From the NCBI RefSeq assembly GCF_963676285.1, contig NZ_OY781063.1, positions 868,001 to 932,000 on the forward strand: DNA of 64,000 nucleotides, given 5' to 3'. Under the pieces are notes generated by a model, which saw only the letters and a program-made list of their open reading frames with translations, made no database searches and was not told where the DNA came from. Within the stretch, counting starts at the first letter, position 1; each line of letters starts with the position of its first letter. The position numbers and the translations under genes were made by a program. This document shows positions 1 through 64,000 of the stretch, in pieces. This stretch comes from an uncultured Sphaerochaeta sp. (GTDB lineage Bacteria; Spirochaetota; Spirochaetia; Sphaerochaetales; Sphaerochaetaceae).

Positions 1-192
1 CGCACGGGCAAGCCTGAGGACCCAGAGGTCCTGGATCAGATTGCAGCCATCCTCTTGGCAACCAAAGCAATATTTTACACCTGTCACTGCACAGGAGAAG
101 AAAACTTTACCTATCTCAAGGGGAAGATGGGGGAAGCGATTCATTACCTTGCAGGAGGAGATATCCTCGACTTCAAGGCCCATAAGGAGTAA
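1..192 (+). CDS. MBL-fold metallohydrolase, C-terminal fragment
   Basis: Only the last 63 residues are in the window; the reading frame is open from the first base to a TAA. The fragment carries a YTCHCTG motif followed by a helical tail with a YL-GKMGEAIHYLAGG pattern. This resembles the C-terminal end of metallo-beta-lactamase-fold hydrolases of the 7,8-dihydropterin-6-methyl-PABA synthase-like group, where the H-C-T-G histidine is a metal ligand. The stop lies four bases before the start of an Mrp-type ATPase, so the genes are probably co-transcribed. MBL, Mrp and NifX-like genes together are a common anaerobe cluster linked to Fe-S or metal-cofactor handling (family knowledge). The substrate cannot be told from this fragment. 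Confidence 0.7.
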   Translation, partial: RTGKPEDPEVLDQIAAILLATKAIFYTCHCTGEENFTYLKGKMGEAIHYLAGGDILDFKAHKE

Positions 193-196
193 CAAT

Positions 197-979
197 ATGG
201 CACAACCTAATACAGATATGAGAGCACATTCCAAGACAGGAAGCACCATCGGTAACATCATCGCAGTTGTCAGCGGAAAGGGAGGGGTTGGAAAATCCTC
301 GGTTACCAGCCTACTCGCTTCAGAAATGCAAAGACGTGGTCATAAGGTGGGAGTACTTGATGCAGACATCACCGGTTCCTCCATCCCAAAGATGTTCGGT
401 ATTCATAGCAGAGCTGGAGGGGAAGAAGGAAGAATTGAACCTGCGGTAAGCAAGAATGGCATCAAGATTATCTCAACAAACATGTTGTTGGATAATGAGA
501 GTGATGCGGTCATATGGCGTGGCCCCCTGATTGCAAACACGGTCAAGCTTTTCTACACCGATGTGGACTGGAAAGAGTTGGACTATCTCTTTGTTGATAT
601 GCCCCCTGGGACGGGAGACGTCCCCCTGACGGTATTCCAATCCCTTCCTGTTGAAGGAATCGTCATGGTTACCTCCCCCCAAGAGTTGGTTTCCATGGTA
701 GTGGAAAAGGCAGTGAACATGGCGCAGAAAATGAATGTACCGATTGTGGGATTGGTGGAGAACCTCTCCTATTTCCTCTGCCCTGACAACCAGAAGCAAT
801 ACAAGGTCTTCGGAGAAAGCCATATCGATGTGGTTGCAGAGCACCACAACCTTGAGGTACTTGCAAAACTGCCCATCGACCCACTGTTGAGTGAAGCATG
901 TGACAATGGAACGATAGAAGCATACCAGGGAGCCGATCTTAGCGGTCTCTGTAACATATTGGAAGCAAGGGAGAAATAA
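197..979 (+). CDS. Mrp/NBP35-family P-loop ATPase
   Basis: Predicted 260-residue cytosolic ATPase of the Mrp/NBP35 (ParA-like) family, thought to carry or insert Fe-S clusters. A deviant Walker A, GKGGVGKSS, lies near residue 28; a switch motif DADITGSSIPKM and a Walker B-like FVDMPPGTGD follow, all in the expected order. The ATG is preceded by AAGGAG at seven bases spacing, so it is preferred over upstream in-frame TTG codons. An oddity: where most Mrp proteins have C-P-x-C to bind the bridging cluster, this one reads C-P-D-N, so the second cysteine is missing. It sits between an MBL hydrolase and a NifX-like protein with four-base and three-base gaps, so it is in one operon. A second Mrp gene near 54 kb keeps the CxxC. 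Confidence 0.9.
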   Translation: MAQPNTDMRAHSKTGSTIGNIIAVVSGKGGVGKSSVTSLLASEMQRRGHKVGVLDADITGSSIPKMFGIHSRAGGEEGRIEPAVSKNGIKIISTNMLLDNESDAVIWRGPLIANTVKLFYTDVDWKELDYLFVDMPPGTGDVPLTVFQSLPVEGIVMVTSPQELVSMVVEKAVNMAQKMNVPIVGLVENLSYFLCPDNQKQYKVFGESHIDVVAEHHNLEVLAKLPIDPLLSEACDNGTIEAYQGADLSGLCNILEAREK

Positions 980-982
980 GGA

Positions 983-1339
983 ATGTTGAAAGTAGCAGTA
1001 GCAAGTGAAAAAAAGAATGTATGTGGCCATTTTGGGCACTGTGAGACCTTCGAGATCTACGAAACGGAGAACGAGAAGATCCTTAAGCATGAGAGCATGC
1101 CAAACCCTGGACATCGTCCTGGTTTCTTGCCCAACTACCTCCATGAACTGGGTGTGAACACCATTATCAGTGGTGGAATGGGCGGAGGTGCAGTGGATAT
1201 CTTCAATGGCCATAACATTGAGGTCATTGTGGGGGCACAAGGGTCTGCAGAAGAAGCCGTCAAGCAGTACCTGGAAGGAAATCTTGCCTCCACAGGGAGT
1301 GTTTGCCACGAACATGCCCATCATGATGAGTGCGAATAG
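983..1339 (+). CDS. NifX/NifB-type dinitrogenase cofactor-like protein
   Basis: 118-residue protein of the Nitro_FeMo-Co (NifX/NafY) fold, which in nitrogen fixers binds Fe-S or Fe-Mo precursors. In non-fixing anaerobes such proteins accompany Mrp ATPases and have no settled role. The match rests on the N-terminal VAVASE-x(5)-CGHFGHCE segment, the central SGGMGGGAVDIF and the IEVIVGAQG-EEAVKQYLEG tail. The protein ends in a cysteine/histidine-rich stretch, CHEHAHHDECE, likely a metal-binding tail. The gene begins three bases after the ATPase stop and is the last of the operon, since a terminator hairpin follows. No nif structural genes are visible, so nitrogen fixation should not be inferred. 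Confidence 0.85.
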   Translation: MLKVAVASEKKNVCGHFGHCETFEIYETENEKILKHESMPNPGHRPGFLPNYLHELGVNTIISGGMGGGAVDIFNGHNIEVIVGAQGSAEEAVKQYLEGNLASTGSVCHEHAHHDECE

Positions 1340-1358
1340 GAGGACTTTCCTATTCTGT

Positions 1359-1396
1359 ATGGATACTCTGTCTTGTACAGGGTATCCATTTTCTAT
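1359..1396 (+). terminator. Rho-independent terminator after the Mrp/NifX operon
   Basis: Arms ATGGATAC and GTATCCAT pair perfectly, extended inward by CTG/CAG across a T-G wobble. The hairpin is followed by TTTCTATTTTC. It lies 20 bases after the NifX-like stop. Confidence 0.75.
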
Positions 1397-1717
1397 TTTC
1401 TTTCAGTCCCTCGTTATTATTATAGACTTTTTCAATCAATCTAAGAATCTAACTCAATTCTAGTATCTATGAATGTATCACATTATTCGAATTCACGATC
1501 CTAAAAATCGTTTCAGTCAAAACGCCACTTGAATCCTAAAAACAATTGTCGCAAACACTTTTCGAATTGAATGATTTCGAAATCACTTAAATCATAAAGT
1601 AAATAGCGAACATGCAAAAATCCATCTAAATACGCACGAAATGCCTTACAATAATTGTACCCATGATCCTAAAAGGAGAGCCTAAATAATACTTCTATGA
1701 TAAGATACAGAATATAC
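1397..1717. other. AT-rich intergenic region without a gene
   Basis: This stretch between the operon terminator and the AlbA_2-type gene is markedly AT-rich. I see no convincing reading frame, tRNA or strong promoter box. It marks the change to the more AT-rich composition of the next gene, as would be expected at the edge of acquired DNA. Confidence 0.4.
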
Positions 1718-1733
1718 AAAGGAGAAGATGGTG

Positions 1734-3311
1734 ATGCTAGTATCTGAATTGCTTTCAGGAGAATCGAGCAATATTGAATACAAACAAGAAGTTCCCAATA
1801 CTAGTGAGAAATACCTCAAAACAATTATTGCCTTTGCAAACGGCAATGGGGGTTATGTGATATTCGGAATTAAGGATGGAACTTGCTCTGTAGTAGGCTT
1901 ACCAAAAGATCAGATTTTTGAGATTGCTGATCAGCTTACTAATTCAATTGTGGATAGCATTCAACCATTGGTTGATTTTGAGATCATTTACCAAACAATC
2001 GAAGAGAAGACTATTATTGTTGTTCAAGTATTTCCTGGAGTGAGAAGGCCTTATTATCTCAAAGCTAAAGGGGTCATGAATGGTACCTTTATCCGTATCT
2101 CAGGAACAACTCGTAAAGCCGATGAATTCATCATTAAAGAATTGGTTTTTCAAGGAGAATACAAAAGTTTTGATCAAACCGTACCGTTTGATCAATATGT
2201 TACCAAAGCGCAAATCGATACGTTGTGTAATACGATGTACGAATATGCTTTATCACATTGTATAAATGCCGCTGAGAAACTCGCTGTAAAAAAAGTAGAG
2301 CAAAAAAATTTGATTGCATGGGGTTTGATTGTACAGAAAAAAGACCTACTTCTTCCAACCTACGGATTTCAGTTACTCACAAACAATCCCTTACCAGAAG
2401 CTTCAATTCAATGCGCAATATTCAAGGGAAAGGACAGGACCGTGTTTCTTGATCGTAAAGAGTATCATGGTCCTCTATATGAAGAAATTGATGATGCTTA
2501 TGCCTTTATTCTTAGAAATATTCGAATGGGGGCAGAAATTGATGGCGTGTATCGCAAAGATGTGTATGAGTTACCTCTTGAGAGTGTGCGGGAGATACTC
2601 GCTAATGGAGTTTGCCATCGTTCCTATCTTGATCCATCCAAGATGCAAGTAGCATTATTCGATGATCGGTTAGAAATCACATCCCCAGGAATGTTGATTG
2701 GAGGCCTCACCATTGAAGATCTTAAAAACGGATGCAGCAAACCAAGAAATCGTGCTCTAGTGACAGCCTTCACCTATATGAAGATTATTGAACAATGGGG
2801 TAGCGGGATTCCTAGAGTTTTTAAAGCATGCAAGGAAGCAGGGCTTGCTGAACCAGAATTAAGCGAAATTGGAGGAAGTTTCAGGGTAAAGATTTTCCGA
2901 AAGCAACAAGCTACCCCCCAAGCTACCCCCCAAGCTACCCCCCAAGCTACCCCCCAAGCTACCCCCCAAGCTACCCCCCAAGCTACCCCCCAAGCTACCC
3001 CCCAAGCTACCCCCCAAGCTACCCCCCAAGCTACCCCCCAAGCTACCCCCCAAGCTACCCCCCAAGCTACCCCCCAAGCTACCCCCCAAGCTACCCCCCA
3101 AGCTACCCCCCAAGCTACCATTGAATTTTTGCTTTCCTATTGCAGTATCCCAAGGACTAGAGAAGAAATGATAAAGGCTATGAACTTGAATGATAGAAAA
3201 TCTTTCAAAAAGACCTACATCGACCCTCTTCTTGCGTCAGGTAAACTAAGAATGACACTACCAGAAAAACCTAGGAGTCCTCTGCAAAGGTATGTAGCGA
3301 CTGATAAGTAA
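1734..3311 (+). CDS. AlbA_2-domain ATP-binding regulator with QATP repeat linker
   Basis: About 525 residues in the family that joins an N-terminal AlbA_2 (Schlafen-like, putative nucleic-acid binding) domain to a GHKL-type ATPase domain (HATPase_c_4) and a C-terminal winged helix. The AlbA_2 signature SGESSNIEYKQE and AFANGNGGYVIFGIKD lies in the first 60 residues; the ATPase region contains EILANGVCHRSY and EQWGSGIPRVFKAC. A run of 17 QATP units plus a partial one separates it from the last 60 residues, which look like a winged helix (SIPRTREEMIKAM). AAAGGAG gives good spacing to the chosen ATG, while an ATG six bases earlier is too close. Codon use is visibly more AT-rich than in neighbouring genes, so transfer is likely. 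Such proteins often occur alone in variable regions; the target is unknown. Confidence 0.8.
   Translation: MLVSELLSGESSNIEYKQEVPNTSEKYLKTIIAFANGNGGYVIFGIKDGTCSVVGLPKDQIFEIADQLTNSIVDSIQPLVDFEIIYQTIEEKTIIVVQVFPGVRRPYYLKAKGVMNGTFIRISGTTRKADEFIIKELVFQGEYKSFDQTVPFDQYVTKAQIDTLCNTMYEYALSHCINAAEKLAVKKVEQKNLIAWGLIVQKKDLLLPTYGFQLLTNNPLPEASIQCAIFKGKDRTVFLDRKEYHGPLYEEIDDAYAFILRNIRMGAEIDGVYRKDVYELPLESVREILANGVCHRSYLDPSKMQVALFDDRLEITSPGMLIGGLTIEDLKNGCSKPRNRALVTAFTYMKIIEQWGSGIPRVFKACKEAGLAEPELSEIGGSFRVKIFRKQQATPQATPQATPQATPQATPQATPQATPQATPQATPQATPQATPQATPQATPQATPQATPQATPQATPQATIEFLLSYCSIPRTREEMIKAMNLNDRKSFKKTYIDPLLASGKLRMTLPEKPRSPLQRYVATDK
2907..3119 (+). repeat. 12-bp minisatellite encoding (QATP)17 plus a partial unit
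   Basis: The 12-mer CAAGCTACCCCC is repeated 17 times without visible change, then a nine-base partial copy, all in frame. Because the unit is a multiple of three, copy-number change would alter linker length between the ATPase and winged-helix parts without a frameshift. Base-perfect identity suggests recent expansion or ongoing slippage. Short TPQ-type repeats at this place are known in related proteins, but such a long perfect array stands out. Confidence 0.97.
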
Positions 3312-3400
3312 ACAAACTGGGCAATTAATGGGGATGCTTGTAACTACTCCTTATTTCCAGCATAATGGAGACATACCAACAACAGTTTCAGGAGTTTTTC

Positions 3401-4753
3401 ATGCATAAAAGTTCGGGCACTCTTTATGGTGCTCAACGTTCATCGCTTATCGTTCGCCTTCCTTTCTATTATGGTTGGGTAATTCTCATTGCTGGCGCAA
3501 TAGGAGTTTTGGCAAGCATCCCTGGACAGACCATGGGAGTGTCTGTATTCACCGACCATCTTATCAACTCATTGAATATATCCCGGGTCGGTCTCTCTTC
3601 TGCCTATATGGTAGGAACACTGGGAAGCAGCCTAATTATCAGCTATGCGGGAGTGCTCTTTGACCGCTATGGAGCCAGACCTGTTGCTGCAGTTGCAGCG
3701 TTCTTTTTAAGCCTATTCCTGCTGTTGCTTGTTTTCTCCAGCAATATTGCATCCCTACTCGCTTCTATCGGAATTCCTTCATCGATTGCTGCATTTGCTG
3801 TAATCGGATTCGGATTTTTTGGGATAAGGTTCTTTGGACAGGGCGTTCTGACATTGGTCAGCCGTGGCATGGTAGCAAAATGGTTCAGTACCCATCGAGG
3901 GCTTGCAACCGGTTTGATGGGGATTACCACCTCTTTCACGTTTTCCTATGCACCACAACCACTGCAACATTTGATTAATCAATATGGATGGAAGTCATCG
4001 CTGGGAATACTTTCAGCACTACTCATGTTCCTATTCCTACCCTTTATCCTCACATTCTTTAGGAGCGATCCTGAATCATGTGGTCTGGAAATGGAGCGTG
4101 GTTTACCAAAGCCAAAGAAGAATCGTTCAGCGCGAAGTGAGGATGCCCACATTGAACTGGACCTCAAGGATGCAAGAAGGCATGTCGCATATTGGGTAAT
4201 ACTGCTCTCTCTGGGCTACTGGTCCCTGTTCAATACTGCATTCACTTTCCACATCGTATCCATCTATGGAGAATTTGGTATTGATGCAAGTCAAGCAGTC
4301 AAGATATTCCTCCCAATCTCAGTCATTTCAGTAATCTCCCGATTCCTCGGAAGTTATCTCAGTGACCGGATAGCGATCAAATATATCTACATTGTCTACG
4401 GATTTTCCCTGATCATAGCTTCAGTTGCCATGATGATGCTCCACACCGCTGCCGGTACTGTCCTTGTAATTATCGGCTATGGAATCGGAACAGGGTTGTT
4501 TGGAATGCTCAACATTGTCACCTGGCCCAAGATCTATGGAAGAAAACACCTTGGAGCAGTGAGTGGCTTTGCTATGTCGATTATCGTGGCAGGAAGCGCA
4601 ATCGGTCCTTGGGCATTCAGCATGGTGTACCGTTTCACCCACTCCTACCGGGGAACCGGGGTAATCGGTCTTGCCGTCTCTTCATTCATCATGCTTGCTA
4701 TTCTCTTCATCCCCTTCTCAACTGAGAAGAATAAGAAAAGGAACAACCCATGA
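3401..4753 (+). CDS. MFS transporter, oxalate/formate antiporter-like
   Basis: About 450 residues with twelve predicted membrane segments, in the major facilitator superfamily. The opening FYYGWVILIAGAIGVLASIPGQTMGVSVF is typical of the OFA (oxalate:formate antiporter-like, monocarboxylate) branch, as is the loop LFDRYGARP between helices 2 and 3. A central charged loop (ERGLPKPKKNRSARSEDAH) separates the two six-helix halves. AGGAG six bases before the chosen ATG supports this start; an ATG 36 bases upstream lacks a ribosome site. Its stop overlaps the next gene, a DksA-type zinc finger, by four bases (ATGA), so the two are translationally coupled. Substrate is not predictable beyond a small organic anion. 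Confidence 0.85.
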   Translation: MHKSSGTLYGAQRSSLIVRLPFYYGWVILIAGAIGVLASIPGQTMGVSVFTDHLINSLNISRVGLSSAYMVGTLGSSLIISYAGVLFDRYGARPVAAVAAFFLSLFLLLLVFSSNIASLLASIGIPSSIAAFAVIGFGFFGIRFFGQGVLTLVSRGMVAKWFSTHRGLATGLMGITTSFTFSYAPQPLQHLINQYGWKSSLGILSALLMFLFLPFILTFFRSDPESCGLEMERGLPKPKKNRSARSEDAHIELDLKDARRHVAYWVILLSLGYWSLFNTAFTFHIVSIYGEFGIDASQAVKIFLPISVISVISRFLGSYLSDRIAIKYIYIVYGFSLIIASVAMMMLHTAAGTVLVIIGYGIGTGLFGMLNIVTWPKIYGRKHLGAVSGFAMSIIVAGSAIGPWAFSMVYRFTHSYRGTGVIGLAVSSFIMLAILFIPFSTEKNKKRNNP

Positions 4754-5094
4754 AACAAGAAGATATTGAGCGAATGAAAGAGCTTATTACTACCTTGCTC
4801 ACCCAGTTGAATCACCATGCGGAATTTCTTGATCAAGAGACCCAGGCCATCGCTCCATCGTGCAGTCTCGGCCGGGTAACCAGAATGGAAGCCATCGGTG
4901 AACAAGCGATCAGTGCACATGCCCAGTCCCTGAACCAGAAGAGACTCATTGGGCTTGAAAACGCACTTCAGAGGATAGAAAAGGGAACGTACGGCACCTG
5001 TATCCGATGCCAGGGAGAGATCCCGCTTGGGAGACTGGAATTGGTACCTGAAGCACTGCTCTGTGTACAGTGTGCTGAGAAAAAACGTCGTTAA
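4750..5094 (+). CDS. DksA/TraR-type C4 zinc-finger protein
   Basis: 114 residues with a helical N-terminal half and a C-terminal C4 zinc finger, C-x2-C-x17-C-x2-C (CIRCQGEIP ... LLCVQC). This is the DksA/TraR/YbiI family, whose members bind RNA polymerase through the secondary channel and modulate initiation, often with ppGpp. The fragment GLENALQRIEKGTYGTCIRC matches the family pattern closely. The typical D-x2-D-A tip of DksA is not evident in the coiled-coil part, so a DksA-equivalent role is uncertain. It overlaps the MFS gene by four bases and, at its other end, a convergent PHP phosphatase gene by four bases. Confidence 0.85.
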   Translation: MKQEDIERMKELITTLLTQLNHHAEFLDQETQAIAPSCSLGRVTRMEAIGEQAISAHAQSLNQKRLIGLENALQRIEKGTYGTCIRCQGEIPLGRLELVPEALLCVQCAEKKRR

Positions 5095-5930
5095 ACCAGG
5101 GAAATACGTGCTCTTCCTGATTGCTCACTTTCCACCTTATAGGAACAGAGCGTAAGATTATTCTCAATTGCAACCTGGGCACAGGCCTCATACCCTTCCC
5201 TAATCAAGGATGGGTCATGGGCATCGCTATGGGTTACCACCTGAAGTGGGTACTCACTTGCAATCTCCCAGAACGGGGAAAGTGGATAGGGGTGGCGCCA
5301 ACCCTCATCAAGCTGAACCTTGCGCTTTCTCATCCCGTTTGCGTTGATCTCCAAGGCTACATTGTTGGCTACAGCACACTCAATAATTGCCCTGCTGCAC
5401 GCCTCCGCCTCAGTATCCCACTGGTGGTAGTAGTACCCAAACAAGTCAGGATGAGCACCAAAGAGGAACAAGCCTGAAGAGAGCATGTCGCAGTACATAT
5501 CGGTATAGGTAGCAAGATCCTTCTTGGACAGCTGATGCCAAAACACTGAGTGCTCATTGTTCAAGTCTGTAGAAAGGTCATGGATGGCGCCGATGAGGTA
5601 GTCCACCCTCTCAGCCACCTCCCTATAGTACCCTTGATACTCCGGAAGATAGTCACACTCATAACCAGTGATCACAGCAAGCCCTTCAGGAGCAGTCTCT
5701 TTCGCCATCTGGCAGTCATGTTCATATACTTCAATCTGAGAGTAGTCCATTCGGCTACGATGCCACCTGCCATCAGGCACCGGGCAGTGCTCACTCATGC
5801 CAAGCAAGGCAAGACCATGCTCACTTGCAGCTTGGACATATTCTTCAATGGAACCACTGCCGTGGCCACAATAAAAACTATGGGTATGGAGGTTTACCAC
5901 CTCTTGGGGATATTCTTTGTTTTGCATCAT
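5091..5930 (-). CDS. PHP-domain phosphatase, histidinol-phosphatase-like
   Basis: 279-residue metal-dependent phosphoesterase of the PHP family, nearest in pattern to HisJ-type histidinol phosphatase. Metal-binding motifs are HTHSFYCGHG near the N-terminus, SEHCPVPDGRWH around residue 46, GYECDYLPEY near residue 88, GAIHDL, GAHPDLFGYY and a C-terminal THSDAHDP. The order and spacing fit a complete enzyme. No other his genes are in the window, so the enzyme may act on another phosphate ester. The gene is convergent with the DksA-type gene, and stands alone on its strand. Confidence 0.85.
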   Translation of the reverse strand: MMQNKEYPQEVVNLHTHSFYCGHGSGSIEEYVQAASEHGLALLGMSEHCPVPDGRWHRSRMDYSQIEVYEHDCQMAKETAPEGLAVITGYECDYLPEYQGYYREVAERVDYLIGAIHDLSTDLNNEHSVFWHQLSKKDLATYTDMYCDMLSSGLFLFGAHPDLFGYYYHQWDTEAEACSRAIIECAVANNVALEINANGMRKRKVQLDEGWRHPYPLSPFWEIASEYPLQVVTHSDAHDPSLIREGYEACAQVAIENNLTLCSYKVESEQSGRARISLV

Positions 5931-6137
5931 TCTTGGTCTGTAAGTATCAGAAATATAGGAGGTTTATGCAACACCCATGAATGTTTAAAAATTTCTTGTT
6001 TTACCATGCCAAGTGATTGACTCAACCGGAGAAATACCTAATTATGGGGCTGAATTTTAAAAAAGGCTGCCATGCAAGCAAGCATCATATCTTATCAGTC
6101 TCTTAGCCTCTACACTCCAGCCTAGAATCTCCTATAG

Positions 6138-6198
6138 GCCTACCATGTAGGCGTAGTTTGCCACCGATCCAGGGAATGGCGTATGCTGACCTGGACGG
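6138..6198 (+). promoter_or_regulatory. Structured leader of the PotD-like gene, two hairpins
   Basis: Two hairpins precede the gene: GCCTAC/GTAGGC with a 3-nt loop, then CCG-a-TCCAGG/CCTGGACGG around a 16-nt loop that itself holds GC/GC pairing. A GTAGTT sequence flanks the second hairpin on both sides. A weak promoter (TTGACT, then AATTAT after 17 bases) lies at about 6017-6045, giving a leader near 180 nt. I could not fit it to a riboswitch class. Confidence 0.45.
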
Positions 6199-6229
6199 GT
6201 AGTTATCTTTTCTTTCAGGAGGTTTCGCC

Positions 6230-7303
6230 ATGAGCAGACCTACCACCAAGCATGTTATCATCATTTTGCTGACCATCTTCAGCATGATCGCCCTTCTCGG
6301 TTGCCAGAAGTCCGAAACGAACGATTCAAAGAGCAGCAGTAAAAAGCTCTATGTCTACAACTGGTCCTACTACACTCCCGATTCAGTCATCGCCTCGTTT
6401 GAAGAGGAATTCGGTGTAGATGTAATACTCGATTACTTTGCATCCAATGAAGAGATGTTCACCAAGCTTATGGCTTCCTCTGGTGCTGGGTACGATGTCA
6501 TATTCCCCAGTGGGGATTATGTTTCCATCATGAAAAATCTCGATATGCTGGAAAAAATCGACACCACCAAAATGGACAACCTGCAATACATCTCCCCACT
6601 CGCTCTGGAAAAGGCTACCTATGATCCTGAAATGGAATACTCTGTTCCCTACTACCTTGGTGCCAGTGGTATTGCCGTCAACAAGGAGATGGTCAGCGAT
6701 TATGAAAAGAGCTGGAACATCTTTGCTGATGAGCGATACAAGGACCGCATGGTGATGATGGATGATATGCGTGAGGTCATTGGTGATGCACTTGCCTACC
6801 TGGGCTATTCAGTCAACACCACAAACCCAGCCGAGCTCGAAGAAGCACGGATACTGATCAACACCGAGTGGAAACCAAACCTGGTCAAGTTCGATGCAGA
6901 AGCGTTTGCCAAAGGCTTCGCCAGCGGGGAGTATTGGATCGCACATGGCTACGCAGAGGCTATCTTTGAGGAGCTTCAGGAATCCCAGTGGGACAATGTT
7001 GACTTCTTCCTCCCTTCTGATGGTGGACCGATGTATATTGACTCGATGTGTATCCCCAAGGGAGCCAGGAACTATGACCTTGCCCTTGAGTTCATCAACT
7101 ATATCCACAAGCCGGAGAACTACGCACAGTTCCTCGACCGTTTCCACTTCCCTTCCTCTGTGAACATGGAAGCCGATCAGTACCGCACAACCACCCCGTT
7201 CTATACCGTTGATATGCTCACCTCCTATGAGTTGAAGGATGACCTGGGAGCAAGCTTGGAAATGTACAACAAGGCGTGGGAGAGCATCCGTTATGTTGAT
7301 TGA
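6230..7303 (+). CDS. PotD-like substrate-binding lipoprotein
   Basis: 357 residues in the spermidine/putrescine-type (PotD) periplasmic binding protein family. The N-terminus is a lipoprotein signal with lipobox ALLGC near residue 24. The mature part opens KLYVYNWSYYTPDSVIASFEEEFGV, the usual PotD/PotF beginning, and continues with FPSGDYVSIMKNLDMLEKID. AGGAGG lies seven bases before the ATG. No PotABC genes flank it, so it is an orphan: its permease is elsewhere, or it serves another role such as sensing. It sits 47 bases before purB and may be co-transcribed. Polyamine binding is inferred from the family and not shown by the sequence alone. Confidence 0.85.
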   Translation: MSRPTTKHVIIILLTIFSMIALLGCQKSETNDSKSSSKKLYVYNWSYYTPDSVIASFEEEFGVDVILDYFASNEEMFTKLMASSGAGYDVIFPSGDYVSIMKNLDMLEKIDTTKMDNLQYISPLALEKATYDPEMEYSVPYYLGASGIAVNKEMVSDYEKSWNIFADERYKDRMVMMDDMREVIGDALAYLGYSVNTTNPAELEEARILINTEWKPNLVKFDAEAFAKGFASGEYWIAHGYAEAIFEELQESQWDNVDFFLPSDGGPMYIDSMCIPKGARNYDLALEFINYIHKPENYAQFLDRFHFPSSVNMEADQYRTTTPFYTVDMLTSYELKDDLGASLEMYNKAWESIRYVD

Positions 7304-7350
7304 CCTACTCTCTCCTTAGAGGGTACAGTCATGGGTAAGCGGAGGTCTCT

Positions 7351-8754
7351 ATGCAAAGCTTTACCCATGACACCTATATTTCACCTTTTTCTTGGCGCTA
7401 TGCAAGCGAGGAAATGCGAACTGTATTCAGTGAGGAGCATAAGAGAAAGCTCCTCAGAAAGGTTTGGGTTGCCCTTGCAAGCGCCCAGGCAGAAGCTGGT
7501 CTGGTAAGAGAGGACCAGCTCTCTGAATTGATTGCACATCAGGAAAACATAGATATCGAGAGAGCCAGCGAGATTGAGGCTGAGATCCACCATGACCTTA
7601 TGGCCGAGATCAAGACCTTCGCAGAACAATGCCCCAATGCTGGCTCTATCATTCACCTTGGGGCAACCAGCATGGACATCCTGGACAACATGGATGCGAT
7701 GCGCCTGAAGCAAGCCCTCACCCTGATCATCGATAAAACCAAGACGCTGCTCTTCCTCTTCGTAGAAAAGATGGAGCGTTATGCAGATACCCCTTGCATG
7801 GCCTTTACCCATATCCAACCCGCAGAACCCACCACGGTAGGATATCGTCTTGCCCAGACTGCCCAGGACCTCAAAGAGGACCTTGAAGGGCTATTGGCCA
7901 TACAGGCATCAATCCGTGGCAAGGGAATGAAGGGAGCTGTAGGGACCAGTGCAAGTTATACGGAGTTGCTCAAGGACCGTTCGATGTCTGCCATGGAGAT
8001 GGAAAAACGGGTAATGGAAAACCTTGGACTGGAAGCGTTCACCGCTGCCACACAGGTCTATCCCCGCAAGCAAGACTATCGAATAGGGACAGCACTCAGT
8101 TCACTTGCCTGTACCCTCTATAAGTTCTTTATTGACTTCCGTCTGCTCCAGAGCCCACCCATTGGGGAGTGGAGTGAACCCTTCGGAGCAAAGCAGGTAG
8201 GCTCTTCAGCGATGCCGTTCAAACGCAATCCGATAAACAGCGAAAAGATTGACAGCCTCTGCAGGTATATTTCCGCACAGAGCGAGGTACTCTGGCAGAA
8301 TGCTGCATCCACCCTTCTCGAGCGTACACTCGATGACAGTGCAAACCGTCGTCTGGTGCTTCCTGATATGTTCCTAGCCATGGATGAGGTACTTCTCACG
8401 GCCAACAAGGTGGTCAGCGGAATGCAGATCCACCAAAGTGGCATTGCGCGCAATCTTGAAGCATACGGTATCTTTGCTGCAAGCGAACGCCTTTTGATGG
8501 AACTGGGAAGAAAAGGTGCCAATCGTCAGGAGATGCATGAACTTATCAGGGAGTACAGCCTGAAAGCTTGGGCAGAGGTACAAGAGGGTAAGCCAAATAC
8601 CTTGAAGGATATGCTCACCCAGGATGAGACAGTCCTCTCTTTTCTATCCAAGGAAGCAGCGCTTGAGACACTTGATGCCACCCAATATATTGGGGACAGT
8701 GCCCTTCGTACCCGCTTGGTAGCTCAGGAGATTATGTCCATTCTCAACCGATGA
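7351..8754 (+). CDS. purB: Adenylosuccinate lyase
   Basis: 467 residues, cytosolic, catalysing fumarate elimination from adenylosuccinate and SAICAR in purine synthesis. The superfamily signature GSSAMPFKRNPINSE, containing the catalytic serine loop, is intact. Other conserved blocks are HDLMAEI near residue 85, IHLGATSMDILDN, and the substrate-binding FTHIQPAEPTT with its histidine. Length matches the family. GGAGG precedes the ATG. The last ten bases overlap the convergent DedA-type gene. No other pur genes are adjacent. The start context and the full set of conserved motifs make this a confident assignment. Confidence 0.95.
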   Translation: MQSFTHDTYISPFSWRYASEEMRTVFSEEHKRKLLRKVWVALASAQAEAGLVREDQLSELIAHQENIDIERASEIEAEIHHDLMAEIKTFAEQCPNAGSIIHLGATSMDILDNMDAMRLKQALTLIIDKTKTLLFLFVEKMERYADTPCMAFTHIQPAEPTTVGYRLAQTAQDLKEDLEGLLAIQASIRGKGMKGAVGTSASYTELLKDRSMSAMEMEKRVMENLGLEAFTAATQVYPRKQDYRIGTALSSLACTLYKFFIDFRLLQSPPIGEWSEPFGAKQVGSSAMPFKRNPINSEKIDSLCRYISAQSEVLWQNAASTLLERTLDDSANRRLVLPDMFLAMDEVLLTANKVVSGMQIHQSGIARNLEAYGIFAASERLLMELGRKGANRQEMHELIREYSLKAWAEVQEGKPNTLKDMLTQDETVLSFLSKEAALETLDATQYIGDSALRTRLVAQEIMSILNR

Positions 8755-9370
8755 CGATCAGGCCGGTAAAGATCAGGTAATAGATTGCCATGCGGGGGAA
8801 CCGGATAAGGCTGGCAAGCAAGAAGTGATGAACCTTCAGTTCCAGTATCCCTGCCACCGTGCAGATGGTAGAGAAAGGAAGCGGGGTCAATCCACTGATG
8901 ACAATGGCCCAGATTCCATACTTGGTGATGATCTGCTCGGTATGGGTTCCTGACTGTTTAAGTACCCACTTCCTGAAGATGGGAATAAGGCCGACAAGTC
9001 TCCCAAAGAGATAGGCAAAGAACGCTCCTGCTACCGAGCTCGCACCCATTACCAGGATAGCCAGTGCTGGATGCCACTCCATCACAAATGGCCACATCAA
9101 ATCCACGGAGAGTGGTAGCACGAAGAGGTCTACGATGAATACGTAGATTGCAACGCCGTGAACCCCGAAGTTCTCAATGAACTGCTGCACCACCACGTTC
9201 TGGTCCCAGCCTGAAAGCCGGTAGTACCTAAGGCCGATGAAATACATCCCAAAGATGAAAAGCATCAGGAGAAAGGTACGCAAGAGCAACTTTCGTACAT
9301 CCAGCGACCCATCCTCCTTGAGATAGGTTTCTTTCTTGAACAGTGATCTCAACCACAATGGCATCTTCAT
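8744..9370 (-). CDS. DedA/VTT-family membrane protein
   Basis: 208-residue inner-membrane protein of the DedA/SNARE-associated (VTT) family, members of which scramble or flip undecaprenyl phosphate and phospholipids and affect envelope stability. There is a first membrane segment at about 30-50, a re-entrant-like region around GASSVAGAFFAYLFGRLVG, and the family pattern ISGLTPLPFSTICTVAGIL, close to the G-x-P-x(3)-G signature. Its ATG overlaps the stop of the upstream AlaX-type gene by four bases, which fixes the start and indicates translational coupling. It is most like YqaA-type short members. Confidence 0.8.
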   Translation of the reverse strand: MKMPLWLRSLFKKETYLKEDGSLDVRKLLLRTFLLMLFIFGMYFIGLRYYRLSGWDQNVVVQQFIENFGVHGVAIYVFIVDLFVLPLSVDLMWPFVMEWHPALAILVMGASSVAGAFFAYLFGRLVGLIPIFRKWVLKQSGTHTEQIITKYGIWAIVISGLTPLPFSTICTVAGILELKVHHFLLASLIRFPRMAIYYLIFTGLIVIG

Positions 9371-10551
9371 ACCAGTAGATCCTTGAATGTCTTGAGCAGG
9401 ATAAGCCCTTCTCCTGTCCCCACTCCTTGGTACAGGGGAGGCTTTCCACCTCCCTTTCCGGCAATGGTTGAGAGCAGGTTCTGCCGTTGCTTGGAGAAAT
9501 TCAACAAGAACTCCGCTTCCCCAACCAGGGCGATGAGCCAGAGGACCTGCTCACCATTTTGCTGTACGGCGCAGAGAGCCAGGTTTTCAAATGCCGTAGC
9601 GGCCTTGCCGATGTCCTTGAGAGAGAGTCCCTCCTCTACTTCCCAAAGCACAACTGGCGTTCCTTTTTCCTCCGGTGCTCCTGCAATGCGTTTCTCCAAC
9701 TCCAGAAGGGCAAGCCGTTCATTGCACTTCTTCAGTGCACTCTTATCAGAAGAGGCTTGGGTGACGGCCTTACTTGCTGTCTCAACCAATTCTTCCACGG
9801 GGGAAGAGAAGAGAGCACCAAGCTGTTCTACGATACGCTCCTTCTTTCTAATCTCTTCCCGGGCAATTGCTCCAATGGTGAAGATGAGTCTGACATGGCC
9901 CCTGATCATCTCCTGCCCCTCATAGTGGAAGAGATCTATCTCCTTGGTGTTTGCAACGTGAAGTCCACCGCAGGCAACAGTGTCGATATCATCAACGACC
10001 ACCAATCTTACCCCGTCCCCTTCTACCTTGATCGATCTTCTCAGGTCCAAGGCCTGTGCGCTTTGCTGGGTATGTACTTCATAGGAGACAGGCTTTGCTT
10101 CCCGTACACTCTGGTTCACCAGATCCTCCAAGGCATAGCAGACAGTGAGTGGAATATCCTTCCTATCGGTCTCTATGGTAAGGATTCTTTCTCCCTGGTG
10201 CACACTGACAGTGGCTATGGAGAAGTGGTGGAACAGCAATCCACTGGCCACATGCTGGGCTGTGTGCATCTGCATATAGTGGTAACGGTGTTCCCAGTCA
10301 AGGACAATGTCCACCGTGTCCCCAACGGAGAAGTCTGGGTCTGCCACCTGATGGTAGATGGTATGATCATCATCCTTGATGGTATCAAGGAGGGGCTTTC
10401 CTGCAATAGTGCCCCTGTCTCCCGCCTGGCCTCCCCCTTCTGGGTAGCAGATGGTCTTATCCAAGACTACTCCCTTTTCTGTGATGGAGGTGACAACGGC
10501 CTGAAGGGTCCGCTGGTAGGGTTCTTCATAATAGATAGGCTTTGAATGCAT
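9367..10551 (-). CDS. Alanyl-tRNA editing protein, AlaX-L type
   Basis: 394 residues that hydrolyse mischarged seryl- (or glycyl-) tRNA-Ala in trans, in the cytosol. The editing-core zinc ligands are visible as HTAQHVASG near residue 105 and CGGLHVANTKEI near residue 190. The C-terminal third carries a DHHA1-like domain ending in GKGGGKPPLYQGVGTG, which defines the long AlaX form. The ATG chosen has AAAGGA six bases upstream. The gene is 16 bases downstream of the UPF0126 gene and overlaps the DedA gene by four bases, so the three form an operon. Confidence 0.88.
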   Translation of the reverse strand: MHSKPIYYEEPYQRTLQAVVTSITEKGVVLDKTICYPEGGGQAGDRGTIAGKPLLDTIKDDDHTIYHQVADPDFSVGDTVDIVLDWEHRYHYMQMHTAQHVASGLLFHHFSIATVSVHQGERILTIETDRKDIPLTVCYALEDLVNQSVREAKPVSYEVHTQQSAQALDLRRSIKVEGDGVRLVVVDDIDTVACGGLHVANTKEIDLFHYEGQEMIRGHVRLIFTIGAIAREEIRKKERIVEQLGALFSSPVEELVETASKAVTQASSDKSALKKCNERLALLELEKRIAGAPEEKGTPVVLWEVEEGLSLKDIGKAATAFENLALCAVQQNGEQVLWLIALVGEAEFLLNFSKQRQNLLSTIAGKGGGKPPLYQGVGTGEGLILLKTFKDLLV

Positions 10552-10567
10552 GTTCAGTCCTTTGATT

Positions 10568-11218
10568 TCAATGGAGTGTTTGCTCGTCGTCCACCGGCAA
10601 GGCAGTATTTGCCACAGGAAGGTGGAAGTTGTACCTGATCGCAACAATGCGGATCAGGAAGACTACACTACTCGCTATGATGAATTTGCTCAAGAGTCCG
10701 AGTCCCGTCATCTCGAGTGCCAAGTAAAGGATACCCCCCAAGAGGCTTGCTGTCGCGTAAAAGTCACTGGTAAGTACGGTTGGAATTGAGCGGCTCATGA
10801 CATCACGAACAACCCCTCCTCCGACTGCAGAAAAGACACCACAAAGCAACTGACCTACCGGCCCAATGCCAAACATTGCCCCTTTCGCAACGCCAAGGGC
10901 AGTGAAGACACCCAGACCAAGGGAATCGGCAAAGAGGATTACTCTCCAACGCCCGACAAACTTGGGAGCAAGGAAGAATACAGCCAGACCAGTACCGACG
11001 CAAATGAGTATATAGGCACTGTTGGAAAAGGCCGCCACCGGGGTTGCCCCAATTGCTGCATCCCTGAGCATGCCTCCCCCACATCCGACTGTACAGGCAA
11101 ATACGACAACTCCCAGAATGTCCAACTTGAGCCGAACTCCTTTTACTGCACCGGTTATGGCAAAGATAAAGGTTCCCAGTAGGTCAAAGATATAGATGAT
11201 GTTTTGCTCCAGTTCCAT
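10568..11218 (-). CDS. UPF0126/TRIC-type membrane protein (YicG-like)
   Basis: About 216 residues, seven predicted membrane segments arranged as two repeats of the UPF0126 domain. Each repeat shows the family's GxxxAxxGAxxG and GGG-x-RD patterns: AITGAVKGVRLKLDILGV with GCGGGMLRDA in the first, ALGVAKGAMFGIGP with GGGVVRDV in the second. Bacterial members are related to trimeric intracellular cation channels, and some have been proposed to move glycine. The start is not certain, as neither this ATG nor one 24 bases upstream has a strong ribosome site; this one places the first membrane segment as in relatives. It heads a three-gene operon, divergent from a helical hypothetical gene. Confidence 0.8.
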   Translation of the reverse strand: MELEQNIIYIFDLLGTFIFAITGAVKGVRLKLDILGVVVFACTVGCGGGMLRDAAIGATPVAAFSNSAYILICVGTGLAVFFLAPKFVGRWRVILFADSLGLGVFTALGVAKGAMFGIGPVGQLLCGVFSAVGGGVVRDVMSRSIPTVLTSDFYATASLLGGILYLALEMTGLGLLSKFIIASSVVFLIRIVAIRYNFHLPVANTALPVDDEQTLH

Positions 11219-11298
11219 GGATTGAGGGTACCACCAAACCATGACTTGTCCAAGATGGAGAACTGTACTATCTTTACTAAGGTCTAGAGGAGAAAGTT

Positions 11299-11898
11299 AT
11301 GGCAATTATCAAATCTGCATGGGAACTGGCCCTGGAGAAGACAGAAAACTTACAGGCCGACCCGAAGAAAATCAAGAAAGAACAGCTCGTCAAGGAGGGC
11401 AGACAACTTGCAGCAACCTTCCTCATGGATATAGATGCCACCAAGGAAGGAACTGTAAAGCAGTATGCTTCCTATGCTGGTGAAGAGAAAGACTCAGTCA
11501 AGGAAGGAATGGTTATCACATTCCTGTCAAACCTATCCCTGCCACGCAGTGCTGCCTACAAGGAATCCTTTTCCAAGGTCCTGGAACTGGGAGAAATTCT
11601 CGGTGACGGAAATGAGGAACTGAAAGAGATGCTTGGGCAACTGGAGGGTTTCTTCAGTCAATATCTGGAGAATCAGGAAGACCTGATTGAGCGGATGAAG
11701 CAACAGTTTGCTCCCCATCTCCAGCAAAAACAGGCTCAGTTGCAACAGCAGTACGGTCCAAATTTCACGCTCCGTCCAGAGCAGGATCCTGAATTCATGA
11801 AGCTTCTTGAGAAGCAGCTTGGTCAGTTGGATGAGCAGTACACCACTATCCTGAACCAGGTGAAGGACCAGATCAAACAGATTCTGGGAGTTGCATAA
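11299..11898 (+). CDS. Helical hypothetical protein, cytosolic
   Basis: 199 residues without signal peptide or membrane segment, and I do not recognise the family with confidence. The protein is predicted almost entirely helical and charged, with glutamine-rich coiled-coil stretches in the second half (QQKQAQLQQQYGP; GQLDEQYTTILNQVKDQIKQIL). The N-terminal 60 residues mix lysine-rich helices with a short KQYASYAGEEKDSV segment. GAGGAG precedes the ATG. It is a single-gene unit, divergent from the UPF0126 operon and closed by a good terminator. Conservation among related spirochaetes is likely but not checked. Confidence 0.7.
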   Translation: MAIIKSAWELALEKTENLQADPKKIKKEQLVKEGRQLAATFLMDIDATKEGTVKQYASYAGEEKDSVKEGMVITFLSNLSLPRSAAYKESFSKVLELGEILGDGNEELKEMLGQLEGFFSQYLENQEDLIERMKQQFAPHLQQKQAQLQQQYGPNFTLRPEQDPEFMKLLEKQLGQLDEQYTTILNQVKDQIKQILGVA

Positions 11899-11922
11899 AA
11901 CTTAAAAACAGTCTTATAGAGA

Positions 11923-11950
11923 AAGCCTTCCGCTGGTCGGGAGGCTTTTT
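11923..11950 (+). terminator. Terminator hairpin, first copy of a repeated element
   Basis: Arms AAGCCTTCC and GGGAGGCTT form nine pairs with one G-T, around the loop GCTGGTC, followed by TTTTT. A near copy with the same loop lies at 20454-20478. Confidence 0.85.
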
Positions 11951-12016
11951 GTAGCTATGAGTATATATACCCTATTCACTCTTCAGAAAAACAACAAATA
12001 ACAACAGTTTTCAATC

Positions 12017-12072
12017 TTGACACATACCCATTCTGTGATAATCTACCATTAAGTGGTTCTATTTAAGAACCA
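12017..12072 (+). promoter_or_regulatory. Promoter and palindromic operator of the fucoside operon
   Basis: TTGACA is followed after 16 bases by TAATCT (an overlapping GATAAT is also possible). Nine bases further, TGGTTCTATTTAAGAACCA is a perfect inverted repeat with seven-base arms, placed over the expected transcription start. AAGTGGTTCT occurs again at 12114-12123. The position suits repression, and the operon encodes its own GntR regulator. Confidence 0.65.
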
Positions 12073-12188
12073 ATATATTTGATAAATTTGAGATTTATTC
12101 AATATTTACGGCGAAAGTGGTTCTTTTCTTGGACATTGAAGCAAGTGAGTATTTCCCATGGTCATGGGAAAAAAATAAGGAGAATTGT

Positions 12189-13532
12189 ATGAAAAAAATG
12201 GTACGGTTAGCTATGCTGGTTGCCATGTTGGCAATCATGGGTGGACTGTTCGCAGCAGGGTCTGCTGAGAAGGAACAAGCCACAGAGCTCCGGTTTATCG
12301 ATGTATCTCCAAGCCCTACCCGGCAGGAGTATTTCACCAACACCTTCGACAAATTCAAAGAGGAAACGGGAATTTCCGTCATCTATGAGAGTGTTCCCTG
12401 GGACGATGCAGCGAACAAGCTGACTGTACTTGGTGCGTCCAATCAGCTTCCTGATGTTATGACAACTTGGGCTGGATGGCTTGGTCAGTTTACTGAGGCT
12501 GGTTGGGTTGTTCCCCTCTCCGACTATATTGGCGATACAAGTGATGAGTATGCGAAAACGGTAACCGAACTGGTTTGGAGAGCAGAGCAGGAACTGTATG
12601 GAAACATCTATACCATTCCTGATGGCATGATGGTTAAGGGTGTATTTGTTCGAAAGGATTGGGCAGAGGATGCCGGTCTTGACTTGAATATGGAAGAAGG
12701 TTGGACATACAGCGAATATTTCGATGCAGTATACGCCCTTACAGATCCCTCAAAGAACCATTACGGTACTTCATTCCGTGGCTCTCGCGGTGCATTCGAT
12801 CCCTTGTTTGTCTATCTGGAAAGTCTTAATGGCGGATCAGCATATGCAGCAGATGGATCTTCATTGATGAAGGACCAAGAGGCTATCGATGCATACAAGA
12901 AGTGGATGGACCTGTATCTTGATGGAACAGCTCCTAAAGATGCAATCAACTGGGGCTTTGTAGAGATGGTTGACAACTTCTGCGGTGGTCTTACCGGTAC
13001 CTTGATCAACGATAGCGAAGTTGCCGCTACCTGTCTTGAAAGAATGGAAGATGATGAATGGATGGTTATGCCCATGCCTAAGAGTGATAAGGATGGAAAG
13101 ATCTACAATACCGTCAATTCACCATACGCATACTCTATCAGTTCATCCTCGAAGAACAAGGATGCTGCTTGGCAGCTTATCCAGTTCCTCACCAGACCGG
13201 ACAACAATATTGAGTATTGTAAGCTTACTGGCCTGATCCCCATCAAGACAGCCATCGGCGACGATCCTCTCTATGGTCCAAATGGTCCCTATGCAGCCTT
13301 TGTACAACAGCTGAATGACCCTGACATGGTTGTCCCTGTTGCATTTGGCCCCTTCAACTATACCGACATGCACCAAGGTATGATGCATGAAGAGATGCAG
13401 AAGTATATGTTGGGCAAGCAAGATGCAAGGACTTCCCTGTTCAATGTCGTGAATGAACTCGAAAAGAGAATGAAAGCATACTTGGCTGATAATCCAGGTT
13501 CTTCCGTGGAACAGCCGAAGGGATTGCAATAA
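12189..13532 (+). CDS. Carbohydrate ABC transporter binding protein
   Basis: 447-residue extracytoplasmic solute-binding protein, family 1 (MalE-like). The signal peptide MKKMVRLAMLVAMLAIMGGLFAAGS ends in the LFAAGS form seen in two other binding proteins here; it lacks a lipobox cysteine. The mature protein starts ATELRFIDVSPSPTRQEYFTNTFDKFKEETG and has the usual LPDVMTTWAGW and AWQLIQFLTRPDN blocks. AAGGAG lies six bases before the ATG. It is first in an operon with two permeases, a GntR regulator, a GH29 fucosidase, a PLP enzyme and a GH106-like protein. The substrate is therefore probably a fucose- or rhamnose-containing glycoside, which is inferred from context only. No ATPase gene is present; a shared MsmK-type ATPase elsewhere is likely. 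Confidence 0.88.
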   Translation: MKKMVRLAMLVAMLAIMGGLFAAGSAEKEQATELRFIDVSPSPTRQEYFTNTFDKFKEETGISVIYESVPWDDAANKLTVLGASNQLPDVMTTWAGWLGQFTEAGWVVPLSDYIGDTSDEYAKTVTELVWRAEQELYGNIYTIPDGMMVKGVFVRKDWAEDAGLDLNMEEGWTYSEYFDAVYALTDPSKNHYGTSFRGSRGAFDPLFVYLESLNGGSAYAADGSSLMKDQEAIDAYKKWMDLYLDGTAPKDAINWGFVEMVDNFCGGLTGTLINDSEVAATCLERMEDDEWMVMPMPKSDKDGKIYNTVNSPYAYSISSSSKNKDAAWQLIQFLTRPDNNIEYCKLTGLIPIKTAIGDDPLYGPNGPYAAFVQQLNDPDMVVPVAFGPFNYTDMHQGMMHEEMQKYMLGKQDARTSLFNVVNELEKRMKAYLADNPGSSVEQPKGLQ

Positions 13533-13544
13533 AACGTAGTATAG

Positions 13545-13571
13545 TGGTACTGCAGGATTCCTGCAGTACCA
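13545..13571 (+). promoter_or_regulatory. Perfect hairpin between binding protein and permease
   Basis: TGGTACTGCAGGA and its exact complement are separated by one base. No U-run follows, so it probably stabilises the upstream message and sets the binding protein to permease ratio, not ends transcription. Confidence 0.7.
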
Positions 13572-13589
13572 TTCAATAATTAGAGGGAA

Positions 13590-14585
13590 ATGGATATGGG
13601 TATACTTGTTCTGTATTTGGTTGTTGTCGCAATTTTCTGTGCTTTGGGAATTGCGCTGATAAGGAAACATGCAAAAAGGCATGCAATGGCTTGGGAAAGT
13701 CTTGCCATGAAGAGAAAAACTGAACCCTACCTATTTCTCCTTCCCACGTTGATTCCGCTGATTCTTATGTTTGGATATCCCTTGATAAATAGCTTTATCA
13801 TGGCATTCCAAGATTATAAGCTTTCCGCCCCTGGGAAGAACCACTTCAATGGATTAGCAAATTTCCAGAAACTATTTTCAGAAACTGATATTTGGCTGAT
13901 CATCAAGAATTCTTTCATCTACGTCATTATTTCAGTAGCAGGTCAATTTCTACTCGGTTTGACATTGGCTATGGCTTTGAACAAGCAGTTCAGGTTTAGA
14001 GGGTTATACCAAGCAATCATCTTCCTTCCCTGGTCCTTCTCTGCATTTGTAATCGGCCTTATGCATCGTTGGTCGTTTAATGGTGAATACGGTGTTGTAA
14101 ATGATCTTTTGCTGAAGCTGAACATAATTTCCGAGAAGATCGCTTGGTTGGGTACACCTGGATTTTCGTTGGCAGTAGTCATCATAGCTATGATCTGGAT
14201 GGGGATCCCGTTCTTTGCCATTATGATTCTTGCCGCCCTACAGTCCATTCCAGCCAATATCTATGAAGCATCACATATAGATGGATGTGGTCCATTTAGG
14301 CGCTTCTTCCTTATTACGATTCCTTATATCAAACCAACGGTAATCATTACCATCCTGCTTAGGACCATCTGGATCTTCAACTCATTCGACTTGATTGTAG
14401 TCATTACAAACGGAGGACCTGCAAACTACTCACAGACTCTTCCTTCCTACATGTACACAAAGGCCTTCTCCAGCTATGACTTTGGATTGGCTTCGGCGTT
14501 GGGCGTAGTACTCATGGTCTTCCTGGCTTTGTACGTACTGCTATTCTTGAAGTCTACCAATTACAATAAAGCGGGGAATTTCTAA
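13590..14585 (+). CDS. Sugar ABC permease, MalF-type
   Basis: 331-residue inner-membrane permease of the binding-protein-dependent type, MalF/UgpA class. It has an extra N-terminal membrane segment (VLYLVVVAIFCALGIALI) before the canonical six, of which the first begins YLFLLPTLIPLILMFGYPL. The EAA cytoplasmic loop that docks the ATPase is EASHIDGCGPFRRFFLITIPYIKP near residue 228. The stop overlaps the next permease start by one base (TAATG). It follows the binding-protein gene after a stable hairpin. The specificity follows from the operon: probably a deoxy-sugar glycoside. Confidence 0.88.
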   Translation: MDMGILVLYLVVVAIFCALGIALIRKHAKRHAMAWESLAMKRKTEPYLFLLPTLIPLILMFGYPLINSFIMAFQDYKLSAPGKNHFNGLANFQKLFSETDIWLIIKNSFIYVIISVAGQFLLGLTLAMALNKQFRFRGLYQAIIFLPWSFSAFVIGLMHRWSFNGEYGVVNDLLLKLNIISEKIAWLGTPGFSLAVVIIAMIWMGIPFFAIMILAALQSIPANIYEASHIDGCGPFRRFFLITIPYIKPTVIITILLRTIWIFNSFDLIVVITNGGPANYSQTLPSYMYTKAFSSYDFGLASALGVVLMVFLALYVLLFLKSTNYNKAGNF

Positions 14586-15430
14586 TGAAAAACTATAGAA
14601 TTATAAAACAAATCGGTAATCTGGGAAGAGCTCTTATCCTGCTGTTTTTCCTGCTTTTAGTACTTATGCCGATCTATTGGATGGCTATCACCTCTCTCAA
14701 GACGAATTCTGAGATTATTGACACACAGACGGTCACCTACTATCCACATGAAACAACTACTGACAATTATGTGCAGTTATTTGAATTATACGACTACAAG
14801 AGCATGCTGGTTAATAGTTTGATCGTGTCAGTCTCCACAGGCCTGTGCATTACCATGCTCTCGATACTTGGGGGATATGGGTTGGCAAGATATTCCTTCA
14901 GCGGGAAGACACCCATGCTGCTCTTCTTTCTTGTCACACAGATGATTCCACTGATACTTGTCATTATCCCGTTGTATGTAATCTTTGCAAAGATGGGTAT
15001 CATTAATACGAGGCTGAGCCTATTCCTGTTCTACCTCATCGCAAACCTCCCTTTCTGTGTCATCACCATGAGGAGTTTCTTTGAGCGGATCCCCTATACA
15101 TTGGAAGAAGCAGCGTATGTGGATGGGTGTTCCAAGATGATGACGTTGGTACGGATCATTCTTCCGGTCATGTTTCCTGGCATTGTTGCCGTCTTTGTGT
15201 TTGCATTCATTGGAGCCTGGAATGAATTGATTGCCGGTACCATTTTCATCAATACGAGCAATCTCTGGACGATCCCAGTCGGATTGAAGTCCTTGATCGG
15301 AAAATATGATGTTAAATGGGGAGTGCTTATGGCCGGCGGCATGTGTGCACTTCTTCCAACTGCAATCATGTTCGCGTTCATGCAGAAATTCGTAGTGGAA
15401 GGATTGACCGCAGGAGCAGTAAAAGAATGA
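14585..15430 (+). CDS. Sugar ABC permease, MalG-type
   Basis: 281-residue partner permease of the MalG/UgpE class with six membrane segments. The opening LFFLLLVLMPIYWMAITSLKTNSEI and the EAA loop EEAAYVDGCSKMMTLVRIILPVMFPG are characteristic. The C-terminus VEGLTAGAVKE is the usual ending of this class and contacts the ATPase dimer. It is coupled to the MalF-type gene by a one-base overlap, and to the following GntR gene by ATGA. Together with its partner it would form the heterodimeric channel. Confidence 0.9.
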   Translation: MKNYRIIKQIGNLGRALILLFFLLLVLMPIYWMAITSLKTNSEIIDTQTVTYYPHETTTDNYVQLFELYDYKSMLVNSLIVSVSTGLCITMLSILGGYGLARYSFSGKTPMLLFFLVTQMIPLILVIIPLYVIFAKMGIINTRLSLFLFYLIANLPFCVITMRSFFERIPYTLEEAAYVDGCSKMMTLVRIILPVMFPGIVAVFVFAFIGAWNELIAGTIFINTSNLWTIPVGLKSLIGKYDVKWGVLMAGGMCALLPTAIMFAFMQKFVVEGLTAGAVKE

Positions 15431-16149
15431 GTACGATGCCCATTACCCAATCATTCAAGCCAATTGCAAAGGATTCGTTATACGAAAAAGTAACGGATGC
15501 AATCATCAGTTACATCTACCGTAATGGATTGAAGATCGGTGACAAATTACCAGGAGAACGTCAATTGGCCCAAGAGCTCGAGGTAGGGAGGAACTCCGTA
15601 CGCCAGGGCCTCTGCCAACTTGAAGAGAACGGCATCATCACCAGAATGGTGGGAAAGGGTGCGTTTGTTAAGCGAGAGGTTACTGCAGACTCTGTAGAAC
15701 TCAAACTCATGCGAGTCGATTACCAAGACCTGTTGGAAATAAAGATCAACATCGAAGAACTGGCTATTAAAAGGGCTGTAGAGCATGCGACAGATGAGCA
15801 AATTGCTCGCTTAAGGGAAATCGGGGAGGAACTGAACAACCTGGCAAAGGCCGGGACATTCTCTCATACGTTGGACAAGAAGTTCCATACGGCTCTTCTG
15901 GAATGTGCAGGCAGCCCCACACTCACACAGATGGTCCTCTCCTTGGTGGACTCCCTGGATAGTTACACAAAGGTCCTGGGGAATGTCTCTGATATTTGGG
16001 TCAAGACCATCCCGTTCCATCTCGATATCGTATCGGCCTTGGAACAAAGACAAGTTTCCTATGCAATAGCTGCGCACCAATACATCTATCACTATGATAT
16101 GGAAGTTCTAAACGGTCTCGCAGAAAAAACAGAACCAAAAGCAAACTAA
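15427..16149 (+). CDS. GntR-family regulator with FCD domain
   Basis: 240-residue transcription factor. The N-terminal winged helix is complete: GDKLPGERQLAQELEVGRNSVRQGLCQLEENGIITRMVGKGAFV. The C-terminal two-thirds is a helical FCD (FadR-C) domain, where metal-binding residues are expected around the DKKFHTALLECAG segment and in SAIAAHQYIYHYD-like positions near the end. Such regulators usually bind a small carboxylate or sugar-acid effector. It is embedded in the operon with four-base overlap to the permease, so it is probably autoregulatory. The best operator candidate is the palindrome before the first gene. Confidence 0.88.
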   Translation: MSTMPITQSFKPIAKDSLYEKVTDAIISYIYRNGLKIGDKLPGERQLAQELEVGRNSVRQGLCQLEENGIITRMVGKGAFVKREVTADSVELKLMRVDYQDLLEIKINIEELAIKRAVEHATDEQIARLREIGEELNNLAKAGTFSHTLDKKFHTALLECAGSPTLTQMVLSLVDSLDSYTKVLGNVSDIWVKTIPFHLDIVSALEQRQVSYAIAAHQYIYHYDMEVLNGLAEKTEPKAN

Positions 16150-16166
16150 TGAGGGGGATCACTCGT

Positions 16167-17408
16167 ATGGGAACACCAGAAGCATGGTGGCAAGAAGCTA
16201 AATTCGGCATGTTTATCCATTATGGATTGTATTCGATGCTTGCCGGTGAATATAACGGGAACCGAACAGACAATATTGCAGAATGGATTATGCACGATCT
16301 CAATATTCCCAGAGAGGAGTATCGTAAACTCGCTCAGTCCTTTACTGCAGATGAATTCAATCTTGAAGAGATTGTCCTTCTTGCGAAAAGGGCGGGAATG
16401 AAATATGTGGTACTTACCAGCAAACACCATGAAGGATTTGCTCTATACGATTCCGCAGTAAGCGACTATACGAGCATGAGAGCCGCCCCTTGCAAGAGAG
16501 ATTTTGTAAGGGAGTTGAAAGATGCATGTCAAAAACATGGTCTGCAATTTGGGTTGTACTATTCCCAAGCACAGGATTGGGACGATCCTGATGCCTGTAG
16601 AGACGGATTTGGGCCGGAGGGAAAGGATTTTGACCAATACCTACAAAACAAATGCCTACCCCAGATAACTGAACTCCTGACAAACTATGGCCAGATTGAT
16701 CTTCTGTGGCTCGATACGCCCATGTATATGAACAAGGAACAGTCAGAGGCCATCAGAAGCCTGGTTAAACGGTTGCAGCCCCACTGCATGATCAGTGGAA
16801 GGATCGGCAACGGCCTTGGTGATTACATGACCACCGGAGACAACTTTCTCCCTGCCCTTCCCTATCCTGGTGCCTTTGAGGTTCCTGCCACCATCAACAA
16901 TACCTGGGGATACAATGCATTCGATACCCGTTGGAAGAGTACAAAGCAGATTGTGAAATCACTGGTCAAGATTGTCAGCCGTGGTGGCAATTATCTTCTG
17001 AACATCGGCCCTATGGGAAGCGGGAAAATTCCAGAACCCAGTATTGCAGTTTTGGAAGCTGTTGGCCAGTTCATGCAGAAAAATGCAGAGAGCATCTACG
17101 GCACGAGGACGTTACCCCTCTATCCTTATGATATTGACTGGGGATTCTTTACTGCCAAGAAGGGAAAACTGTTCCTTCATATCTTTGAAGAAAAGGAGCA
17201 AGCCTACTTGCTCAATATCGCCAATACACCGGTTCGTTGCTACAGGCTTTCCGATGGACTGGAATTGAAACTGAAAATTCGAGTCACTTGTGAAGGGGAC
17301 TCAAGTTGGCTCATCAATCTACCTCCGAGGGAAGATGATGAAGTAGACCAAGTCATCTGTATTGAGCTCGCAGAGGATGACGTACTATTTGAACCTATCA
17401 GGGGATGA
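16167..17408 (+). CDS. Alpha-L-fucosidase, GH29
   Basis: 413 residues, glycoside hydrolase family 29, removing terminal alpha-L-fucose with retention of configuration. The barrel opens WWQEAKFGMFIHYGLYSML, the usual GH29 start. KYVVLTSKHHEGFALYDS contains the conserved substrate-binding histidines, and IDLLWLD near residue 183 holds the likely nucleophile aspartate. SRGGNYLLNIGPMGSG is also a family block. There is no signal peptide, so it acts in the cytosol on imported oligosaccharides. AGGGGGA eight bases before this ATG favours it; an ATG 18 bases earlier overlaps the regulator stop. The C-terminal domain is short, as in compact bacterial members. Confidence 0.9.
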   Translation: MGTPEAWWQEAKFGMFIHYGLYSMLAGEYNGNRTDNIAEWIMHDLNIPREEYRKLAQSFTADEFNLEEIVLLAKRAGMKYVVLTSKHHEGFALYDSAVSDYTSMRAAPCKRDFVRELKDACQKHGLQFGLYYSQAQDWDDPDACRDGFGPEGKDFDQYLQNKCLPQITELLTNYGQIDLLWLDTPMYMNKEQSEAIRSLVKRLQPHCMISGRIGNGLGDYMTTGDNFLPALPYPGAFEVPATINNTWGYNAFDTRWKSTKQIVKSLVKIVSRGGNYLLNIGPMGSGKIPEPSIAVLEAVGQFMQKNAESIYGTRTLPLYPYDIDWGFFTAKKGKLFLHIFEEKEQAYLLNIANTPVRCYRLSDGLELKLKIRVTCEGDSSWLINLPPREDDEVDQVICIELAEDDVLFEPIRG

Positions 17409-18571
17409 AACATAAACCAATGATGTACCCAGAAGATATACTCACCGATGACACCTATGATTTCCTGAACATTGAACGACCTGTAGCTGCACCACTATAC
17501 CAAACATCGTTGTTTACGTTCCCTACTGTGCAAAGTCTCCGTGAGGCACTAGGCGATGAGAGAAGTACCCACCTGTACTCCAGAGGCAACAATCCAACGG
17601 TTGAGCAGGTAGAGAAAAGGCTTGCAATGCTGGAGGGGGGAGAATGCGCAAAACTCTTCTCTTCTGGAGTGGCTGCAATAGCGAGTGCCATATTGTCCAA
17701 TGTCAAACAAGGTGACCATATCATTTGCAGCACAGATGCCTACACGTGGGCTAAATATATTTCCGGTACGTACCTCAAGCGGTTTGGCATCACTGTCACG
17801 TTTGTGGATACCACCAATCTGGAAGCAGTCGAGCAAGCTATCACGAAACAGACAAAAGTAATCTATCTTGAAAGTCCTGGAACACTTATGCTGCGTGTGC
17901 AAGACCTAAGAAAACTTGCAGCGTTGGCAAGAACGCATGGTATCACCACCATTGTTGATAATACCTGGGCAACACCGATCTACCAGAACCCACTGCAATT
18001 TGGTATCGACCTGGTGGTCCATTCTGCTTCCAAGTATATCGGTGGTCATAGTGACATAATCGGGGGTGTCGTAGTGGGAAGCAAGGAGAGAGTGGACCAT
18101 ATCTTCAAGACTGAGTTCCTTCCTATCGGACATGTACCCGACCCATTTCAAGCATGGCTCATCCAGCGAGGAATGAGAACATTGCACGTCCGGCTCGATT
18201 ACCATTACCAAAGTGCATTGAAGGTATGTGACTTTCTCTATGATCATTCTGCCGTAGAGCAGGTATACTACCCAATGCATCCAAAAAGTCCTTACTACGC
18301 ACTTGCAAGCTCGCAAATGAGTGGGGGGTCGGGATTGTTGTCGGTTCGCCTGAAATCCAGCAACCGAGACAAGATTGAGCAAGCTGTAGATGCGATGAAA
18401 ATGTTCAGGCTAGGTGTCAGTTGGGGTGGATACGAGAGTCTGGTATTCCCTACTCTTGCCACCAAGGAAGGGGATCCGTCAATACTCCGTCTTCACATCG
18501 GGTTGGAACACACCCAGACCATTCTTGAAGATCTGGACCACGCTTTCTCCCTCTTGAAGGAAACTGTATGA
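17405..18571 (+). CDS. Cys/Met-metabolism PLP enzyme (gamma-synthase/lyase type)
   Basis: 388-residue pyridoxal-phosphate enzyme of the cystathionine gamma-synthase / methionine gamma-lyase family. The PLP lysine is in HSASKYIGGHSD at residue 210. SRGNNPTVEQVEKRLAMLEGG near residue 60 and FSSGVAAIAS (PLP-phosphate binding) are in the expected order, as is WGGYESLVFP near the C-terminus. Reaction type cannot be decided from sequence alone. It overlaps the fucosidase by four bases and the next gene by four bases, so it is a true member of a glycoside operon. That is unusual for this family and suggests either a sulphur-containing substrate or a role in handling an amino-acid-linked glycoside. 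Confidence 0.85.
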   Translation: MKHKPMMYPEDILTDDTYDFLNIERPVAAPLYQTSLFTFPTVQSLREALGDERSTHLYSRGNNPTVEQVEKRLAMLEGGECAKLFSSGVAAIASAILSNVKQGDHIICSTDAYTWAKYISGTYLKRFGITVTFVDTTNLEAVEQAITKQTKVIYLESPGTLMLRVQDLRKLAALARTHGITTIVDNTWATPIYQNPLQFGIDLVVHSASKYIGGHSDIIGGVVVGSKERVDHIFKTEFLPIGHVPDPFQAWLIQRGMRTLHVRLDYHYQSALKVCDFLYDHSAVEQVYYPMHPKSPYYALASSQMSGGSGLLSVRLKSSNRDKIEQAVDAMKMFRLGVSWGGYESLVFPTLATKEGDPSILRLHIGLEHTQTILEDLDHAFSLLKETV

Positions 18572-20427
18572 TCCCTGATTTCTCAACATTACCGATGGCA
18601 AACAGTGCAAAACCGTATGTCCGCTGGTGGTGGTTTTCAGGAGCCTTGGATTACCAGGAAATTGAGACGCAACTCTCTTGGCTTGCAAGCAATGGATTCG
18701 GTGGTGTAGAGATTGCATGGGTATATCCATACCCAGAGGCAGTAAAGGATCATGGACCAAAATTCCTTGATGAAGATTTCCAGGCCTATGTGCAATTCAC
18801 GCTGAAGCAATGCAAAGAGAAAGGGCTTGGTTGTGACCTCACCTTTGGGACTCTCTGGCCATTCTCCGGTACGTTCATTCCCAAAAAATACACAAGTAAA
18901 GCAAGGGACGGGTTTAGCACACAGCGTGTAAATCGTAGCTGGGAAGCCAGCTATACTCATACTGATGCAAGGGTTCTCGACCATCTCGATACAAGAGCTT
19001 TTCAGTGGTATAGCGATTACCTATCTGAACATGGGTTTGCAGATTTTGTTAAGACAATGCCACTGGCATTATTCTGTGATTCCTGGGAAGTTGAACCAGA
19101 GGAACTAAGCTACAATACATTCCAAAAGGACTTTGTATCGACCTATGGATATGTGTATGATTTCTCAACGAAGGATATCAATGAGCGATATGATTATCGT
19201 GCTCTGATCTCTGAACGAGTCCTCTCGGATTTTTATCGGTCATACGCACAGAACTGCAAGGAGATGGGGGCTTTTTCACGGGTACAATGTCATGGAGCCC
19301 CCACCGATATACTTGCCGCGTATGCCTATGTGGATATCCCTGAGACTGAGACGTTGCTTTTTAATCCAGATTTTGCGCTAATTGCTGCTTCAGCAGCAGC
19401 TCTGGAGCACAAGCCGATCGTTAGCAGCGAAAGCTTCACGTGTTTATATGGATGGGTACCAAGCCCTGCTGAACCTCCCCATATCAAACAGGAACACATT
19501 GACGACCTTCGTTGTGTGGCCGATGCCCAGTTTGCCTGGGGGGTCAATCGTGTTGTTTGGCATGGTATGCCGTACAATACAAAGGAAAAGCCCCGACAGT
19601 TCTATGCCACGGTACATGTCGGCCCCGATGGGTCCATTGCATCTCAGCTTCCTCAGTTCAATGCCTATCTGGAAGAGGTTTCAGAGATTCTTACCAGAGG
19701 GGAAACCTTTTCCAACATCTCCATACTGCTGCCACTGGAAGACCAGTGGATGAGAGATGAACTCCCTCCCCATTTACAAAAGCCAAGCAGCAAGTATTGG
19801 TGGGAACTGCAGGAACTTACTATTCCCCTTCCTTTGATGCAGTACAGACCTCTCTGGTTCTCTCCACATTGGATTGATGACTTGTCTTATCAAGATGGCC
19901 AACTTCTTTATAAGCAGAAGCATATTGGGGCCTTGTATTGCATGAATGAGTACATGAGCTTCTCTTCCCTAAAAACATTAGCGGGGTTATGCGCGAAGGG
20001 AGCACCCATCTATTTCTCACGGCTTCCAAAAGAACCTGGAACGCAGAAACATAGAGCGTACAATCAGTACCTTTCAATCATTTCCACTACCCCTCCGGCA
20101 CAGACAAGCTATCTTCGGCCTATCCTAAAGAGCTCAACCCCGATCGACTATTGGTGCCGGAAGGATGGCGAAACGTACTATGTATTTTTTGCTCATCCTG
20201 AAATGAGGAATCTCAGATACCCTCTTCCCTATGGGTATGCAAGGTCGATCAAGCCTTGCAAAGTAGATGCTGTGTTCCATTCAGAGAACTATGCTTACGA
20301 TCTCTCTTTGCAATTTCCTCGTAGTGAATCTCTCCTTGTTACTATCAATGATGTATCACATGAGGTAACCATAAGAAACTTGCATATTGAAGATACCACT
20401 ATGCCAGCTCAATCCACCGACGAATAA
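18568..20427 (+). CDS. GH106-like glycoside hydrolase, short form
   Basis: 619 residues resembling family GH106 alpha-L-rhamnosidases at the N-terminus: KPYVRWWWFSGALDYQEIETQLSWLASNGFGGVEIAW matches the RWWW...GG-VE-I signature, and CDLTFGTLWPFSG follows. A predicted alpha/beta-barrel continues through SFTCLYGWVPSP and HGMPYNTKEKPRQFY. Characterised GH106 enzymes are much longer (over 800 residues) with added beta-domains; here these are reduced. There is no signal peptide, so it would be cytosolic, like the fucosidase. It is the last gene of the operon, coupled by a four-base overlap. Activity on rhamnosides is a family inference; another deoxy-sugar is possible. Confidence 0.65.
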   Translation: MIPDFSTLPMANSAKPYVRWWWFSGALDYQEIETQLSWLASNGFGGVEIAWVYPYPEAVKDHGPKFLDEDFQAYVQFTLKQCKEKGLGCDLTFGTLWPFSGTFIPKKYTSKARDGFSTQRVNRSWEASYTHTDARVLDHLDTRAFQWYSDYLSEHGFADFVKTMPLALFCDSWEVEPEELSYNTFQKDFVSTYGYVYDFSTKDINERYDYRALISERVLSDFYRSYAQNCKEMGAFSRVQCHGAPTDILAAYAYVDIPETETLLFNPDFALIAASAAALEHKPIVSSESFTCLYGWVPSPAEPPHIKQEHIDDLRCVADAQFAWGVNRVVWHGMPYNTKEKPRQFYATVHVGPDGSIASQLPQFNAYLEEVSEILTRGETFSNISILLPLEDQWMRDELPPHLQKPSSKYWWELQELTIPLPLMQYRPLWFSPHWIDDLSYQDGQLLYKQKHIGALYCMNEYMSFSSLKTLAGLCAKGAPIYFSRLPKEPGTQKHRAYNQYLSIISTTPPAQTSYLRPILKSSTPIDYWCRKDGETYYVFFAHPEMRNLRYPLPYGYARSIKPCKVDAVFHSENYAYDLSLQFPRSESLLVTINDVSHEVTIRNLHIEDTTMPAQSTDE

Positions 20428-20453
20428 ACCTGGATTCATTTCGCTAGAAAGAA

Positions 20454-20478
20454 CCTTCCGCTGGTCGGGAGGCTCTTT
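20454..20478 (+). terminator. Terminator-like hairpin, second copy of the repeated element
   Basis: CCTTCC/GGGAGG arms around the same GCTGGTC loop found at 11932-11938. The stem is shorter here because outer pairs have changed, and the T-run is CTCTTTG. It closes the glycoside operon. Confidence 0.7.
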
Positions 20479-20491
20479 GTAGTTCATAAAG

Positions 20492-20530
20492 GAGAGGCCA
20501 CCCTCCTGCAATGCAAGATAGTGACCTCTC
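20492..20530 (-). terminator. Hairpin downstream of the malic enzyme gene
   Basis: On the minus strand GAGAGGTCAC pairs with GTGGCCTCTC (one G-T) across a 19-nt loop, 27 bases past the malic enzyme stop. The T-run is weak (CTTT), so termination is likely but not certain. Confidence 0.5.
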
Positions 20531-20556
20531 TATATGAAAAAGTGTGTATGAAGATC

Positions 20557-21846
20557 TTAGTTCCAGTACTTCTCCATCCGCTTAACCAGGCTCTTTCTAT
20601 AGCCTTCCCAGTCAGTGATGGGTTTCTCAGCCAATCCTTCTTCACAGGCAGCCTTTGCAACAGCAACAGCTTCCCATTCAATGACACGAGGGTCAAACGG
20701 CTTGGGAACAATGTAGTTACGGCCGAAGCTGAACTTCTGGCCACCATAGGCCTTCTCTACCGAGGCAGGAACAGGTTCCTTTGCCAGAGCAGCCAAGGCC
20801 TTTGCTGCTGCCATCTTCATTCCTTCGCTGATAATCACTGAACGCACATCCAGAGCACCACGGAAGATGAAGGGGAAGCCCAAAACGTTGTTGATCTGGT
20901 TGGGATAGTCACTCCTACCGGTTGCCATGATCAGGTCATCCCTGGTCTCCATCGCCAGCTCGTAGGCAATTTCAGGATTTGGATTGCTCATTGCGAAAAC
21001 CACAGGATCCTTTGCCATGGAAAGCAACATCTCGGGGGTTACACAATCAGCAACAGAAAGCCCCATGAGCACATCTGCATCCACCAGAGCCTCAGCAAGG
21101 GTTCTTGCAGGCAATTCGGTTGCAAACTCTTCCTTCTCAGGAGTCATACCTGCGGCTCTTCCCTTGTAGATGACACCCTTGCTGTCACACATGAGGAGAT
21201 TCTCTCTCTTCACACCAGCAGCAACGAACATTTTCGCACAAGAAATACCGGCAGCACCTGCGCCATTGACCACAATCTTGATGTCTTCCATTTTCTTGCC
21301 GACAATCTCACAACTGTTCATCAAACCAGCAGTTGCGATAATTGCGGTACCATGCTGGTCATCATGGAAGATGGGAATGTTGCAACTCTTGATCAACTCC
21401 TGCTCAATACGGAAACATTCAGGTCCCTTGATATCCTCAAGGTTTACACCACCGAAGGTAGGACTCATGGTCTTCACGATATCAATGATCTTATCTGGAT
21501 CCTTGGTGTCGAGCTCGATGTCAAAGACGTCGATATCCGCAAATCTCTTGAACAGTACTCCCTTCCCTTCCATAACAGGCTTGCTTGCCAATGCTCCGCG
21601 GTCACCAAGACCGAGGATGGCGGTTCCGTTGGAAATAACTGCCACGAGGTTACCCTTCGAGGTATACTTGTAGGCATCCTCCGGGTTCTCTGCAATTGCC
21701 AAGACCGGCTTGGCAACTCCAGGGGTATATGCCAGACCCAACTCATCAGCAGTCTGACAGGGCTTGGAGGGAACTACGGACACCTTTCCAGGAACTCCGT
21801 CTTTCATATGGTAATCGAGCGCGCGCTTGGTCAAATCATCTTGCAT
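20557..21846 (-). CDS. Malic enzyme, NAD(P)-dependent
   Basis: 429 residues, cytosolic, oxidative decarboxylation of malate to pyruvate. The malic-enzyme signature FHDDQHGTAII is intact near residue 159. LAYTPGVAKPV, VISNGTAILGLGDRG (substrate site) and the NAD-binding IVVNGAGAAGISCA also match the short bacterial form without the phosphotransacetylase extension. It is the last gene of a three-gene operon headed by a DeoR regulator and an Ldh_2-type dehydrogenase, 15 bases downstream. The pairing indicates malate or a related 2-hydroxyacid as substrate. Cofactor preference is not assigned. Confidence 0.92.
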   Translation of the reverse strand: MQDDLTKRALDYHMKDGVPGKVSVVPSKPCQTADELGLAYTPGVAKPVLAIAENPEDAYKYTSKGNLVAVISNGTAILGLGDRGALASKPVMEGKGVLFKRFADIDVFDIELDTKDPDKIIDIVKTMSPTFGGVNLEDIKGPECFRIEQELIKSCNIPIFHDDQHGTAIIATAGLMNSCEIVGKKMEDIKIVVNGAGAAGISCAKMFVAAGVKRENLLMCDSKGVIYKGRAAGMTPEKEEFATELPARTLAEALVDADVLMGLSVADCVTPEMLLSMAKDPVVFAMSNPNPEIAYELAMETRDDLIMATGRSDYPNQINNVLGFPFIFRGALDVRSVIISEGMKMAAAKALAALAKEPVPASVEKAYGGQKFSFGRNYIVPKPFDPRVIEWEAVAVAKAACEEGLAEKPITDWEGYRKSLVKRMEKYWN

Positions 21847-21861
21847 GGTGATAACTCCTGT

Positions 21862-23001
21862 TTATTTTTCGAAATCCCACTGATAGTCCATCTTGAACCG
21901 GTCACGAAGGGTGGTCATGACCTTCTGGAGGCTTGGAGGAACCGGGCATCCATGTTCCTTTCTATACTGGTACGCCAGGTGCTCTTTCTCTCCTGCTGTG
22001 AAGATGTAATCTTCCCCTGGTGCCTTCTTGCTGGCTCGAAGCTCACGACAGATGGTTCCAGCTATGCGCTTGAAGGTTTCCAATCCCATGAAGAACTCTG
22101 GGTTGATGGCGATGAAGAAGTGCCCAAGTGGATACGGGATGGGCTTATGGTCATCATCAAATCCATTGAGAGCCTTCATCCAGGAACCATCCTGCAAGGC
22201 AGCTGAGAGGATCTCAACCACGGTTGCATACCCGAAGCCCTTGTAGCCTCCAGTCATCTCCCCGATTCCGCCAAGCGGAGTGAGGGCAGCCATGCCTGTG
22301 GTCAGGTCCTTGAGCACCTGCTGCGTATCGGTCCTGGTCTTTCCTTCATGGTCGAGTACCCAACCTGCAGGCAATTCCTTTCCTGCACGGCCATATACTT
22401 CAATCTTTCCTCGCTGGGAGACACTGGTTGCACAGTCCAGCACGAAGGGGAACTCCTCATCGGTTGGGATACCGAAGGTTAGCGGGTTGGTCCCGAGCAT
22501 GTTCTCTACGCCATGCGTGGGAGCAATGGATGGACGGGCATTGGTGCCTGTGATCCCGATCATTCCGGCATCGGTCGCCATGGTGGCATAGTAGCCAGCA
22601 ATTCCGTAGTGGTTGGAGTTGCGCACAGCAACCATACCAAGACCATACTTCTTTGCCTTCTCGATTGCCATTTCCATTGCCTTGTAACCGGCAACATGTC
22701 CCATTCCATTATGGGCATCGAGGACTGCGGTTGCTGCCTGATCCTTCAAGACCTCGATCTCAGTGACAGGATTCATGATCCCGATGTCAATGCGGTCGAT
22801 GTAGATTGGCTTCAGTCTTCCGATTCCATGGCTGTCAATTCCACGTTTGTCACTTTCGATCAGTACATCACCGATGATCTTTGCATCATCTTTGGGTACT
22901 CCTGCATGTACCAAGGCTTCTTCCATGAACTTTTCCAATTCACCGAAGGGGATCCATGCACAATCTTCATACTGCTCTGCATACTCATCCATATACTTCA
23001 T
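21862..23001 (-). CDS. Malate/L-lactate dehydrogenase family (Ldh_2) oxidoreductase
   Basis: 379 residues, cytosolic NAD(P)-dependent dehydrogenase of the Ldh_2 superfamily, which includes malate, sulfolactate, ureidoglycolate and 2,3-diketogulonate enzymes. The motif IESDKRGIDSHGIGRL is close to the family's A-D-x(2)-G-x(2)-SHG pattern; NSNHYGIAGYYATMA supplies the catalytic histidine, and TGTNARPSIAPTHGVENMLGTNP the cofactor loop. Its start overlaps the DeoR regulator by four bases and malic enzyme follows. Malate to oxaloacetate is the simplest reading, but other 2-hydroxyacids fit. Confidence 0.85.
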   Translation of the reverse strand: MKYMDEYAEQYEDCAWIPFGELEKFMEEALVHAGVPKDDAKIIGDVLIESDKRGIDSHGIGRLKPIYIDRIDIGIMNPVTEIEVLKDQAATAVLDAHNGMGHVAGYKAMEMAIEKAKKYGLGMVAVRNSNHYGIAGYYATMATDAGMIGITGTNARPSIAPTHGVENMLGTNPLTFGIPTDEEFPFVLDCATSVSQRGKIEVYGRAGKELPAGWVLDHEGKTRTDTQQVLKDLTTGMAALTPLGGIGEMTGGYKGFGYATVVEILSAALQDGSWMKALNGFDDDHKPIPYPLGHFFIAINPEFFMGLETFKRIAGTICRELRASKKAPGEDYIFTAGEKEHLAYQYRKEHGCPVPPSLQKVMTTLRDRFKMDYQWDFEK

Positions 23002-23792
23002 ACGGCACTCCTTGTATTGGTTGCTACGATAATTTCCAGACTCTCTGGAATCTCCATTTGCTGCACTATTTCTGCTCCCTTTTCATCCGTTACCAGGGCA
23101 TCGACCTGGTCAAGGGAAACAGTCTTGAAGTTTGACACCACCCCGATCTTGTTGCTTGCTGCAACGACATACACCTTACCTACCGTGTGCTCTATCATGG
23201 CCCTGGTGGTCTCAGCCTCTTCCAGGATTGGAGTGGTAAGTCCTGCTGATGGGGAAAACCCATCTACACCTATGATGGCTTTGTTTGCATGTATCTGGCT
23301 TACGATCAGGGAAGAGAGGGAACCTGAAACCGAATGGCTTCTGTTTCGGTAGATGCCTCCGGCAAGAATGAGCCTGATGTGTTCACTCTCCTTACAAAGG
23401 TAGACTGCATCTATGTTGTTGGTGACGATGGTTACCCGCTTCTCCAGGGAAGCTACTGCCCTGATCACTTCAAACGTGGTGGAACCACTATTAATATAGA
23501 GGGTATCACCTTCTTCCACGAAGGAAGCAACAGTCTCCGCGATTGCAGCTTTCTCCTGGGGGTATTCACTTGCTTTCTGCAGGTAGTCAGGTTCCACTGG
23601 AAGATTCCTCCTGGCCGTCGCCCCTCCATGGGTACGCTCAACCAAGCCTTTCTTTGCAAGGTGGTCCAGATCTCTTCTGATGGTAAGTTCACTGACAGAA
23701 AATTGTTCCGCAAGCAAGCTGACCGTTACACTCCCCTCCTGACGGATGAGGGTGAGAATATCATGCTGTCTGCTTGCTGGTATGTTTGACAT
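22998..23792 (-). CDS. DeoR-family transcriptional regulator
   Basis: 264 residues. The N-terminal DeoR winged helix is clear (RQHDILTLIRQEGSVTVSLLAEQFSVSELTIRRDLDHLAKKGLVERTHGGA). The C-terminal DeoRC sensor domain, with GDTLYINSGSTTFEVIRAV and LAGGIYRNRSHSVSG, usually binds a phosphorylated sugar or other small phosphate. It is the first gene of the dehydrogenase/malic enzyme operon and presumably controls it. The promoter region holds repeated GAACGTT/TTCA half-sites, which is typical of DeoR operators. Confidence 0.9.
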   Translation of the reverse strand: MSNIPASRQHDILTLIRQEGSVTVSLLAEQFSVSELTIRRDLDHLAKKGLVERTHGGATARRNLPVEPDYLQKASEYPQEKAAIAETVASFVEEGDTLYINSGSTTFEVIRAVASLEKRVTIVTNNIDAVYLCKESEHIRLILAGGIYRNRSHSVSGSLSSLIVSQIHANKAIIGVDGFSPSAGLTTPILEEAETTRAMIEHTVGKVYVVAASNKIGVVSNFKTVSLDQVDALVTDEKGAEIVQQMEIPESLEIIVATNTRSAV

Positions 23793-23838
23793 GAACGCTT
23801 CCTTGAATGTTTTTGAACTTTTTACCTGCTATAAACCC

Positions 23839-23868
23839 AGAATACAATCATAAACGTTCATTTGTCAA
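23839..23868 (-). promoter_or_regulatory. Promoter of the DeoR operon with operator-like half-sites
   Basis: On the minus strand TTGACA and TATTCT are 18 bases apart. TGAACGTTTATGA lies between the boxes, and TTCAAAAACATTCA and GCGTTCATG follow before the start codon, so several TTCA/TGAA half-sites bracket the start. Confidence 0.6.
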
Positions 23869-23977
23869 TGGAAGAAAGCCCAAAATGCAACAATCCTACT
23901 ACCCGGAGCTAAGAAAGAATCCAATCCTACTTGATTATCGCCCGAAAACCTGTTATGTTCATCATGCAATGAGCATT

Positions 23978-24049
23978 GGTGCCATACCCAAGTGGTAAGG
24001 GAAAGGTCTGCAAAACCTTGATGCATCGGTTCGAATCCGATTGGCACCT
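23978..24049 (+). tRNA. tRNA-Cys (anticodon GCA)
   Basis: 72-nt cloverleaf. Acceptor arms GGTGCCA and TGGCACC pair fully, with discriminator T as expected for tRNA-Cys. The anticodon stem AAGGT/ACCTT encloses CTGCAAA, reading GCA. The T arm is ATCGG-TTCGAAT-CCGAT. CCA is not encoded. Confidence 0.95.
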
Positions 24050-24054
24050 CTCTA

Positions 24055-24086
24055 ACAGCTGCTGAACAATTCAGCGGCTGTTTTTC
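24055..24086 (+). terminator. Terminator of tRNA-Cys
   Basis: ACAGCTGCTGAA and TTCAGCGGCTGT form 12 pairs (one T-G) with loop CAA, followed by TTTTTC. Confidence 0.92.
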
Positions 24087-24497
24087 TATATAAATCCTTA
24101 CCAACCATAAAACCTCGCATCCTATATATATCAACAACCCTGGCACATATCAGCTTGCAAGGGTTCTTACACGATCCATGCATATTGCCTGTGTATTTAC
24201 TCATAAAAAGCGCTAACCGACCAAAAATACCGCTTATAGCTGAATATTTATTCAAGTTCATACAGAAAAACCGGCTTATTCTTCCACCGTACTTATAACG
24301 TAAGTAGGGTATATGTACCCTAATTAGCTCTTACCCAAGACCCCGACAAAAAGTGTAAACTGATGGAATGCTGTCTTAACCACACCCATTTGTCACAAGT
24401 TGGAATAAGATGGAAATCTTTTAATTCTTTTTCATTTATGTAATTAAAAAATTATTAAAAAATTCTCATATTTTTCCAAACTTTTTTTCGTTTAGTA
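24087..24497. other. AT-rich intergenic region with adjoining inverted repeats
   Basis: No gene is visible. Two overlapping inverted repeats lie at 24290-24322: TACTTA-TAACG-TAAGTA, then TAGGGTA-TATG-TACCCTA. The first contains CTTATAACGTAAG, related in reverse to CTTACGTTAAG at 26710-26720 upstream of the second twin secreted protein. The last 90 bases are almost pure A/T. Confidence 0.5.
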
Positions 24498-24526
24498 TTG
24501 ACATAAGTCTCCTTTGTTATTAATAT
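24498..24526 (+). promoter_or_regulatory. Promoter of the first twin secreted-protein gene
   Basis: TTGACA, 17 bases, TAATAT. The first box is the start of TTGACATAAGT, an 11-mer found again at 26695-26705 and 26816-26826. Confidence 0.75.
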
Positions 24527-24553
24527 ACAAACAAGCTTAGGGAAAAGAGCTTA

Positions 24554-24586
24554 ATAACTTGCACAAGGGCAAGGCCCTTAAAAGGA
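24554..24586 (+). promoter_or_regulatory. Conserved leader element with hairpin and ribosome site
   Basis: ATAACTTGCAC is followed by AAGGGC-AAG-GCCCTT and then AAAGGATG. The second twin has the same flanks around a different but equally paired hairpin, so the structure, not the stem sequence, is kept. The AAAGGA ribosome site starts two bases after the stem. Confidence 0.65.
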
Positions 24587-24594
24587 TGAATGAT

Positions 24595-25149
24595 ATGAAA
24601 AAGACTATTACAATCTTGTTGGTACTGGTAATCGGAATGGCTGGCGTGTTTGCTGCAACTGCTGATTTGAATTTGATTACTACAGTATTCGAATTTAGTG
24701 AATTGAAAATAACTGAATCAGATTCTCCTATAACATGGAATAGTTGGACGAATGCTGCAGATGGCAATTTTTCTTCAACCTATACTGGAACAGATAATGC
24801 AAATAGAAAAGAGATTGATCCTTACGTCACAACTGCTCAAAATGTTGGATACTTAAATACCAGGACTAACCGTCGTGGCGGATACGATGTTACAGTTTCA
24901 GCAACAGCTTTAACCTCTACTGATGGTACTACTGTACAGGATATCAACTACGAAATTTATAATGACACTGCGACTGCTGTATATATTGTAGGAACTACAA
25001 CAAGTCCTGCTACATTTGTTTCAGAGAGCGTAGGGCAAGGAATGAGATCAAAACAGACTCCAATATCTGTAAAATTATTGACCACAGGAGATGCCCTTAG
25101 TTCAGGAACTTACACAGGTGATATCACTTTCACCTACACCGGTAATTAA
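24595..25149 (+). CDS. Small secreted beta-rich protein, twin A
   Basis: 184 residues with a Sec signal peptide (MKKTITILLVLVIGMAGVFAATA). The mature part is rich in T, S, N and G and predicted nearly all beta-strand. It shares with twin B the block N-x(0,1)-R-x-G-Y-x(2)-T-[VL]-SATA (here NRRGGYDVTVSATAL), an NYE segment, and the ending YTGDITFTYTGN. That alternating last strand recalls fimbrial or coat subunits, which is suggestive only; I do not recognise the family. ATG eight bases after AAAGGA is chosen over an ATG that overlaps the ribosome site. Promoter, leader and terminator form a single-gene unit, likely well expressed. Confidence 0.8.
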   Translation: MKKTITILLVLVIGMAGVFAATADLNLITTVFEFSELKITESDSPITWNSWTNAADGNFSSTYTGTDNANRKEIDPYVTTAQNVGYLNTRTNRRGGYDVTVSATALTSTDGTTVQDINYEIYNDTATAVYIVGTTTSPATFVSESVGQGMRSKQTPISVKLLTTGDALSSGTYTGDITFTYTGN

Positions 25150-25190
25150 TGCGAACTATTTTGAAGTTTCGTTTTTAAAGAATTTATAAT

Positions 25191-25225
25191 ATAAGGTTGG
25201 CCAGATGTGGTCGACCTTATTTTTT
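25191..25225 (+). terminator. Terminator of twin A
   Basis: ATAAGGTTGGCCA pairs over 13 positions with TGGTCGACCTTAT (two G-T pairs) across loop GATG, then TTTTTT. Bases 25226-25444 beyond it hold no gene I can support. Confidence 0.93.
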
Positions 25226-25444
25226 AGCTCATGAGTTTTTCAGGAATTTCAGATACCAGGAAGAATTGGCACCTTTTCCTCAGAAAGCGGCATTTTAGGC
25301 CACTGAAAGCGCGAATTGACGATTCCAGGTTCCGGGTAAGATTGTCACAGAATCCAAAACGACCAACATTGGATCTGTCTGAACTGGCTTCGTTCCTATT
25401 GAACAAGATTCTCATCTTGGCCTGTTTACTCTACCGAAACTCAA

Positions 25445-25473
25445 ACAGCCTCCCAGATTATCCGGGAGGCTGT
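25445..25473 (-). terminator. Terminator of the AraC-type gene
   Basis: ACAGCCTCCC and GGGAGGCTGT form a ten-pair stem with a nine-base loop. On the minus strand TTGAGTTT follows. It lies 28 bases past the regulator stop. Confidence 0.75.
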
Positions 25474-25501
25474 AACACATCTGTTCAACTGATCTCTACT
25501 T

Positions 25502-26389
25502 TTAGATCCTCTTACAAGGCCTTGCTTCTATATATCCTCTGTATCCTAATGGCTCCATCTGGAACCTGGGACCATCTTCGTCTGCCCAGGCAAACCCGTA
25601 GAATGTTGGATCATACTTCTTCATCACATCCCACAGTCCTGCTATTGCTTCCTCATAGTCCTCATCCTCGAACGGAGGACCCTGGAATATCATCATCTGA
25701 CATGCAGGCAGATCAATCAGATCGTACCCCTTGGGAACAGTTCCAGCAAAGTCTTTGGATACCTCTACCCCCTGCATGTATTCACCAGTTCCGATTCTTC
25801 TCAAATTCTCAGGCATCCACATCCCTACCGGTTCGTAGAGCGCTTCCTTGACTGAACTCAGGACCTCCCAAACATCACAGCCAACCTCTTCACAATAGGA
25901 AAAGTAATCGGTAGCTTTCTGCGAGCTCTTTACAATAGCTTTTCGCTTCGGTCGATCCACCACTTGCACGAATACAGTCTTCATTGTTGTCTCTCCTTCT
26001 GAATCTTGTTTTAGGGTTGTTGTGCGACGTTCAGCTCTATTCGTGACAAACTCATTCCAGTGCTGCCTGAACTCATGGGGGTTCATCCCAAACTGTTTTG
26101 AGAACGCCCGGGTGAAGCCTTCATGTGAATCAAACACAAAGCCAAACGCCACATCCACCACCTTCTGTTCTGGCTTCTCCAATCTTCTTGCGGCTTCACT
26201 CAAACGTCGGTGCCTCAAGTAGGTGAAGGGAGCCATACCAGTAGCCTCCTTGAAAATACGCGCGCTATGCCAGGGAGAATACTGGGCAGCCTGTGCCAGC
26301 TGATGCAGTGTGATCGGTATGCTTAGATGCTCATCAATAAACTCCAGCATCCTTTGGACCGCTTCTTTGTGTTCTTCTCTCATAGTCAC
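25502..26389 (-). CDS. AraC-family regulator with GyrI-like effector domain
   Basis: 295 residues. The AraC/XylS double helix-turn-helix is N-terminal (about residues 10-110: HQLAQAAQYSPWHSARIFKEATGMAPFTYLRHRRL ... VAFGFVFDSHEGFTRAFSKQFGMNPHEFR). The rest is a GyrI-like/SOUL-type small-molecule binding domain beginning MKTVFVQVVDRPKRKAI and ending ADEDGPRFQMEPLGYRGYIEARP. This arrangement is that of Rob-like multidrug or stress regulators. It sits between the two twin secreted-protein genes on the opposite strand, which makes it a candidate for their control, though nothing in the sequence proves it. Confidence 0.88.
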   Translation of the reverse strand: MTMREEHKEAVQRMLEFIDEHLSIPITLHQLAQAAQYSPWHSARIFKEATGMAPFTYLRHRRLSEAARRLEKPEQKVVDVAFGFVFDSHEGFTRAFSKQFGMNPHEFRQHWNEFVTNRAERRTTTLKQDSEGETTMKTVFVQVVDRPKRKAIVKSSQKATDYFSYCEEVGCDVWEVLSSVKEALYEPVGMWMPENLRRIGTGEYMQGVEVSKDFAGTVPKGYDLIDLPACQMMIFQGPPFEDEDYEEAIAGLWDVMKKYDPTFYGFAWADEDGPRFQMEPLGYRGYIEARPCKRI

Positions 26390-26815
26390 CTTACAACTCC
26401 ATTGACTGTACTCTAGCTGAGAAACAAAACTTGAGCTTGACCGTCCTTGCTCAGTTTCAGATTATAGGATAATTCCACTTGCATTAGAATTATTCTTTGA
26501 TATACATACAGCCACTTCTACAAACTTCTACCCATATTTAATGAGATATTGTCACAATCAGTATAGATTATCAGTAAACCAGCTTATATTTCGCCTACTT
26601 ATGTCATAGTTTGTACATTACACAGAAATTTTCTGACACTATACGTATAGCTATTGTAATACATACACAATTAGCAAACTTTAATTGCTATAAGTTGACA
26701 TAAGTATATCTTACGTTAAGATTTTTTTATTATTATATATTATATATACTTATTGATATTTTTGTAATATTTCCAATTACAATACTCAGTTTTTTAAAAA
26801 AACTATTACCACCTG
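26390..26815. other. AT-rich intergenic region with TGACATAAGT motifs
   Basis: No gene is visible. The region holds TGACATAAGT in reverse at 26597-26606 and forward at 26696-26705, besides the copy that forms the promoter of twin B. CTTACGTTAAG lies at 26710-26720. The forward copy has no good second promoter box at the expected distance, so it may be a protein-binding site and not a promoter. Confidence 0.5.
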
Positions 26816-26844
26816 TTGACATAAGTCCACAGAATTACTATTAT
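26816..26844 (+). promoter_or_regulatory. Promoter of the second twin secreted-protein gene
   Basis: TTGACA, 17 bases, TATTAT. As in twin A, the first box belongs to TTGACATAAGT. Confidence 0.75.
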
Positions 26845-26869
26845 ATGAATGTGCTTGGGAAGGCATAGA

Positions 26870-26900
26870 TAACTTGCACTGGAGCGTAGCTCCTAAAGGA
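26870..26900 (+). promoter_or_regulatory. Conserved leader element of twin B
   Basis: TAACTTGCACT is followed by GGAGC-GTA-GCTCC and then TAAAGGATG. The flanks match those of twin A, while the stem differs at several positions with pairing preserved. Confidence 0.65.
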
Positions 26901-26908
26901 TGTTTAAA

Positions 26909-27454
26909 ATGAAGAAGAATATTATTGCAACTTTGTTGGTACTGGCTATCTCTTCTATTGCAATTTTTGCTGCTAATGCTACTGGGCAGTTTGATGTTGT
27001 CACCAGTGTTGGAGGAATTCACGAAATCAAGCTCGTTACCGTTGGAACAACTGTTCCTACAAACAAGGGTGGTTTTGATGGTCTTTCTGCTGATAACTCT
27101 GATTTCACAGTTGATGACACCAACTATAGTTCAGTACAGACTGTTCGCCAGCTGATCAGCATGTCTAACAACAGAAACGGATATTACATGACACTCTCAG
27201 CAACCGCTATGGGAGCTGATCTTGGTACAGAATTTGCCTATATCAATTATGAAGTGGTCGCTGGTGGTGCCACGGTAACTACCAATGATGCCACTGAAGT
27301 TGATTCAGTAACCAACATCTACGACAGCGGAACGTTGAATGGTATGGACTTCTACTCTACCAACGTAACTGTAGAGGTTAACGCCGAAGAGTACGAGAAC
27401 GCTGTAACTGGTTCATACTCTGGAACGATTACCTTTAATCTCTTTGCAAACTAA
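26909..27454 (+). CDS. Small secreted beta-rich protein, twin B
   Basis: 181 residues with signal peptide MKKNIIATLLVLAISSIAIFAANA. The mature protein is rich in T, N, V and G and predicted beta. It shares with twin A the NNRNGYYMTLSATAM block, a YINYEV segment, and the terminal strand YSGTITFNLFAN; overall identity is modest. The ATG lies eight bases after AAAGGA, as in twin A. The promoter and leader of both genes match, so they are paralogous units separated by an AraC regulator. A structural surface role, for example a fibre subunit, is a guess from the alternating C-terminal strand. Confidence 0.8.
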   Translation: MKKNIIATLLVLAISSIAIFAANATGQFDVVTSVGGIHEIKLVTVGTTVPTNKGGFDGLSADNSDFTVDDTNYSSVQTVRQLISMSNNRNGYYMTLSATAMGADLGTEFAYINYEVVAGGATVTTNDATEVDSVTNIYDSGTLNGMDFYSTNVTVEVNAEEYENAVTGSYSGTITFNLFAN

Positions 27455-27485
27455 CAAACAAAAATCAATACAAACTTGTCTGTCC

Positions 27486-27517
27486 AAGACCACCCTTTCA
27501 CCGGGGTGGTCTTCTTT
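27486..27517 (+). terminator. Terminator of twin B
   Basis: AAGACCACCC and GGGTGGTCTT form ten pairs with loop TTTCACCG, then CTTTT. Confidence 0.9.
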
Positions 27518-28761
27518 TAGTCAGTGGACATAACACGCTTTGCCAGGGTCTTGATGCAGTGGAAAACCGAGTCAGCTGGGATGAATGCGTAACTCTTCGT
27601 ACGCTTGAGGAGAATACCCTCCACCACCTGTTCTACCGTATAGAAATTACCGCCGATGCGATTATTGTCATATGGAGCAAAGGCTGTCGCGTAATAGAGT
27701 GATCGTGTCTCTCCTGATCGTACAGTGACGGTAGTATCAGCATCAAACAAGGTATCAGAAGCAGAAGCTTCCTTGGTTCCAGTATAGAACTTGTTTGTCC
27801 CTGATCCACAGTTGAGCGAGTACTGTTGGCTCATCCCACCAGGATAGAACGTCCAGGGTGTCTCTGTACGCCCACCATAGTCAAAGAGGAAGTTGTTGAA
27901 ATTCAGGCCGATCTCCCCTTCTCCCAAAGCCTGTGGACCGGGGAAGAAAGTGAAATAGACCATCTGTTGCCTTGGGTTGATCACACTCGACCAACCAAGG
28001 TTGCTGAGCCTTGGAATGGCTCCACTGATAAAGTCAGTCTTCCCGATGGGAGGAGAAACCTCTGAAAGATCGACCGTCCCTCCCTGCTTAAGAGGCGCCT
28101 TCCTCCAGTCATCAAATTGCGCATTGGGCTGCAAGCGGGAAGCAATCCCAGGAAGAGACTCCTCCGGCCCTGTCTGCCAACTTTGTGCACTGGCATTGAG
28201 CACACAGCCTGACTCGAGAAACGGGGAACCGATCTCATTATTCCAAGCAGTATTGGCAATCATGTCCTCACTGCCATTGTTGGTGATAAAGACCGCCGTA
28301 TAGTGCACAGGATGGTTTGGGAGCAACATATCAATCTTTCTCACCATATAGTGCTCTTTCCTGTTACGCACCATGCTCATGAGCCAAACCCCACCAAACT
28401 CTGGATCGGTACCGTATCGCTCTACCATCCAGTAGGAAGAAGAGGTAAACCCACTCTGGTCTTGTGCTCCCTGGACTGCATCATATGCAGGTCCATAGTT
28501 GGGAAAGCTGAAATAGGAACCAGCCTTCTGGTAGAGATAGGGGCTGGTCTTCCAAAACTCAGCATTTTCATCACTGAATACAGAGGTTCCTGTTCCACGG
28601 TAATACGGAACCAGATGGGCATTTATCCTTCCACCTTGGGACAAGAGCGCACTCAGCTCAAGCACCATACCACCCTGATCTTCCAATACCACCTGAATCA
28701 GGTCATTGGTCAGCACAGTGGCATTCCTGCTCTCCCATAATCTCAGACGACGGATATCCAT
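27517..28761 (-). CDS. Galactose-mutarotase-like fold protein
   Basis: 414 residues, cytosolic, predicted mostly beta, resembling the aldose-1-epimerase/galactose-mutarotase superfamily in overall pattern: an N-terminal strand set IQVVLEDQGGMVLELSALLSQGGRINAHLVPYY and later HPVHYTAVFITNNGSEDMIANTAWNNEIGSPF. I cannot name a closer family, and the catalytic His/Glu pair of true mutarotases is not clearly placed. AGAGGAG eight bases before this ATG supports the start over one 27 bases upstream. It is divergent from a GH36 alpha-galactosidase, separated by about 100 bases, so joint regulation and a role in alpha-galactoside use are likely. Confidence 0.6.
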   Translation of the reverse strand: MDIRRLRLWESRNATVLTNDLIQVVLEDQGGMVLELSALLSQGGRINAHLVPYYRGTGTSVFSDENAEFWKTSPYLYQKAGSYFSFPNYGPAYDAVQGAQDQSGFTSSSYWMVERYGTDPEFGGVWLMSMVRNRKEHYMVRKIDMLLPNHPVHYTAVFITNNGSEDMIANTAWNNEIGSPFLESGCVLNASAQSWQTGPEESLPGIASRLQPNAQFDDWRKAPLKQGGTVDLSEVSPPIGKTDFISGAIPRLSNLGWSSVINPRQQMVYFTFFPGPQALGEGEIGLNFNNFLFDYGGRTETPWTFYPGGMSQQYSLNCGSGTNKFYTGTKEASASDTLFDADTTVTVRSGETRSLYYATAFAPYDNNRIGGNFYTVEQVVEGILLKRTKSYAFIPADSVFHCIKTLAKRVMSTD

Positions 28762-28864
28762 TCCCACTTCTCCTCTTAAAAGCGACACAACATGGTGTTA
28801 AAAACAGCCTAATGACAGTATACTGGTAGCATAGACTGTTTCCAAGTTCAAGGAGTGCCGTTCC

Positions 28865-31207
28865 ATGATTTCCAAGAAGGACCGACTGTTCAATCTATCC
28901 ACGAAGAAAACCACCTACCTGTTCGCCATAACCGAAACAGGACACCTTGAACACCTCTATTATGGCAGATATCTCAGCAAAGATACCATCAGCATTGATG
29001 CATTGGCAGAGAAAAGGAGTATCAGCATCGGTACAGGCACTGCCTATGACAGTGACCATCCAACACTCTTCTTCAACAACCTCTGTATGGAATACTCTAC
29101 CATGGGCAAAGGTGATTATCGAGAGAGTTCCATCGATATTTCCTATTCACGGGGTATGCAAACGCTCGATTTTATCGTTAAGAGCTATCGAATCCTTCCT
29201 GGAAAGCCAAGAACCTTCAGTGGCCTGCCCGAGTCCTATGGGGACAAGACCACCTGTACCACCTTGGAAGTTATGCTGAAGGAAGCCTGTCTTCCCCTAC
29301 GCCTGGCCCTCACCTACACGGTCTTTGAGGACAGCAACGTCATCACAAGGCGTGCCACCCTGTACAATGACAGCAACGAGGAAATTACGATCAAGAATCT
29401 TGCATCAGCACAGCTTGATCTTGATACCGATGACTGGAAGCTGGTTACCTTTGACGGGGCATGGTCCAGGGAGCGGTATATGCATGAACGCCCACTTGCC
29501 CCTGGTATCATGATCAACGACAGCAAGAGTGGCGTCAGCAGCGCTGATCACAACCCCTGCATATTCCTTACCAAGGAGAACGGGGAGACCATCGGAATGA
29601 ACCTCATCTACAGCTCCAACCATCGGGAGCTCGTGGAAACGTCCTCCTACGGAAAGGTCAGGGTACTGACAGGGATTAATCCAGCAACCTTCAGTTGGAA
29701 CCTTGCTCCGCAAGATCGCTTCCAAACCCCTGAGGCGGTAATGACCTACTCCCCTGATGCACTAAACGGAGCAAGCCAGAACTTCCACCACTTCATCAAC
29801 AACCACATCATCCGTGGTCCCTGGAAGTTCCGAGAACGACCGGTTTTGATCAACAATTGGGAAGCGACCTACTTCAAATTCACAGAAGATAAACTTATCA
29901 ATCTGGCAAAGGAGAGTGCCAACCTCGGTATTGAACTGTTCGTCCTCGATGATGGCTGGTTCGGCTTACGTAATGATGACACCACCAGTCTTGGGGACTG
30001 GACCGTGAATCCCAAGAAACTCCCTTCAGGGTTGGAAAACCTCTCTCTTGAAGTACACAGGCTTGGTATGATGTTCGGTCTCTGGGTGGAGCCAGAGATG
30101 GTAAGTATTGAGAGTCAGCTGTACAAGAAACACCTCGACTGGATGATTGCCATACCTGGAAGGCGTCCAAGCGTGGGACGTAACCAGTATATTCTCGACC
30201 TGAGTCGACCTGATGTACGGGATTACCTCTTCAAGCAACTCTCAGATGTTTGGCATTTTGCAAATGTGAACTACATCAAGTGGGACATGAACCGTGTATT
30301 CAGTGACCTCTATAGCGCAAACAGAGAAATGAAGGACCATGGTGAATTCTTCCACCGCTATATCCTGGGGCTCTATGAGCTGCTGGAGAAGCTTACTGCA
30401 GCTTTCCCCAATGTACTCTTTGAATCATGCGCAAGCGGTGGCAACCGCTTTGACCTGGGGATGCTCTGTTACATGCCCCAAACCTGGACCAGTGACAATA
30501 CTGATGTACTCAGCCGTCTGTATATCCAGGAAGGCACCAGCTGCGGCTACCCGCTCTCAACCATGGGCAGCCATGTGAGTGACTCTCCCAATCACCAGAC
30601 CCTGAGAAGATCGGACCTTGAGTCCCGATTCAATGTTGCAGCTTTCGGTGTTCTTGGGTATGAGTTGGATGTCACCAAACTCAAAGGGCAACAGAAAGAT
30701 GCCATCAAGGCACAGATTGCCTTCTACAAGGCACACCGTGCCCTGTTGCAGTACGGAACCTTTACTAGGGTGAAACTGGCAAACAGTATATCGAACCAGG
30801 TAATCTGGGCAGTGGCAAGCCAGGATAAGAGTGAGCTCCTGGTGCTCTTTGCACAGAAACTCAATCCTGCAAATCCAGGTTCCGACAAGCTACGTGTGGA
30901 GGCTGTCGATCTGAATGCGGTCTATGAGGTATTCCCTCGCCAACAGCGTATCGACATCAAGATGTTCGGGAATTTGCTCAACCGGGTCAGTCCTCTCCCC
31001 ATAACCGAGGGAGGCATTGCACAGGACACCATCAGTAAGGCTGTCTCCCTGGATAGTGAGGTTGAACACTACCGAGTTACCGGAGAGCAGGTTGCCTGGG
31101 CAGGTATTAAGCTGAACCAGCAGTTCGGTGGAACCGGATATGATGCCATGACCAGGGTCTTGGGTGACTTCGGTTCAAGAATCTATATCTTCAAGAAGAT
31201 AAAGTAG
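28865..31207 (+). CDS. Alpha-galactosidase, GH36
   Basis: 780-residue cytosolic enzyme of family GH36 that removes terminal alpha-galactose from melibiose, raffinose and similar sugars. The nucleophile lies in YIKWDMNR at D474 and the acid/base in TWTSDNTD at D544, which matches the usual spacing in this family. The N-terminal beta-supersandwich, the (beta/alpha)8 barrel with LFVLDDGWFGLRNDDTTSLGDW and WVEPEMVS, and the CASGGNRFDLGML block are intact. Length is normal. No signal peptide, so its substrates must be imported. It stands alone on its strand after AAGGAG, opposite the mutarotase-like gene. Confidence 0.94.
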   Translation: MISKKDRLFNLSTKKTTYLFAITETGHLEHLYYGRYLSKDTISIDALAEKRSISIGTGTAYDSDHPTLFFNNLCMEYSTMGKGDYRESSIDISYSRGMQTLDFIVKSYRILPGKPRTFSGLPESYGDKTTCTTLEVMLKEACLPLRLALTYTVFEDSNVITRRATLYNDSNEEITIKNLASAQLDLDTDDWKLVTFDGAWSRERYMHERPLAPGIMINDSKSGVSSADHNPCIFLTKENGETIGMNLIYSSNHRELVETSSYGKVRVLTGINPATFSWNLAPQDRFQTPEAVMTYSPDALNGASQNFHHFINNHIIRGPWKFRERPVLINNWEATYFKFTEDKLINLAKESANLGIELFVLDDGWFGLRNDDTTSLGDWTVNPKKLPSGLENLSLEVHRLGMMFGLWVEPEMVSIESQLYKKHLDWMIAIPGRRPSVGRNQYILDLSRPDVRDYLFKQLSDVWHFANVNYIKWDMNRVFSDLYSANREMKDHGEFFHRYILGLYELLEKLTAAFPNVLFESCASGGNRFDLGMLCYMPQTWTSDNTDVLSRLYIQEGTSCGYPLSTMGSHVSDSPNHQTLRRSDLESRFNVAAFGVLGYELDVTKLKGQQKDAIKAQIAFYKAHRALLQYGTFTRVKLANSISNQVIWAVASQDKSELLVLFAQKLNPANPGSDKLRVEAVDLNAVYEVFPRQQRIDIKMFGNLLNRVSPLPITEGGIAQDTISKAVSLDSEVEHYRVTGEQVAWAGIKLNQQFGGTGYDAMTRVLGDFGSRIYIFKKIK

Positions 31208-31271
31208 AACGCTTCCTACAACACGATTCTTTACGTTTACAACCCCTTGCCCGATAACCTGACTTGTCGTT

Positions 31272-31766
31272 ATGATGGACAGAATGGAACAGACTGTCAT
31301 ATACCTTGAACCAGGGAGTGCTTCCCTGGCTACCAATCAGGGCTATCTTGCAATGTGCAAGCACATACGACGTGAAGTTTTCGTCAGAGGACAAGGCGTA
31401 AGCGAGGCCATCGACTTCGACGGGAAAGATCCCGACTGTGGTCATCTCCTGCTGCTCATCGGTGATGAAGCAGTAGGGACTGTACGTATCCGAGTGACAG
31501 AAAAAGGGACCAAGCTGGAACGCATTGCTGTGCTCTCCACCTATCGTGGATTGCATTATGGAGAGCTCTTGGTGCGTTGTGCCTTGAGCGTTGCCCATGG
31601 GCCAGTCTATATCCATGCCCAGATTCAGAGTGAGGGATTTTATCAGAAGCTTGGCTTTGTTGCAGAAGATCAGAGTATCTTCTATGAAGCAAACATCCCG
31701 CACCGAACCATGATCTGGCCCCACGAAGAAGGAGTTGCACCTTGCCCTATCACAATACCATCGTAA
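31272..31766 (+). CDS. GNAT-family N-acetyltransferase
   Basis: 164 residues with the GNAT fold. The N-terminal half has the YLAMCKHIRREVFVRGQGVSEAIDFDGKD pattern of the ElaA/PhnO-like branch. The acetyl-CoA-binding motif A is LERIAVLSTYRGLHYGELLVRCAL, and IHAQIQSEGFYQKLGFVAEDQSIFYEANIPHRTM is the usual C-terminal part. Substrate unknown. The ribosome site is poor. Its last 25 bases overlap the start of gpsA in another frame, so the two are translated together. Confidence 0.85.
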   Translation: MMDRMEQTVIYLEPGSASLATNQGYLAMCKHIRREVFVRGQGVSEAIDFDGKDPDCGHLLLLIGDEAVGTVRIRVTEKGTKLERIAVLSTYRGLHYGELLVRCALSVAHGPVYIHAQIQSEGFYQKLGFVAEDQSIFYEANIPHRTMIWPHEEGVAPCPITIPS

Positions 31767-32710
31767 TTGCAGGAGCCGGCGTGTTTGGCACCGCCATGGC
31801 TGAACGGCTCTCTTGGAATACCAACAATACCGTCATCCTCTGGTCCATTGAAAAGGACGTCGTAGAGGATATCAATAAAAACCATCGGAATACCAAGTAC
31901 TTCCCTACCCACTTCCTGAACACCAGTATCAGGGCAACGAGTGACAAGCAGATTTTCCGCAGTGCTGACTGCATACTTCTTGTCATCCCCTCAAAGGTCA
32001 TCGTCTCTTTCACCGAGGAGATTAAGGCATATACGAAGGAAGATTGTCTTGTAATAAACCTGGCAAAGGGTATGAGTGATGATGGGGCATTTATCACTGA
32101 ACAGATTCCCTTTCCCAGAACAGCAAGCATGAAGGGACCAACCTTCGCAATTGAAGTTCTGCATGGACTACCCTCTTCCTTTACCTTTGGGGGCAAGAGA
32201 GAGGACTATGACCGTTTCAAGAGAGAAGTACTCAAGGACACCGGTCTCTACCTGGACTACACTGAAGATATCCGCTCAGTCGAGCTCATGAGTATCCTGA
32301 AGAACATGTATGCCATTGCAATCGGACTGGTCAGTGGGCGGTTCAACTCACCGAATGTGGACTTTCTCATCTATACGAAGGCAGTTGGAGAAATGCGTCG
32401 TTTTCTCAGCCTTTTCGGCTGCAGCACTGAGACCATCTTCTGCTACTGCGGTCTTGGAGACCTGGGACTGACCAGTCTCAATGACCTCTCCAGGAACAGG
32501 ACGCTCGGCCTCTTGATGGGAAAGGGGTTCTCCATCGACAACAGTGGGAGCTCTGCCACGGTCATAGAAGGAAGCAGGACTGTCAAGCTGATGGGAGAAC
32601 TCACCCGCGACAGACACGTGGAAGAAGAGTTCCCCCTAGTACAAGCACTGTATCGGATGATGTATGAACATGAGAATCTCAACGACTATATGAGAGCGGT
32701 GTTTAACTAA
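31742..32710 (+). CDS. gpsA: Glycerol-3-phosphate dehydrogenase [NAD(P)+]
   Basis: 322 residues, cytosolic, reduces dihydroxyacetone phosphate to sn-glycerol-3-phosphate for phospholipids. The Rossmann motif GAGVFGTAMAERL opens the protein. LLVIPSKVI, NLAKGM, MKGPTFAIEV, and the catalytic-lysine block ILKNMYAIAIGLVSGRFNSPNVDFLIYTKAVGEM follow; GLGDLGLTSLNDLSRNRTLG is the C-terminal signature. It starts at TTG, with AAGGAG seven bases upstream; the next ATG would remove the dinucleotide fold. It overlaps the GNAT gene by 25 bases. Confidence 0.9.
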   Translation: MPYHNTIVIAGAGVFGTAMAERLSWNTNNTVILWSIEKDVVEDINKNHRNTKYFPTHFLNTSIRATSDKQIFRSADCILLVIPSKVIVSFTEEIKAYTKEDCLVINLAKGMSDDGAFITEQIPFPRTASMKGPTFAIEVLHGLPSSFTFGGKREDYDRFKREVLKDTGLYLDYTEDIRSVELMSILKNMYAIAIGLVSGRFNSPNVDFLIYTKAVGEMRRFLSLFGCSTETIFCYCGLGDLGLTSLNDLSRNRTLGLLMGKGFSIDNSGSSATVIEGSRTVKLMGELTRDRHVEEEFPLVQALYRMMYEHENLNDYMRAVFN

Positions 32711-33047
32711 TCCCCCAGAAAACACTCAGAGTCAATCTGTACATATAAGAGAATCGTTTCTAAGATTGACTCAATAAGCATACATTTTCTCAAAAACTTA
32801 TGTCATATTTGCCTATTGAAATATTGACAACGCGATAGTTTCATTCAAAAAATAACATAAGGGCATGTTAAGTGATGACATACTCCAGTTATTTTGGGTG
32901 TGAAAACGATTCATGAATCATGTAATGCTACTTGCTTTTGTCTCTATCCCCTTATGAGTACTACCAGTACTGCTGCCAAGCATCCTTGTACCGGTAGGTA
33001 CGGTTGCTGTAGGTAAAACCATCTTTTCTTAGTAGGGGGAGAGAGAT
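32711..33047. promoter_or_regulatory. Long structured upstream region of the giant Ig-array gene
   Basis: No gene is seen. It contains ACTTATGTCA (reverse of the recurring motif) at 32796-32805, the perfect palindrome GATTCATGAATC at 32908-32919, AGTACT-ACC-AGTACT at 32957-32971 and GTACC-GGTA-GGTAC at 32988-33001. A TTGACA at 32824-32829 has no clear partner box. The last two hairpins would lie in the leader. Confidence 0.5.
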
Positions 33048-36000
33048 ATGAATCGTAAGGCGCTGTTTGTTAGTATATTGATTCTTGTTCTGTTAGCTGG
33101 TTTGGTTGCACCACTCGGTGCAAAAGTGCGACGATCAAGTAGCAGGATTCTTTCCATCCCTGATAATATTGTCACAACGAGAAAAGCCAAATTCAAGTTG
33201 GGGGATATTCTTACGAATGAGATGGTTTCAATGACCATCGAAAATGACCCAAAGCCAGCATATTTGCTACTTGTCCTGGAATTAGAAATAGACAGTGATT
33301 CCATTATTGGGGAGAGTACGGCAAGAGCAGAAATCGTCAAGCACTTTGCAGGAAATGAAACGCTTACCTTCACAAACACCGATATTCTTAAATATACCAG
33401 CAATGTGAAACGAGGTTCGGTTTCCCAATCCCTGAAGGATACCTTCGGTGTCTCAGGCATGGATTCCTTGACTGAAACTTTCTTTACAGGAGGAAAGCAG
33501 GAAGTTCCTGAAGGAATATACAAGCTCTCACTCCTTGCATATGAAATTGATAATGAGAATGCAACTTCCGGGAGTCCGTTGATTGAGAAACAATCGCTCA
33601 CATTCAAGGTAGTAAACATTGACCCAATTGAAATACTTCAGACTCCTACAGTAAGTGAACCAATACTGAAGTTTCGTGTTCCTCAGATTCCATACTACAG
33701 CGAAATGAGCATCTCAAATAATTCTACGACACATGTGACGATAACCGGACCTGGAATGAATACCCCATTAAGGAAAGACCATAGAAAAGTAACAGCTCCA
33801 AGCATTAATGCTTTGAAAGGTTATCCTTCTGATCTTCAAGACGGGATTGTTACCTATGATCTGTCTACCGTATTGTTTAGAGCAGGTGGAGAGTATTCTT
33901 TCGATATCATATTCAAAGATGACTCAAACTTTGAGATTGATACAAAGACAGTAGTTGTAAAATTCCCTACACCCAAATTCAATGCAACAGTAGATGTCTC
34001 TCAACCTCTTCTTCCCCTATTCCGCTGGAGTTTCAATGATGATTATGCCCTATGGGCAAGTGAGTACCATGTTTATCTCAATGAAGTCAGATCGGGAATA
34101 TCCTCAACCAACAGCTATACACCAAAAAATCTTCTCTGGCCAAGCACGACCTACAAATGGTATGTCATGCCAATCAATAGAGACGGAACCCCGTTCTTCT
34201 CAGCTGATGCTGTTACAAGACAATCATTTAAAACAAAAGACCACACAGAGCTAACAATCTCAGTTGATAACCCTCCAACCAACGCTACGCTGCTAACCGA
34301 TTTGACATATTCTTTCAGTGCCAATGCGGTATTCAGTGATGGAGCAGAACTCAAACATGCTTCCTGGAAAATTGGAGCTGATATCCTTCAAGGAACCACT
34401 AGCTCTTACACACCAACCAAGCAATATACAAATAACAGCTTGCTTGCCTATTTTTCAGTTACCGATACCCTGAACATGACCAAGAACTCAGAAAATATCT
34501 ACCTCACGGTATACCAACCTCAACTTGCAATCCAAGGAGAACCTGTAAGGGATGCAAAGAAAAAAGCAACCGTGATGTTCACTCTCGACCCTAAGAAAAG
34601 CAGACATTATCAGTCGGTATCATGGTACCTTGACGATAAACAAATTGGCACAGGATCAACCGTAGCTTACAACTGTGATACCAGCGGGGTATTCTCCGTA
34701 GTCGCAAAGGGAGAAAGCACCCCCGATTATCTAGGAAACACAAAACAGTTGGAGTCCGCACCTCAACAGATTACAGTAATTGGAACTGAACCAATTGTAT
34801 CACTGCTCAATGTTGAAGACTCCATCCAGATGCTCCTGGGATCAACGCTAGACATCTATTCAGCAGTCCAGAATGACAATCAAATCAAGTCTATACAATG
34901 GAGCTATACTGGCCCAGAATCAGGAAACTTAGGTTCAACGCTTACACAAGCCACCTTCTCTCCTTCAAAGACAGGGGAATATACCATCACACAGACAGTC
35001 ACCGACATCTATAATGAAGCAGGGACCGCATCAGCTCGCATATTGGTCATTGATCCAGAAGTACGTATTACCAATATTGATGCAGGAAAGAATTTCCCAT
35101 TGGATTCAACTCATGCAATCTCCTATTCAGCTACAAATGCAAAAGAGATCCAGTTTTTCGTTGACGGCAAGGAACTGCTCTCAGATCGGTTAATTTTCGA
35201 AAACCTTGGTCTTGGTAATCATACTGTCTTTGCCAGAGCAATTTATGCGGTTGTTGATAAAACAGGAAATCAGGTTCTTCATACAAAAGATACCGAACCT
35301 ATCCAGTTCCTCGTCCGCGATATAAGACCCCCAGAAATCCAATTACGCTTCCCAGCATATAACACCCGCCTCATGAGAGGAGTTACCTATACGCTCGAAG
35401 CTGATGTATCAAGCACATCTCCTATTACTGAAAGTTATTGGGAATTGAATGGAACCAGGCTTGCCTCCAACACTTTTGCGGTTACAAAGGACATGCCTTC
35501 AATTTTAACCATTAGATACACAGCAAAGAACCAAGATAACATGGAAAAGACAGTATCAACATGGGCACGTAAAATTGATCCTACTGTCTTTATCAACCCT
35601 CCAGAAACTTCAGATATTCCTTCCTCTGGATATATCCCCGTCGTTGCAAGTACTACAGAAAATGCGAGCCTATTCTGGATTATCGATGGAGAAAAACTCA
35701 ATTATTGGAACAAGAACATCCCCCAAGTTGGAGAACACACCATACAGGCAGGATGGAGTATAGGTGCAGCAGATGAGAACGGCAACTACAAGGTATATGA
35801 AGGTGTATCTGAAGAAGTGAAGGTAACCATCTACAGTGACGAGCCACCCAAGATTACTTCATATGCCCCAACAGAAGAAGTGGTACGGCAGACGATACAT
35901 ACCCCAGTACAATTTTCTCTTACCACCTCTGACGGTTATGAAATGAAAGCTACTAAATGGAATATATATGACCAGAAGGGAATATTCATTCGCCAGATTG

Positions 36001-39000
36001 CGGGAGAGACATTACAACTACAGAATTATGGAAAAGGTGTGTATACGGTCCAGGCAATTATTTCCGATACCTACGATAGAACCGACAGCCATGAATGGAC
36101 TGTAAGTCTTTTTGATCCACAGGTATCAATAACTTTCCCGAAGGATGGAGAAGAGGTTTCGCTCAAACAAATAGAGCAACCTATCATCCAACAACAAGAT
36201 ATCAAATCATATGCTTTGACTTTAAACGGGGAGGCAATTCCCAATACGTTCAATTGGGTTGCCTTGGAAAGCGGCGAATATTCTTTATCAATCGAAGGAC
36301 TTTATAACGTAAGCGATAAGACCGAACTGCAAAGAACACCACCCCATACCATCTCATTCTCCATCGCAAAAGATAAAACACCTCCAGAATTTGAGGTGGA
36401 TATCATTAAGAATAACGATCGAATCATTGCCGGCCTTGATTACCGTCTCACGGCATATGGGAAGGCCGATGAAACATTTACTTGGATTTTGAATGGCAAA
36501 GAGGTAGGAAGTGGTCCTGAATATACCTTACGGCCTTCAACAACCCAGAAAAACTTGACACTCATTGCACGGGGTAAACGTAATGGCATTACCTTGGACA
36601 AGACCTTTAATCTCAGAATCATCAACCCGTACTATGCAATGAATACCCCGGGAGGAGGCTATGACAATTATTACCCTCTTGGGTCAACGCTATACCTTTC
36701 CTACAGTTTTCGCGACATTGATAGGGTCGAGTGGATTATCGACGGGAGTCCTTCTCCAAGCAATTCAATCTCCTTACCGATAGGAGTGCATACCATTGAA
36801 TTGCAAGGATATGCAAGTCAAGTACGTCTACCTGAAGGCACGTTGAAAGACTATCGTCCATCTATGAATAGCTATGAGACACGCCGTGATATCCAAATTG
36901 TGGAAACACAACGCGTCCTTTCGATTGATGCACCTGATGAGGTTCTCGAAGGCCAGAGCTTTGTTGTTCGTGCAAATACGAGCAGAGAGGATCCAAGAGA
37001 TTTACTGAACCAATTAACACTTTATATTGATGATACATATAACAGAAGGAATTATGGGAATCCTGTTAATCGAATGTTTACCCTATCGTCTCTCATCGAA
37101 GGGAACCATATGCTTAAGATACATTCCTCTGATGTTTTCAATCGTGGAGGCGTAGCATATAAGCCGATTAATGTGTATAAACCTCTCGAGATGGCTATCA
37201 TCTCTCCTACTGATGCACAGAGAATATCGCCTGATGTCAATGTGATAGCTCGTACAGAAGTTTTGACGGGAAAAATCAACCGTCTGACATGGCGTATAGA
37301 CAACCGAGTTGTATCAAACAGCAATTACACAACGGTAAATCTTGGGAAATTGGAACCAGGAAAACATACCATCAGTGTCAGTGCCGAGGATGTGCTGGGA
37401 AATATTAAAACCGAGCAAATATCGGTTGAAATACAGAGTGATTTCCAACTCGATCTCCTGCAACCTGACAAATCCATGGAAACAGTAGTAGGCACCTCCG
37501 TTTCTTTCCTCGCTGGTGTAGACAAGGTAATAGGCTCTGCTGTAAATGTGACTGATGCAGCAAGACATATAACGTGGTATGTGAATAATACCAACACCAA
37601 TAAAAATGGAATCTCCTATATCTTCGATGCAGAGAATCCAGGGACCTACACGATTTATAGTGAGTATGACCATAATGAGATGGTCCGCACCACTTCTTCA
37701 AGAACCATCACTGTTCGGGATATTGCCTCACCCCAGATTACTTACCCCAAGAACGGACAAACCATTCTCTATGCAGATGGAAGCTCTATCTTACTTTCTG
37801 CAAAGGGAGAACCTGGGGCAACATACCATTGGATGCATAACAATGAGATCGTGGCGATAGGGCCTGAAGCTAGCTTTAATCCAAATGGATACGAAGGCGA
37901 GATTCAGCTGAAATTGGTTACAACTGCATTTGGAAGGAATAAGCAGCAATTGGTGAGTTTCTTCCTTGATAGAAACACCCCACCTTCCTTGATGTTGTCA
38001 GTACCTGAAATACAGTACACCGGTGACATGCTCAATTGGACCGCAGCAGCAAGTGACAGTGAAGATCAGACAACTGACCAAGCCATAACCTTTGCCCTTG
38101 ATGGCCTTATACTCTCTAGCGGAAATCCGCGTGAGCTTTCCAGCAAGGACGTAGGTGCCCACACGCTGGTCGCAAGCACATCAGACTCTCTTGGAGCTAC
38201 CACCACACAGCTTGCAAGCTTCAAGGTTGTAGAGACTACACTACCCTTGGAGTTGTTATCTCCTCAAGAAGGTGCAACCTATTACAAAGGATTTGAAATC
38301 CCGCTCCTCGCATCTCTATCTCAAGGTGAGGAAGGAACGTATACATGGACAGTCCAGTATCTGGATGATCCAAGTATTCCGAAGAAAACCTTCCAAACAA
38401 AGCAAGCAATGTTCACGAGTGAAGCTACAGGGGCTGTTTTGGTAGGCCTCGTGTTCACCGACACAAATGGCAGGGAGAGAGGTCGAAAGCAAATACTCCT
38501 AAATATTGAAAACGAACCTATCTATCTGAATATCAATTGGCCGCACGGAAGCACTGTCAATGCAGGGACTCCATTGAATCCTACATTACAGGGACTGCCG
38601 GATAATTGGGAGGAAGGGGAACTGGACTGGTATCTTGCAGGGTTACCTGTTGAAGATTCCACACAGATGGTTGCACCCAGCAATAGTGAGACGTATACTC
38701 TCTCAGCTGTCTATCATATTGAAGATAGAAGCGAACAAGCTTCTGTTGAGTTCAAGGTAAATACTGAGCCTTCAGTTTCCATCACCAGCATTGCTGATGG
38801 AGACGCATACAAGACAGGTACCCCGCTCATCCTTTCAGCAAAGGTACTGGATGATCAAACCTATACTGGAACGGTTACATGGAAAATGGATGATGGGACC
38901 TTGATTGGGGAAGGGAATCCTTTAATCTATACTTCCACAGCCTCAGGAATCATGCACATCAATGCAATAGCAACAGACGATTTCCAACTCTCAGGAAGAG

Positions 39001-40457
39001 ATGCTGTATCTATTGAATTCTATGATGCAATCCAGGCTGTGACGGTAGCAGTGAATGATGGACTACCTACTTATCTTATAAGTGAAAAGGCCCCTGCTCT
39101 ACCAATGTCAGTTTCCTTTACAGGAGGGAGAAGCCCGCAGGTATCCTGGCAAATCAGACAAGAAAATAAAATCCTTGAAAAACAAGGTTTGGTTTCTTCT
39201 TTTACCTATGAGGAATTGAAGGATTTCCAGAGAGAACCTGCCATTGTGTCCATGATCCTGTGGGACAGGACAATGCTCGGTGAAGAGCGAACAGAAATCT
39301 TACGAAAAGATATCCCTCTACAGCTAACCTCTGATGCAACGTTAGAAATACTTAATCCTGTTGCAAGTATTATTTATCGAGTTGGTCAAGATGTGGATGT
39401 GATGCTTTCCATGACTGGTTTTACCGACCCCGCTATAAGTATCACGATCAACGAGATTGTGCGCTCTGTAACTTGGGAACTGAGTGATGATGCCAGAACT
39501 GCAAAAGCCACTATTCCAGCCAATCAGTTTGGAAGAGAAGGCGTCTATCTTATCACAGTCAGCGCTTTGGAAGATGGTGTGTTTAAGGAGTCAGAGACCA
39601 GCATCAATCTCTATGAAAAGCCAAAAGGCATCTATATTGTAGGTGCTCCAGAAATCTTTGATAAGACCGTTGATGCCGTACAGATTACTGCTGACACCTC
39701 TGACCTCGAGGGAGTAGAAAAGATTTTCTGGAAGAGTGACCTCTCAACAGAACCCATTGGAACTGGGAAAATGCTTGATCTCGGGGAGGCTGATCTGAAG
39801 GCAGGAAGTCGATCAATCACCGTCGAGGCATATAATGGAGAACAACTACTTGCCAGCAACACCATCACACTGCAGGTACTCCAGCAAATAGAAGTCTCTA
39901 TAGAAGGAGGTGATGAGCTCTTGGTAGTGCAAGGAGGCGCCGATGTTGCACTAACTGCTAAGGGAACAGACAGGGATGGTACTGTACTCATACCTGAGTC
40001 CTTCACTTGGAGTTCTCACTTGAATGGTTCTATAGACGTTGGGAACATACTCTCATTTGCCAACCATCCAAATCTCAGTGGTGGTGAACATATCATTGCT
40101 GTACAGGTAGTCGGTAAGGATGGATCGATTGCAACTGCACTGAAAATGGTACAGATTATTGGACTTCCCGAAGCAGAGAAGCCACAAGAGCAACAGACCC
40201 AAGTAGCGGCAATATCTAGTGATCAGGAATACAGTGGTTCTCAAGAGGAAGGAGGAGATAATGCAGCTCCCTCTGGTCAACAAGAGGAAGAACAAGCAGA
40301 GACAGATTACTTCGATCTAGGTAGGCCAATAGATACCTTCTTGCCTTCTGAAATTCCTGACCCGTTTGGACCAGGAGCAGGAGGTGCTCCTCCAAGCAGC
40401 ATGATTGAAGATGAGATGAACTCCTTTCTTGGAGCAAACGCTGGGAGTGGCCGATAA
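33048..40457 (+). CDS. Giant exported protein with about 22 Ig-like repeats
   Basis: 2469 residues. The signal peptide MNRKALFVSILILVLLAGLVAPLGA has no lipobox cysteine. Residues about 30-300 form a unique N-terminal part; about 305-390 resemble a fibronectin type III domain (YHVYLN ... WPSTTYKWYVMPINRDG). Then about 22 units of roughly 90-100 residues follow, each with a core strand of the form [VIL]-x-W-x-[IVL]-[DN]-[GDN] (for example VSWYLDD, LFWIIDG, FTWILNG, VTWKMDD) and a G-x-[HY]-T-[IL] strand, as in PKD/Ig-like folds. The last 100 residues are Q/E/G/P-rich and disordered. No LPXTG or autotransporter barrel is seen. The repeats are diverged in sequence, so they are old. It is coupled to a beta-rich partner. 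A surface filament, adhesin or periplasmic scaffold is inferred. Confidence 0.85.
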   Translation: MNRKALFVSILILVLLAGLVAPLGAKVRRSSSRILSIPDNIVTTRKAKFKLGDILTNEMVSMTIENDPKPAYLLLVLELEIDSDSIIGESTARAEIVKHFAGNETLTFTNTDILKYTSNVKRGSVSQSLKDTFGVSGMDSLTETFFTGGKQEVPEGIYKLSLLAYEIDNENATSGSPLIEKQSLTFKVVNIDPIEILQTPTVSEPILKFRVPQIPYYSEMSISNNSTTHVTITGPGMNTPLRKDHRKVTAPSINALKGYPSDLQDGIVTYDLSTVLFRAGGEYSFDIIFKDDSNFEIDTKTVVVKFPTPKFNATVDVSQPLLPLFRWSFNDDYALWASEYHVYLNEVRSGISSTNSYTPKNLLWPSTTYKWYVMPINRDGTPFFSADAVTRQSFKTKDHTELTISVDNPPTNATLLTDLTYSFSANAVFSDGAELKHASWKIGADILQGTTSSYTPTKQYTNNSLLAYFSVTDTLNMTKNSENIYLTVYQPQLAIQGEPVRDAKKKATVMFTLDPKKSRHYQSVSWYLDDKQIGTGSTVAYNCDTSGVFSVVAKGESTPDYLGNTKQLESAPQQITVIGTEPIVSLLNVEDSIQMLLGSTLDIYSAVQNDNQIKSIQWSYTGPESGNLGSTLTQATFSPSKTGEYTITQTVTDIYNEAGTASARILVIDPEVRITNIDAGKNFPLDSTHAISYSATNAKEIQFFVDGKELLSDRLIFENLGLGNHTVFARAIYAVVDKTGNQVLHTKDTEPIQFLVRDIRPPEIQLRFPAYNTRLMRGVTYTLEADVSSTSPITESYWELNGTRLASNTFAVTKDMPSILTIRYTAKNQDNMEKTVSTWARKIDPTVFINPPETSDIPSSGYIPVVASTTENASLFWIIDGEKLNYWNKNIPQVGEHTIQAGWSIGAADENGNYKVYEGVSEEVKVTIYSDEPPKITSYAPTEEVVRQTIHTPVQFSLTTSDGYEMKATKWNIYDQKGIFIRQIAGETLQLQNYGKGVYTVQAIISDTYDRTDSHEWTVSLFDPQVSITFPKDGEEVSLKQIEQPIIQQQDIKSYALTLNGEAIPNTFNWVALESGEYSLSIEGLYNVSDKTELQRTPPHTISFSIAKDKTPPEFEVDIIKNNDRIIAGLDYRLTAYGKADETFTWILNGKEVGSGPEYTLRPSTTQKNLTLIARGKRNGITLDKTFNLRIINPYYAMNTPGGGYDNYYPLGSTLYLSYSFRDIDRVEWIIDGSPSPSNSISLPIGVHTIELQGYASQVRLPEGTLKDYRPSMNSYETRRDIQIVETQRVLSIDAPDEVLEGQSFVVRANTSREDPRDLLNQLTLYIDDTYNRRNYGNPVNRMFTLSSLIEGNHMLKIHSSDVFNRGGVAYKPINVYKPLEMAIISPTDAQRISPDVNVIARTEVLTGKINRLTWRIDNRVVSNSNYTTVNLGKLEPGKHTISVSAEDVLGNIKTEQISVEIQSDFQLDLLQPDKSMETVVGTSVSFLAGVDKVIGSAVNVTDAARHITWYVNNTNTNKNGISYIFDAENPGTYTIYSEYDHNEMVRTTSSRTITVRDIASPQITYPKNGQTILYADGSSILLSAKGEPGATYHWMHNNEIVAIGPEASFNPNGYEGEIQLKLVTTAFGRNKQQLVSFFLDRNTPPSLMLSVPEIQYTGDMLNWTAAASDSEDQTTDQAITFALDGLILSSGNPRELSSKDVGAHTLVASTSDSLGATTTQLASFKVVETTLPLELLSPQEGATYYKGFEIPLLASLSQGEEGTYTWTVQYLDDPSIPKKTFQTKQAMFTSEATGAVLVGLVFTDTNGRERGRKQILLNIENEPIYLNINWPHGSTVNAGTPLNPTLQGLPDNWEEGELDWYLAGLPVEDSTQMVAPSNSETYTLSAVYHIEDRSEQASVEFKVNTEPSVSITSIADGDAYKTGTPLILSAKVLDDQTYTGTVTWKMDDGTLIGEGNPLIYTSTASGIMHINAIATDDFQLSGRDAVSIEFYDAIQAVTVAVNDGLPTYLISEKAPALPMSVSFTGGRSPQVSWQIRQENKILEKQGLVSSFTYEELKDFQREPAIVSMILWDRTMLGEERTEILRKDIPLQLTSDATLEILNPVASIIYRVGQDVDVMLSMTGFTDPAISITINEIVRSVTWELSDDARTAKATIPANQFGREGVYLITVSALEDGVFKESETSINLYEKPKGIYIVGAPEIFDKTVDAVQITADTSDLEGVEKIFWKSDLSTEPIGTGKMLDLGEADLKAGSRSITVEAYNGEQLLASNTITLQVLQQIEVSIEGGDELLVVQGGADVALTAKGTDRDGTVLIPESFTWSSHLNGSIDVGNILSFANHPNLSGGEHIIAVQVVGKDGSIATALKMVQIIGLPEAEKPQEQQTQVAAISSDQEYSGSQEEGGDNAAPSGQQEEEQAETDYFDLGRPIDTFLPSEIPDPFGPGAGGAPPSSMIEDEMNSFLGANAGSGR

Positions 40458-40468
40458 GGAGGACCATG

Positions 40469-43036
40469 ATGAAAAATAAATATTTTATAATACTGTTAAT
40501 AAGCATGATCGTAAGTTCCTCCTTGTTTGCTCTGGAAGTCGATATCCCAAAGGAAATTCCTGCCTATCGCAACCTTATGGTCAAACTCATACCCGCGCAG
40601 AGTGAAGGCTCCATTTCTGAAGCTCGGTTCTTCTTCTACCAAGTAGGTGTAAGGGAACCTCTCTACTCTGAGTTCATGCCTGAGCGGGATGAGTGGATAG
40701 CAAAGGTTCCCTATACATACCTAACGGGAGAGGAACTGACGTATTTCTCAGTAATGAAAAACACGGAGGGAACCGTTTACCGCACACCACAAATTGGAAC
40801 ACAAAAAGTCCGTCTGATTCAGGACATCACCCCACCAAAGCTCAAGCTTGTGTCTCCAACCACCTTTGATTTGGTGGCGGAAGAACAACAGTTGGTTGTC
40901 TTTGAGATAGAGGACGAGAGTGCCCTATCAAGCTTCTCTATTTCGATTGATGGGCAGGAAGCAATTCACTCAGGAGCCTTTGGACAGTACCTTTCTTTCT
41001 TGGTAAAACCTACAGAGCAAGAAGAAAGTGTGGTTTCAGTTTCCATGAAGGACCGATACGAAAACACAAGCACGGAAGAGTATCGCTTTAAGATAGGAGC
41101 AAAGAAAGCTCCAATCTTTGTCGCTGATGCCTCGTATCAAAGCAGTATTGAACTCGAATACATGCTTGGTCTGGGGGAGAGTGAGAAGTCCCTGGATATT
41201 CCAACTGTGTTTGCTGATCAGAACCATCAATTGAATGTAAGCTATGCGCTTGGAGGTGACACCTACCTTAAGGCAGGGCCAATTTCCCTCCAAGTGGCAG
41301 CTAGTTTGAGTGATTCAATTTCAGTAGAAGAAATCTTTGAAGCTTACCCAAACACACTGTTGGCTGATCTTCAGAATATACTGAACCTATACAACCCAAT
41401 CGATTTTGCAAACGAGTTTGATTACACAGGAGAGATAGCAAGAAAGTATGAAAATGATAACAGATTATTGCTAAAGATTTCGTTCTTTGATCCCATCATT
41501 ACCTATACTTTTGGAGACCAAGAACTCAATTTCCAGCCGGAGACCATCAATAAATTGGGTTTCAGAGGAACAGCATTGGCAATAGATCTCCCCTTCTTCG
41601 AAATGAAAGTAGGGAAAGGCCTTACAGATCTTGGACTTTATCAAGTAGCATGGCCGAAAAACTTCCTTGGTTTCCAAGTAGGAGTAAAAGCTAAGGAATT
41701 GTGGTATTTCCAAACCAATCTTTCCTTTATCAGCGCACTGCAGGGTCGGTATACTTCACTCAAGAAGACTGGTGCGACCTCTCAAATCGGAGAACTGTAC
41801 GATGTACTCACTACCCCTCCTGACCAGAATATGGTCATGGGACTAGGAACAGGTGTACACGCCAAAACGTTTACGATTGATGCATCCTTCTCCTTTTCTC
41901 TGTACAACCAGGATGCGAGCACCATTCTCGATGTTAATCAGCTAGCAAGTGACTTGGAGTCCCAAGGAGGCCCTGACCTTAGCTCCTATATCGATTATAT
42001 CGATACGGTGCACGCAATATTCCCAGTGTTGGATTACTTCTTACCCTCCAATGGGTTGATTGCAGGAATTGTCGACAAGGATTTGTGGGGTATCAGCTAC
42101 GGAGTTGATATGACCATTCCTTCCCTTGGAATAGAAGCTTGGGTTCGAAAGACAGATGCTACATTTAGAAGCCTTGGCTCATCCGTGGAAACAGACATCT
42201 TCACATTTGGGGTATTCTCTGAAAAGAGCGTTGGGGACTTTATGGTACGAGGAGGGTACTCATACGATAAAGATACCATCGCAGATATCCTCTTCAATGA
42301 CATCATTGCTTTGGTAAAACCTGATCTTCTAACTACAAGTACAGTTTCTGCTAGCGATATCTCTACCATTCTACATACTGCACAAGTTGGGTTTGATACA
42401 CCCCAGAGCAAGCTTCTTGGTACCGTAAGTGTGAATTATTCTTTTACGTTTGCAACCAACACTGCAGAGAAACTTGCAGAAAAGGCCCCCGACAGTACGG
42501 TTGAATCCTCGATTCTTACCTCTACTAAAAATGATGTCACGATGACGCATACCACAGAACTGCGCTGGAGAAGTGGACAATATAAGCTAGGTCAAATATC
42601 TACGAATGTAGGTGCTCAAACAAAGGATTCATACGTATTACAATCACGCATAGATGGTGTCGATTCTGATACATCATTCTTTGAGTACTCGTATGCATTG
42701 ACCAATAGTTTAGGATTCGACCGCTATGTTCTCTCCCTTGGTTTTGACCAAGCCTGGAGCACTGAAGATGATAGCTTGATTACTTATGGCTATGACACGT
42801 CTCTTTCGGTCAAGGATACGTTCTTTAATACTGTACGTATCAGCGCTTCTCTTGACCAAGCTTTCAAGTCATCACTCGAGGCTTATCGAATATCTGGAGG
42901 ATTTGAACTAGATAAACAGCTTGGAATGTTCGTGGCATCAGCATCATTAAAGACAGAGTATTATGATTCTTTGCAAGACAACACTGAAGATTCCCTGACA
43001 ACTTCTCTGACAATCAAAGGTGTATTCAGGAAATAG
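40469..43036 (+). CDS. Exported beta-rich protein, probable outer-membrane partner
   Basis: 855 residues, signal peptide MKNKYFIILLISMIVSSSLFA. The first 200 residues look like one or two Ig-like domains (EVDIPKEIPAYRNLMVKLIP ... VSVSMKDRYENTSTEEYRFKIG). The remaining 650 are long alternating hydrophobic/polar strands with short turns, such as WYFQTNLSFISALQGRY and GTVSVNYSFTFATNT, and the chain ends in LTIKGVFRK, as in beta-barrels with a terminal aromatic near the end. I do not recognise the family. AAGGAGG six bases before the second ATG fixes the start; that site overlaps the stop of the giant gene, so the two are co-translated. An anchoring or export role for the giant protein is inferred. 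Confidence 0.75.
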   Translation: MKNKYFIILLISMIVSSSLFALEVDIPKEIPAYRNLMVKLIPAQSEGSISEARFFFYQVGVREPLYSEFMPERDEWIAKVPYTYLTGEELTYFSVMKNTEGTVYRTPQIGTQKVRLIQDITPPKLKLVSPTTFDLVAEEQQLVVFEIEDESALSSFSISIDGQEAIHSGAFGQYLSFLVKPTEQEESVVSVSMKDRYENTSTEEYRFKIGAKKAPIFVADASYQSSIELEYMLGLGESEKSLDIPTVFADQNHQLNVSYALGGDTYLKAGPISLQVAASLSDSISVEEIFEAYPNTLLADLQNILNLYNPIDFANEFDYTGEIARKYENDNRLLLKISFFDPIITYTFGDQELNFQPETINKLGFRGTALAIDLPFFEMKVGKGLTDLGLYQVAWPKNFLGFQVGVKAKELWYFQTNLSFISALQGRYTSLKKTGATSQIGELYDVLTTPPDQNMVMGLGTGVHAKTFTIDASFSFSLYNQDASTILDVNQLASDLESQGGPDLSSYIDYIDTVHAIFPVLDYFLPSNGLIAGIVDKDLWGISYGVDMTIPSLGIEAWVRKTDATFRSLGSSVETDIFTFGVFSEKSVGDFMVRGGYSYDKDTIADILFNDIIALVKPDLLTTSTVSASDISTILHTAQVGFDTPQSKLLGTVSVNYSFTFATNTAEKLAEKAPDSTVESSILTSTKNDVTMTHTTELRWRSGQYKLGQISTNVGAQTKDSYVLQSRIDGVDSDTSFFEYSYALTNSLGFDRYVLSLGFDQAWSTEDDSLITYGYDTSLSVKDTFFNTVRISASLDQAFKSSLEAYRISGGFELDKQLGMFVASASLKTEYYDSLQDNTEDSLTTSLTIKGVFRK

Positions 43037-43061
43037 AGTATAATAGTATCCTTACATCCTT

Positions 43062-43100
43062 AAAAAATTCCCCCAATTGTGCACTCACACAACTGGGGGA
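43062..43100 (-). terminator. Terminator of the lyase/ABC operon
   Basis: Read on the minus strand, TCCCCCAGTTGTG pairs with CACAATTGGGGGA (one mismatch), then AATTTTTT. It may also slow the convergent transcript of the barrel gene. Confidence 0.88.
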
Positions 43101-43127
43101 TACCCAAACAAATCTAGGAAGGGATTG

Positions 43128-44054
43128 TTAGAGCGCTTCCAATACCGCTACGTCCTTGATGCTATAGGCATCACGAATTATCCGTAGTTCTTTCTTGAGA
43201 TTCTTTTCCGCTTCACCATCAAGTGAAGAGAAAGGTTTTCTCACGGTTCCTGCATCTATACCGATCCAACTGAGCATACACTTCATGCTTGCATGCATGG
43301 GATACTTCAGGACACAGAAGATGATTGCATCAGCCTGCCGCTGCAAGAGCTTCGCCTGTTCCCAGTCACCTCTCTGATATGCGTTATAGAGACCGATGAA
43401 CAGTTCAGGAATGACATTATAGAAGCTGCCGATAAGACCATCACTACCATAAGCCAGACCAGAGAGTGCCATCTCATCACTGCCAGAGTATACCTTGAAA
43501 TCGTTCCCGATCTCTTCCTTGATCCTGAGAATCTCATGGTGAGTGCTTGCCGTATACTTGATACCTTCCACCTGGTCAAGCGAAGCAAGGCGCTTAATCT
43601 GGTCAAAGTCCACCGCTCCAGCCAAGGCAACATTGTAGACGATCATGGGGAGGGGAACAGAACCACTAAGTTCCTGGTAGTAACGATACACCTCATCTGA
43701 AGAGAACTTCCAGTAGAATGGAGGAACAGAGGAGATGGCTGCAGCGCCATGCTCATAGGCATGCTCAGCAAGCTTGATGGATTTCTTCGTCCCGATATCT
43801 CCAACGTGGACAATAATGGGCACCCGGCCTGCCACCTCATCCGAGACGACCTTCACAACCTTCTTTCTCTCATCCCCATCCATGAGGAACGTCTCCCCGG
43901 TACTCCCTGTCAGATACAGTCCATCAACACCCTTGGAGAGGAGGAATCGTACTACTGAGCGTTGGCACTGCTCATCGAAATTCTCGTTTGTATCGAAACA
44001 TGTCAGTAGAGCAGGAATCACTCCACCGATGCGGTCCAGTCTCATAGTTTTCAT
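43128..44054 (-). CDS. DapA-superfamily lyase, N-acetylneuraminate-lyase-like
   Basis: 308-residue class I aldolase of the dihydrodipicolinate synthase/N-acetylneuraminate lyase superfamily. The Schiff-base lysine lies in VEGIKYTAS at K166, the tyrosine in IVYN at Y140, and the carboxylate-binding loop is LTGSTGE at 48-54. IKYT in place of the DapA form matches sialic-acid lyases, but the proline that usually follows the YN pair is absent. It is the last gene in an operon with a sugar ABC transporter. Sialic acid or another 2-keto-3-deoxy acid is plausible; nanE and nanK are not in the window. Confidence 0.82.
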   Translation of the reverse strand: MKTMRLDRIGGVIPALLTCFDTNENFDEQCQRSVVRFLLSKGVDGLYLTGSTGETFLMDGDERKKVVKVVSDEVAGRVPIIVHVGDIGTKKSIKLAEHAYEHGAAAISSVPPFYWKFSSDEVYRYYQELSGSVPLPMIVYNVALAGAVDFDQIKRLASLDQVEGIKYTASTHHEILRIKEEIGNDFKVYSGSDEMALSGLAYGSDGLIGSFYNVIPELFIGLYNAYQRGDWEQAKLLQRQADAIIFCVLKYPMHASMKCMLSWIGIDAGTVRKPFSSLDGEAEKNLKKELRIIRDAYSIKDVAVLEAL

Positions 44055-44108
44055 AGTATTACACCCTTCTTGGTAGGAGAAACCTGGGGCCTCTCCGGTT
44101 TCTCTTAC

Positions 44109-44942
44109 TTAGCCCTTCACTGCACCCATGGTGATGCCGCTTGCAAAATACTTCTGGAACAAGAGGAAGATGGTAACAATGGGAAGCGCGCCCAAGGCAG
44201 CCCCTGCCATGATCACCCCATAGTTGGTTGCCATCTCTGCCTGCAAGGTTGCCACCCCGAGTGCGATGGTCAACTTGGAACGACTCTGGAGCATGACCAA
44301 CTGCAGGAAGTAGTCATTCCATGTCGTGATGAACGTAAAGATTGCCAGAGCACCATAGGCAGGCTTGATGATGGGTGTCACAATCTTGACAAAGGTCATC
44401 CACTCTCCACTCCCATCAATGCGTGCTGCATCGAGGATTTCTGTGGGTATGGTCTGTGCAAACTGTTTCATGAGGAATACCCCAAACGGCCATCCAACAG
44501 CCGGTAGGATTACAGCCCAAGGAGTATTATACATCCCTATAGAGTTCATGATCCTCACCAAGGGAACCAGGACTACCTGCTTAGGAAGTGCCATTGCTGC
44601 AATGATGACGGCGAAAACAATCCCACGGCCGGTGAACTGCTTCTTGGCCAGCACAAACCCAGCCATGGCGCTTGTCAGGCAGACCAGGATCATGGAGGCA
44701 GCAGACATATAGATACTGTTGAAGAACCACTTGCCTGCCGGGTTGATGAACAGCTCAGTAAAGTTGGCAAACGTCGGGTCAGTGGGGAACCACTGAGGCG
44801 GCATCTGAATAGCCACTTTCTGTATCTTGAACGCACCGGTCACAATCCAATAGAACGGAAAAATGAACAGGACGGAGACTGCCAGGAGCATGACCATCAT
44901 CAGAATCTTGTAGGGGGAACTTTTTTGTTTCAACATGCTCAT
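44109..44942 (-). CDS. Sugar ABC permease, MalG-type
   Basis: 277-residue permease with six membrane segments. It opens LLAVSVLFIFPFYWIVTGAFKIQKV; the EAA loop is LDAARIDGSGEWMTFVKIVTPIIKPAYG; and the C-terminus ASGITMGAVKG is typical. It is seven bases downstream of the MalF-type partner and upstream of the lyase gene. As in the 12-20 kb operon, no ATPase gene is present, which suggests a shared ATPase. Confidence 0.9.
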   Translation of the reverse strand: MSMLKQKSSPYKILMMVMLLAVSVLFIFPFYWIVTGAFKIQKVAIQMPPQWFPTDPTFANFTELFINPAGKWFFNSIYMSAASMILVCLTSAMAGFVLAKKQFTGRGIVFAVIIAAMALPKQVVLVPLVRIMNSIGMYNTPWAVILPAVGWPFGVFLMKQFAQTIPTEILDAARIDGSGEWMTFVKIVTPIIKPAYGALAIFTFITTWNDYFLQLVMLQSRSKLTIALGVATLQAEMATNYGVIMAGAALGALPIVTIFLLFQKYFASGITMGAVKG

Positions 44943-44948
44943 ACCTCC

Positions 44949-45860
44949 CTAGTAGTCCACATTGGATTTGATCGACTTGAACTGCAACACACTGAAGAAC
45001 CCGATAACAATGGCCAGCACAACCCCCATTGCATTCGCATATCCATAGCGGTATAAGCTGAATGCATTATCATACAAGTAGTACATGATCGTGCTGGTTG
45101 AATACACAGGACCTCCGCTGGTAAGCAACTGGATCAAGGCAAAGACCTGGAAACTGTTGATCGTCGTAATTACCACAACATACAACGTGGTTGGCATGAT
45201 CGAAGGCCATTTCACCTGCCAGAAAGTACGCATCTTGCTCGCCCCATCAACCTCTGCTGCTTCCAGGACCGAGGTGTCGACATTTGCCAAGGCTGAAATG
45301 TACAAGACAATCGGCTGGCCGATGCTGGTGGTGAACAGAATTGCCAGGATACACCAGATGGCGGTATCCTTGTTTCCAAGCCAGCTGATGTTCTTCTCGA
45401 TAATCCCAAGACTTACCAAAATATAGTTGATGATACCGGCGTACTTGTCGAAGATCCATTTCCAGACCACGACCACCGGAACCGTTCCGGTCACTACCGG
45501 AAGGTAGAAAACCCCTCTGAACGAAGAGGTGACCCAGGCATTCTTGTCATAGATGATGGATGACACCCAGAGCGAAAATACTGTAACAGCGGGTACCGTT
45601 ACCACTACGATCACAAAGGTATTCCAGAAGGACCTCAGGAACTTTGGATCATTGAACAGCTCAATATAGTTCTTCAAGCCGATGAACTGAAAACTGCTCA
45701 TGGTGTAGTTGAAGAAACTGGTAATGATCCCCATTCCCATTGGGATAATGACGAAGCTGACAAAGAAGAGCAGCATTGGCAGTAAAAACAAGTAGCTGGT
45801 TCTATCGATCTGTCTCTGGATTGCATGGCTAACGCCATATTTGTTGGTTCTGCTTACCAT
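44949..45860 (-). CDS. Sugar ABC permease, MalF-type
   Basis: 303-residue permease with six membrane segments starting YLFLLPMLLFFVSFVIIPMGMGIITSF. The EAA loop LEAAEVDGASKMRTFWQVKWPSIMPT contacts the ATPase. AAGGTG upstream favours this ATG; one 18 bases earlier is possible. It follows the binding-protein gene after a hairpin at 45888-45914 and precedes its MalG-type partner by seven bases. Confidence 0.88.
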   Translation of the reverse strand: MVSRTNKYGVSHAIQRQIDRTSYLFLLPMLLFFVSFVIIPMGMGIITSFFNYTMSSFQFIGLKNYIELFNDPKFLRSFWNTFVIVVVTVPAVTVFSLWVSSIIYDKNAWVTSSFRGVFYLPVVTGTVPVVVVWKWIFDKYAGIINYILVSLGIIEKNISWLGNKDTAIWCILAILFTTSIGQPIVLYISALANVDTSVLEAAEVDGASKMRTFWQVKWPSIMPTTLYVVVITTINSFQVFALIQLLTSGGPVYSTSTIMYYLYDNAFSLYRYGYANAMGVVLAIVIGFFSVLQFKSIKSNVDY

Positions 45861-45887
45861 ACCTACACCTTGGAACATTCATAGATT

Positions 45888-45914
45888 GTCCCCCCCCACC
45901 CCAGTGGGGAGGAC
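45888..45914 (-). promoter_or_regulatory. Hairpin between binding-protein and permease genes
   Basis: GTCCTCCCC and GGGGGGGAC pair on the minus strand with one mismatch. No T-run follows, so partial read-through or message protection is likely, as at 13545-13571. Confidence 0.55.
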
Positions 45915-45933
45915 TTGAAACTCATTGTAACAA

Positions 45934-47235
45934 TTAATTGAAAACTGCGTTTGAATTCTTGTCATAATCAGCAAGTGCCTGACTGACCGTCTTATCTCCG
46001 GTGAATACATACTGGAGCATATTCCACCACTCAGTTCTCATTGCTGCAAAACCAGGCATGGTGTTGTAGTAGCCACCATAGTACTTGGTCCAGGAAGCAA
46101 GGAGCTTGTACTCATCATTACCAGGATAGAGGTCACCGAAGGAAGCACGTACTGGGAATGCACCGGTCTGTACAACATTCTTTGGTCCCCATGCTGGATC
46201 GTCACAGACGAATGCAACAAACTTCTTGGCTGCCTCAGCGCGAGCTGCATCATTGTTGTCGAAGATTCCAAAACCGTTTACCAGGTACTCAAGACTGGGC
46301 ACCCCATCATTGCTCGGGAATGGAATGGAAACCTGGGTGAAATCGTCACTAGCATAGTTGAGGGCATTACTGGTTCCCCAGCAAATGGTGGAAGCAATCT
46401 GCTGCTGGCTGAAGAGCTGCAACTCTTCTGCTGCTGCAATGCTCAAACCGGCATCAATGTATCCCTTATCAACCAGGTCCTTCAGCAAGGTGAGAGCCTT
46501 TGCTCCCTCTGGGCTGTTCATGGTATAGCGACTGTTGCTTGCATCAGCAATGGTTGCACCATAGAGATTGGATACCAAAGCACGGGTTCCCTGGTCACCA
46601 CCCTGTCCGCCACAGTAGACAGAAAGGCCAATGTTTCCGTTCTTTCCAAGGGCTTCCATTGCCTTGGCAAAGTCATCAGTAGTCCAGGTTCGGTCCCCTT
46701 CAAGGTTCACATACTGCAAGGCACCAGCCTCTTCCCACATCTCTTTGTTGATACCCATGTAGAAAGGAGAAGCACTGATGGGATACATCCAGTAGGAAGA
46801 TCCATCGCTACAAGCGGCGATCAGTTCATCATTACCTACATCATTTTTATAGGAATCAGTGAACATGTCATCGAAGCTTACGAGTTTGCCGTTTCTTCCG
46901 TACTCAATGATTCTTCCCGGTGCATCAAAGAGGATGTCAGGAGCTGTACCACCTTCGATGGCGGCGGTGAGCTTCTGGGGACCACTGGTGAAGTCGATGG
47001 TCTCAAGTTGTACCTTGATCCCGGGGTTGGCTGCCTCGAAAGCCTTGATGATCTCAGCCTCATAGCTGCCGACCGGCTTGCCTGGGTCCTGACCAAAGGT
47101 GGGGAATGCCCACCAAGTGAGGGTTACTGTCCCATCATCACTGGTTGCTGCCTTTTCCTGGGAACCTGCAGCGAAGAGAGGGCTTGTGAAGAGCACTAAC
47201 ATCACACAAAGCACAAGCGTTGATAGCTTTTTCAT
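45934..47235 (-). CDS. Carbohydrate ABC transporter binding protein
   Basis: 433-residue family 1 binding protein. Signal peptide MKKLSTLVLCVMLVLFTSPLFAAGS, ending in LFAAGS like two others in the window. The mature chain has VTLTWWAFPTFG, FEAANPGIKVQLETIDF, GTAPDILFDAPGRI, and a C-terminal AMRTEWWNMLQYVFTGDKTVSQAL, all standard for the group. AAAGGAG seven bases before this ATG decides against one 21 bases upstream. It is first in an operon with two permeases and a neuraminate-lyase-like enzyme, so an acidic sugar or its conjugate is the likely ligand (inference). Confidence 0.9.
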   Translation of the reverse strand: MKKLSTLVLCVMLVLFTSPLFAAGSQEKAATSDDGTVTLTWWAFPTFGQDPGKPVGSYEAEIIKAFEAANPGIKVQLETIDFTSGPQKLTAAIEGGTAPDILFDAPGRIIEYGRNGKLVSFDDMFTDSYKNDVGNDELIAACSDGSSYWMYPISASPFYMGINKEMWEEAGALQYVNLEGDRTWTTDDFAKAMEALGKNGNIGLSVYCGGQGGDQGTRALVSNLYGATIADASNSRYTMNSPEGAKALTLLKDLVDKGYIDAGLSIAAAEELQLFSQQQIASTICWGTSNALNYASDDFTQVSIPFPSNDGVPSLEYLVNGFGIFDNNDAARAEAAKKFVAFVCDDPAWGPKNVVQTGAFPVRASFGDLYPGNDEYKLLASWTKYYGGYYNTMPGFAAMRTEWWNMLQYVFTGDKTVSQALADYDKNSNAVFN

Positions 47236-47279
47236 GATTCTTCTCCTTTTGTTCATATGCGATTATCGCTTATTTACCT

Positions 47280-47316
47280 ATACTTGTATGCTAGTTCTAA
47301 GTATTTGTTTTGTCAA
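47280..47316 (-). promoter_or_regulatory. Promoter and inverted repeat of the lyase/ABC operon
   Basis: Minus-strand TTGACA and TAGCAT are 17 bases apart. ATACTT/AAGTAT arms, 13 bases apart, bracket the second box and may bind the divergently encoded GntR regulator. Confidence 0.6.
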
Positions 47317-47542
47317 CAAAAATCTTTAATGAATATCTATCATTCAGTAATATTGTATATAAATCCTTTTATTATATATTATTAATTATTTTTAATTACG
47401 GTTGCATATACTGACATGTAGTATTTTTCATATCTTTATTTTGACATTTCTGGTATTCCAGTTTACTATTTTCTATATACAAAGACTGTTCTGAAATAAG
47501 CATCTTTGAGAAGGGCCACAACAGTGGTAGAATAGGAGCATT

Positions 47543-48184
47543 ATGGCAACAAAGACAGTTATAATCGACCAGATATACCATGATATCAGGGATAAGATCC
47601 TGAAGAATGAGTATATTCCTGGCAGCAAGCTTAGTGAAAACTCCCTCTCGGTTGAATACAACTGTAGCCGGACCCCTGTAAGGGAGGCAATCAAGCGCCT
47701 CGAGCAAGATGGATTTGTATCGGTACTCCCCCAGAGCGGGTCCTATGTGAAGGAACTGACAGTCAAGGATTACCAACACATTGCAGAAGTCAGAACATAC
47801 CTGGAAAGCCTAGCCTTCCGCCTGAACTGTGAACATGCTGTAGATATTTCACCATTCAGTGCCATCCTCGATGAGATGGATACTTGCGACATGGATGACC
47901 CGAGTGATGTAATGCGATTCAGCGACCTGCACTTCAAATTCCACCTGGAGATGGTTCGTTCTTCAGGAAACGAAATCCTTCTCACCACCTTCAGCAGGCT
48001 GAACCTGAATACAAACAGCTTGCTTTTCTACCAACGCCTCAGCAACCTAGGAAAGAAACAGACCCAGGAAGAACACAGGAAAATCCTTGCATATCTGGAA
48101 AAACAGGACAGGAACAAAGGAGAGAAGTTCATGTTCGCCCATCTCTGGCGCAAGAGGAATGCCTATAAGCGAAGCAGGGAGTAG
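47543..48184 (+). CDS. GntR-family regulator (FCD type)
   Basis: 213 residues: winged helix YIPGSKLSENSLSVEYNCSRTPVREAIKRLEQDGFVSVLPQSGSYV followed by a helical FCD domain with the DLHFKFHLEMVRSSGN block that carries metal ligands. It is divergent from the ABC/lyase operon and presumably controls it; sialic-acid operons are often controlled by such regulators. TAGGAG precedes the ATG. The gene is monocistronic and runs convergent to the DUF1667 gene. Confidence 0.88.
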   Translation: MATKTVIIDQIYHDIRDKILKNEYIPGSKLSENSLSVEYNCSRTPVREAIKRLEQDGFVSVLPQSGSYVKELTVKDYQHIAEVRTYLESLAFRLNCEHAVDISPFSAILDEMDTCDMDDPSDVMRFSDLHFKFHLEMVRSSGNEILLTTFSRLNLNTNSLLFYQRLSNLGKKQTQEEHRKILAYLEKQDRNKGEKFMFAHLWRKRNAYKRSRE

Positions 48185-48198
48185 TCAATCATACCCAT

Positions 48199-48564
48199 TT
48201 AATGAATCGCATCTACATGCTTGGTAACGACCAGGTCTGCACCGGTTCCAGCTATATCTTTCAAGGCCACCTGTCCGATCCTAACCGGTGCAAGCAGGAT
48301 CACCTTTTTTGCCTCAGCCATCACCTTGAAAAGACTGGCCTTGGGCACCGGCCTGTTCAATCTTACACTTGCAACGGGCAACTCGCCTCCCTTTACGACT
48401 ACGGAAGTTGAGATGGTACGCATCGCATCGGTCAGCTCTTGCTGTACGTACAATCTGCCTTTGGCACAATTGTTGCCAGTCAAGGAAATCATTTCATTAT
48501 CTTCAATCTCAGCGACCATATCACAGCCAATAGGACAGATGATGCAGGTATACTCTCTTCTCAT
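48199..48564 (-). CDS. DUF1667 protein, small Fe-S-type subunit
   Basis: 121 residues with an N-terminal C-x2-C-x3-C pattern (CIICPIGC) and a following NCAKGRLYVQQEL, the mark of DUF1667. It is consistently found with FAD-dependent oxidoreductases of the GlpA/GlpB-like pair, and the cysteines probably bind a cluster, replacing the larger GlpC. Its start overlaps the upstream oxidoreductase by four bases. It is the last gene of a four-gene operon. Electron transfer is inferred. Confidence 0.85.
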   Translation of the reverse strand: MRREYTCIICPIGCDMVAEIEDNEMISLTGNNCAKGRLYVQQELTDAMRTISTSVVVKGGELPVASVRLNRPVPKASLFKVMAEAKKVILLAPVRIGQVALKDIAGTGADLVVTKHVDAIH

Positions 48565-49793
48565 ATAATGGTTATCTCCAAGTTTTTCTCTGGATTAATC
48601 CTTTCTGCAGAGATGGAAAGCTGGATCATCTCAGCAGGCAGGACTTTGGCGAACTTCTTGCTGGCAATGGTCTCATTTCCCTGTTTCACGAGGACTGTAC
48701 AACCACGACCCGGCTTCCTCGGCCTCAGGGTGAGCGTAAAATCCTTCTTCCCTGTAATTTTCTGCGGAACTGCATAGGCTACAGAGACATCGACAGCAAT
48801 CTCAATTCCTGCCATCCCAAATGAGGAAGAGCGGAGATATGCTTGTATGGAATGGGCCATGCGTTCAGCCTCGGTGGAGACGAAATCCACGAGATCGTGG
48901 ACCTGCAGGACGTTGCCAGAGGCGAAAATACCAGCACAACTTGTCTGGTAATGTTCATCCACGACAGCTCCTTTTGTCATTGAATCAAGCACAACACCGG
49001 CGCCAAGGGAAAGCTCATTCTCAGGGATGAGGCCTACAGAGAGGACAAGCGTATCACAACTGTAGGCTTGTTCTGTTCCCGGAATCGGTCGATATTGTTC
49101 ATCAACCTGTGCTACGGTTACGCCTTCAAGGCGGGCATGTCCTTTGATATCAACCACCGTATGGCTCAAGAGAAGAGGAATTCCATAATCATTGAGACAC
49201 TGCTCGATATTACGTGGCAGACCACTTGCATAGGGCTGGACCTCAAGAACAGCTTTTACATGTGCCCCTTCAAGGGTCAACCTACGGGCCATGATCAGAC
49301 CGATGTCACCGGAGCCTAAAATCACCACCTCTTTTCCCGGCATGATGTTCGCTAGATTCATATAGGATTGTACAACCCCTGCAGTGTATACTCCTGCGGG
49401 TCTGGTCCCTGGAATACTGATCGCACCACGGGTCCGTTCCCTGCAACCCATGGTCAAGGCTACCGCTTTGGCCTGGAATTCCAGCACTCCGCTTCTCGAT
49501 ACAGCGGTCACGACCCTTCCAGCAGTCACTTCGGTTACCGTCACCTCAGTCATATAGGGAATACTCAACTCCCTTACCTCGTCAATGAAACGCTGGGCAT
49601 ATTCAGGGCCACTCAATGATTCTCCAAACCGCTGAAGGCCGAATCCATCATGGATGCATTGCCGCAGGATACCTCCCAAGTGCTTCTCCCTCTCAAGGAT
49701 CAGGATATTGGTAATCCCAAGCTCGTAAAGCTGGACGGCGGCAGCGAGTCCGGCAGGCCCTCCACCGATGATAATGACATCCTTATTCTCCAT
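48561..49793 (-). CDS. NAD(P)/FAD-dependent oxidoreductase
   Basis: 410 residues with two dinucleotide folds: FAD-binding GGGPAGLAAAVQLYELG at the N-terminus and EVVILGSGDIGLIMARRL near residue 165. The MGCRERTRG segment and the ASGNVLQVHDLVD block near the C-terminus match the flavoprotein that accompanies GlpA-like dehydrogenases and DUF1667. It overlaps the GlpA-like gene by 11 bases and the DUF1667 gene by four. It likely passes electrons between the dehydrogenase and NAD(P) or a quinone. Confidence 0.87.
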   Translation of the reverse strand: MENKDVIIIGGGPAGLAAAVQLYELGITNILILEREKHLGGILRQCIHDGFGLQRFGESLSGPEYAQRFIDEVRELSIPYMTEVTVTEVTAGRVVTAVSRSGVLEFQAKAVALTMGCRERTRGAISIPGTRPAGVYTAGVVQSYMNLANIMPGKEVVILGSGDIGLIMARRLTLEGAHVKAVLEVQPYASGLPRNIEQCLNDYGIPLLLSHTVVDIKGHARLEGVTVAQVDEQYRPIPGTEQAYSCDTLVLSVGLIPENELSLGAGVVLDSMTKGAVVDEHYQTSCAGIFASGNVLQVHDLVDFVSTEAERMAHSIQAYLRSSSFGMAGIEIAVDVSVAYAVPQKITGKKDFTLTLRPRKPGRGCTVLVKQGNETIASKKFAKVLPAEMIQLSISAERINPEKNLEITII

Positions 49794-51255
49794 CCAGGAC
49801 CTCCCTTACCTTGCCGATGAACATACCAGAGCCCTTATGTTGGTACATCACCTCATCTTCCCTCACTTTGCACTGCTCCTGGATAAGTGCAGTGATTCGT
49901 GTTTCACAGTACCCCCCTTGGCATCTACCCATGCAGGCACGGGTTCGGTTCTTGATGCCCGTCAATGTCACCGCTCCAAGAGGATTGTTGATCGCCTGGA
50001 CAATCTCAGCCCGTGTAACAGTTTCACAGCGACAGACTATCTCCCCATAGTCAGGATCAGTGGCTATAAGTTCTTTCTGCCGTTCTTTCGACTGTTCTGC
50101 AAAACGTACAATTCCCTTTCGGTATGGATTGAAACCATTGTTTACATCCAGAACTTCTTTCTCCTGAATCCTTGCCACCACCCGGCGGGCGATTGGCAGG
50201 GCACAGGTAAGTCCTGGAGACTCGATTCCGATCAGGTTCACCACCCCCGGATGGTCATCACTGGTCTCAATAAGGAAGTCCAGGACCTCACCTGTCTCAG
50301 GGTCTATCCGTTTCCAACGGGTACCGGCAAAATTCCTGATGAAATACTCAGCCTTCATATGCTTGAATATAGCCGACCCGTCTTTTACGAGACCCTGCAT
50401 ATGATCGCGAGTGCAAGCATAATCGTCAGGACTCTCGGTGATATAGGAATCAGGACCTACCAAGATATTTCCGTCGACAGTAGGTGTTGCATGGGTGGAG
50501 AAGCCCCCTTTTGCATTGGGTGCTGGATAAACGGGGATATTCATGAACTCCTTGGCTTTCTTGTCCAGCACATAATACTCTCCCTTGAAGCCCCTAACCT
50601 GGTGACCATGCAAGCCCAGCATCTCCGATATGGTTACACAATGCATCCCGGCGCAGTTCACAATCCAACGGCTGGAGAAAACCGAATCACCAGCTGTGAC
50701 CTGAAAGTACTCCCCCTGCCTTTTGATTGCCTTGACTTCACTGTCAAAGAAAAAGTCCACACCATTCTGATGGGCATTCTCTGCAAGGGCTATAGTGTAC
50801 AACATCGGATTAAGAATTCCAGAATCGGGGCTATACAGGGCAAACTCTCCCCCGGCACTACCATCAATCTGGTTCAGTCTTGCCTTGTCGATCATCTCAA
50901 GGCCTCGCACCCCATTCAACTCACCGATTCTCTTGAACTTGAGGATATTTTGCCTGTCCTCATCAGTAAAACCTACAACCACTTTTCCGGTTCGCTTGAA
51001 GGGAATATCCAGCTCCTTTGCCACCTGGTCAAACTCACGATTCCCTTCCACCGCGCACTCAGCTTTCAGGGAACCAGGCTTGTACGTGAAACCCGCATGA
51101 AGCATACCGGTATTCCTGCAAGAATTGCCGCACGCCACATCGAGCTCTTTCTCAAGGACACCGATCCTAAGACGGTACCTGGAAAGTTCCCTCGCAACAG
51201 ATGATCCGATGACTCCACCCCCTATGATAAGGATGTCGTAAGTATTTTCCCTCAT
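49783..51255 (-). CDS. GlpA-like FAD dehydrogenase with BFD-type [2Fe-2S] domain
   Basis: 490 residues. The N-terminal DAO-type FAD domain starts YDILIIGGGVIGSSVARELSRY and contains NTGMLHAGFTYKPGSLKA and VNLIGIESPGLTCALPIA. The C-terminal 90 residues carry a BFD-like domain with VCRCETVTRAEI and CMGRCQGGYC, four cysteines for a [2Fe-2S] cluster. This matches anaerobic glycerol-3-phosphate dehydrogenase-like proteins; L-2-hydroxyglutarate oxidase is an alternative for the FAD domain. It is the second gene of an operon, coupled by four bases to a GntR regulator. Confidence 0.87.
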   Translation of the reverse strand: MRENTYDILIIGGGVIGSSVARELSRYRLRIGVLEKELDVACGNSCRNTGMLHAGFTYKPGSLKAECAVEGNREFDQVAKELDIPFKRTGKVVVGFTDEDRQNILKFKRIGELNGVRGLEMIDKARLNQIDGSAGGEFALYSPDSGILNPMLYTIALAENAHQNGVDFFFDSEVKAIKRQGEYFQVTAGDSVFSSRWIVNCAGMHCVTISEMLGLHGHQVRGFKGEYYVLDKKAKEFMNIPVYPAPNAKGGFSTHATPTVDGNILVGPDSYITESPDDYACTRDHMQGLVKDGSAIFKHMKAEYFIRNFAGTRWKRIDPETGEVLDFLIETSDDHPGVVNLIGIESPGLTCALPIARRVVARIQEKEVLDVNNGFNPYRKGIVRFAEQSKERQKELIATDPDYGEIVCRCETVTRAEIVQAINNPLGAVTLTGIKNRTRACMGRCQGGYCETRITALIQEQCKVREDEVMYQHKGSGMFIGKVREVLDGE

Positions 51256-51959
51256 GCATTGTCTCCTGCAGTCTCTCTAAGGTGTTCAGCATAGACTCTA
51301 TTTCTTTGTAGATGCTTCCTCATGGCAATCTCCGCACGTTCGGAATCCTTGGCCCTGATGGCGTCCATGATTTCCCGGTGTGTTGCAATGGTTGTCTCGG
51401 TGAGAGGTTTTCCATACAAGTAAGCGAAGATCTTTACAGCAGAATGGATGATCGGAATAAGCGTTGATGCCAATTGATTGCCTGATGCCTGTGCTATCGT
51501 TTCATGGAAAGCGATATCTTCATCTGTCCATGGCAACCCTGCTGCAATATTTGCCTCTATCGCCAACAAGGATTCCTCAATCTTTATCATCCCTTCCTTG
51601 GTTACACGTTTGGCAGCAAGAGAAGCAATCTGGGGTTCTATCATGAGGCGCATCTCATACAGGTCCATCGATAGTTTCTTCTTGTCCTTGATATAAGCCA
51701 GACCAAGCGGGTCCTCGACCTGACCCGGCCTTTCAGCTACAAACGTACCGGTCCCCCGCTTAATCTCAACAACATGCCTGGATATCAGGATCTTGATCGC
51801 TTCCCTAATGGTACCCCTACCGACATCCAGTTTTTCAGCGAGCTGAAATTCACTGGGTAGCTGCTGCCCTGTCTTGAACTCGGCATTCATGATGGTTTCT
51901 GCCAATCGATCAGCAGTCTGCTCCGCCAGGGTTTTCTTGGTACGGATAGTTGTTTCCAT
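51252..51959 (-). CDS. GntR-family regulator, FadR subfamily
   Basis: 235 residues. Winged helix: GQQLPSEFQLAEKLDVGRGTIREAIKILISRHVVEIKRGTGTFV. An FCD domain follows with the metal-ligand segment DEDIAFHETIAQASGN and a C-terminal RKHLQRNRVYAEHL. It heads the GlpA-like operon, which it probably represses. A site of the form GT-N3-AC within a palindrome lies about 35 bases upstream. Confidence 0.9.
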   Translation of the reverse strand: METTIRTKKTLAEQTADRLAETIMNAEFKTGQQLPSEFQLAEKLDVGRGTIREAIKILISRHVVEIKRGTGTFVAERPGQVEDPLGLAYIKDKKKLSMDLYEMRLMIEPQIASLAAKRVTKEGMIKIEESLLAIEANIAAGLPWTDEDIAFHETIAQASGNQLASTLIPIIHSAVKIFAYLYGKPLTETTIATHREIMDAIRAKDSERAEIAMRKHLQRNRVYAEHLRETAGDNA

Positions 51960-51990
51960 GTCTAATCCTTAATATATAACCACAGATTAA

Positions 51991-52003
51991 CACGTATGAC
52001 GTG
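51991..52003. promoter_or_regulatory. Predicted FadR-type operator
   Basis: CACGTATGACGTG is a perfect inverted repeat (CACGT/ACGTG, 3-base centre) and fits the GT-N3-AC consensus of FadR-subfamily GntR proteins. It lies between the GntR gene and its upstream region. Confidence 0.6.
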
Positions 52004-52088
52004 CTACGTCTAGAATTTTAAGAATACGCCAATGAAGATGTGTGGAAAATGTTCATGTATAGAGAGCATTGAGATCAACTGAAGAGCC

Positions 52089-52238
52089 AAAAAAAACTCC
52101 CTCAAGCTTGCACCCTTGAAGGAGTTCCGCATATGCGCGGCCTGCATCTGCCGTTACCTCATAATGAGGGGGAAACAACGACAAGATACACGGTGGGAGA
52201 GAGTATATGACATAAGCTACTCGCCCACTCGTTTGGAC
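52089..52238 (-). ncRNA. Candidate small noncoding RNA of about 150 nt
   Basis: A minus-strand promoter (TTAACA, 17 bases, TATAGT) lies just upstream. The RNA would fold as: hairpin 1 (GUGGG ... CCCAC arms, 52193-52228); a long hairpin 2 (52143-52190) with 13 pairs and one bulge, capped by CCUCA-UUA-UGAGG; a small CCGC/GCGG hairpin 3 (52127-52140); and a terminator with AACTCCTTCAAG/CTTGAGGGAGTT and eight T. Several pairs are G-U on the minus strand but would be A-C on the plus strand, so the minus strand is the functional one. No open frame fits. It does not match tmRNA, SRP RNA or RNase P, and it lacks the single long rod of 6S RNA. An extended 3' end of the SIMPL gene is the alternative. 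Confidence 0.65.
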
Positions 52239-52244
52239 ATTTAC

Positions 52245-52273
52245 ACTATATCAACAAAAACCTTGTCTGTTAA
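52245..52273 (-). promoter_or_regulatory. Promoter of the candidate ncRNA
   Basis: Minus-strand TTAACA and TATAGT are separated by exactly 17 bases, about 65 bases beyond the SIMPL gene stop. Confidence 0.65.
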
Positions 52274-52293
52274 GTCCTTTTAAGACTTTTTTT
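52272..52293 (+). terminator. Weak plus-strand terminator candidate
   Basis: AAGTC/GACTT with a seven-base loop, followed by seven T. No plus-strand gene precedes it, so it may only guard against antisense reading. Confidence 0.35.
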
Positions 52294-52339
52294 CATTTCT
52301 TTGTTTATGAACAAATTGCTACTACTCGATTGCTTCTTA

Positions 52340-53050
52340 TCAGTACATCTCATATACAATCGAAACCGTGGAAGAGACTTCCATGGACCCTGCAGGAATC
52401 TCGGTAGCCATGTCATAAGCAATAGCAGAGGCTGCTTCCATCTTCATCCTTGTATTGTATGGATTGGAAGCAACGGAGTATTCACTGATGGTAATGGGGG
52501 ATCCAACCTGCATAGCTGAACTTTCTGCATAGAGCTCTGCTTTTGCCTTTGCATTCCCGATTGCTTCCAATCGAGCCTGCTTTAGTGCTTCACTCTTGTC
52601 CTCCTTATCAAGCTGTACAGAGTTGAGATAGATACCGCTGACCTTTCCCATCTGGTCAATAATGGGACCAAGGGCCTTCAGGTCACGTACCTTCACTGAA
52701 AGACTCTGGCTTGCAACCTGCCCTTCCAGGATCTGCTCGCCTTCATCCCATCGGTAACTAGGTCTTAGGTTTAGCGAGGTGGTCTTGATATCAGCCTCAG
52801 CAATCCCATACTCATCAAGCACAGAGAGGAGTTGTGCCAACTTTGCATTCGCAAGCCTCTGGGCTTCCTCAGTGGTCTTCCCCAGTTCACTGACCTGAAT
52901 GGAGAACGTAGCAATATCAGGGGTGACGGTGACCTTTGCCGTTCCATTCACCTCGATTGTCCGCACCAAATCCTTTCCCGTCATACAGGATGAGAATAAA
53001 ATGACCATGGCGAGCGCCAATACAGGCAACACAAGACGTATTCGTTTCAT
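52340..53050 (-). CDS. SIMPL-domain (DUF541) lipoprotein
   Basis: 236 residues. The lipoprotein signal MKRIRLVLPVLALAMVILFSSC places the acylated cysteine at 22. The rest is one SIMPL/DUF541 domain: RTIEVNGTAKVTVTPDIATFSIQV at the start, DIKTTSLNLRPSYRW in the centre and a KAKAELYAESSAMQVG helix near the end, close to the E. coli YggE pattern. Such proteins are periplasmic or surface and connected with oxidative or envelope stress; the mechanism is unknown. It is the last gene of an operon with Mrp and NUDIX genes, six bases after the NUDIX stop. Confidence 0.88.
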   Translation of the reverse strand: MKRIRLVLPVLALAMVILFSSCMTGKDLVRTIEVNGTAKVTVTPDIATFSIQVSELGKTTEEAQRLANAKLAQLLSVLDEYGIAEADIKTTSLNLRPSYRWDEGEQILEGQVASQSLSVKVRDLKALGPIIDQMGKVSGIYLNSVQLDKEDKSEALKQARLEAIGNAKAKAELYAESSAMQVGSPITISEYSVASNPYNTRMKMEAASAIAYDMATEIPAGSMEVSSTVSIVYEMY

Positions 53051-53055
53051 CGTAG

Positions 53056-53682
53056 TTACTCCTTCTCCAATGTGGTCACCAACTCAGGACGCTTTTGTGC
53101 CTCCCGAAGAAAGAAACCCAGGGCAATCATCATAATACCATTATCATAGATGCCGGTGCCCATATCCGCAACCACCTGGGATACCGGCACAGAGAACACG
53201 TCCAGCTGTTCGTTCGGATCAAGCTCCTGTCCGGTGACATGCTCAGCACCCTCGACGAGATAGAAATAGGATCGGTTGTTCATGAACGCAGAGTTGGGGC
53301 TTACATTTCCCAAGGCAGTAATCTTGCCACCGGCAAGACCGGTCTCCTCCCGCAATTCCCTGAGGGCTGCATCGAGGGGATCTTCACCCTCTTCCACCAC
53401 ACCGGCAGGAAATTCCCGGGTAACGGTATTCGACCCATGACGGAACTGCTCTTCCATGATCATCATGGGAACACCATGCTCGTCACGGTACCAAGGGATT
53501 ATCGTTACCCAGTTGGGGGCATCCACCTCTATAAAGGATGAACTCCGACCATCAGTACTGGTACGATGAACGGTACAAATATCAAAGATGGGCCCCTTGA
53601 AGACCCGCTGACGCTGCCCGGACTTCCAAATGAGATGCTTCGTCTCCTTGCTCCCCCCTTCTTGCGAAAACGGATCAAACAT
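53056..53682 (-). CDS. NUDIX hydrolase, ADP-ribose-pyrophosphatase-like
   Basis: 208 residues. The NUDIX box is complete, from GVVEEGEDPLDAALRELREETGL around residue 105, preceded by the substrate-side REFPA motif typical of ADP-sugar pyrophosphatases. The N-terminal beta domain includes FDICTVHRTSTDG. AAAGGAG precedes this ATG at a suitable spacing and lies just inside the Mrp gene end, so the start gap to that gene is four bases; a more upstream ATG would overlap it. The enzyme would cleave ADP-ribose or a similar nucleoside diphosphate derivative in the cytosol. Confidence 0.87.
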   Translation of the reverse strand: MFDPFSQEGGSKETKHLIWKSGQRQRVFKGPIFDICTVHRTSTDGRSSSFIEVDAPNWVTIIPWYRDEHGVPMMIMEEQFRHGSNTVTREFPAGVVEEGEDPLDAALRELREETGLAGGKITALGNVSPNSAFMNNRSYFYLVEGAEHVTGQELDPNEQLDVFSVPVSQVVADMGTGIYDNGIMMIALGFFLREAQKRPELVTTLEKE

Positions 53683-53686
53683 ATGC

Positions 53687-54613
53687 TTATTCTCCTTTCC
53701 TGGATGGACAGTTACTGCTGCATGAGGAACAAGCAGAAGGTGCACAGGAAGCAGTTCCAGCAAAATCGGTCGATCGATGGGACGAGACAGCAGTGCCGCT
53801 GTTGATCATCTCTGCAATTGCCTTCAATGCAGCAGAGGAAGGACTGGTAGGTTGCATGCTCAAATAGCTCTTGCCGGCATCCTCAGCCTCCATGAGTGGT
53901 ACTTCCAGAGGGACACGTCCCAGGAAGGGAACACCCATCTGTTCACACATCTTCTTCCCCCCGCCGATTCCGAAGATGGGGATCTCTGTATTGCAGCCTG
54001 GACAAATAAGACCACTCATATTTTCCACGACGCCCAGGATTGCCACACCCATCTTCCTCGAGAAGCTCACACTTCTTCGTGCGTCAAGGATTGCAACCTC
54101 CTGAGGAGTGGTTACAATGACCGTCCCGGTCAGTTCTGGAATCGTCTGACAAACAGTGAGCTGCTCATCACCGGTACCTGGAGGGGAATCGATGAGCAAA
54201 TAGTCCAACTCTCCCCAATTGGCTTGGGCAAGGAACTGTCTGATGGCTGCAATTTTCATGGGTCCACGCCATACAATGGGACTATCGGGGTCTATTGCGA
54301 AGGCAAGGCTCATTACCTTCAACCCTGGTCGGGCTTCAACTGGATAGAACGTCTCTCCACCGTTCTCGGTGGTGAGAATCTTATCTTCACAACCGAGCAT
54401 TTTTGCCACATTCGGTCCATGCAGGTCAGTATCAAGAATGCCGACAGTACATCCGCTGTCAACCAGTGCATTTGCCAGATTTACGGTAACGGTGGTCTTC
54501 CCCACCCCACCTTTTCCACTCATGACCAGGATTTTTCTCCCGATCTTATCCATATTTTCCCTAATTGCCTTGTCCTCGGCAATTTTCTGCTCAAAATCCA
54601 TTCCTTCAGCCAT
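53687..54613 (-). CDS. Mrp/NBP35-family Fe-S carrier ATPase, CxxC form
   Basis: 308 residues. The deviant Walker A is MSGKGGVGKTTVTVNLA near residue 32, and LLIDSPPGTGDEQLT is the Walker B region. Unlike the Mrp gene at the start of the window it keeps the bridging cluster motif ICPGCNTEIPIFG. A cysteine-rich tail (SCAPSACSSCSSNCPSRKGE) follows the conserved domain and may bind metal or cluster. The ATG follows AAGGA at a spacing of seven. It is the first gene of a minus-strand operon with NUDIX and SIMPL genes, divergent from oadGAB. Confidence 0.92.
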   Translation of the reverse strand: MAEGMDFEQKIAEDKAIRENMDKIGRKILVMSGKGGVGKTTVTVNLANALVDSGCTVGILDTDLHGPNVAKMLGCEDKILTTENGGETFYPVEARPGLKVMSLAFAIDPDSPIVWRGPMKIAAIRQFLAQANWGELDYLLIDSPPGTGDEQLTVCQTIPELTGTVIVTTPQEVAILDARRSVSFSRKMGVAILGVVENMSGLICPGCNTEIPIFGIGGGKKMCEQMGVPFLGRVPLEVPLMEAEDAGKSYLSMQPTSPSSAALKAIAEMINSGTAVSSHRSTDFAGTASCAPSACSSCSSNCPSRKGE

Positions 54614-54846
54614 ATATATCCTTCTTCTTTCAATAATTTTACCACAGAGTACCTTACTGCAAAGCATGAAAACAGACAAGAGAAGCAGACTGCAGACAGG
54701 CAACCATGGAAGATTCTATAAAAAGGTATCCAGATAATTGTATACAGGCAAACTAAAACTTCCAAAGAGGGGTGTTTTTTCGTATAAAAAACCTACGGAA
54801 AAATTGAGCTATGCTAAATTCCTAAAAGCATTTATCCCACCTTTAC

Positions 54847-54876
54847 TTGAAACGCTCCCCATGATTCCGATATACT
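54847..54876 (+). promoter_or_regulatory. Promoter of the oadGAB operon
   Basis: TTGAAA, 18 bases, TATACT, about 60 bases before the first gene. An A/T hairpin (GGTGTTTTTT/AAAAAACC) lies further upstream at about 54770-54792. Confidence 0.55.
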
Positions 54877-54939
54877 AACCCCCAGTGTGTCATTTGTAGT
54901 CCTTGGCTACGATCACTATAAACCTTATTAGGAGTTCGT

Positions 54940-55215
54940 ATGGTATTCTTAGCGCAACTACCGAAAGAGCAACTTGTCGCCCAGTTGGAGAATGGGGTCA
55001 TCCTCATGATTCTGGGTATTGCTACGGTGTTTGTGTTTCTTACGTTGCTGTTTTTCCTTACCAAGGCCATGAGCGCCATTGCAAGTAAAATCGCACCACA
55101 GAAGCCCAAAGCCGTTGTAAGCAGTCCCGCAGCTGTCACAGCTTCCGCAACCTCTGCCAATGACGCAGATATAGCAGCAGCAATTGTCGCAGCCTTCGCA
55201 AAGTCAAAAGAATAA
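54940..55215 (+). CDS. oadG: Oxaloacetate decarboxylase gamma subunit
   Basis: 91 residues with one membrane segment (GVILMILGIATVFVFLTLLFFLTKAMS) and a cytosolic A/P-rich linker ending DADIAAAIVAAFAKSKE. OadG stabilises the Na+-pumping decarboxylase complex by holding the alpha and beta subunits together, and binds Zn in some species. TTAGGAG lies before the ATG. It is followed after 23 bases by oadA, then oadB, in the classical GAB order. Confidence 0.87.
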   Translation: MVFLAQLPKEQLVAQLENGVILMILGIATVFVFLTLLFFLTKAMSAIASKIAPQKPKAVVSSPAAVTASATSANDADIAAAIVAAFAKSKE

Positions 55216-55238
55216 GAAACCCCGGAGGATCATCTCAA

Positions 55239-57077
55239 ATGAAGAAGAAAGTCAATTTTATGTGCACAGCGTTTCGTGACGGATTCCAGTCAGTATACGG
55301 TGCACGTGTATTCACCAAGGATTTCATGCCTGCAGTTGCAGCAGCCAAAGAGGCTGGCATCAATCACTTCGAAGCCGGCGGTGGTGCCCGCTTCCAGTCC
55401 CTGTACTTCTATACTAATGAAGATGCATTCGCCATGATGGATGAGTTCCGTCGTGTTGCCGGGGATGATGCAGACCTGCAGACCCTCAGCCGAGGTGTCA
55501 ATGTTGTCGGTCTCGATTCCCAGCCAAGGGATATCATCGACCTGCATGCAAAGCTTTTCAAGAAGCACGGTATTTCCACCATCCGTAACTTTGATGCACT
55601 CAATGATGTCAACAACCTCATTGACAGTGGAAAGTCCATCGTGGACGCAGGACTTCGTCACGAAGTGGTTGTAACCATGATGAGCCTTCCCCCAAACACC
55701 GAAGGCGCTCACGACCCAGACTTCTATGAAGCAACCCTGAAGCAGATCATGGATGCAGGAATTGAGTTCCAGTCCGTCTGTTTCAAGGACGCAAGTGGTA
55801 CCTCTACCCCAGCATATGTGTACGAAACCATCAAGCGCGCAAGAAAGTTGCTCGGCAAGGATGTGAATCTCGTATTCCACAGCCACGATACAGCAGGTGT
55901 ATCAATCCAGCAGTATGTAAGCGCCATTGAAGCAGGTGCAAACCAGGTTGACCTCTCCATGAGCCCGGTTTCCGGCGGTACCTGTCAGCCAGACATTATC
56001 ACCATGTGGCATGCACTTCGCCATACTGATTATGATCTGGGTATCGATATCAAGAAGATTCGTGAAGCTGAGTCAGTATTCAGGGATTGCATGAAAGACT
56101 ACATCATTCCCCCTGAAGCAATGACCGTTAGCCCTGAAATCCCGTTCTCACCGCTTCCTGGTGGTGCCCTTACGGCAAACACCCAGATGTTGCGTGACAA
56201 CAACCTGATGGACAAGTATCCTGCCATCGTCGAGGCAATGGCTGAGACTGTAGCAAAGGGTGGTTTCGGAACTTCCGTAACTCCTGTTTCCCAGTTCTAT
56301 TTCCAGCAGGCTTTCAACAACGTCATGTTCGGACCTTGGAAAAAGATTGCAGAAGGCTACGGCAAGATGGTTCTCGGTTACTTCGGCAAGACTCCTGTCG
56401 AACCCGATGCCGAAGTTGTCAAGATCTGTGCAGAGCAGATGAAGATGGAGCCCACCACCAAGAAGGTTGTCGACATCAATGATGCCGATCCCAAGAAGGG
56501 TGTAAAGGTAGCAAAAGAAATGCTCGAGAAGGAAGGCCTTCCGCTCACTGATGAGAATATCTTCATTGCTGCTTCCTGTAAGGAGAAGGGTATCCTTTAC
56601 CTTACCGGCAAGGCTCAGGTAAACGGTATCTACAAGATCGACCGTGAGGAAGAAGCTGCCAAACAGAAGGGCGAGTACACCGTTACCGTCAATGGAAAGG
56701 CCTATGGCGTTAAGCTCACCAAGAACTCCGCCAAGGTTAATGGCAATGACTACCCTCTCAATGTTGCTTTCGGTATTGACGAGAGTGCCATCGAGGCAAC
56801 CAAGGATGCTGCCGGTAGTGCTCCTGCTGCAGCCAGCGGTGCTGCCGCTACTCCCTCTCATGAAGCTGTCTCGGTCAATGCACCGATGCCAGGCTTGATC
56901 CTCCGCATAGATGTGAAGGAAGGCCAGCAGGTCAAGAAAAACCAGGTGCTGATGATCATGGAAGCCATGAAGATGGAAAATGAGATCTATGCTCCTTGTG
57001 ATGGCGTAGTAACCAAGATCGCCGTAAGCCAAGGCCAGCAGATGCAGAGCGATGACGAATTGCTGGTGATCAGCTAA
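55239..57077 (+). CDS. oadA: Oxaloacetate decarboxylase alpha subunit
   Basis: 612 residues. The carboxyltransferase domain (about 1-460) shows the [15 protein letters not shown] start, [21 protein letters not shown] and the metal-ligand [10 protein letters not shown] linker rich in A, S and G precedes the biotinyl domain with MEAMKMEN, the biotin lysine being K578. The enzyme moves the carboxyl group of oxaloacetate onto biotin, giving pyruvate. The related methylmalonyl-CoA or pyruvate carboxylase subunits are less likely given oadG and oadB beside it. GGAGG precedes the ATG. Confidence 0.95.
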
Positions 57078-57090
57078 AGGAGACTCTGAG

Positions 57091-58281
57091 ATGATTGGTT
57101 CCGCGTTTAATCAACTCTGGCAGTCCACTGGACTGTTCGGATTCTTGGGGTTGGCAGAAGGCTTCGGTGTTGGCAATTTTGTCATGATCATCGTTGGCTT
57201 TGTCCTCCTCTATCTTGCCATAGTAAAGAACTTTGAACCTTTACTGTTGGTAACTATTGGGTTCGGTTGTATCCTCTCGAATATCCCCATGGGATATGCA
57301 GCAAGCATTGATCCTACCTCAGGAGCTCCTGGGTTTATCAAGCTGTTGTTCGATATGGGTATTGATACCGGTCTCTTCCCGATCTTGATCTTCATGGGTG
57401 TTGGTGCAATGACGGACTTCGGCCCGCTTATTGCAAACCCCAAGACCCTGTTGCTCGGCGCAGCAGCCCAGGCAGGCATCTTCGTTGCCCTGCTCGGCGC
57501 ACTTGCACTGAGCTTCATACCTGGGATCAACTTTGACCTCTTCGCTGCTGGTTCCATCGGAATCATCGGTGGTGCTGACGGTCCGACGGCTATCTACGTG
57601 ACCAGTCGTCTTAAACCGGATCTCTTGGGCCCCATCGCCGTAGCTGCCTACAGCTATATGGCATTGGTTCCCATCATCCAGCCCCCGATCATGCGAGCCC
57701 TGACCACCAAGGAAGAGCGGATGATCAAGATGAAACAGCTTCGACCGGTCTCAAAGCTGGAGAGAATACTCTTCCCCTTGACCGTTCTTACCGCTTGTGC
57801 AGTCTTGCTTCCCTCCGCTACCCCGCTCATCGGATCCCTGATGTTCGGTAACCTGGCCAAGGAGTGCGGAGTGACCAACCGTCTTTCGGACACCATGCAG
57901 AATGCATTGATGAATATCGTAACGATCTTCCTCGGCCTCTCTGTCGGTTCGAAGATGGAAGCTTCCCACTTCCTCAACCTGAACACCTTGGGAATCCTCG
58001 CTCTTGGCATGATTGCATTCTCTATCGGTACCGCATCCGGCTTGCTCATCGCAAAACTGATGAACAAGCTTGACCCGAAACATCCAGTCAATCCACTTAT
58101 CGGAAGCGCTGGTGTATCGGCAGTTCCAATGGCTGCCCGTGTTTCCAGCAAGGTTGGACAGGAGTCAGATCCCCAGAACTTCTTGCTTATGCATGCCATG
58201 GGCCCGAACGTAGCTGGAGTTATCGGCTCTGCCGTTGCAGCTGGTGTCTTGCTTGCAGTCATTCCGTTCATGATGGCCTAG
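57091..58281 (+). CDS. oadB: Oxaloacetate decarboxylase beta subunit, Na+ pump
   Basis: 396-residue integral membrane protein that decarboxylates carboxybiotin and pumps Na+ out. Conserved re-entrant segments [21 protein letters not shown] and [18 protein letters not shown] contain the Na+-site aspartates, and [19 protein letters not shown] completes the second half; all are intact. It follows oadA by 13 bases and is closed by a strong terminator. Confidence 0.95.
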
Positions 58282-58304
58282 CAGAAAAATTTATTACCTA
58301 TCCC

Positions 58305-58339
58305 AAGAGCCTATCCTCAACGATAGGCTCTTGTTTTTT
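58305..58339 (+). terminator. Terminator of oadGAB
   Basis: AAGAGCCTATC and GATAGGCTCTT form 11 perfect pairs with loop CTCAAC, followed by GTTTTTT. Confidence 0.95.
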
Positions 58340-58379
58340 GCCCTTTCCTTCATTGGGTCTCTGAGATATAGTTAAGGCC

Positions 58380-59318
58380 ATGTGGTATATCATCCTCGTC
58401 CTCATCATTGCATTCATACTCTGGAATACGACCCTTATCGGGTATCGCGACAGGAATGTAGAACCCCTCACCGTCGATGAATCCAAGGTATGCTGTGAGG
58501 AAGCAAAGAGTATCATCATGACTAAAGAAGGAAGGCAACAGGCTATCTTGCTTGTTCACGGCTTCCCCTCCACCCCTTCTGTCTACCACTACAGTGCTGA
58601 GCGGTTTTATGAAGCGGGGCTGGATGTACATGCGCCTCTGATGCCTGGATTTGGAACCGACCCTGAACAGTTTGCCCATACCACCTTCACCCAGTGGTTC
58701 AACTACCTCTGTAAGTACTATGAAACCCTCAGAGAACAGTATGAAACGCTCTACGTACTGGGCATCAGCATGGGGGGCATGATGACCCTGAAGCTCGGAG
58801 AAACCTACTGCCAGAGTATAATTGCTCCCGATAAACTGGTAACCATAGCGGCCCCTGTGGTCTACAATAGCCTGAAGGACGGCATCATTACAGATTGGAA
58901 ACAATACATATCCCGAACTGTAGCTCTCTTCACCCCCTCAATCGGGGCACATGTGGTTACTGGCAATCCCAAGGGAGAAGATGGCAGTGAGTACTGGTAT
59001 GGCTATGGAGGGCTTTTTATTCGGCCAGGACTAAGCTTGGTCCATGCCATGAAAGGGGTTCGAAAGAATCTTGGAAAGATAACCTGTCCCCTCTTTTCCA
59101 TCCACGATATCAACGACCAGACTGTTCCATTCAAGAATCTCAAGATCATAGAGAGGGAACAGAATAGTGTTGACTTCCACATCCTTGAAACGGAAATGGA
59201 CAACTACAACCACAGCAGACATGCCCTACTCCTCTATCGATCTATCCAGCAATCATTAACCGATACGATTCTCGAATTCTTGCTAGAAAAGGAGCGTACA
59301 AATCATGCCCAAACGTAA
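58380..59318 (+). CDS. Alpha/beta hydrolase, membrane-anchored
   Basis: 312 residues. A single N-terminal membrane segment ([22 protein letters not shown]) is followed by an alpha/beta-hydrolase domain of the carboxylesterase/monoglyceride lipase type. The oxyanion motif is [10 protein letters not shown] near residue 60 and the nucleophile elbow is GISMGG with S120. [11 protein letters not shown] supplies the acid, and NHSRHALLL near the end the histidine. It starts an operon with a dCMP deaminase and a PfkB kinase, overlapping the former by 14 bases. The substrate is unknown. Confidence 0.87.
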
Positions 59319-59790
59319 AGACTATCTCAGTTGGGACGAATATTTCATGGGAGTGGCCGTCCTATCGTCACTCAGGAGCAAAGACCCAAGCACCCAGGTT
59401 GGAGCATGTATCGTGAACACCGACCATAAGATCGTCGGTGTTGGATACAATGGTTTCCCGATCGGGGTTGATGATGATGACATTCCTTGGGAAAGGGAAG
59501 GAGAATGGCTCGAGACAAAGTATCCCTATGTCTGCCATGCTGAGCTGAACGCCATCCTCAATGCAATCAGCAGCAACCTGAAGGGGTGTAGGCTGTACGT
59601 TGGCCTGTTTCCTTGCAATGAGTGTGCGAAGGCAATCATCCAGTCAGGGATCAAGGAAGTGGTGTTCCTTTCCGACAAGTACAGTGAAGCAGACAACACG
59701 AAAGCATCCAAGCTGATGTTTGACAAGACCGGTGTTGCCTACCGGCAACTGATTCCCCAGCATGGTTCGATTCTGCTCAAATTGTCATGA
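59305..59790 (+). CDS. dCMP deaminase family protein
   Basis: 161 residues of the cytidine/deoxycytidylate deaminase superfamily. Zinc ligands are in CHAELNAI (H78-A-E80) and PCNEC (C104, C107), with the proton-shuttle glutamate between. [13 protein letters not shown] and GYNGFPIG match dCMP deaminase, which makes dUMP for thymidylate. It overlaps the upstream hydrolase by 14 bases and the kinase by four bases. Confidence 0.92.
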
Positions 59791-60686
59791 AGATTCTTTC
59801 TGTCTGCCTGAACCCAACTTTCCAGATTACGATGCGCTTCCCCTCTTTCTCAATCGGGGAGGTGAATCGTGCCCTGGAACACTATCTGGATGCATCAGGA
59901 AAGGGAATGAATGCAGCAAGGATAGTCAGCCAACTTGGACACGAGAGCCTCCTGCTTACCCACTTGGGAGGTAGCCGTACTGAAGAGATGATTGGCCTTT
60001 GCAGGAAAGATGGGGTCACCCCGCTCTGGGCGGATAGTGGAAGTGCCATCAGAACCTGTGTAACCGTCATCACAAGCGAGGGGGCAACCGAGCTGGTCCA
60101 GGAACCCTATCCTGTGGACCTTGCCTGCGAGGAGCCCATCAGAAACCTCTTCTCCCAAAACATCAAGGATTGTGATGGCTTGATCATTCTGGGAACCCGT
60201 GCCCCTGGCTACTCAGACAATCTCTATGCAGACTTTGTCAAGGAAGCGAAAACATTGGGGAAGTTTGTCTTGCTCGACTTGAAGGGTGAAGACTTGAAGC
60301 GCTGTCTCCCCCACCATCCTGATGTGGTGAAGATCAACCTCAGTGAAGCAGTCCATACCTTCCTTGGGATCAAGCTGGCAGAACACCAGGATACCGAGGA
60401 TCTCAAGGAGACGGTGAGGGACATGCTTGGAAGGTTGTATGAACAGTATGGGAGTACATTCGTGCTCTCTCGGGGATCATCTGAACTCTGGGTACAGAAT
60501 TCCCGTTTCTTTACTGTTCCGGTTGAGAAGACAGAGGTAGTGAATACTATCGGGTGCGGAGATTCCTTGAGTGCAGCCCTGACGGTACAGTTGCTAAAGG
60601 GTAAAAAACTGCAACAAGCAGTAAGCAACGCAACAAAAGTTGCAACAACGAGTGCAATATCTATACATCCTGCAAGTATTGTCTAG
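59787..60686 (+). CDS. PfkB-family sugar kinase, 1-phosphofructokinase-like
   Basis: 299 residues, ribokinase/PfkB fold. The N-terminal [11 protein letters not shown] and [14 protein letters not shown] match the 1-phosphofructokinase/tagatose-6-phosphate kinase branch. The C-terminal PfkB signature is [13 protein letters not shown], with catalytic D259; the usual GAGD reads GCGD here. DLKGEDLKR is the phosphate-sugar side. Substrate probably fructose-1-phosphate or tagatose-6-phosphate. It is coupled by ATGA to the deaminase. Confidence 0.87.
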
Positions 60687-60845
60687 TTTTTTACCTTATA
60701 TGAATGGTGCATAAAGATAGTAATACTTTTATGTTTCACTAAAATTGCAACACATAAATCTTCATTTTCCCTCGATATTAACTGTAAATATCACTGATAG
60801 CTCAATTTATTAATCGATAATTTCGCAACTATTCACATATTTCTT

Positions 60846-60905
60846 TTGACAGAGCATACAATCCACCTCTATACTGAAAAAAGCTTAGACCCAGTAAAAT
60901 GGGTC
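60846..60905 (+). promoter_or_regulatory. Promoter and palindrome of the BMP-type ABC operon
   Basis: TTGACA, 18 bases, TATACT. Twelve bases further GACCCA-GTAAAA-TGGGTC is a perfect inverted repeat at the start of the message, either an operator or a leader hairpin. Confidence 0.65.
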
Positions 60906-60928
60906 GATATTCCAAGAGGAGAAGGAAC

Positions 60929-61960
60929 ATGAAAAAATTTCTGACAATTCTGTTTTGTCTTGCGCTCGTCAGTGGCTCGCTTTTTGCTGCAGGAAGCAGT
61001 GAAGCTCCAGCTGAAGAGGCTGATTCCAATGTGGTCAAGATTGCCTTGATCATCGAGAACACCATTGACGACAAGGGCTGGTGTCAGGCGATGCACGATG
61101 GTATCATCGCTGCCCAGAAAAGCCTGCCTGGTCGTATTGAGTACAGCTACACAGAGAAGATGAAGCCAGTTGATGCCGGTTCTGCTGCCCGCCAGTATGT
61201 TGCCCAGGGTTTTGATATCATCATCGCCCATGGAGCACAGTACAAGAACCTCATCATGGAAATGGCTGAAGAGTATCCTGATGTTTCCTTCGCCTTTGGA
61301 ACCAGCGCCGAGGTTGGTCCGGACAATGTATTCACCTACATGCCAGAAAGCGAAGAGACCGGTTACCTTTCCGGTATCATCGCTGGAATGACCACAAAAG
61401 CCAATGTCATCGGCCTTGTCGGTCCTGTTGATGCAGGAGACGCAGCTCGCTACAACCGTGGTTTCGTCCTCGGTGTCCAGGCTGTCAATCCAAAAGCCAA
61501 GATCATGGTCGCACACAGTGGATCCTTCAGTGATTTCGTAAAAGCTGGAGAGGTTGCACAGTCCCAGATCAGAAGCGGTGCCGATGTATTGACCGGAAGC
61601 AGCCAGCAGGCTCTCGGTGCTCTTCGTGCCGTAGCTGACTACCCCAATGAAGAGATTTGGTGGGTTGGTCAGGATATCGCTCAGATTCACATCACCGAAG
61701 GCTACAAGGTTATTGCAGCTTCTTCCTACAACTATGCATCCGTCATCGAAGGCCTCGTTGCCAAGCTTGATGCCGGCGTCTTGGGTGGAGAGGTCATTCC
61801 TTTGAACTTCAAGAACGGTGGATTCGTATTTGAGTTCAACCCTGAACTTGAAAACATGTATGCAGGAGAGATTGAAGAGAAGGTCAATGCTGCCATCGAT
61901 TCCTTCAATGCTGCAAGTGGGACCATCAACTACACCAGTGTTGATTACTCCAAACTGTAA
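60929..61960 (+). CDS. BMP-family ABC binding protein
   Basis: 343 residues of the basic membrane protein/PnrA family, which in spirochaetes binds purine nucleosides. The signal peptide MKKFLTILFCLALVSGSLFAAGS lacks the lipobox cysteine of Treponema PnrA, so it is probably a free periplasmic protein. VVKIALIIENTIDDKGWCQAMHDGI, FDIIIAHGAQYKNLI, PDVSFAFGTSAEVGPDNVF and GAGD-like QAVNPKAKI blocks follow in order. AGAGGAG precedes the ATG. It heads an operon with an ATPase and permeases. Confidence 0.9.
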   Translation: MKKFLTILFCLALVSGSLFAAGSSEAPAEEADSNVVKIALIIENTIDDKGWCQAMHDGIIAAQKSLPGRIEYSYTEKMKPVDAGSAARQYVAQGFDIIIAHGAQYKNLIMEMAEEYPDVSFAFGTSAEVGPDNVFTYMPESEETGYLSGIIAGMTTKANVIGLVGPVDAGDAARYNRGFVLGVQAVNPKAKIMVAHSGSFSDFVKAGEVAQSQIRSGADVLTGSSQQALGALRAVADYPNEEIWWVGQDIAQIHITEGYKVIAASSYNYASVIEGLVAKLDAGVLGGEVIPLNFKNGGFVFEFNPELENMYAGEIEEKVNAAIDSFNAASGTINYTSVDYSKL

Positions 61961-61974
61961 GCACATTGTTTCCC

Positions 61975-62012
61975 AGTCATGCAGGGATTACTCTGCATGA
62001 CTGCTTTTTTTT
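61975..62012 (+). terminator. Intra-operon terminator after the binding protein
   Basis: AGTCATGCAG and CTGCATGACT form ten perfect pairs with an eight-base loop, followed by GC and eight T. Partial read-through would give excess binding protein over transporter. Confidence 0.9.
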
Positions 62013-62038
62013 GATTATTTCCCACGGAGGCTTCCCCC

Positions 62039-63577
62039 ATGGAACTCACACAGAAGAAAATAACCAACCTACGCGTGGAACACATCACCAAGCGCTTCCC
62101 CGGAGTCTTGGCAAGTGATGACATCACCTTGGAGATATCCGAGGGACAGATCCTTGCGCTGGTTGGAGAGAACGGAGCAGGCAAGACGACCTTGATGAAT
62201 ATCCTCATGGGTCTCTACCAGCCGGATGAAGGGCGCATACTCATCAACGGTGAGGAAGTGCATTTCCGCTCCCCGAATGATGCCTTTGCAGCAGGACTTG
62301 GCATGGTACACCAGCAGTATATGCTGGTTGCAAACATGACCGTCCTGGAGAACATTGCCCTTGGATACAAGGCAGCATGGTCACCACATAAGTTGGACCT
62401 TGAGATGGTGCGTGAGCGAATCAATGAAGTAGCAAAAAAATACGGGCTCGTAGTTGATCCCGATGCGTATATCTGGCAACTCTCCGTTGGAGAACAACAG
62501 CGGGTGGAACTGGTAAAGACACTCTGTCTGGGTGCACGGTTCCTTATCCTGGATGAGCCAACCAGTGCCCTTACCCCACAGGAGACTGATGAGTTGATCG
62601 CTCTGCTCAAGAACATGAGCAGTGAACTCTCCATCATCTTCATCAGCCACAAGCTGCAGGAAGTAAAAGACCTCTCGGACAAGATCACCATCCTTCGTCA
62701 TGGTGCGGTTGTCTTCGAAGGAAATACCCATGAGCACTCCCCTTCCGACATTGCGGCCCTCATGACAGGACATGAGGTTGACCTCCCCCTGAACGACGAG
62801 CCCGCATGTGAGGGTGTACCTGTTCTGGATATCAAGAACCTCAATGTGAAGAGCGACCGTGGGTTCCTGGCACTTCAGGACCTGAACCTTACTATCTGTT
62901 CCGGTGAGATCGTCGGTCTTGCCGGTGTATCAGGAAATGGGCAGAGGGAGTTGGCCGAGGCCATTAATGGACTGAGAAAGGTAGAGAGCGGAGAAATCCA
63001 ATTCTATGGCGAGAATATTGCAAACAAGAGCCCTCACCACATCATAGAAGCTGGCATGGGATATATCCCTGAGGAACGCAATACAGAAGGCATTGTACCT
63101 TCCTTCTCGATGAAGGAAAACCTTATACTTAAGGATTCAGAGCATGATGAGTTCAGCAAATATGCATTCCTTAAGAATAAGGCAATCGACAAGAATGCCG
63201 AGGACCTGCGTGTTAAATTTGATATCCGCAGCCCCAACATCTCAGTTGCAGCTGGATCGCTCTCTGGAGGAAACATCCAGAAAGTCATCCTTGCCCGAGA
63301 GATCTCGAGGAGACCAAAATTCCTGATCGCCGTCTACCCAATCAGAGGCCTGGACCTCGGGGCAGCAGAGTTCATCCATAAGCAACTCTTGGAGATCAGG
63401 CGTGAAGGAGTCGGCATCCTCCTCATCAGTGAGGAACTGGATGAGATTCTCGACCTTTCAGACCGTGTGGCGGTAATCTTCAAGGGACAGATCCAGAAAG
63501 TCCTCTCCAGAAAGGACGCCAATCGTAGGAGTCTCGGTATTTTGATGGCAGGAGTGAAAGATGACCAAACAGTTTAG
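62039..63577 (+). CDS. ABC ATPase, double-domain, BMP/nucleoside type
   Basis: 512 residues with two ATPase domains, as in RbsA/YufO. Domain 1 has Walker A GENGAGKTT near residue 42, signature LSVGEQQRVEL and Walker B FLILDEPTSAL. Domain 2 has the degenerate Walker A GVSGNGQRE and signature LSGGNIQKVILAREI. Its Walker B region reads FLIAVYPIRGLDLGA where PTRGLD is usual, an unusual T-to-I change. It powers uptake of the ligand of the BMP-type protein before it. The end overlaps the permease by 17 bases. Confidence 0.93.
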   Translation: MELTQKKITNLRVEHITKRFPGVLASDDITLEISEGQILALVGENGAGKTTLMNILMGLYQPDEGRILINGEEVHFRSPNDAFAAGLGMVHQQYMLVANMTVLENIALGYKAAWSPHKLDLEMVRERINEVAKKYGLVVDPDAYIWQLSVGEQQRVELVKTLCLGARFLILDEPTSALTPQETDELIALLKNMSSELSIIFISHKLQEVKDLSDKITILRHGAVVFEGNTHEHSPSDIAALMTGHEVDLPLNDEPACEGVPVLDIKNLNVKSDRGFLALQDLNLTICSGEIVGLAGVSGNGQRELAEAINGLRKVESGEIQFYGENIANKSPHHIIEAGMGYIPEERNTEGIVPSFSMKENLILKDSEHDEFSKYAFLKNKAIDKNAEDLRVKFDIRSPNISVAAGSLSGGNIQKVILAREISRRPKFLIAVYPIRGLDLGAAEFIHKQLLEIRREGVGILLISEELDEILDLSDRVAVIFKGQIQKVLSRKDANRRSLGILMAGVKDDQTV

Positions 63578-64000
63578 GATACTCTACAAGGTTACCATCA
63601 TCATTCTGGCCATTCTGGCTGCAATGTTGATCGGTTCGGTAATTCTATTGACCATCGGGGCTGATGTCTTCAAGACCTATATGGTCATTCTCTTCGAGCC
63701 TTTGAAGACAACCCTCCAGTTCACCGAGGTTCTGATCAGGGCAATACCTCTCACGATCATAGCCCTCGGCATTTCAGTTGCCTACAGAAGCGGCATCATC
63801 AACATCGGTGGAGAGGGGCAGATGGCAATGGGAATTCTCGGTACCACTGCAGTGGCTCTTGCATTCCCTGAACTCCCAAAACCCATCCTTCTCCCGATGG
63901 CAGTTTTGGCGGGGGCAATGGCAGGAGGAGTCTGGGGCTTCATCCCCGGTATCCTGAAGGCAAAACTGCAGGTCAGTGAGTTGCTTTCAACGGTAATGCT
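63561..64000 (+). CDS. ABC permease, BMP/nucleoside type, N-terminal part
   Basis: First 146 residues of a membrane permease of the YufP/NupP class; it runs past the window end. Membrane segments ILAILAAMLIGSVILLTIGAD and IPLTIIALGISVAYRSG are visible, and the family loop RSGIINIGGEGQMAMG matches. It overlaps the ATPase gene. With the upstream genes this makes a nucleoside-type transporter. Confidence 0.9.
   Translation, partial: MTKQFRILYKVTIIILAILAAMLIGSVILLTIGADVFKTYMVILFEPLKTTLQFTEVLIRAIPLTIIALGISVAYRSGIINIGGEGQMAMGILGTTAVALAFPELPKPILLPMAVLAGAMAGGVWGFIPGILKAKLQVSELLSTVM

What the first reader, a model, noticed from the sequence alone, without database searches (positions are those of the whole stretch)
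33048..43036. Two-gene surface system: giant Ig-like array coupled to a beta-barrel-like partner
A 2469-residue exported protein with about 22 diverged Ig/PKD-like units is followed eight to eleven bases later by an 855-residue exported protein with its own Ig-like N-terminus and a long strand-rich C-terminal part ending in an aromatic-containing strand. The ribosome site of the second gene overlaps the stop of the first, so the two should be made in step. The giant protein has no recognised anchor (no LPXTG, lipobox or autotransporter barrel), and the partner could hold or export it. I recognise no described system with this arrangement; shared Ig-like domains may allow strand or domain pairing.
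Basis: partly seen in the sequence, partly recalled or inferred. Interest (0 to 1): 0.75.

Follow-up and report, generated by a model that had tools for sequence, protein, structure and literature searches.

The report
Giant Ig fibre with dedicated outer-membrane pore
Two neighbouring genes of a Sphaerochaeta-like bacterium, which its family keeps or lacks together, encode a 2,469-residue protein of about 22 Ig-like units and a partner predicted to be a wide outer-membrane barrel that would likely export and hold it at the cell surface, an arrangement my searches did not find described.

Summary
The giant gene (33048-40457, 2469 aa) is followed by an 856-aa gene (40466-43036) whose ribosome site overlaps the giant's stop codon. 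HMM segmentation gives 21 Ig/PKD-like units plus one unit-sized gap behind a three-domain N-terminal module. AlphaFold2 predicts the partner as two Ig-like domains plus a 26-strand transmembrane barrel (pLDDT 85). Solved folds nearest to it are MtrB, SprA and usher pores. No family model covers it.

Among 139 genomes of the family, 13 carry both the giant's N-terminal module and the barrel, 123 carry neither, 3 carry barrel fragments only by these two profiles. The genome has a second pair. The window pair is a 10.35-kb insertion relative to a close relative. Twenty-three giants from the protein search measure 2432-2516 aa. A Pro/Gly/aromatic tail motif ends 18 of 23; some relatives end in helical segments instead.

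Best reading: the barrel exports and anchors the Ig fibre. Pairing and Ig chain rest on calls, the barrel on prediction; export, anchoring and surface location are inferred. Lumen-facing residues are not especially conserved, which counts against. Usher, two-partner, MtrB, type 9 and inverse-autotransporter membership were not met; LptD is inconclusive.

The parts
33048..40457 (+). Giant exported protein, 2469 aa: signal-like N-terminus, N-terminal module, about 22 Ig/PKD-like units, low-complexity acidic linker, C-terminal tail
33153..34235 (+). N-terminal module, residues about 36-396: one mixed sandwich (about 36-190) and two FN3/Ig-like domains; kept in the 1022-aa (L061) and 1094-aa (L067) versions
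   Evidence: AF2 model; alignments; genome searches
34251..40163 (+). Array of about 22 Ig/PKD-like units, residues about 402-2372, spacing about 90 residues
   Evidence: fold matches to titin and GhpA, (these cover only the units up to residue 680)
40305..40454 (+). C-terminal tail, about the last 50 residues, with the FGPG core; a motif of this type occurs in 18 of 23 long giants
40455..40468 (+). Stop codon fused to Shine-Dalgarno (TAAGGAGG) and first ATG of the partner
   Evidence: the window and 22 other junctions (L063 and L059 repeat L048 and L051)
40466..43036 (+). Partner protein, 856 aa
40532..41101 (+). Two Ig-like domains of the partner (residues 23-118 and 119-212), predicted periplasmic
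   Evidence: AF2 model; side of the membrane inferred from 26 strands and loop lengths
41117..43030 (+). Predicted 26-strand transmembrane beta-barrel (residues 218-855)
43069..43100 (-). Terminator-like hairpin between the pair and the convergent DHDPS-family gene; the same sequence stands in G001, which lacks the insertion
32713..43063 (.). Inserted segment: relative to G001, 151 bases between gpsA and the DHDPS-family gene are replaced by 10351 bases that hold this pair (ends as given by the BLAST alignment)

Best explanation
These two genes, kept or lacking together across their family, encode a 2469-residue chain of about 22 Ig-like units and a predicted 26-strand outer-membrane barrel that likely exports the chain to the cell surface and anchors it there. 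Shown by calls: the open frames, the Ig-like units, co-occurrence and adjacency, stop/start closeness, and insertion as a unit. Predicted: the barrel and, from its even strand number and short-turn/long-loop pattern, its orientation with the Ig pair in the periplasm. Inferred and untested: both proteins cross the inner membrane through Sec; the giant's N-terminal module, the part that the short versions keep, docks on the barrel's periplasmic Ig pair; the folded Ig chain passes through the wide pore as folded Ig-like pilins pass through a 24-strand usher; and the Pro/Gly/aromatic tail, where present, holds the chain in or under the pore. The result would be a single-polypeptide fibre of roughly 80-100 nm (about 4 nm per unit, a recalled figure).
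Confidence: 0.42

Rival explanations
1. Periplasmic tether: the giant stays in the periplasm as a fixed-length rod or belt bound to the barrel's periplasmic Ig pair and stabilises the envelope of a coccoid spirochaete; the barrel is its membrane anchor, comparable to the Thermotoga toga spacer proteins (recalled).
For: Nearly fixed length (23 of 23 between 2432 and 2516 aa); fairly even conservation along the array without a variable tip; Ig-like domains of the barrel predicted periplasmic; no conserved lumen path.
Against: 123 of 139 genomes of the family have neither gene and the pair is gained as a cassette, odd for a core envelope part; a chain of this length would not stand upright in a periplasm (recalled dimensions); several long loops on the presumed outer face are well conserved.
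Confidence: 0.32
2. Capture and uptake pair: the giant is a surface array that binds a polymer and the barrel is a large nutrient channel, comparable in logic to SusCD.
For: Fold matches include many substrate channels (OprD family, AlgE, maltoporin); the window pair sits beside what looks by eye like a sugar ABC transporter operon.
Against: No plug or carbohydrate-binding domain by Pfam or NCBIfam (a TonB box was not searched for); neighbours differ between the two copies and among families; the ABC operon also stands next to the empty site.
Confidence: 0.15
3. Neighbours without a joint job: an adhesin-like giant and a porin that are co-transcribed but do not work together.
For: No direct evidence of contact; in G018 the barrel gene is full length although the giant is split.
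Against: Co-occurrence in the family, two pairs in four genomes, insertion as a two-gene unit, conserved junction.
Confidence: 0.05

Closest known systems
Chaperone-usher pili (FimD/PapC with Ig-like pilins)
   Same: A wide outer-membrane barrel with accessory beta-sandwich domains linked genetically to Ig-like fibre material; PapC is the first Foldseek match.
   Different: 26 predicted strands instead of 24 (recalled), no Usher profile, no chaperone gene beside the pair, all Ig-like units in one polypeptide.
Two-partner secretion (FhaB/FhaC)
   Same: Two adjacent genes, a giant exported protein and an outer-membrane barrel partner; a conserved N-terminal module on the giant.
   Different: Ig-like domains instead of POTRA, 26 predicted strands instead of 16 (recalled), Ig chain instead of a beta-helix.
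MtrB/PioB barrel of the MtrCAB electron conduit
   Different: No PF11854 match and no CXXCH haem motif in either protein.
Intimin/invasin inverse autotransporters
   Same: Ig-like string plus outer-membrane barrel and, if surface exposed, the same logic.
   Different: Barrel on a separate gene, far more strands, no inverse-autotransporter profile hit.
Grappling hook protein GhpA of Aureispira
   Same: Giant Ig-like protein; best Foldseek match of the giant's first 680 residues.
   Different: GhpA's type 9 route is recalled, and no type 9 C-terminal domain is hit here; GhpA is about twice as long; no sequence relation shown.
SpiGrapes_0966 (Sphaerochaeta pleomorpha Grapes), hypothetical protein
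   Same: Homologue of the barrel, 51% identical; G016, whose contig has the same length (3590853), has a giant directly upstream.
   Different: No published function found in the searches named in the report.

Membership tests
Chaperone-usher pathway | Usher profile (PF00577) on the barrel | tested here: not met
   No Usher hit at E<=1, none among 18 relatives at E<=0.1
Chaperone-usher pathway | Periplasmic chaperone gene in the cluster | tested here: not met
   The adjacent genes are a glycerol-3-phosphate dehydrogenase and a DHDPS-family gene; further flanks seen by eye only; the rest of the genome was not searched
Chaperone-usher pathway | Barrel translocates Ig-like subunits | not testable with these tools
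   Needs an export assay
Two-partner secretion | POTRA domains and ShlB/FhaC profile on TpsB | tested here: not met
   Window protein has none; one of 18 relatives matches ShlB, at E 0.0088 only; N-terminal domains are Ig-like in the model
Two-partner secretion | TPS domain and beta-helix in the exported partner | tested here: not met
   No such Pfam hit; Ig-like and FN3-like domains modelled for residues 1-680
MtrB/PioB porin-cytochrome | PF11854 profile and a multihaem partner | tested here: not met
   No PF11854 match in the genome (its control rang in 1 of 14 genomes, below cut-off, so sensitivity is unproven); no CXXCH in either protein
MtrB/PioB porin-cytochrome | 26-strand barrel | tested here: met
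LptD | LptD C-terminal profile | tested here: inconclusive
   No PF04453 match in the genome; the control rang in 2 of 14 genomes
Type 9 secretion substrates | Type 9 sorting C-terminal domain | tested here: not met
   No NCBIfam hit at E<=1 and no such Pfam hit; that both libraries hold such models is recalled
Inverse autotransporters | Inverse-autotransporter barrel profile on the same chain as the Ig string | tested here: not met
   No such Pfam hit; barrel and string are on separate genes
Giant Ig-like/PKD exported proteins | Tandem Ig-like/PKD units behind an export signal | tested here: met
   export signal judged by eye, surface location not tested

The most novel reading that the evidence does not exclude
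A one-polypeptide pilus: a dedicated 26-strand pore threads a pre-joined chain of 22 folded Ig-like domains across the outer membrane without chaperone or subunit exchange, and holds it by its end, a secretion and anchoring route of its own kind carried by just two genes.
Probability: 0.2. Interest if true: 0.85.

Novelty: new variant of a known kind. Interest (0 to 1): 0.62.

Why it matters
If the barrel exports or anchors its giant, two genes would do what usher pili, two-partner secretion and type 9 secretion do with other parts, in a spirochaete lineage for whose surface my searches found little. It would give a compact model for passing folded Ig-like chains through a wide barrel. Even if the giant stays in the periplasm, a fixed-length 22-unit Ig rod tied to a 26-strand barrel would be an uncommon envelope part. 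The barrel family had no Pfam or NCBIfam hit.

Tried and rejected
LptD reading: LptD entries appear in the Foldseek list, but Ig-like N-terminal domains, a cassette-like distribution and two copies speak against it; the profile test is inconclusive. MtrB reading: rejected on missing haem motifs and profile. Phage origin: PHROGs gave no hit. Solved-structure search by sequence: two weak hits for the barrel alone, antibody light chains at E 0.24 or worse for its profile, none for the giant. Freely expanding repeat array: disfavoured because units are diverged and length is nearly constant among long relatives, although the search only takes proteins of 0.55-1.75 times the query's length, and versions of 1022, 1094, 2578 and 2958 aa exist. 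Conserved third partner: the second pair is followed by a lipoprotein-like gene whose type changes (Big_2 in G000, Listeria-Bacteroides repeat in G001) and which is missing at the window pair. Universal tail anchor: weakened by helical endings in L048, L064, L067; the tail pattern was also chosen after looking at the tails. Unit counting beyond iteration 2 drifts and was not used. Both protein searches scored capped candidate lists, so the spread outside the family is a lower bound. Literature: no paper held 'SpiGrapes', nor Sphaerochaeta with outer membrane protein and Ig-like, nor the 26-stranded/Ig-like combination; the spirochaete search (21 papers, 20 listed) showed no such pair by title and start of abstract. 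Families absent from the fold lists are not thereby excluded.

Full report
OBSERVATION. The window holds two adjacent plus-strand genes: 33048-40457 (2469 aa) and 40466-43036 (856 aa). The giant's stop and the partner's ribosome site form TAAGGAGG, with ATGs 8 and 11 bases after the stop. The giant matches several Ig/PKD-type Pfam families, the strongest being BiPBP_C (1.3e-27) and Big_7 (5.3e-15); the partner has only two hits far below cut-off. NCBIfam (E<=1) and PHROGs (E<=0.1) list nothing for either.

PAIRING. Of 14 fetched genome stretches, 13 hold a full-length barrel gene and all 13 have a giant homologue directly upstream; in the 14th (L049, G005) a barrel remnant remains, and no giant matched in that genome. 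Of 13 named loci, 12 show the pair and L068 is cut at its contig end; several repeat the former genes. In the 139 genomes searched for the family, the giant's N-terminal module is in 13 and the barrel in those 13 plus three with fragments (G005, G021, G006); G006 also has a middle piece of a giant. In G018 the giant is split by an ISL3-type transposase gene after about residue 190 while the barrel is full length; in G015 and G309 the giant lies on two contigs. In an even draw of 392 genomes of the phylum, 4 carry both, the window's own among them; the remaining hits (3 for the barrel profile, 2 for the module profile) are short single-domain matches. Named proteins from the barrel search come from Sphaerochaeta, Rectinemataceae and other Spirochaetes (capped candidate list). 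Junctions: 15 of 23 printed lines have GGAGG within 8 bases after the stop; L048/L063 and L060 have GAGGAG or AGGAG; L067 and L061 have it further on; L066 has none; L064 and L062 overlap outright.

HISTORY. The genome has a second pair at C2:3062244-3072250, 57% identical in the barrel and 44% in the giant, in a locus that several relatives share (galactokinase-like and threonine-synthase-like neighbours, named by eye). The window pair lies between gpsA and a DHDPS-family gene. In G001, whose gpsA is 98% identical, the same two genes are neighbours, with 151 bases where the window has 10351; in G002, which has no pair, they are neighbours too. In G016 and G018, also examined, gpsA has other neighbours. 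GC is 0.43 in the pair against 0.46 and 0.48 in the flanks; the second pair has 0.48 (barrel) and 0.49 (giant with 1.5-kb flanks). The longest shared end word was a 9-base inverted match. So the pair most likely entered as a two-gene cassette, by an unknown route.

CONSTRAINTS ON FUNCTION. Twenty-three giants (the window's plus 22 of the 25 found; P0037, 96% identical, and the partial P0060 and P0061 left out) measure 2432-2516 aa at 32-48% identity to the window protein. Other loci give 2958 aa (L048), 2578 (L064), 1094 (L067) and 1022 (L061). Conservation along the array is fairly even, lowest in the linker before the tail. The short versions keep the N-terminal module with a barrel of normal length. 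Eighteen of 23 giants have an [FMH]G[PM]G-type motif in the last 110 residues; the same pattern occurs twice in 54,338 other residues (pattern chosen after inspection, sequences related). L061 keeps a related tail; L048, L064 and L067 end in helical-looking stretches.

MECHANISM. The most economical account is a dedicated outer-membrane partner for one giant client. I infer docking through the N-terminal module, because the short versions keep it; passage of folded Ig-like units through the wide barrel, because the 24-strand usher pore passes Ig-like pilins (established knowledge, recalled); and anchoring by the tail where present. None of these steps was tested. The periplasmic-tether rival explains the fixed length equally well. 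On rechecking I added the lumen-conservation result and the G018 case, and lowered the main reading from 0.45 to 0.42 and raised the tether to 0.32 and unrelated neighbours to 0.05.

KNOWN SYSTEMS. Membership in usher, two-partner, MtrB, type 9 substrate and inverse-autotransporter families was tested by profile or anatomy, and at least one defining feature was not met in each; LptD is inconclusive. Literature: I saw search listings for and term look-ups in two papers (PMC6052044, no occurrence of the terms asked; PMC12236494, passages on phylogeny, methods and references). None describes this pair. The library holds open-licence papers only.

VERDICT. A real, conserved, cassette-like two-gene system with an unnamed family of predicted 26-strand barrels; export and anchoring are the best guess and untested.

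Noticed in passing
L044:2343-3674 (G018): An ISL3-type transposase gene (PF01610, 1e-61) splits the giant after about residue 190 in this relative; the barrel gene is full length.
   Followed up: partly
L049:10430-12295 (G005): Barrel remnant at the locus where relatives keep the pair, with stop codons in its upstream part; no giant matched in that genome.
   Followed up: partly
L017 and L034 (G006, contig C79): A middle piece of a giant (residues 862-1909) runs straight into 38 residues of a barrel at the contig end, a deletion remnant or an assembly error.
   Followed up: no
L042:10478-11677 (G000 second pair): Lipoprotein-like gene with two Big_2 domains downstream of the second pair; in G001 the same slot holds one with Listeria-Bacteroides repeats.
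   Followed up: partly
L067:6698-9982: Most divergent pair: a 1094-aa giant with a stretch that looks FecR-like (by eye; Pfam found only PKD) and a helical-looking end, beside several lipoprotein-like genes.
   Followed up: no
window 24559-25149 and 26900-27454: Two small exported-looking proteins of 196 and 184 aa with no Pfam match.
   Followed up: no
window 33048-40457: Pfam calls units BiPBP_C (penicillin-binding protein C-terminus), a name that could mislead automatic annotation: no PBP catalytic domain was hit.
   Followed up: yes
P0058 (HQ557_04175): A full-length giant filed under a Bacteroidetes metagenome bin, possibly a binning error or a transfer.
   Followed up: no
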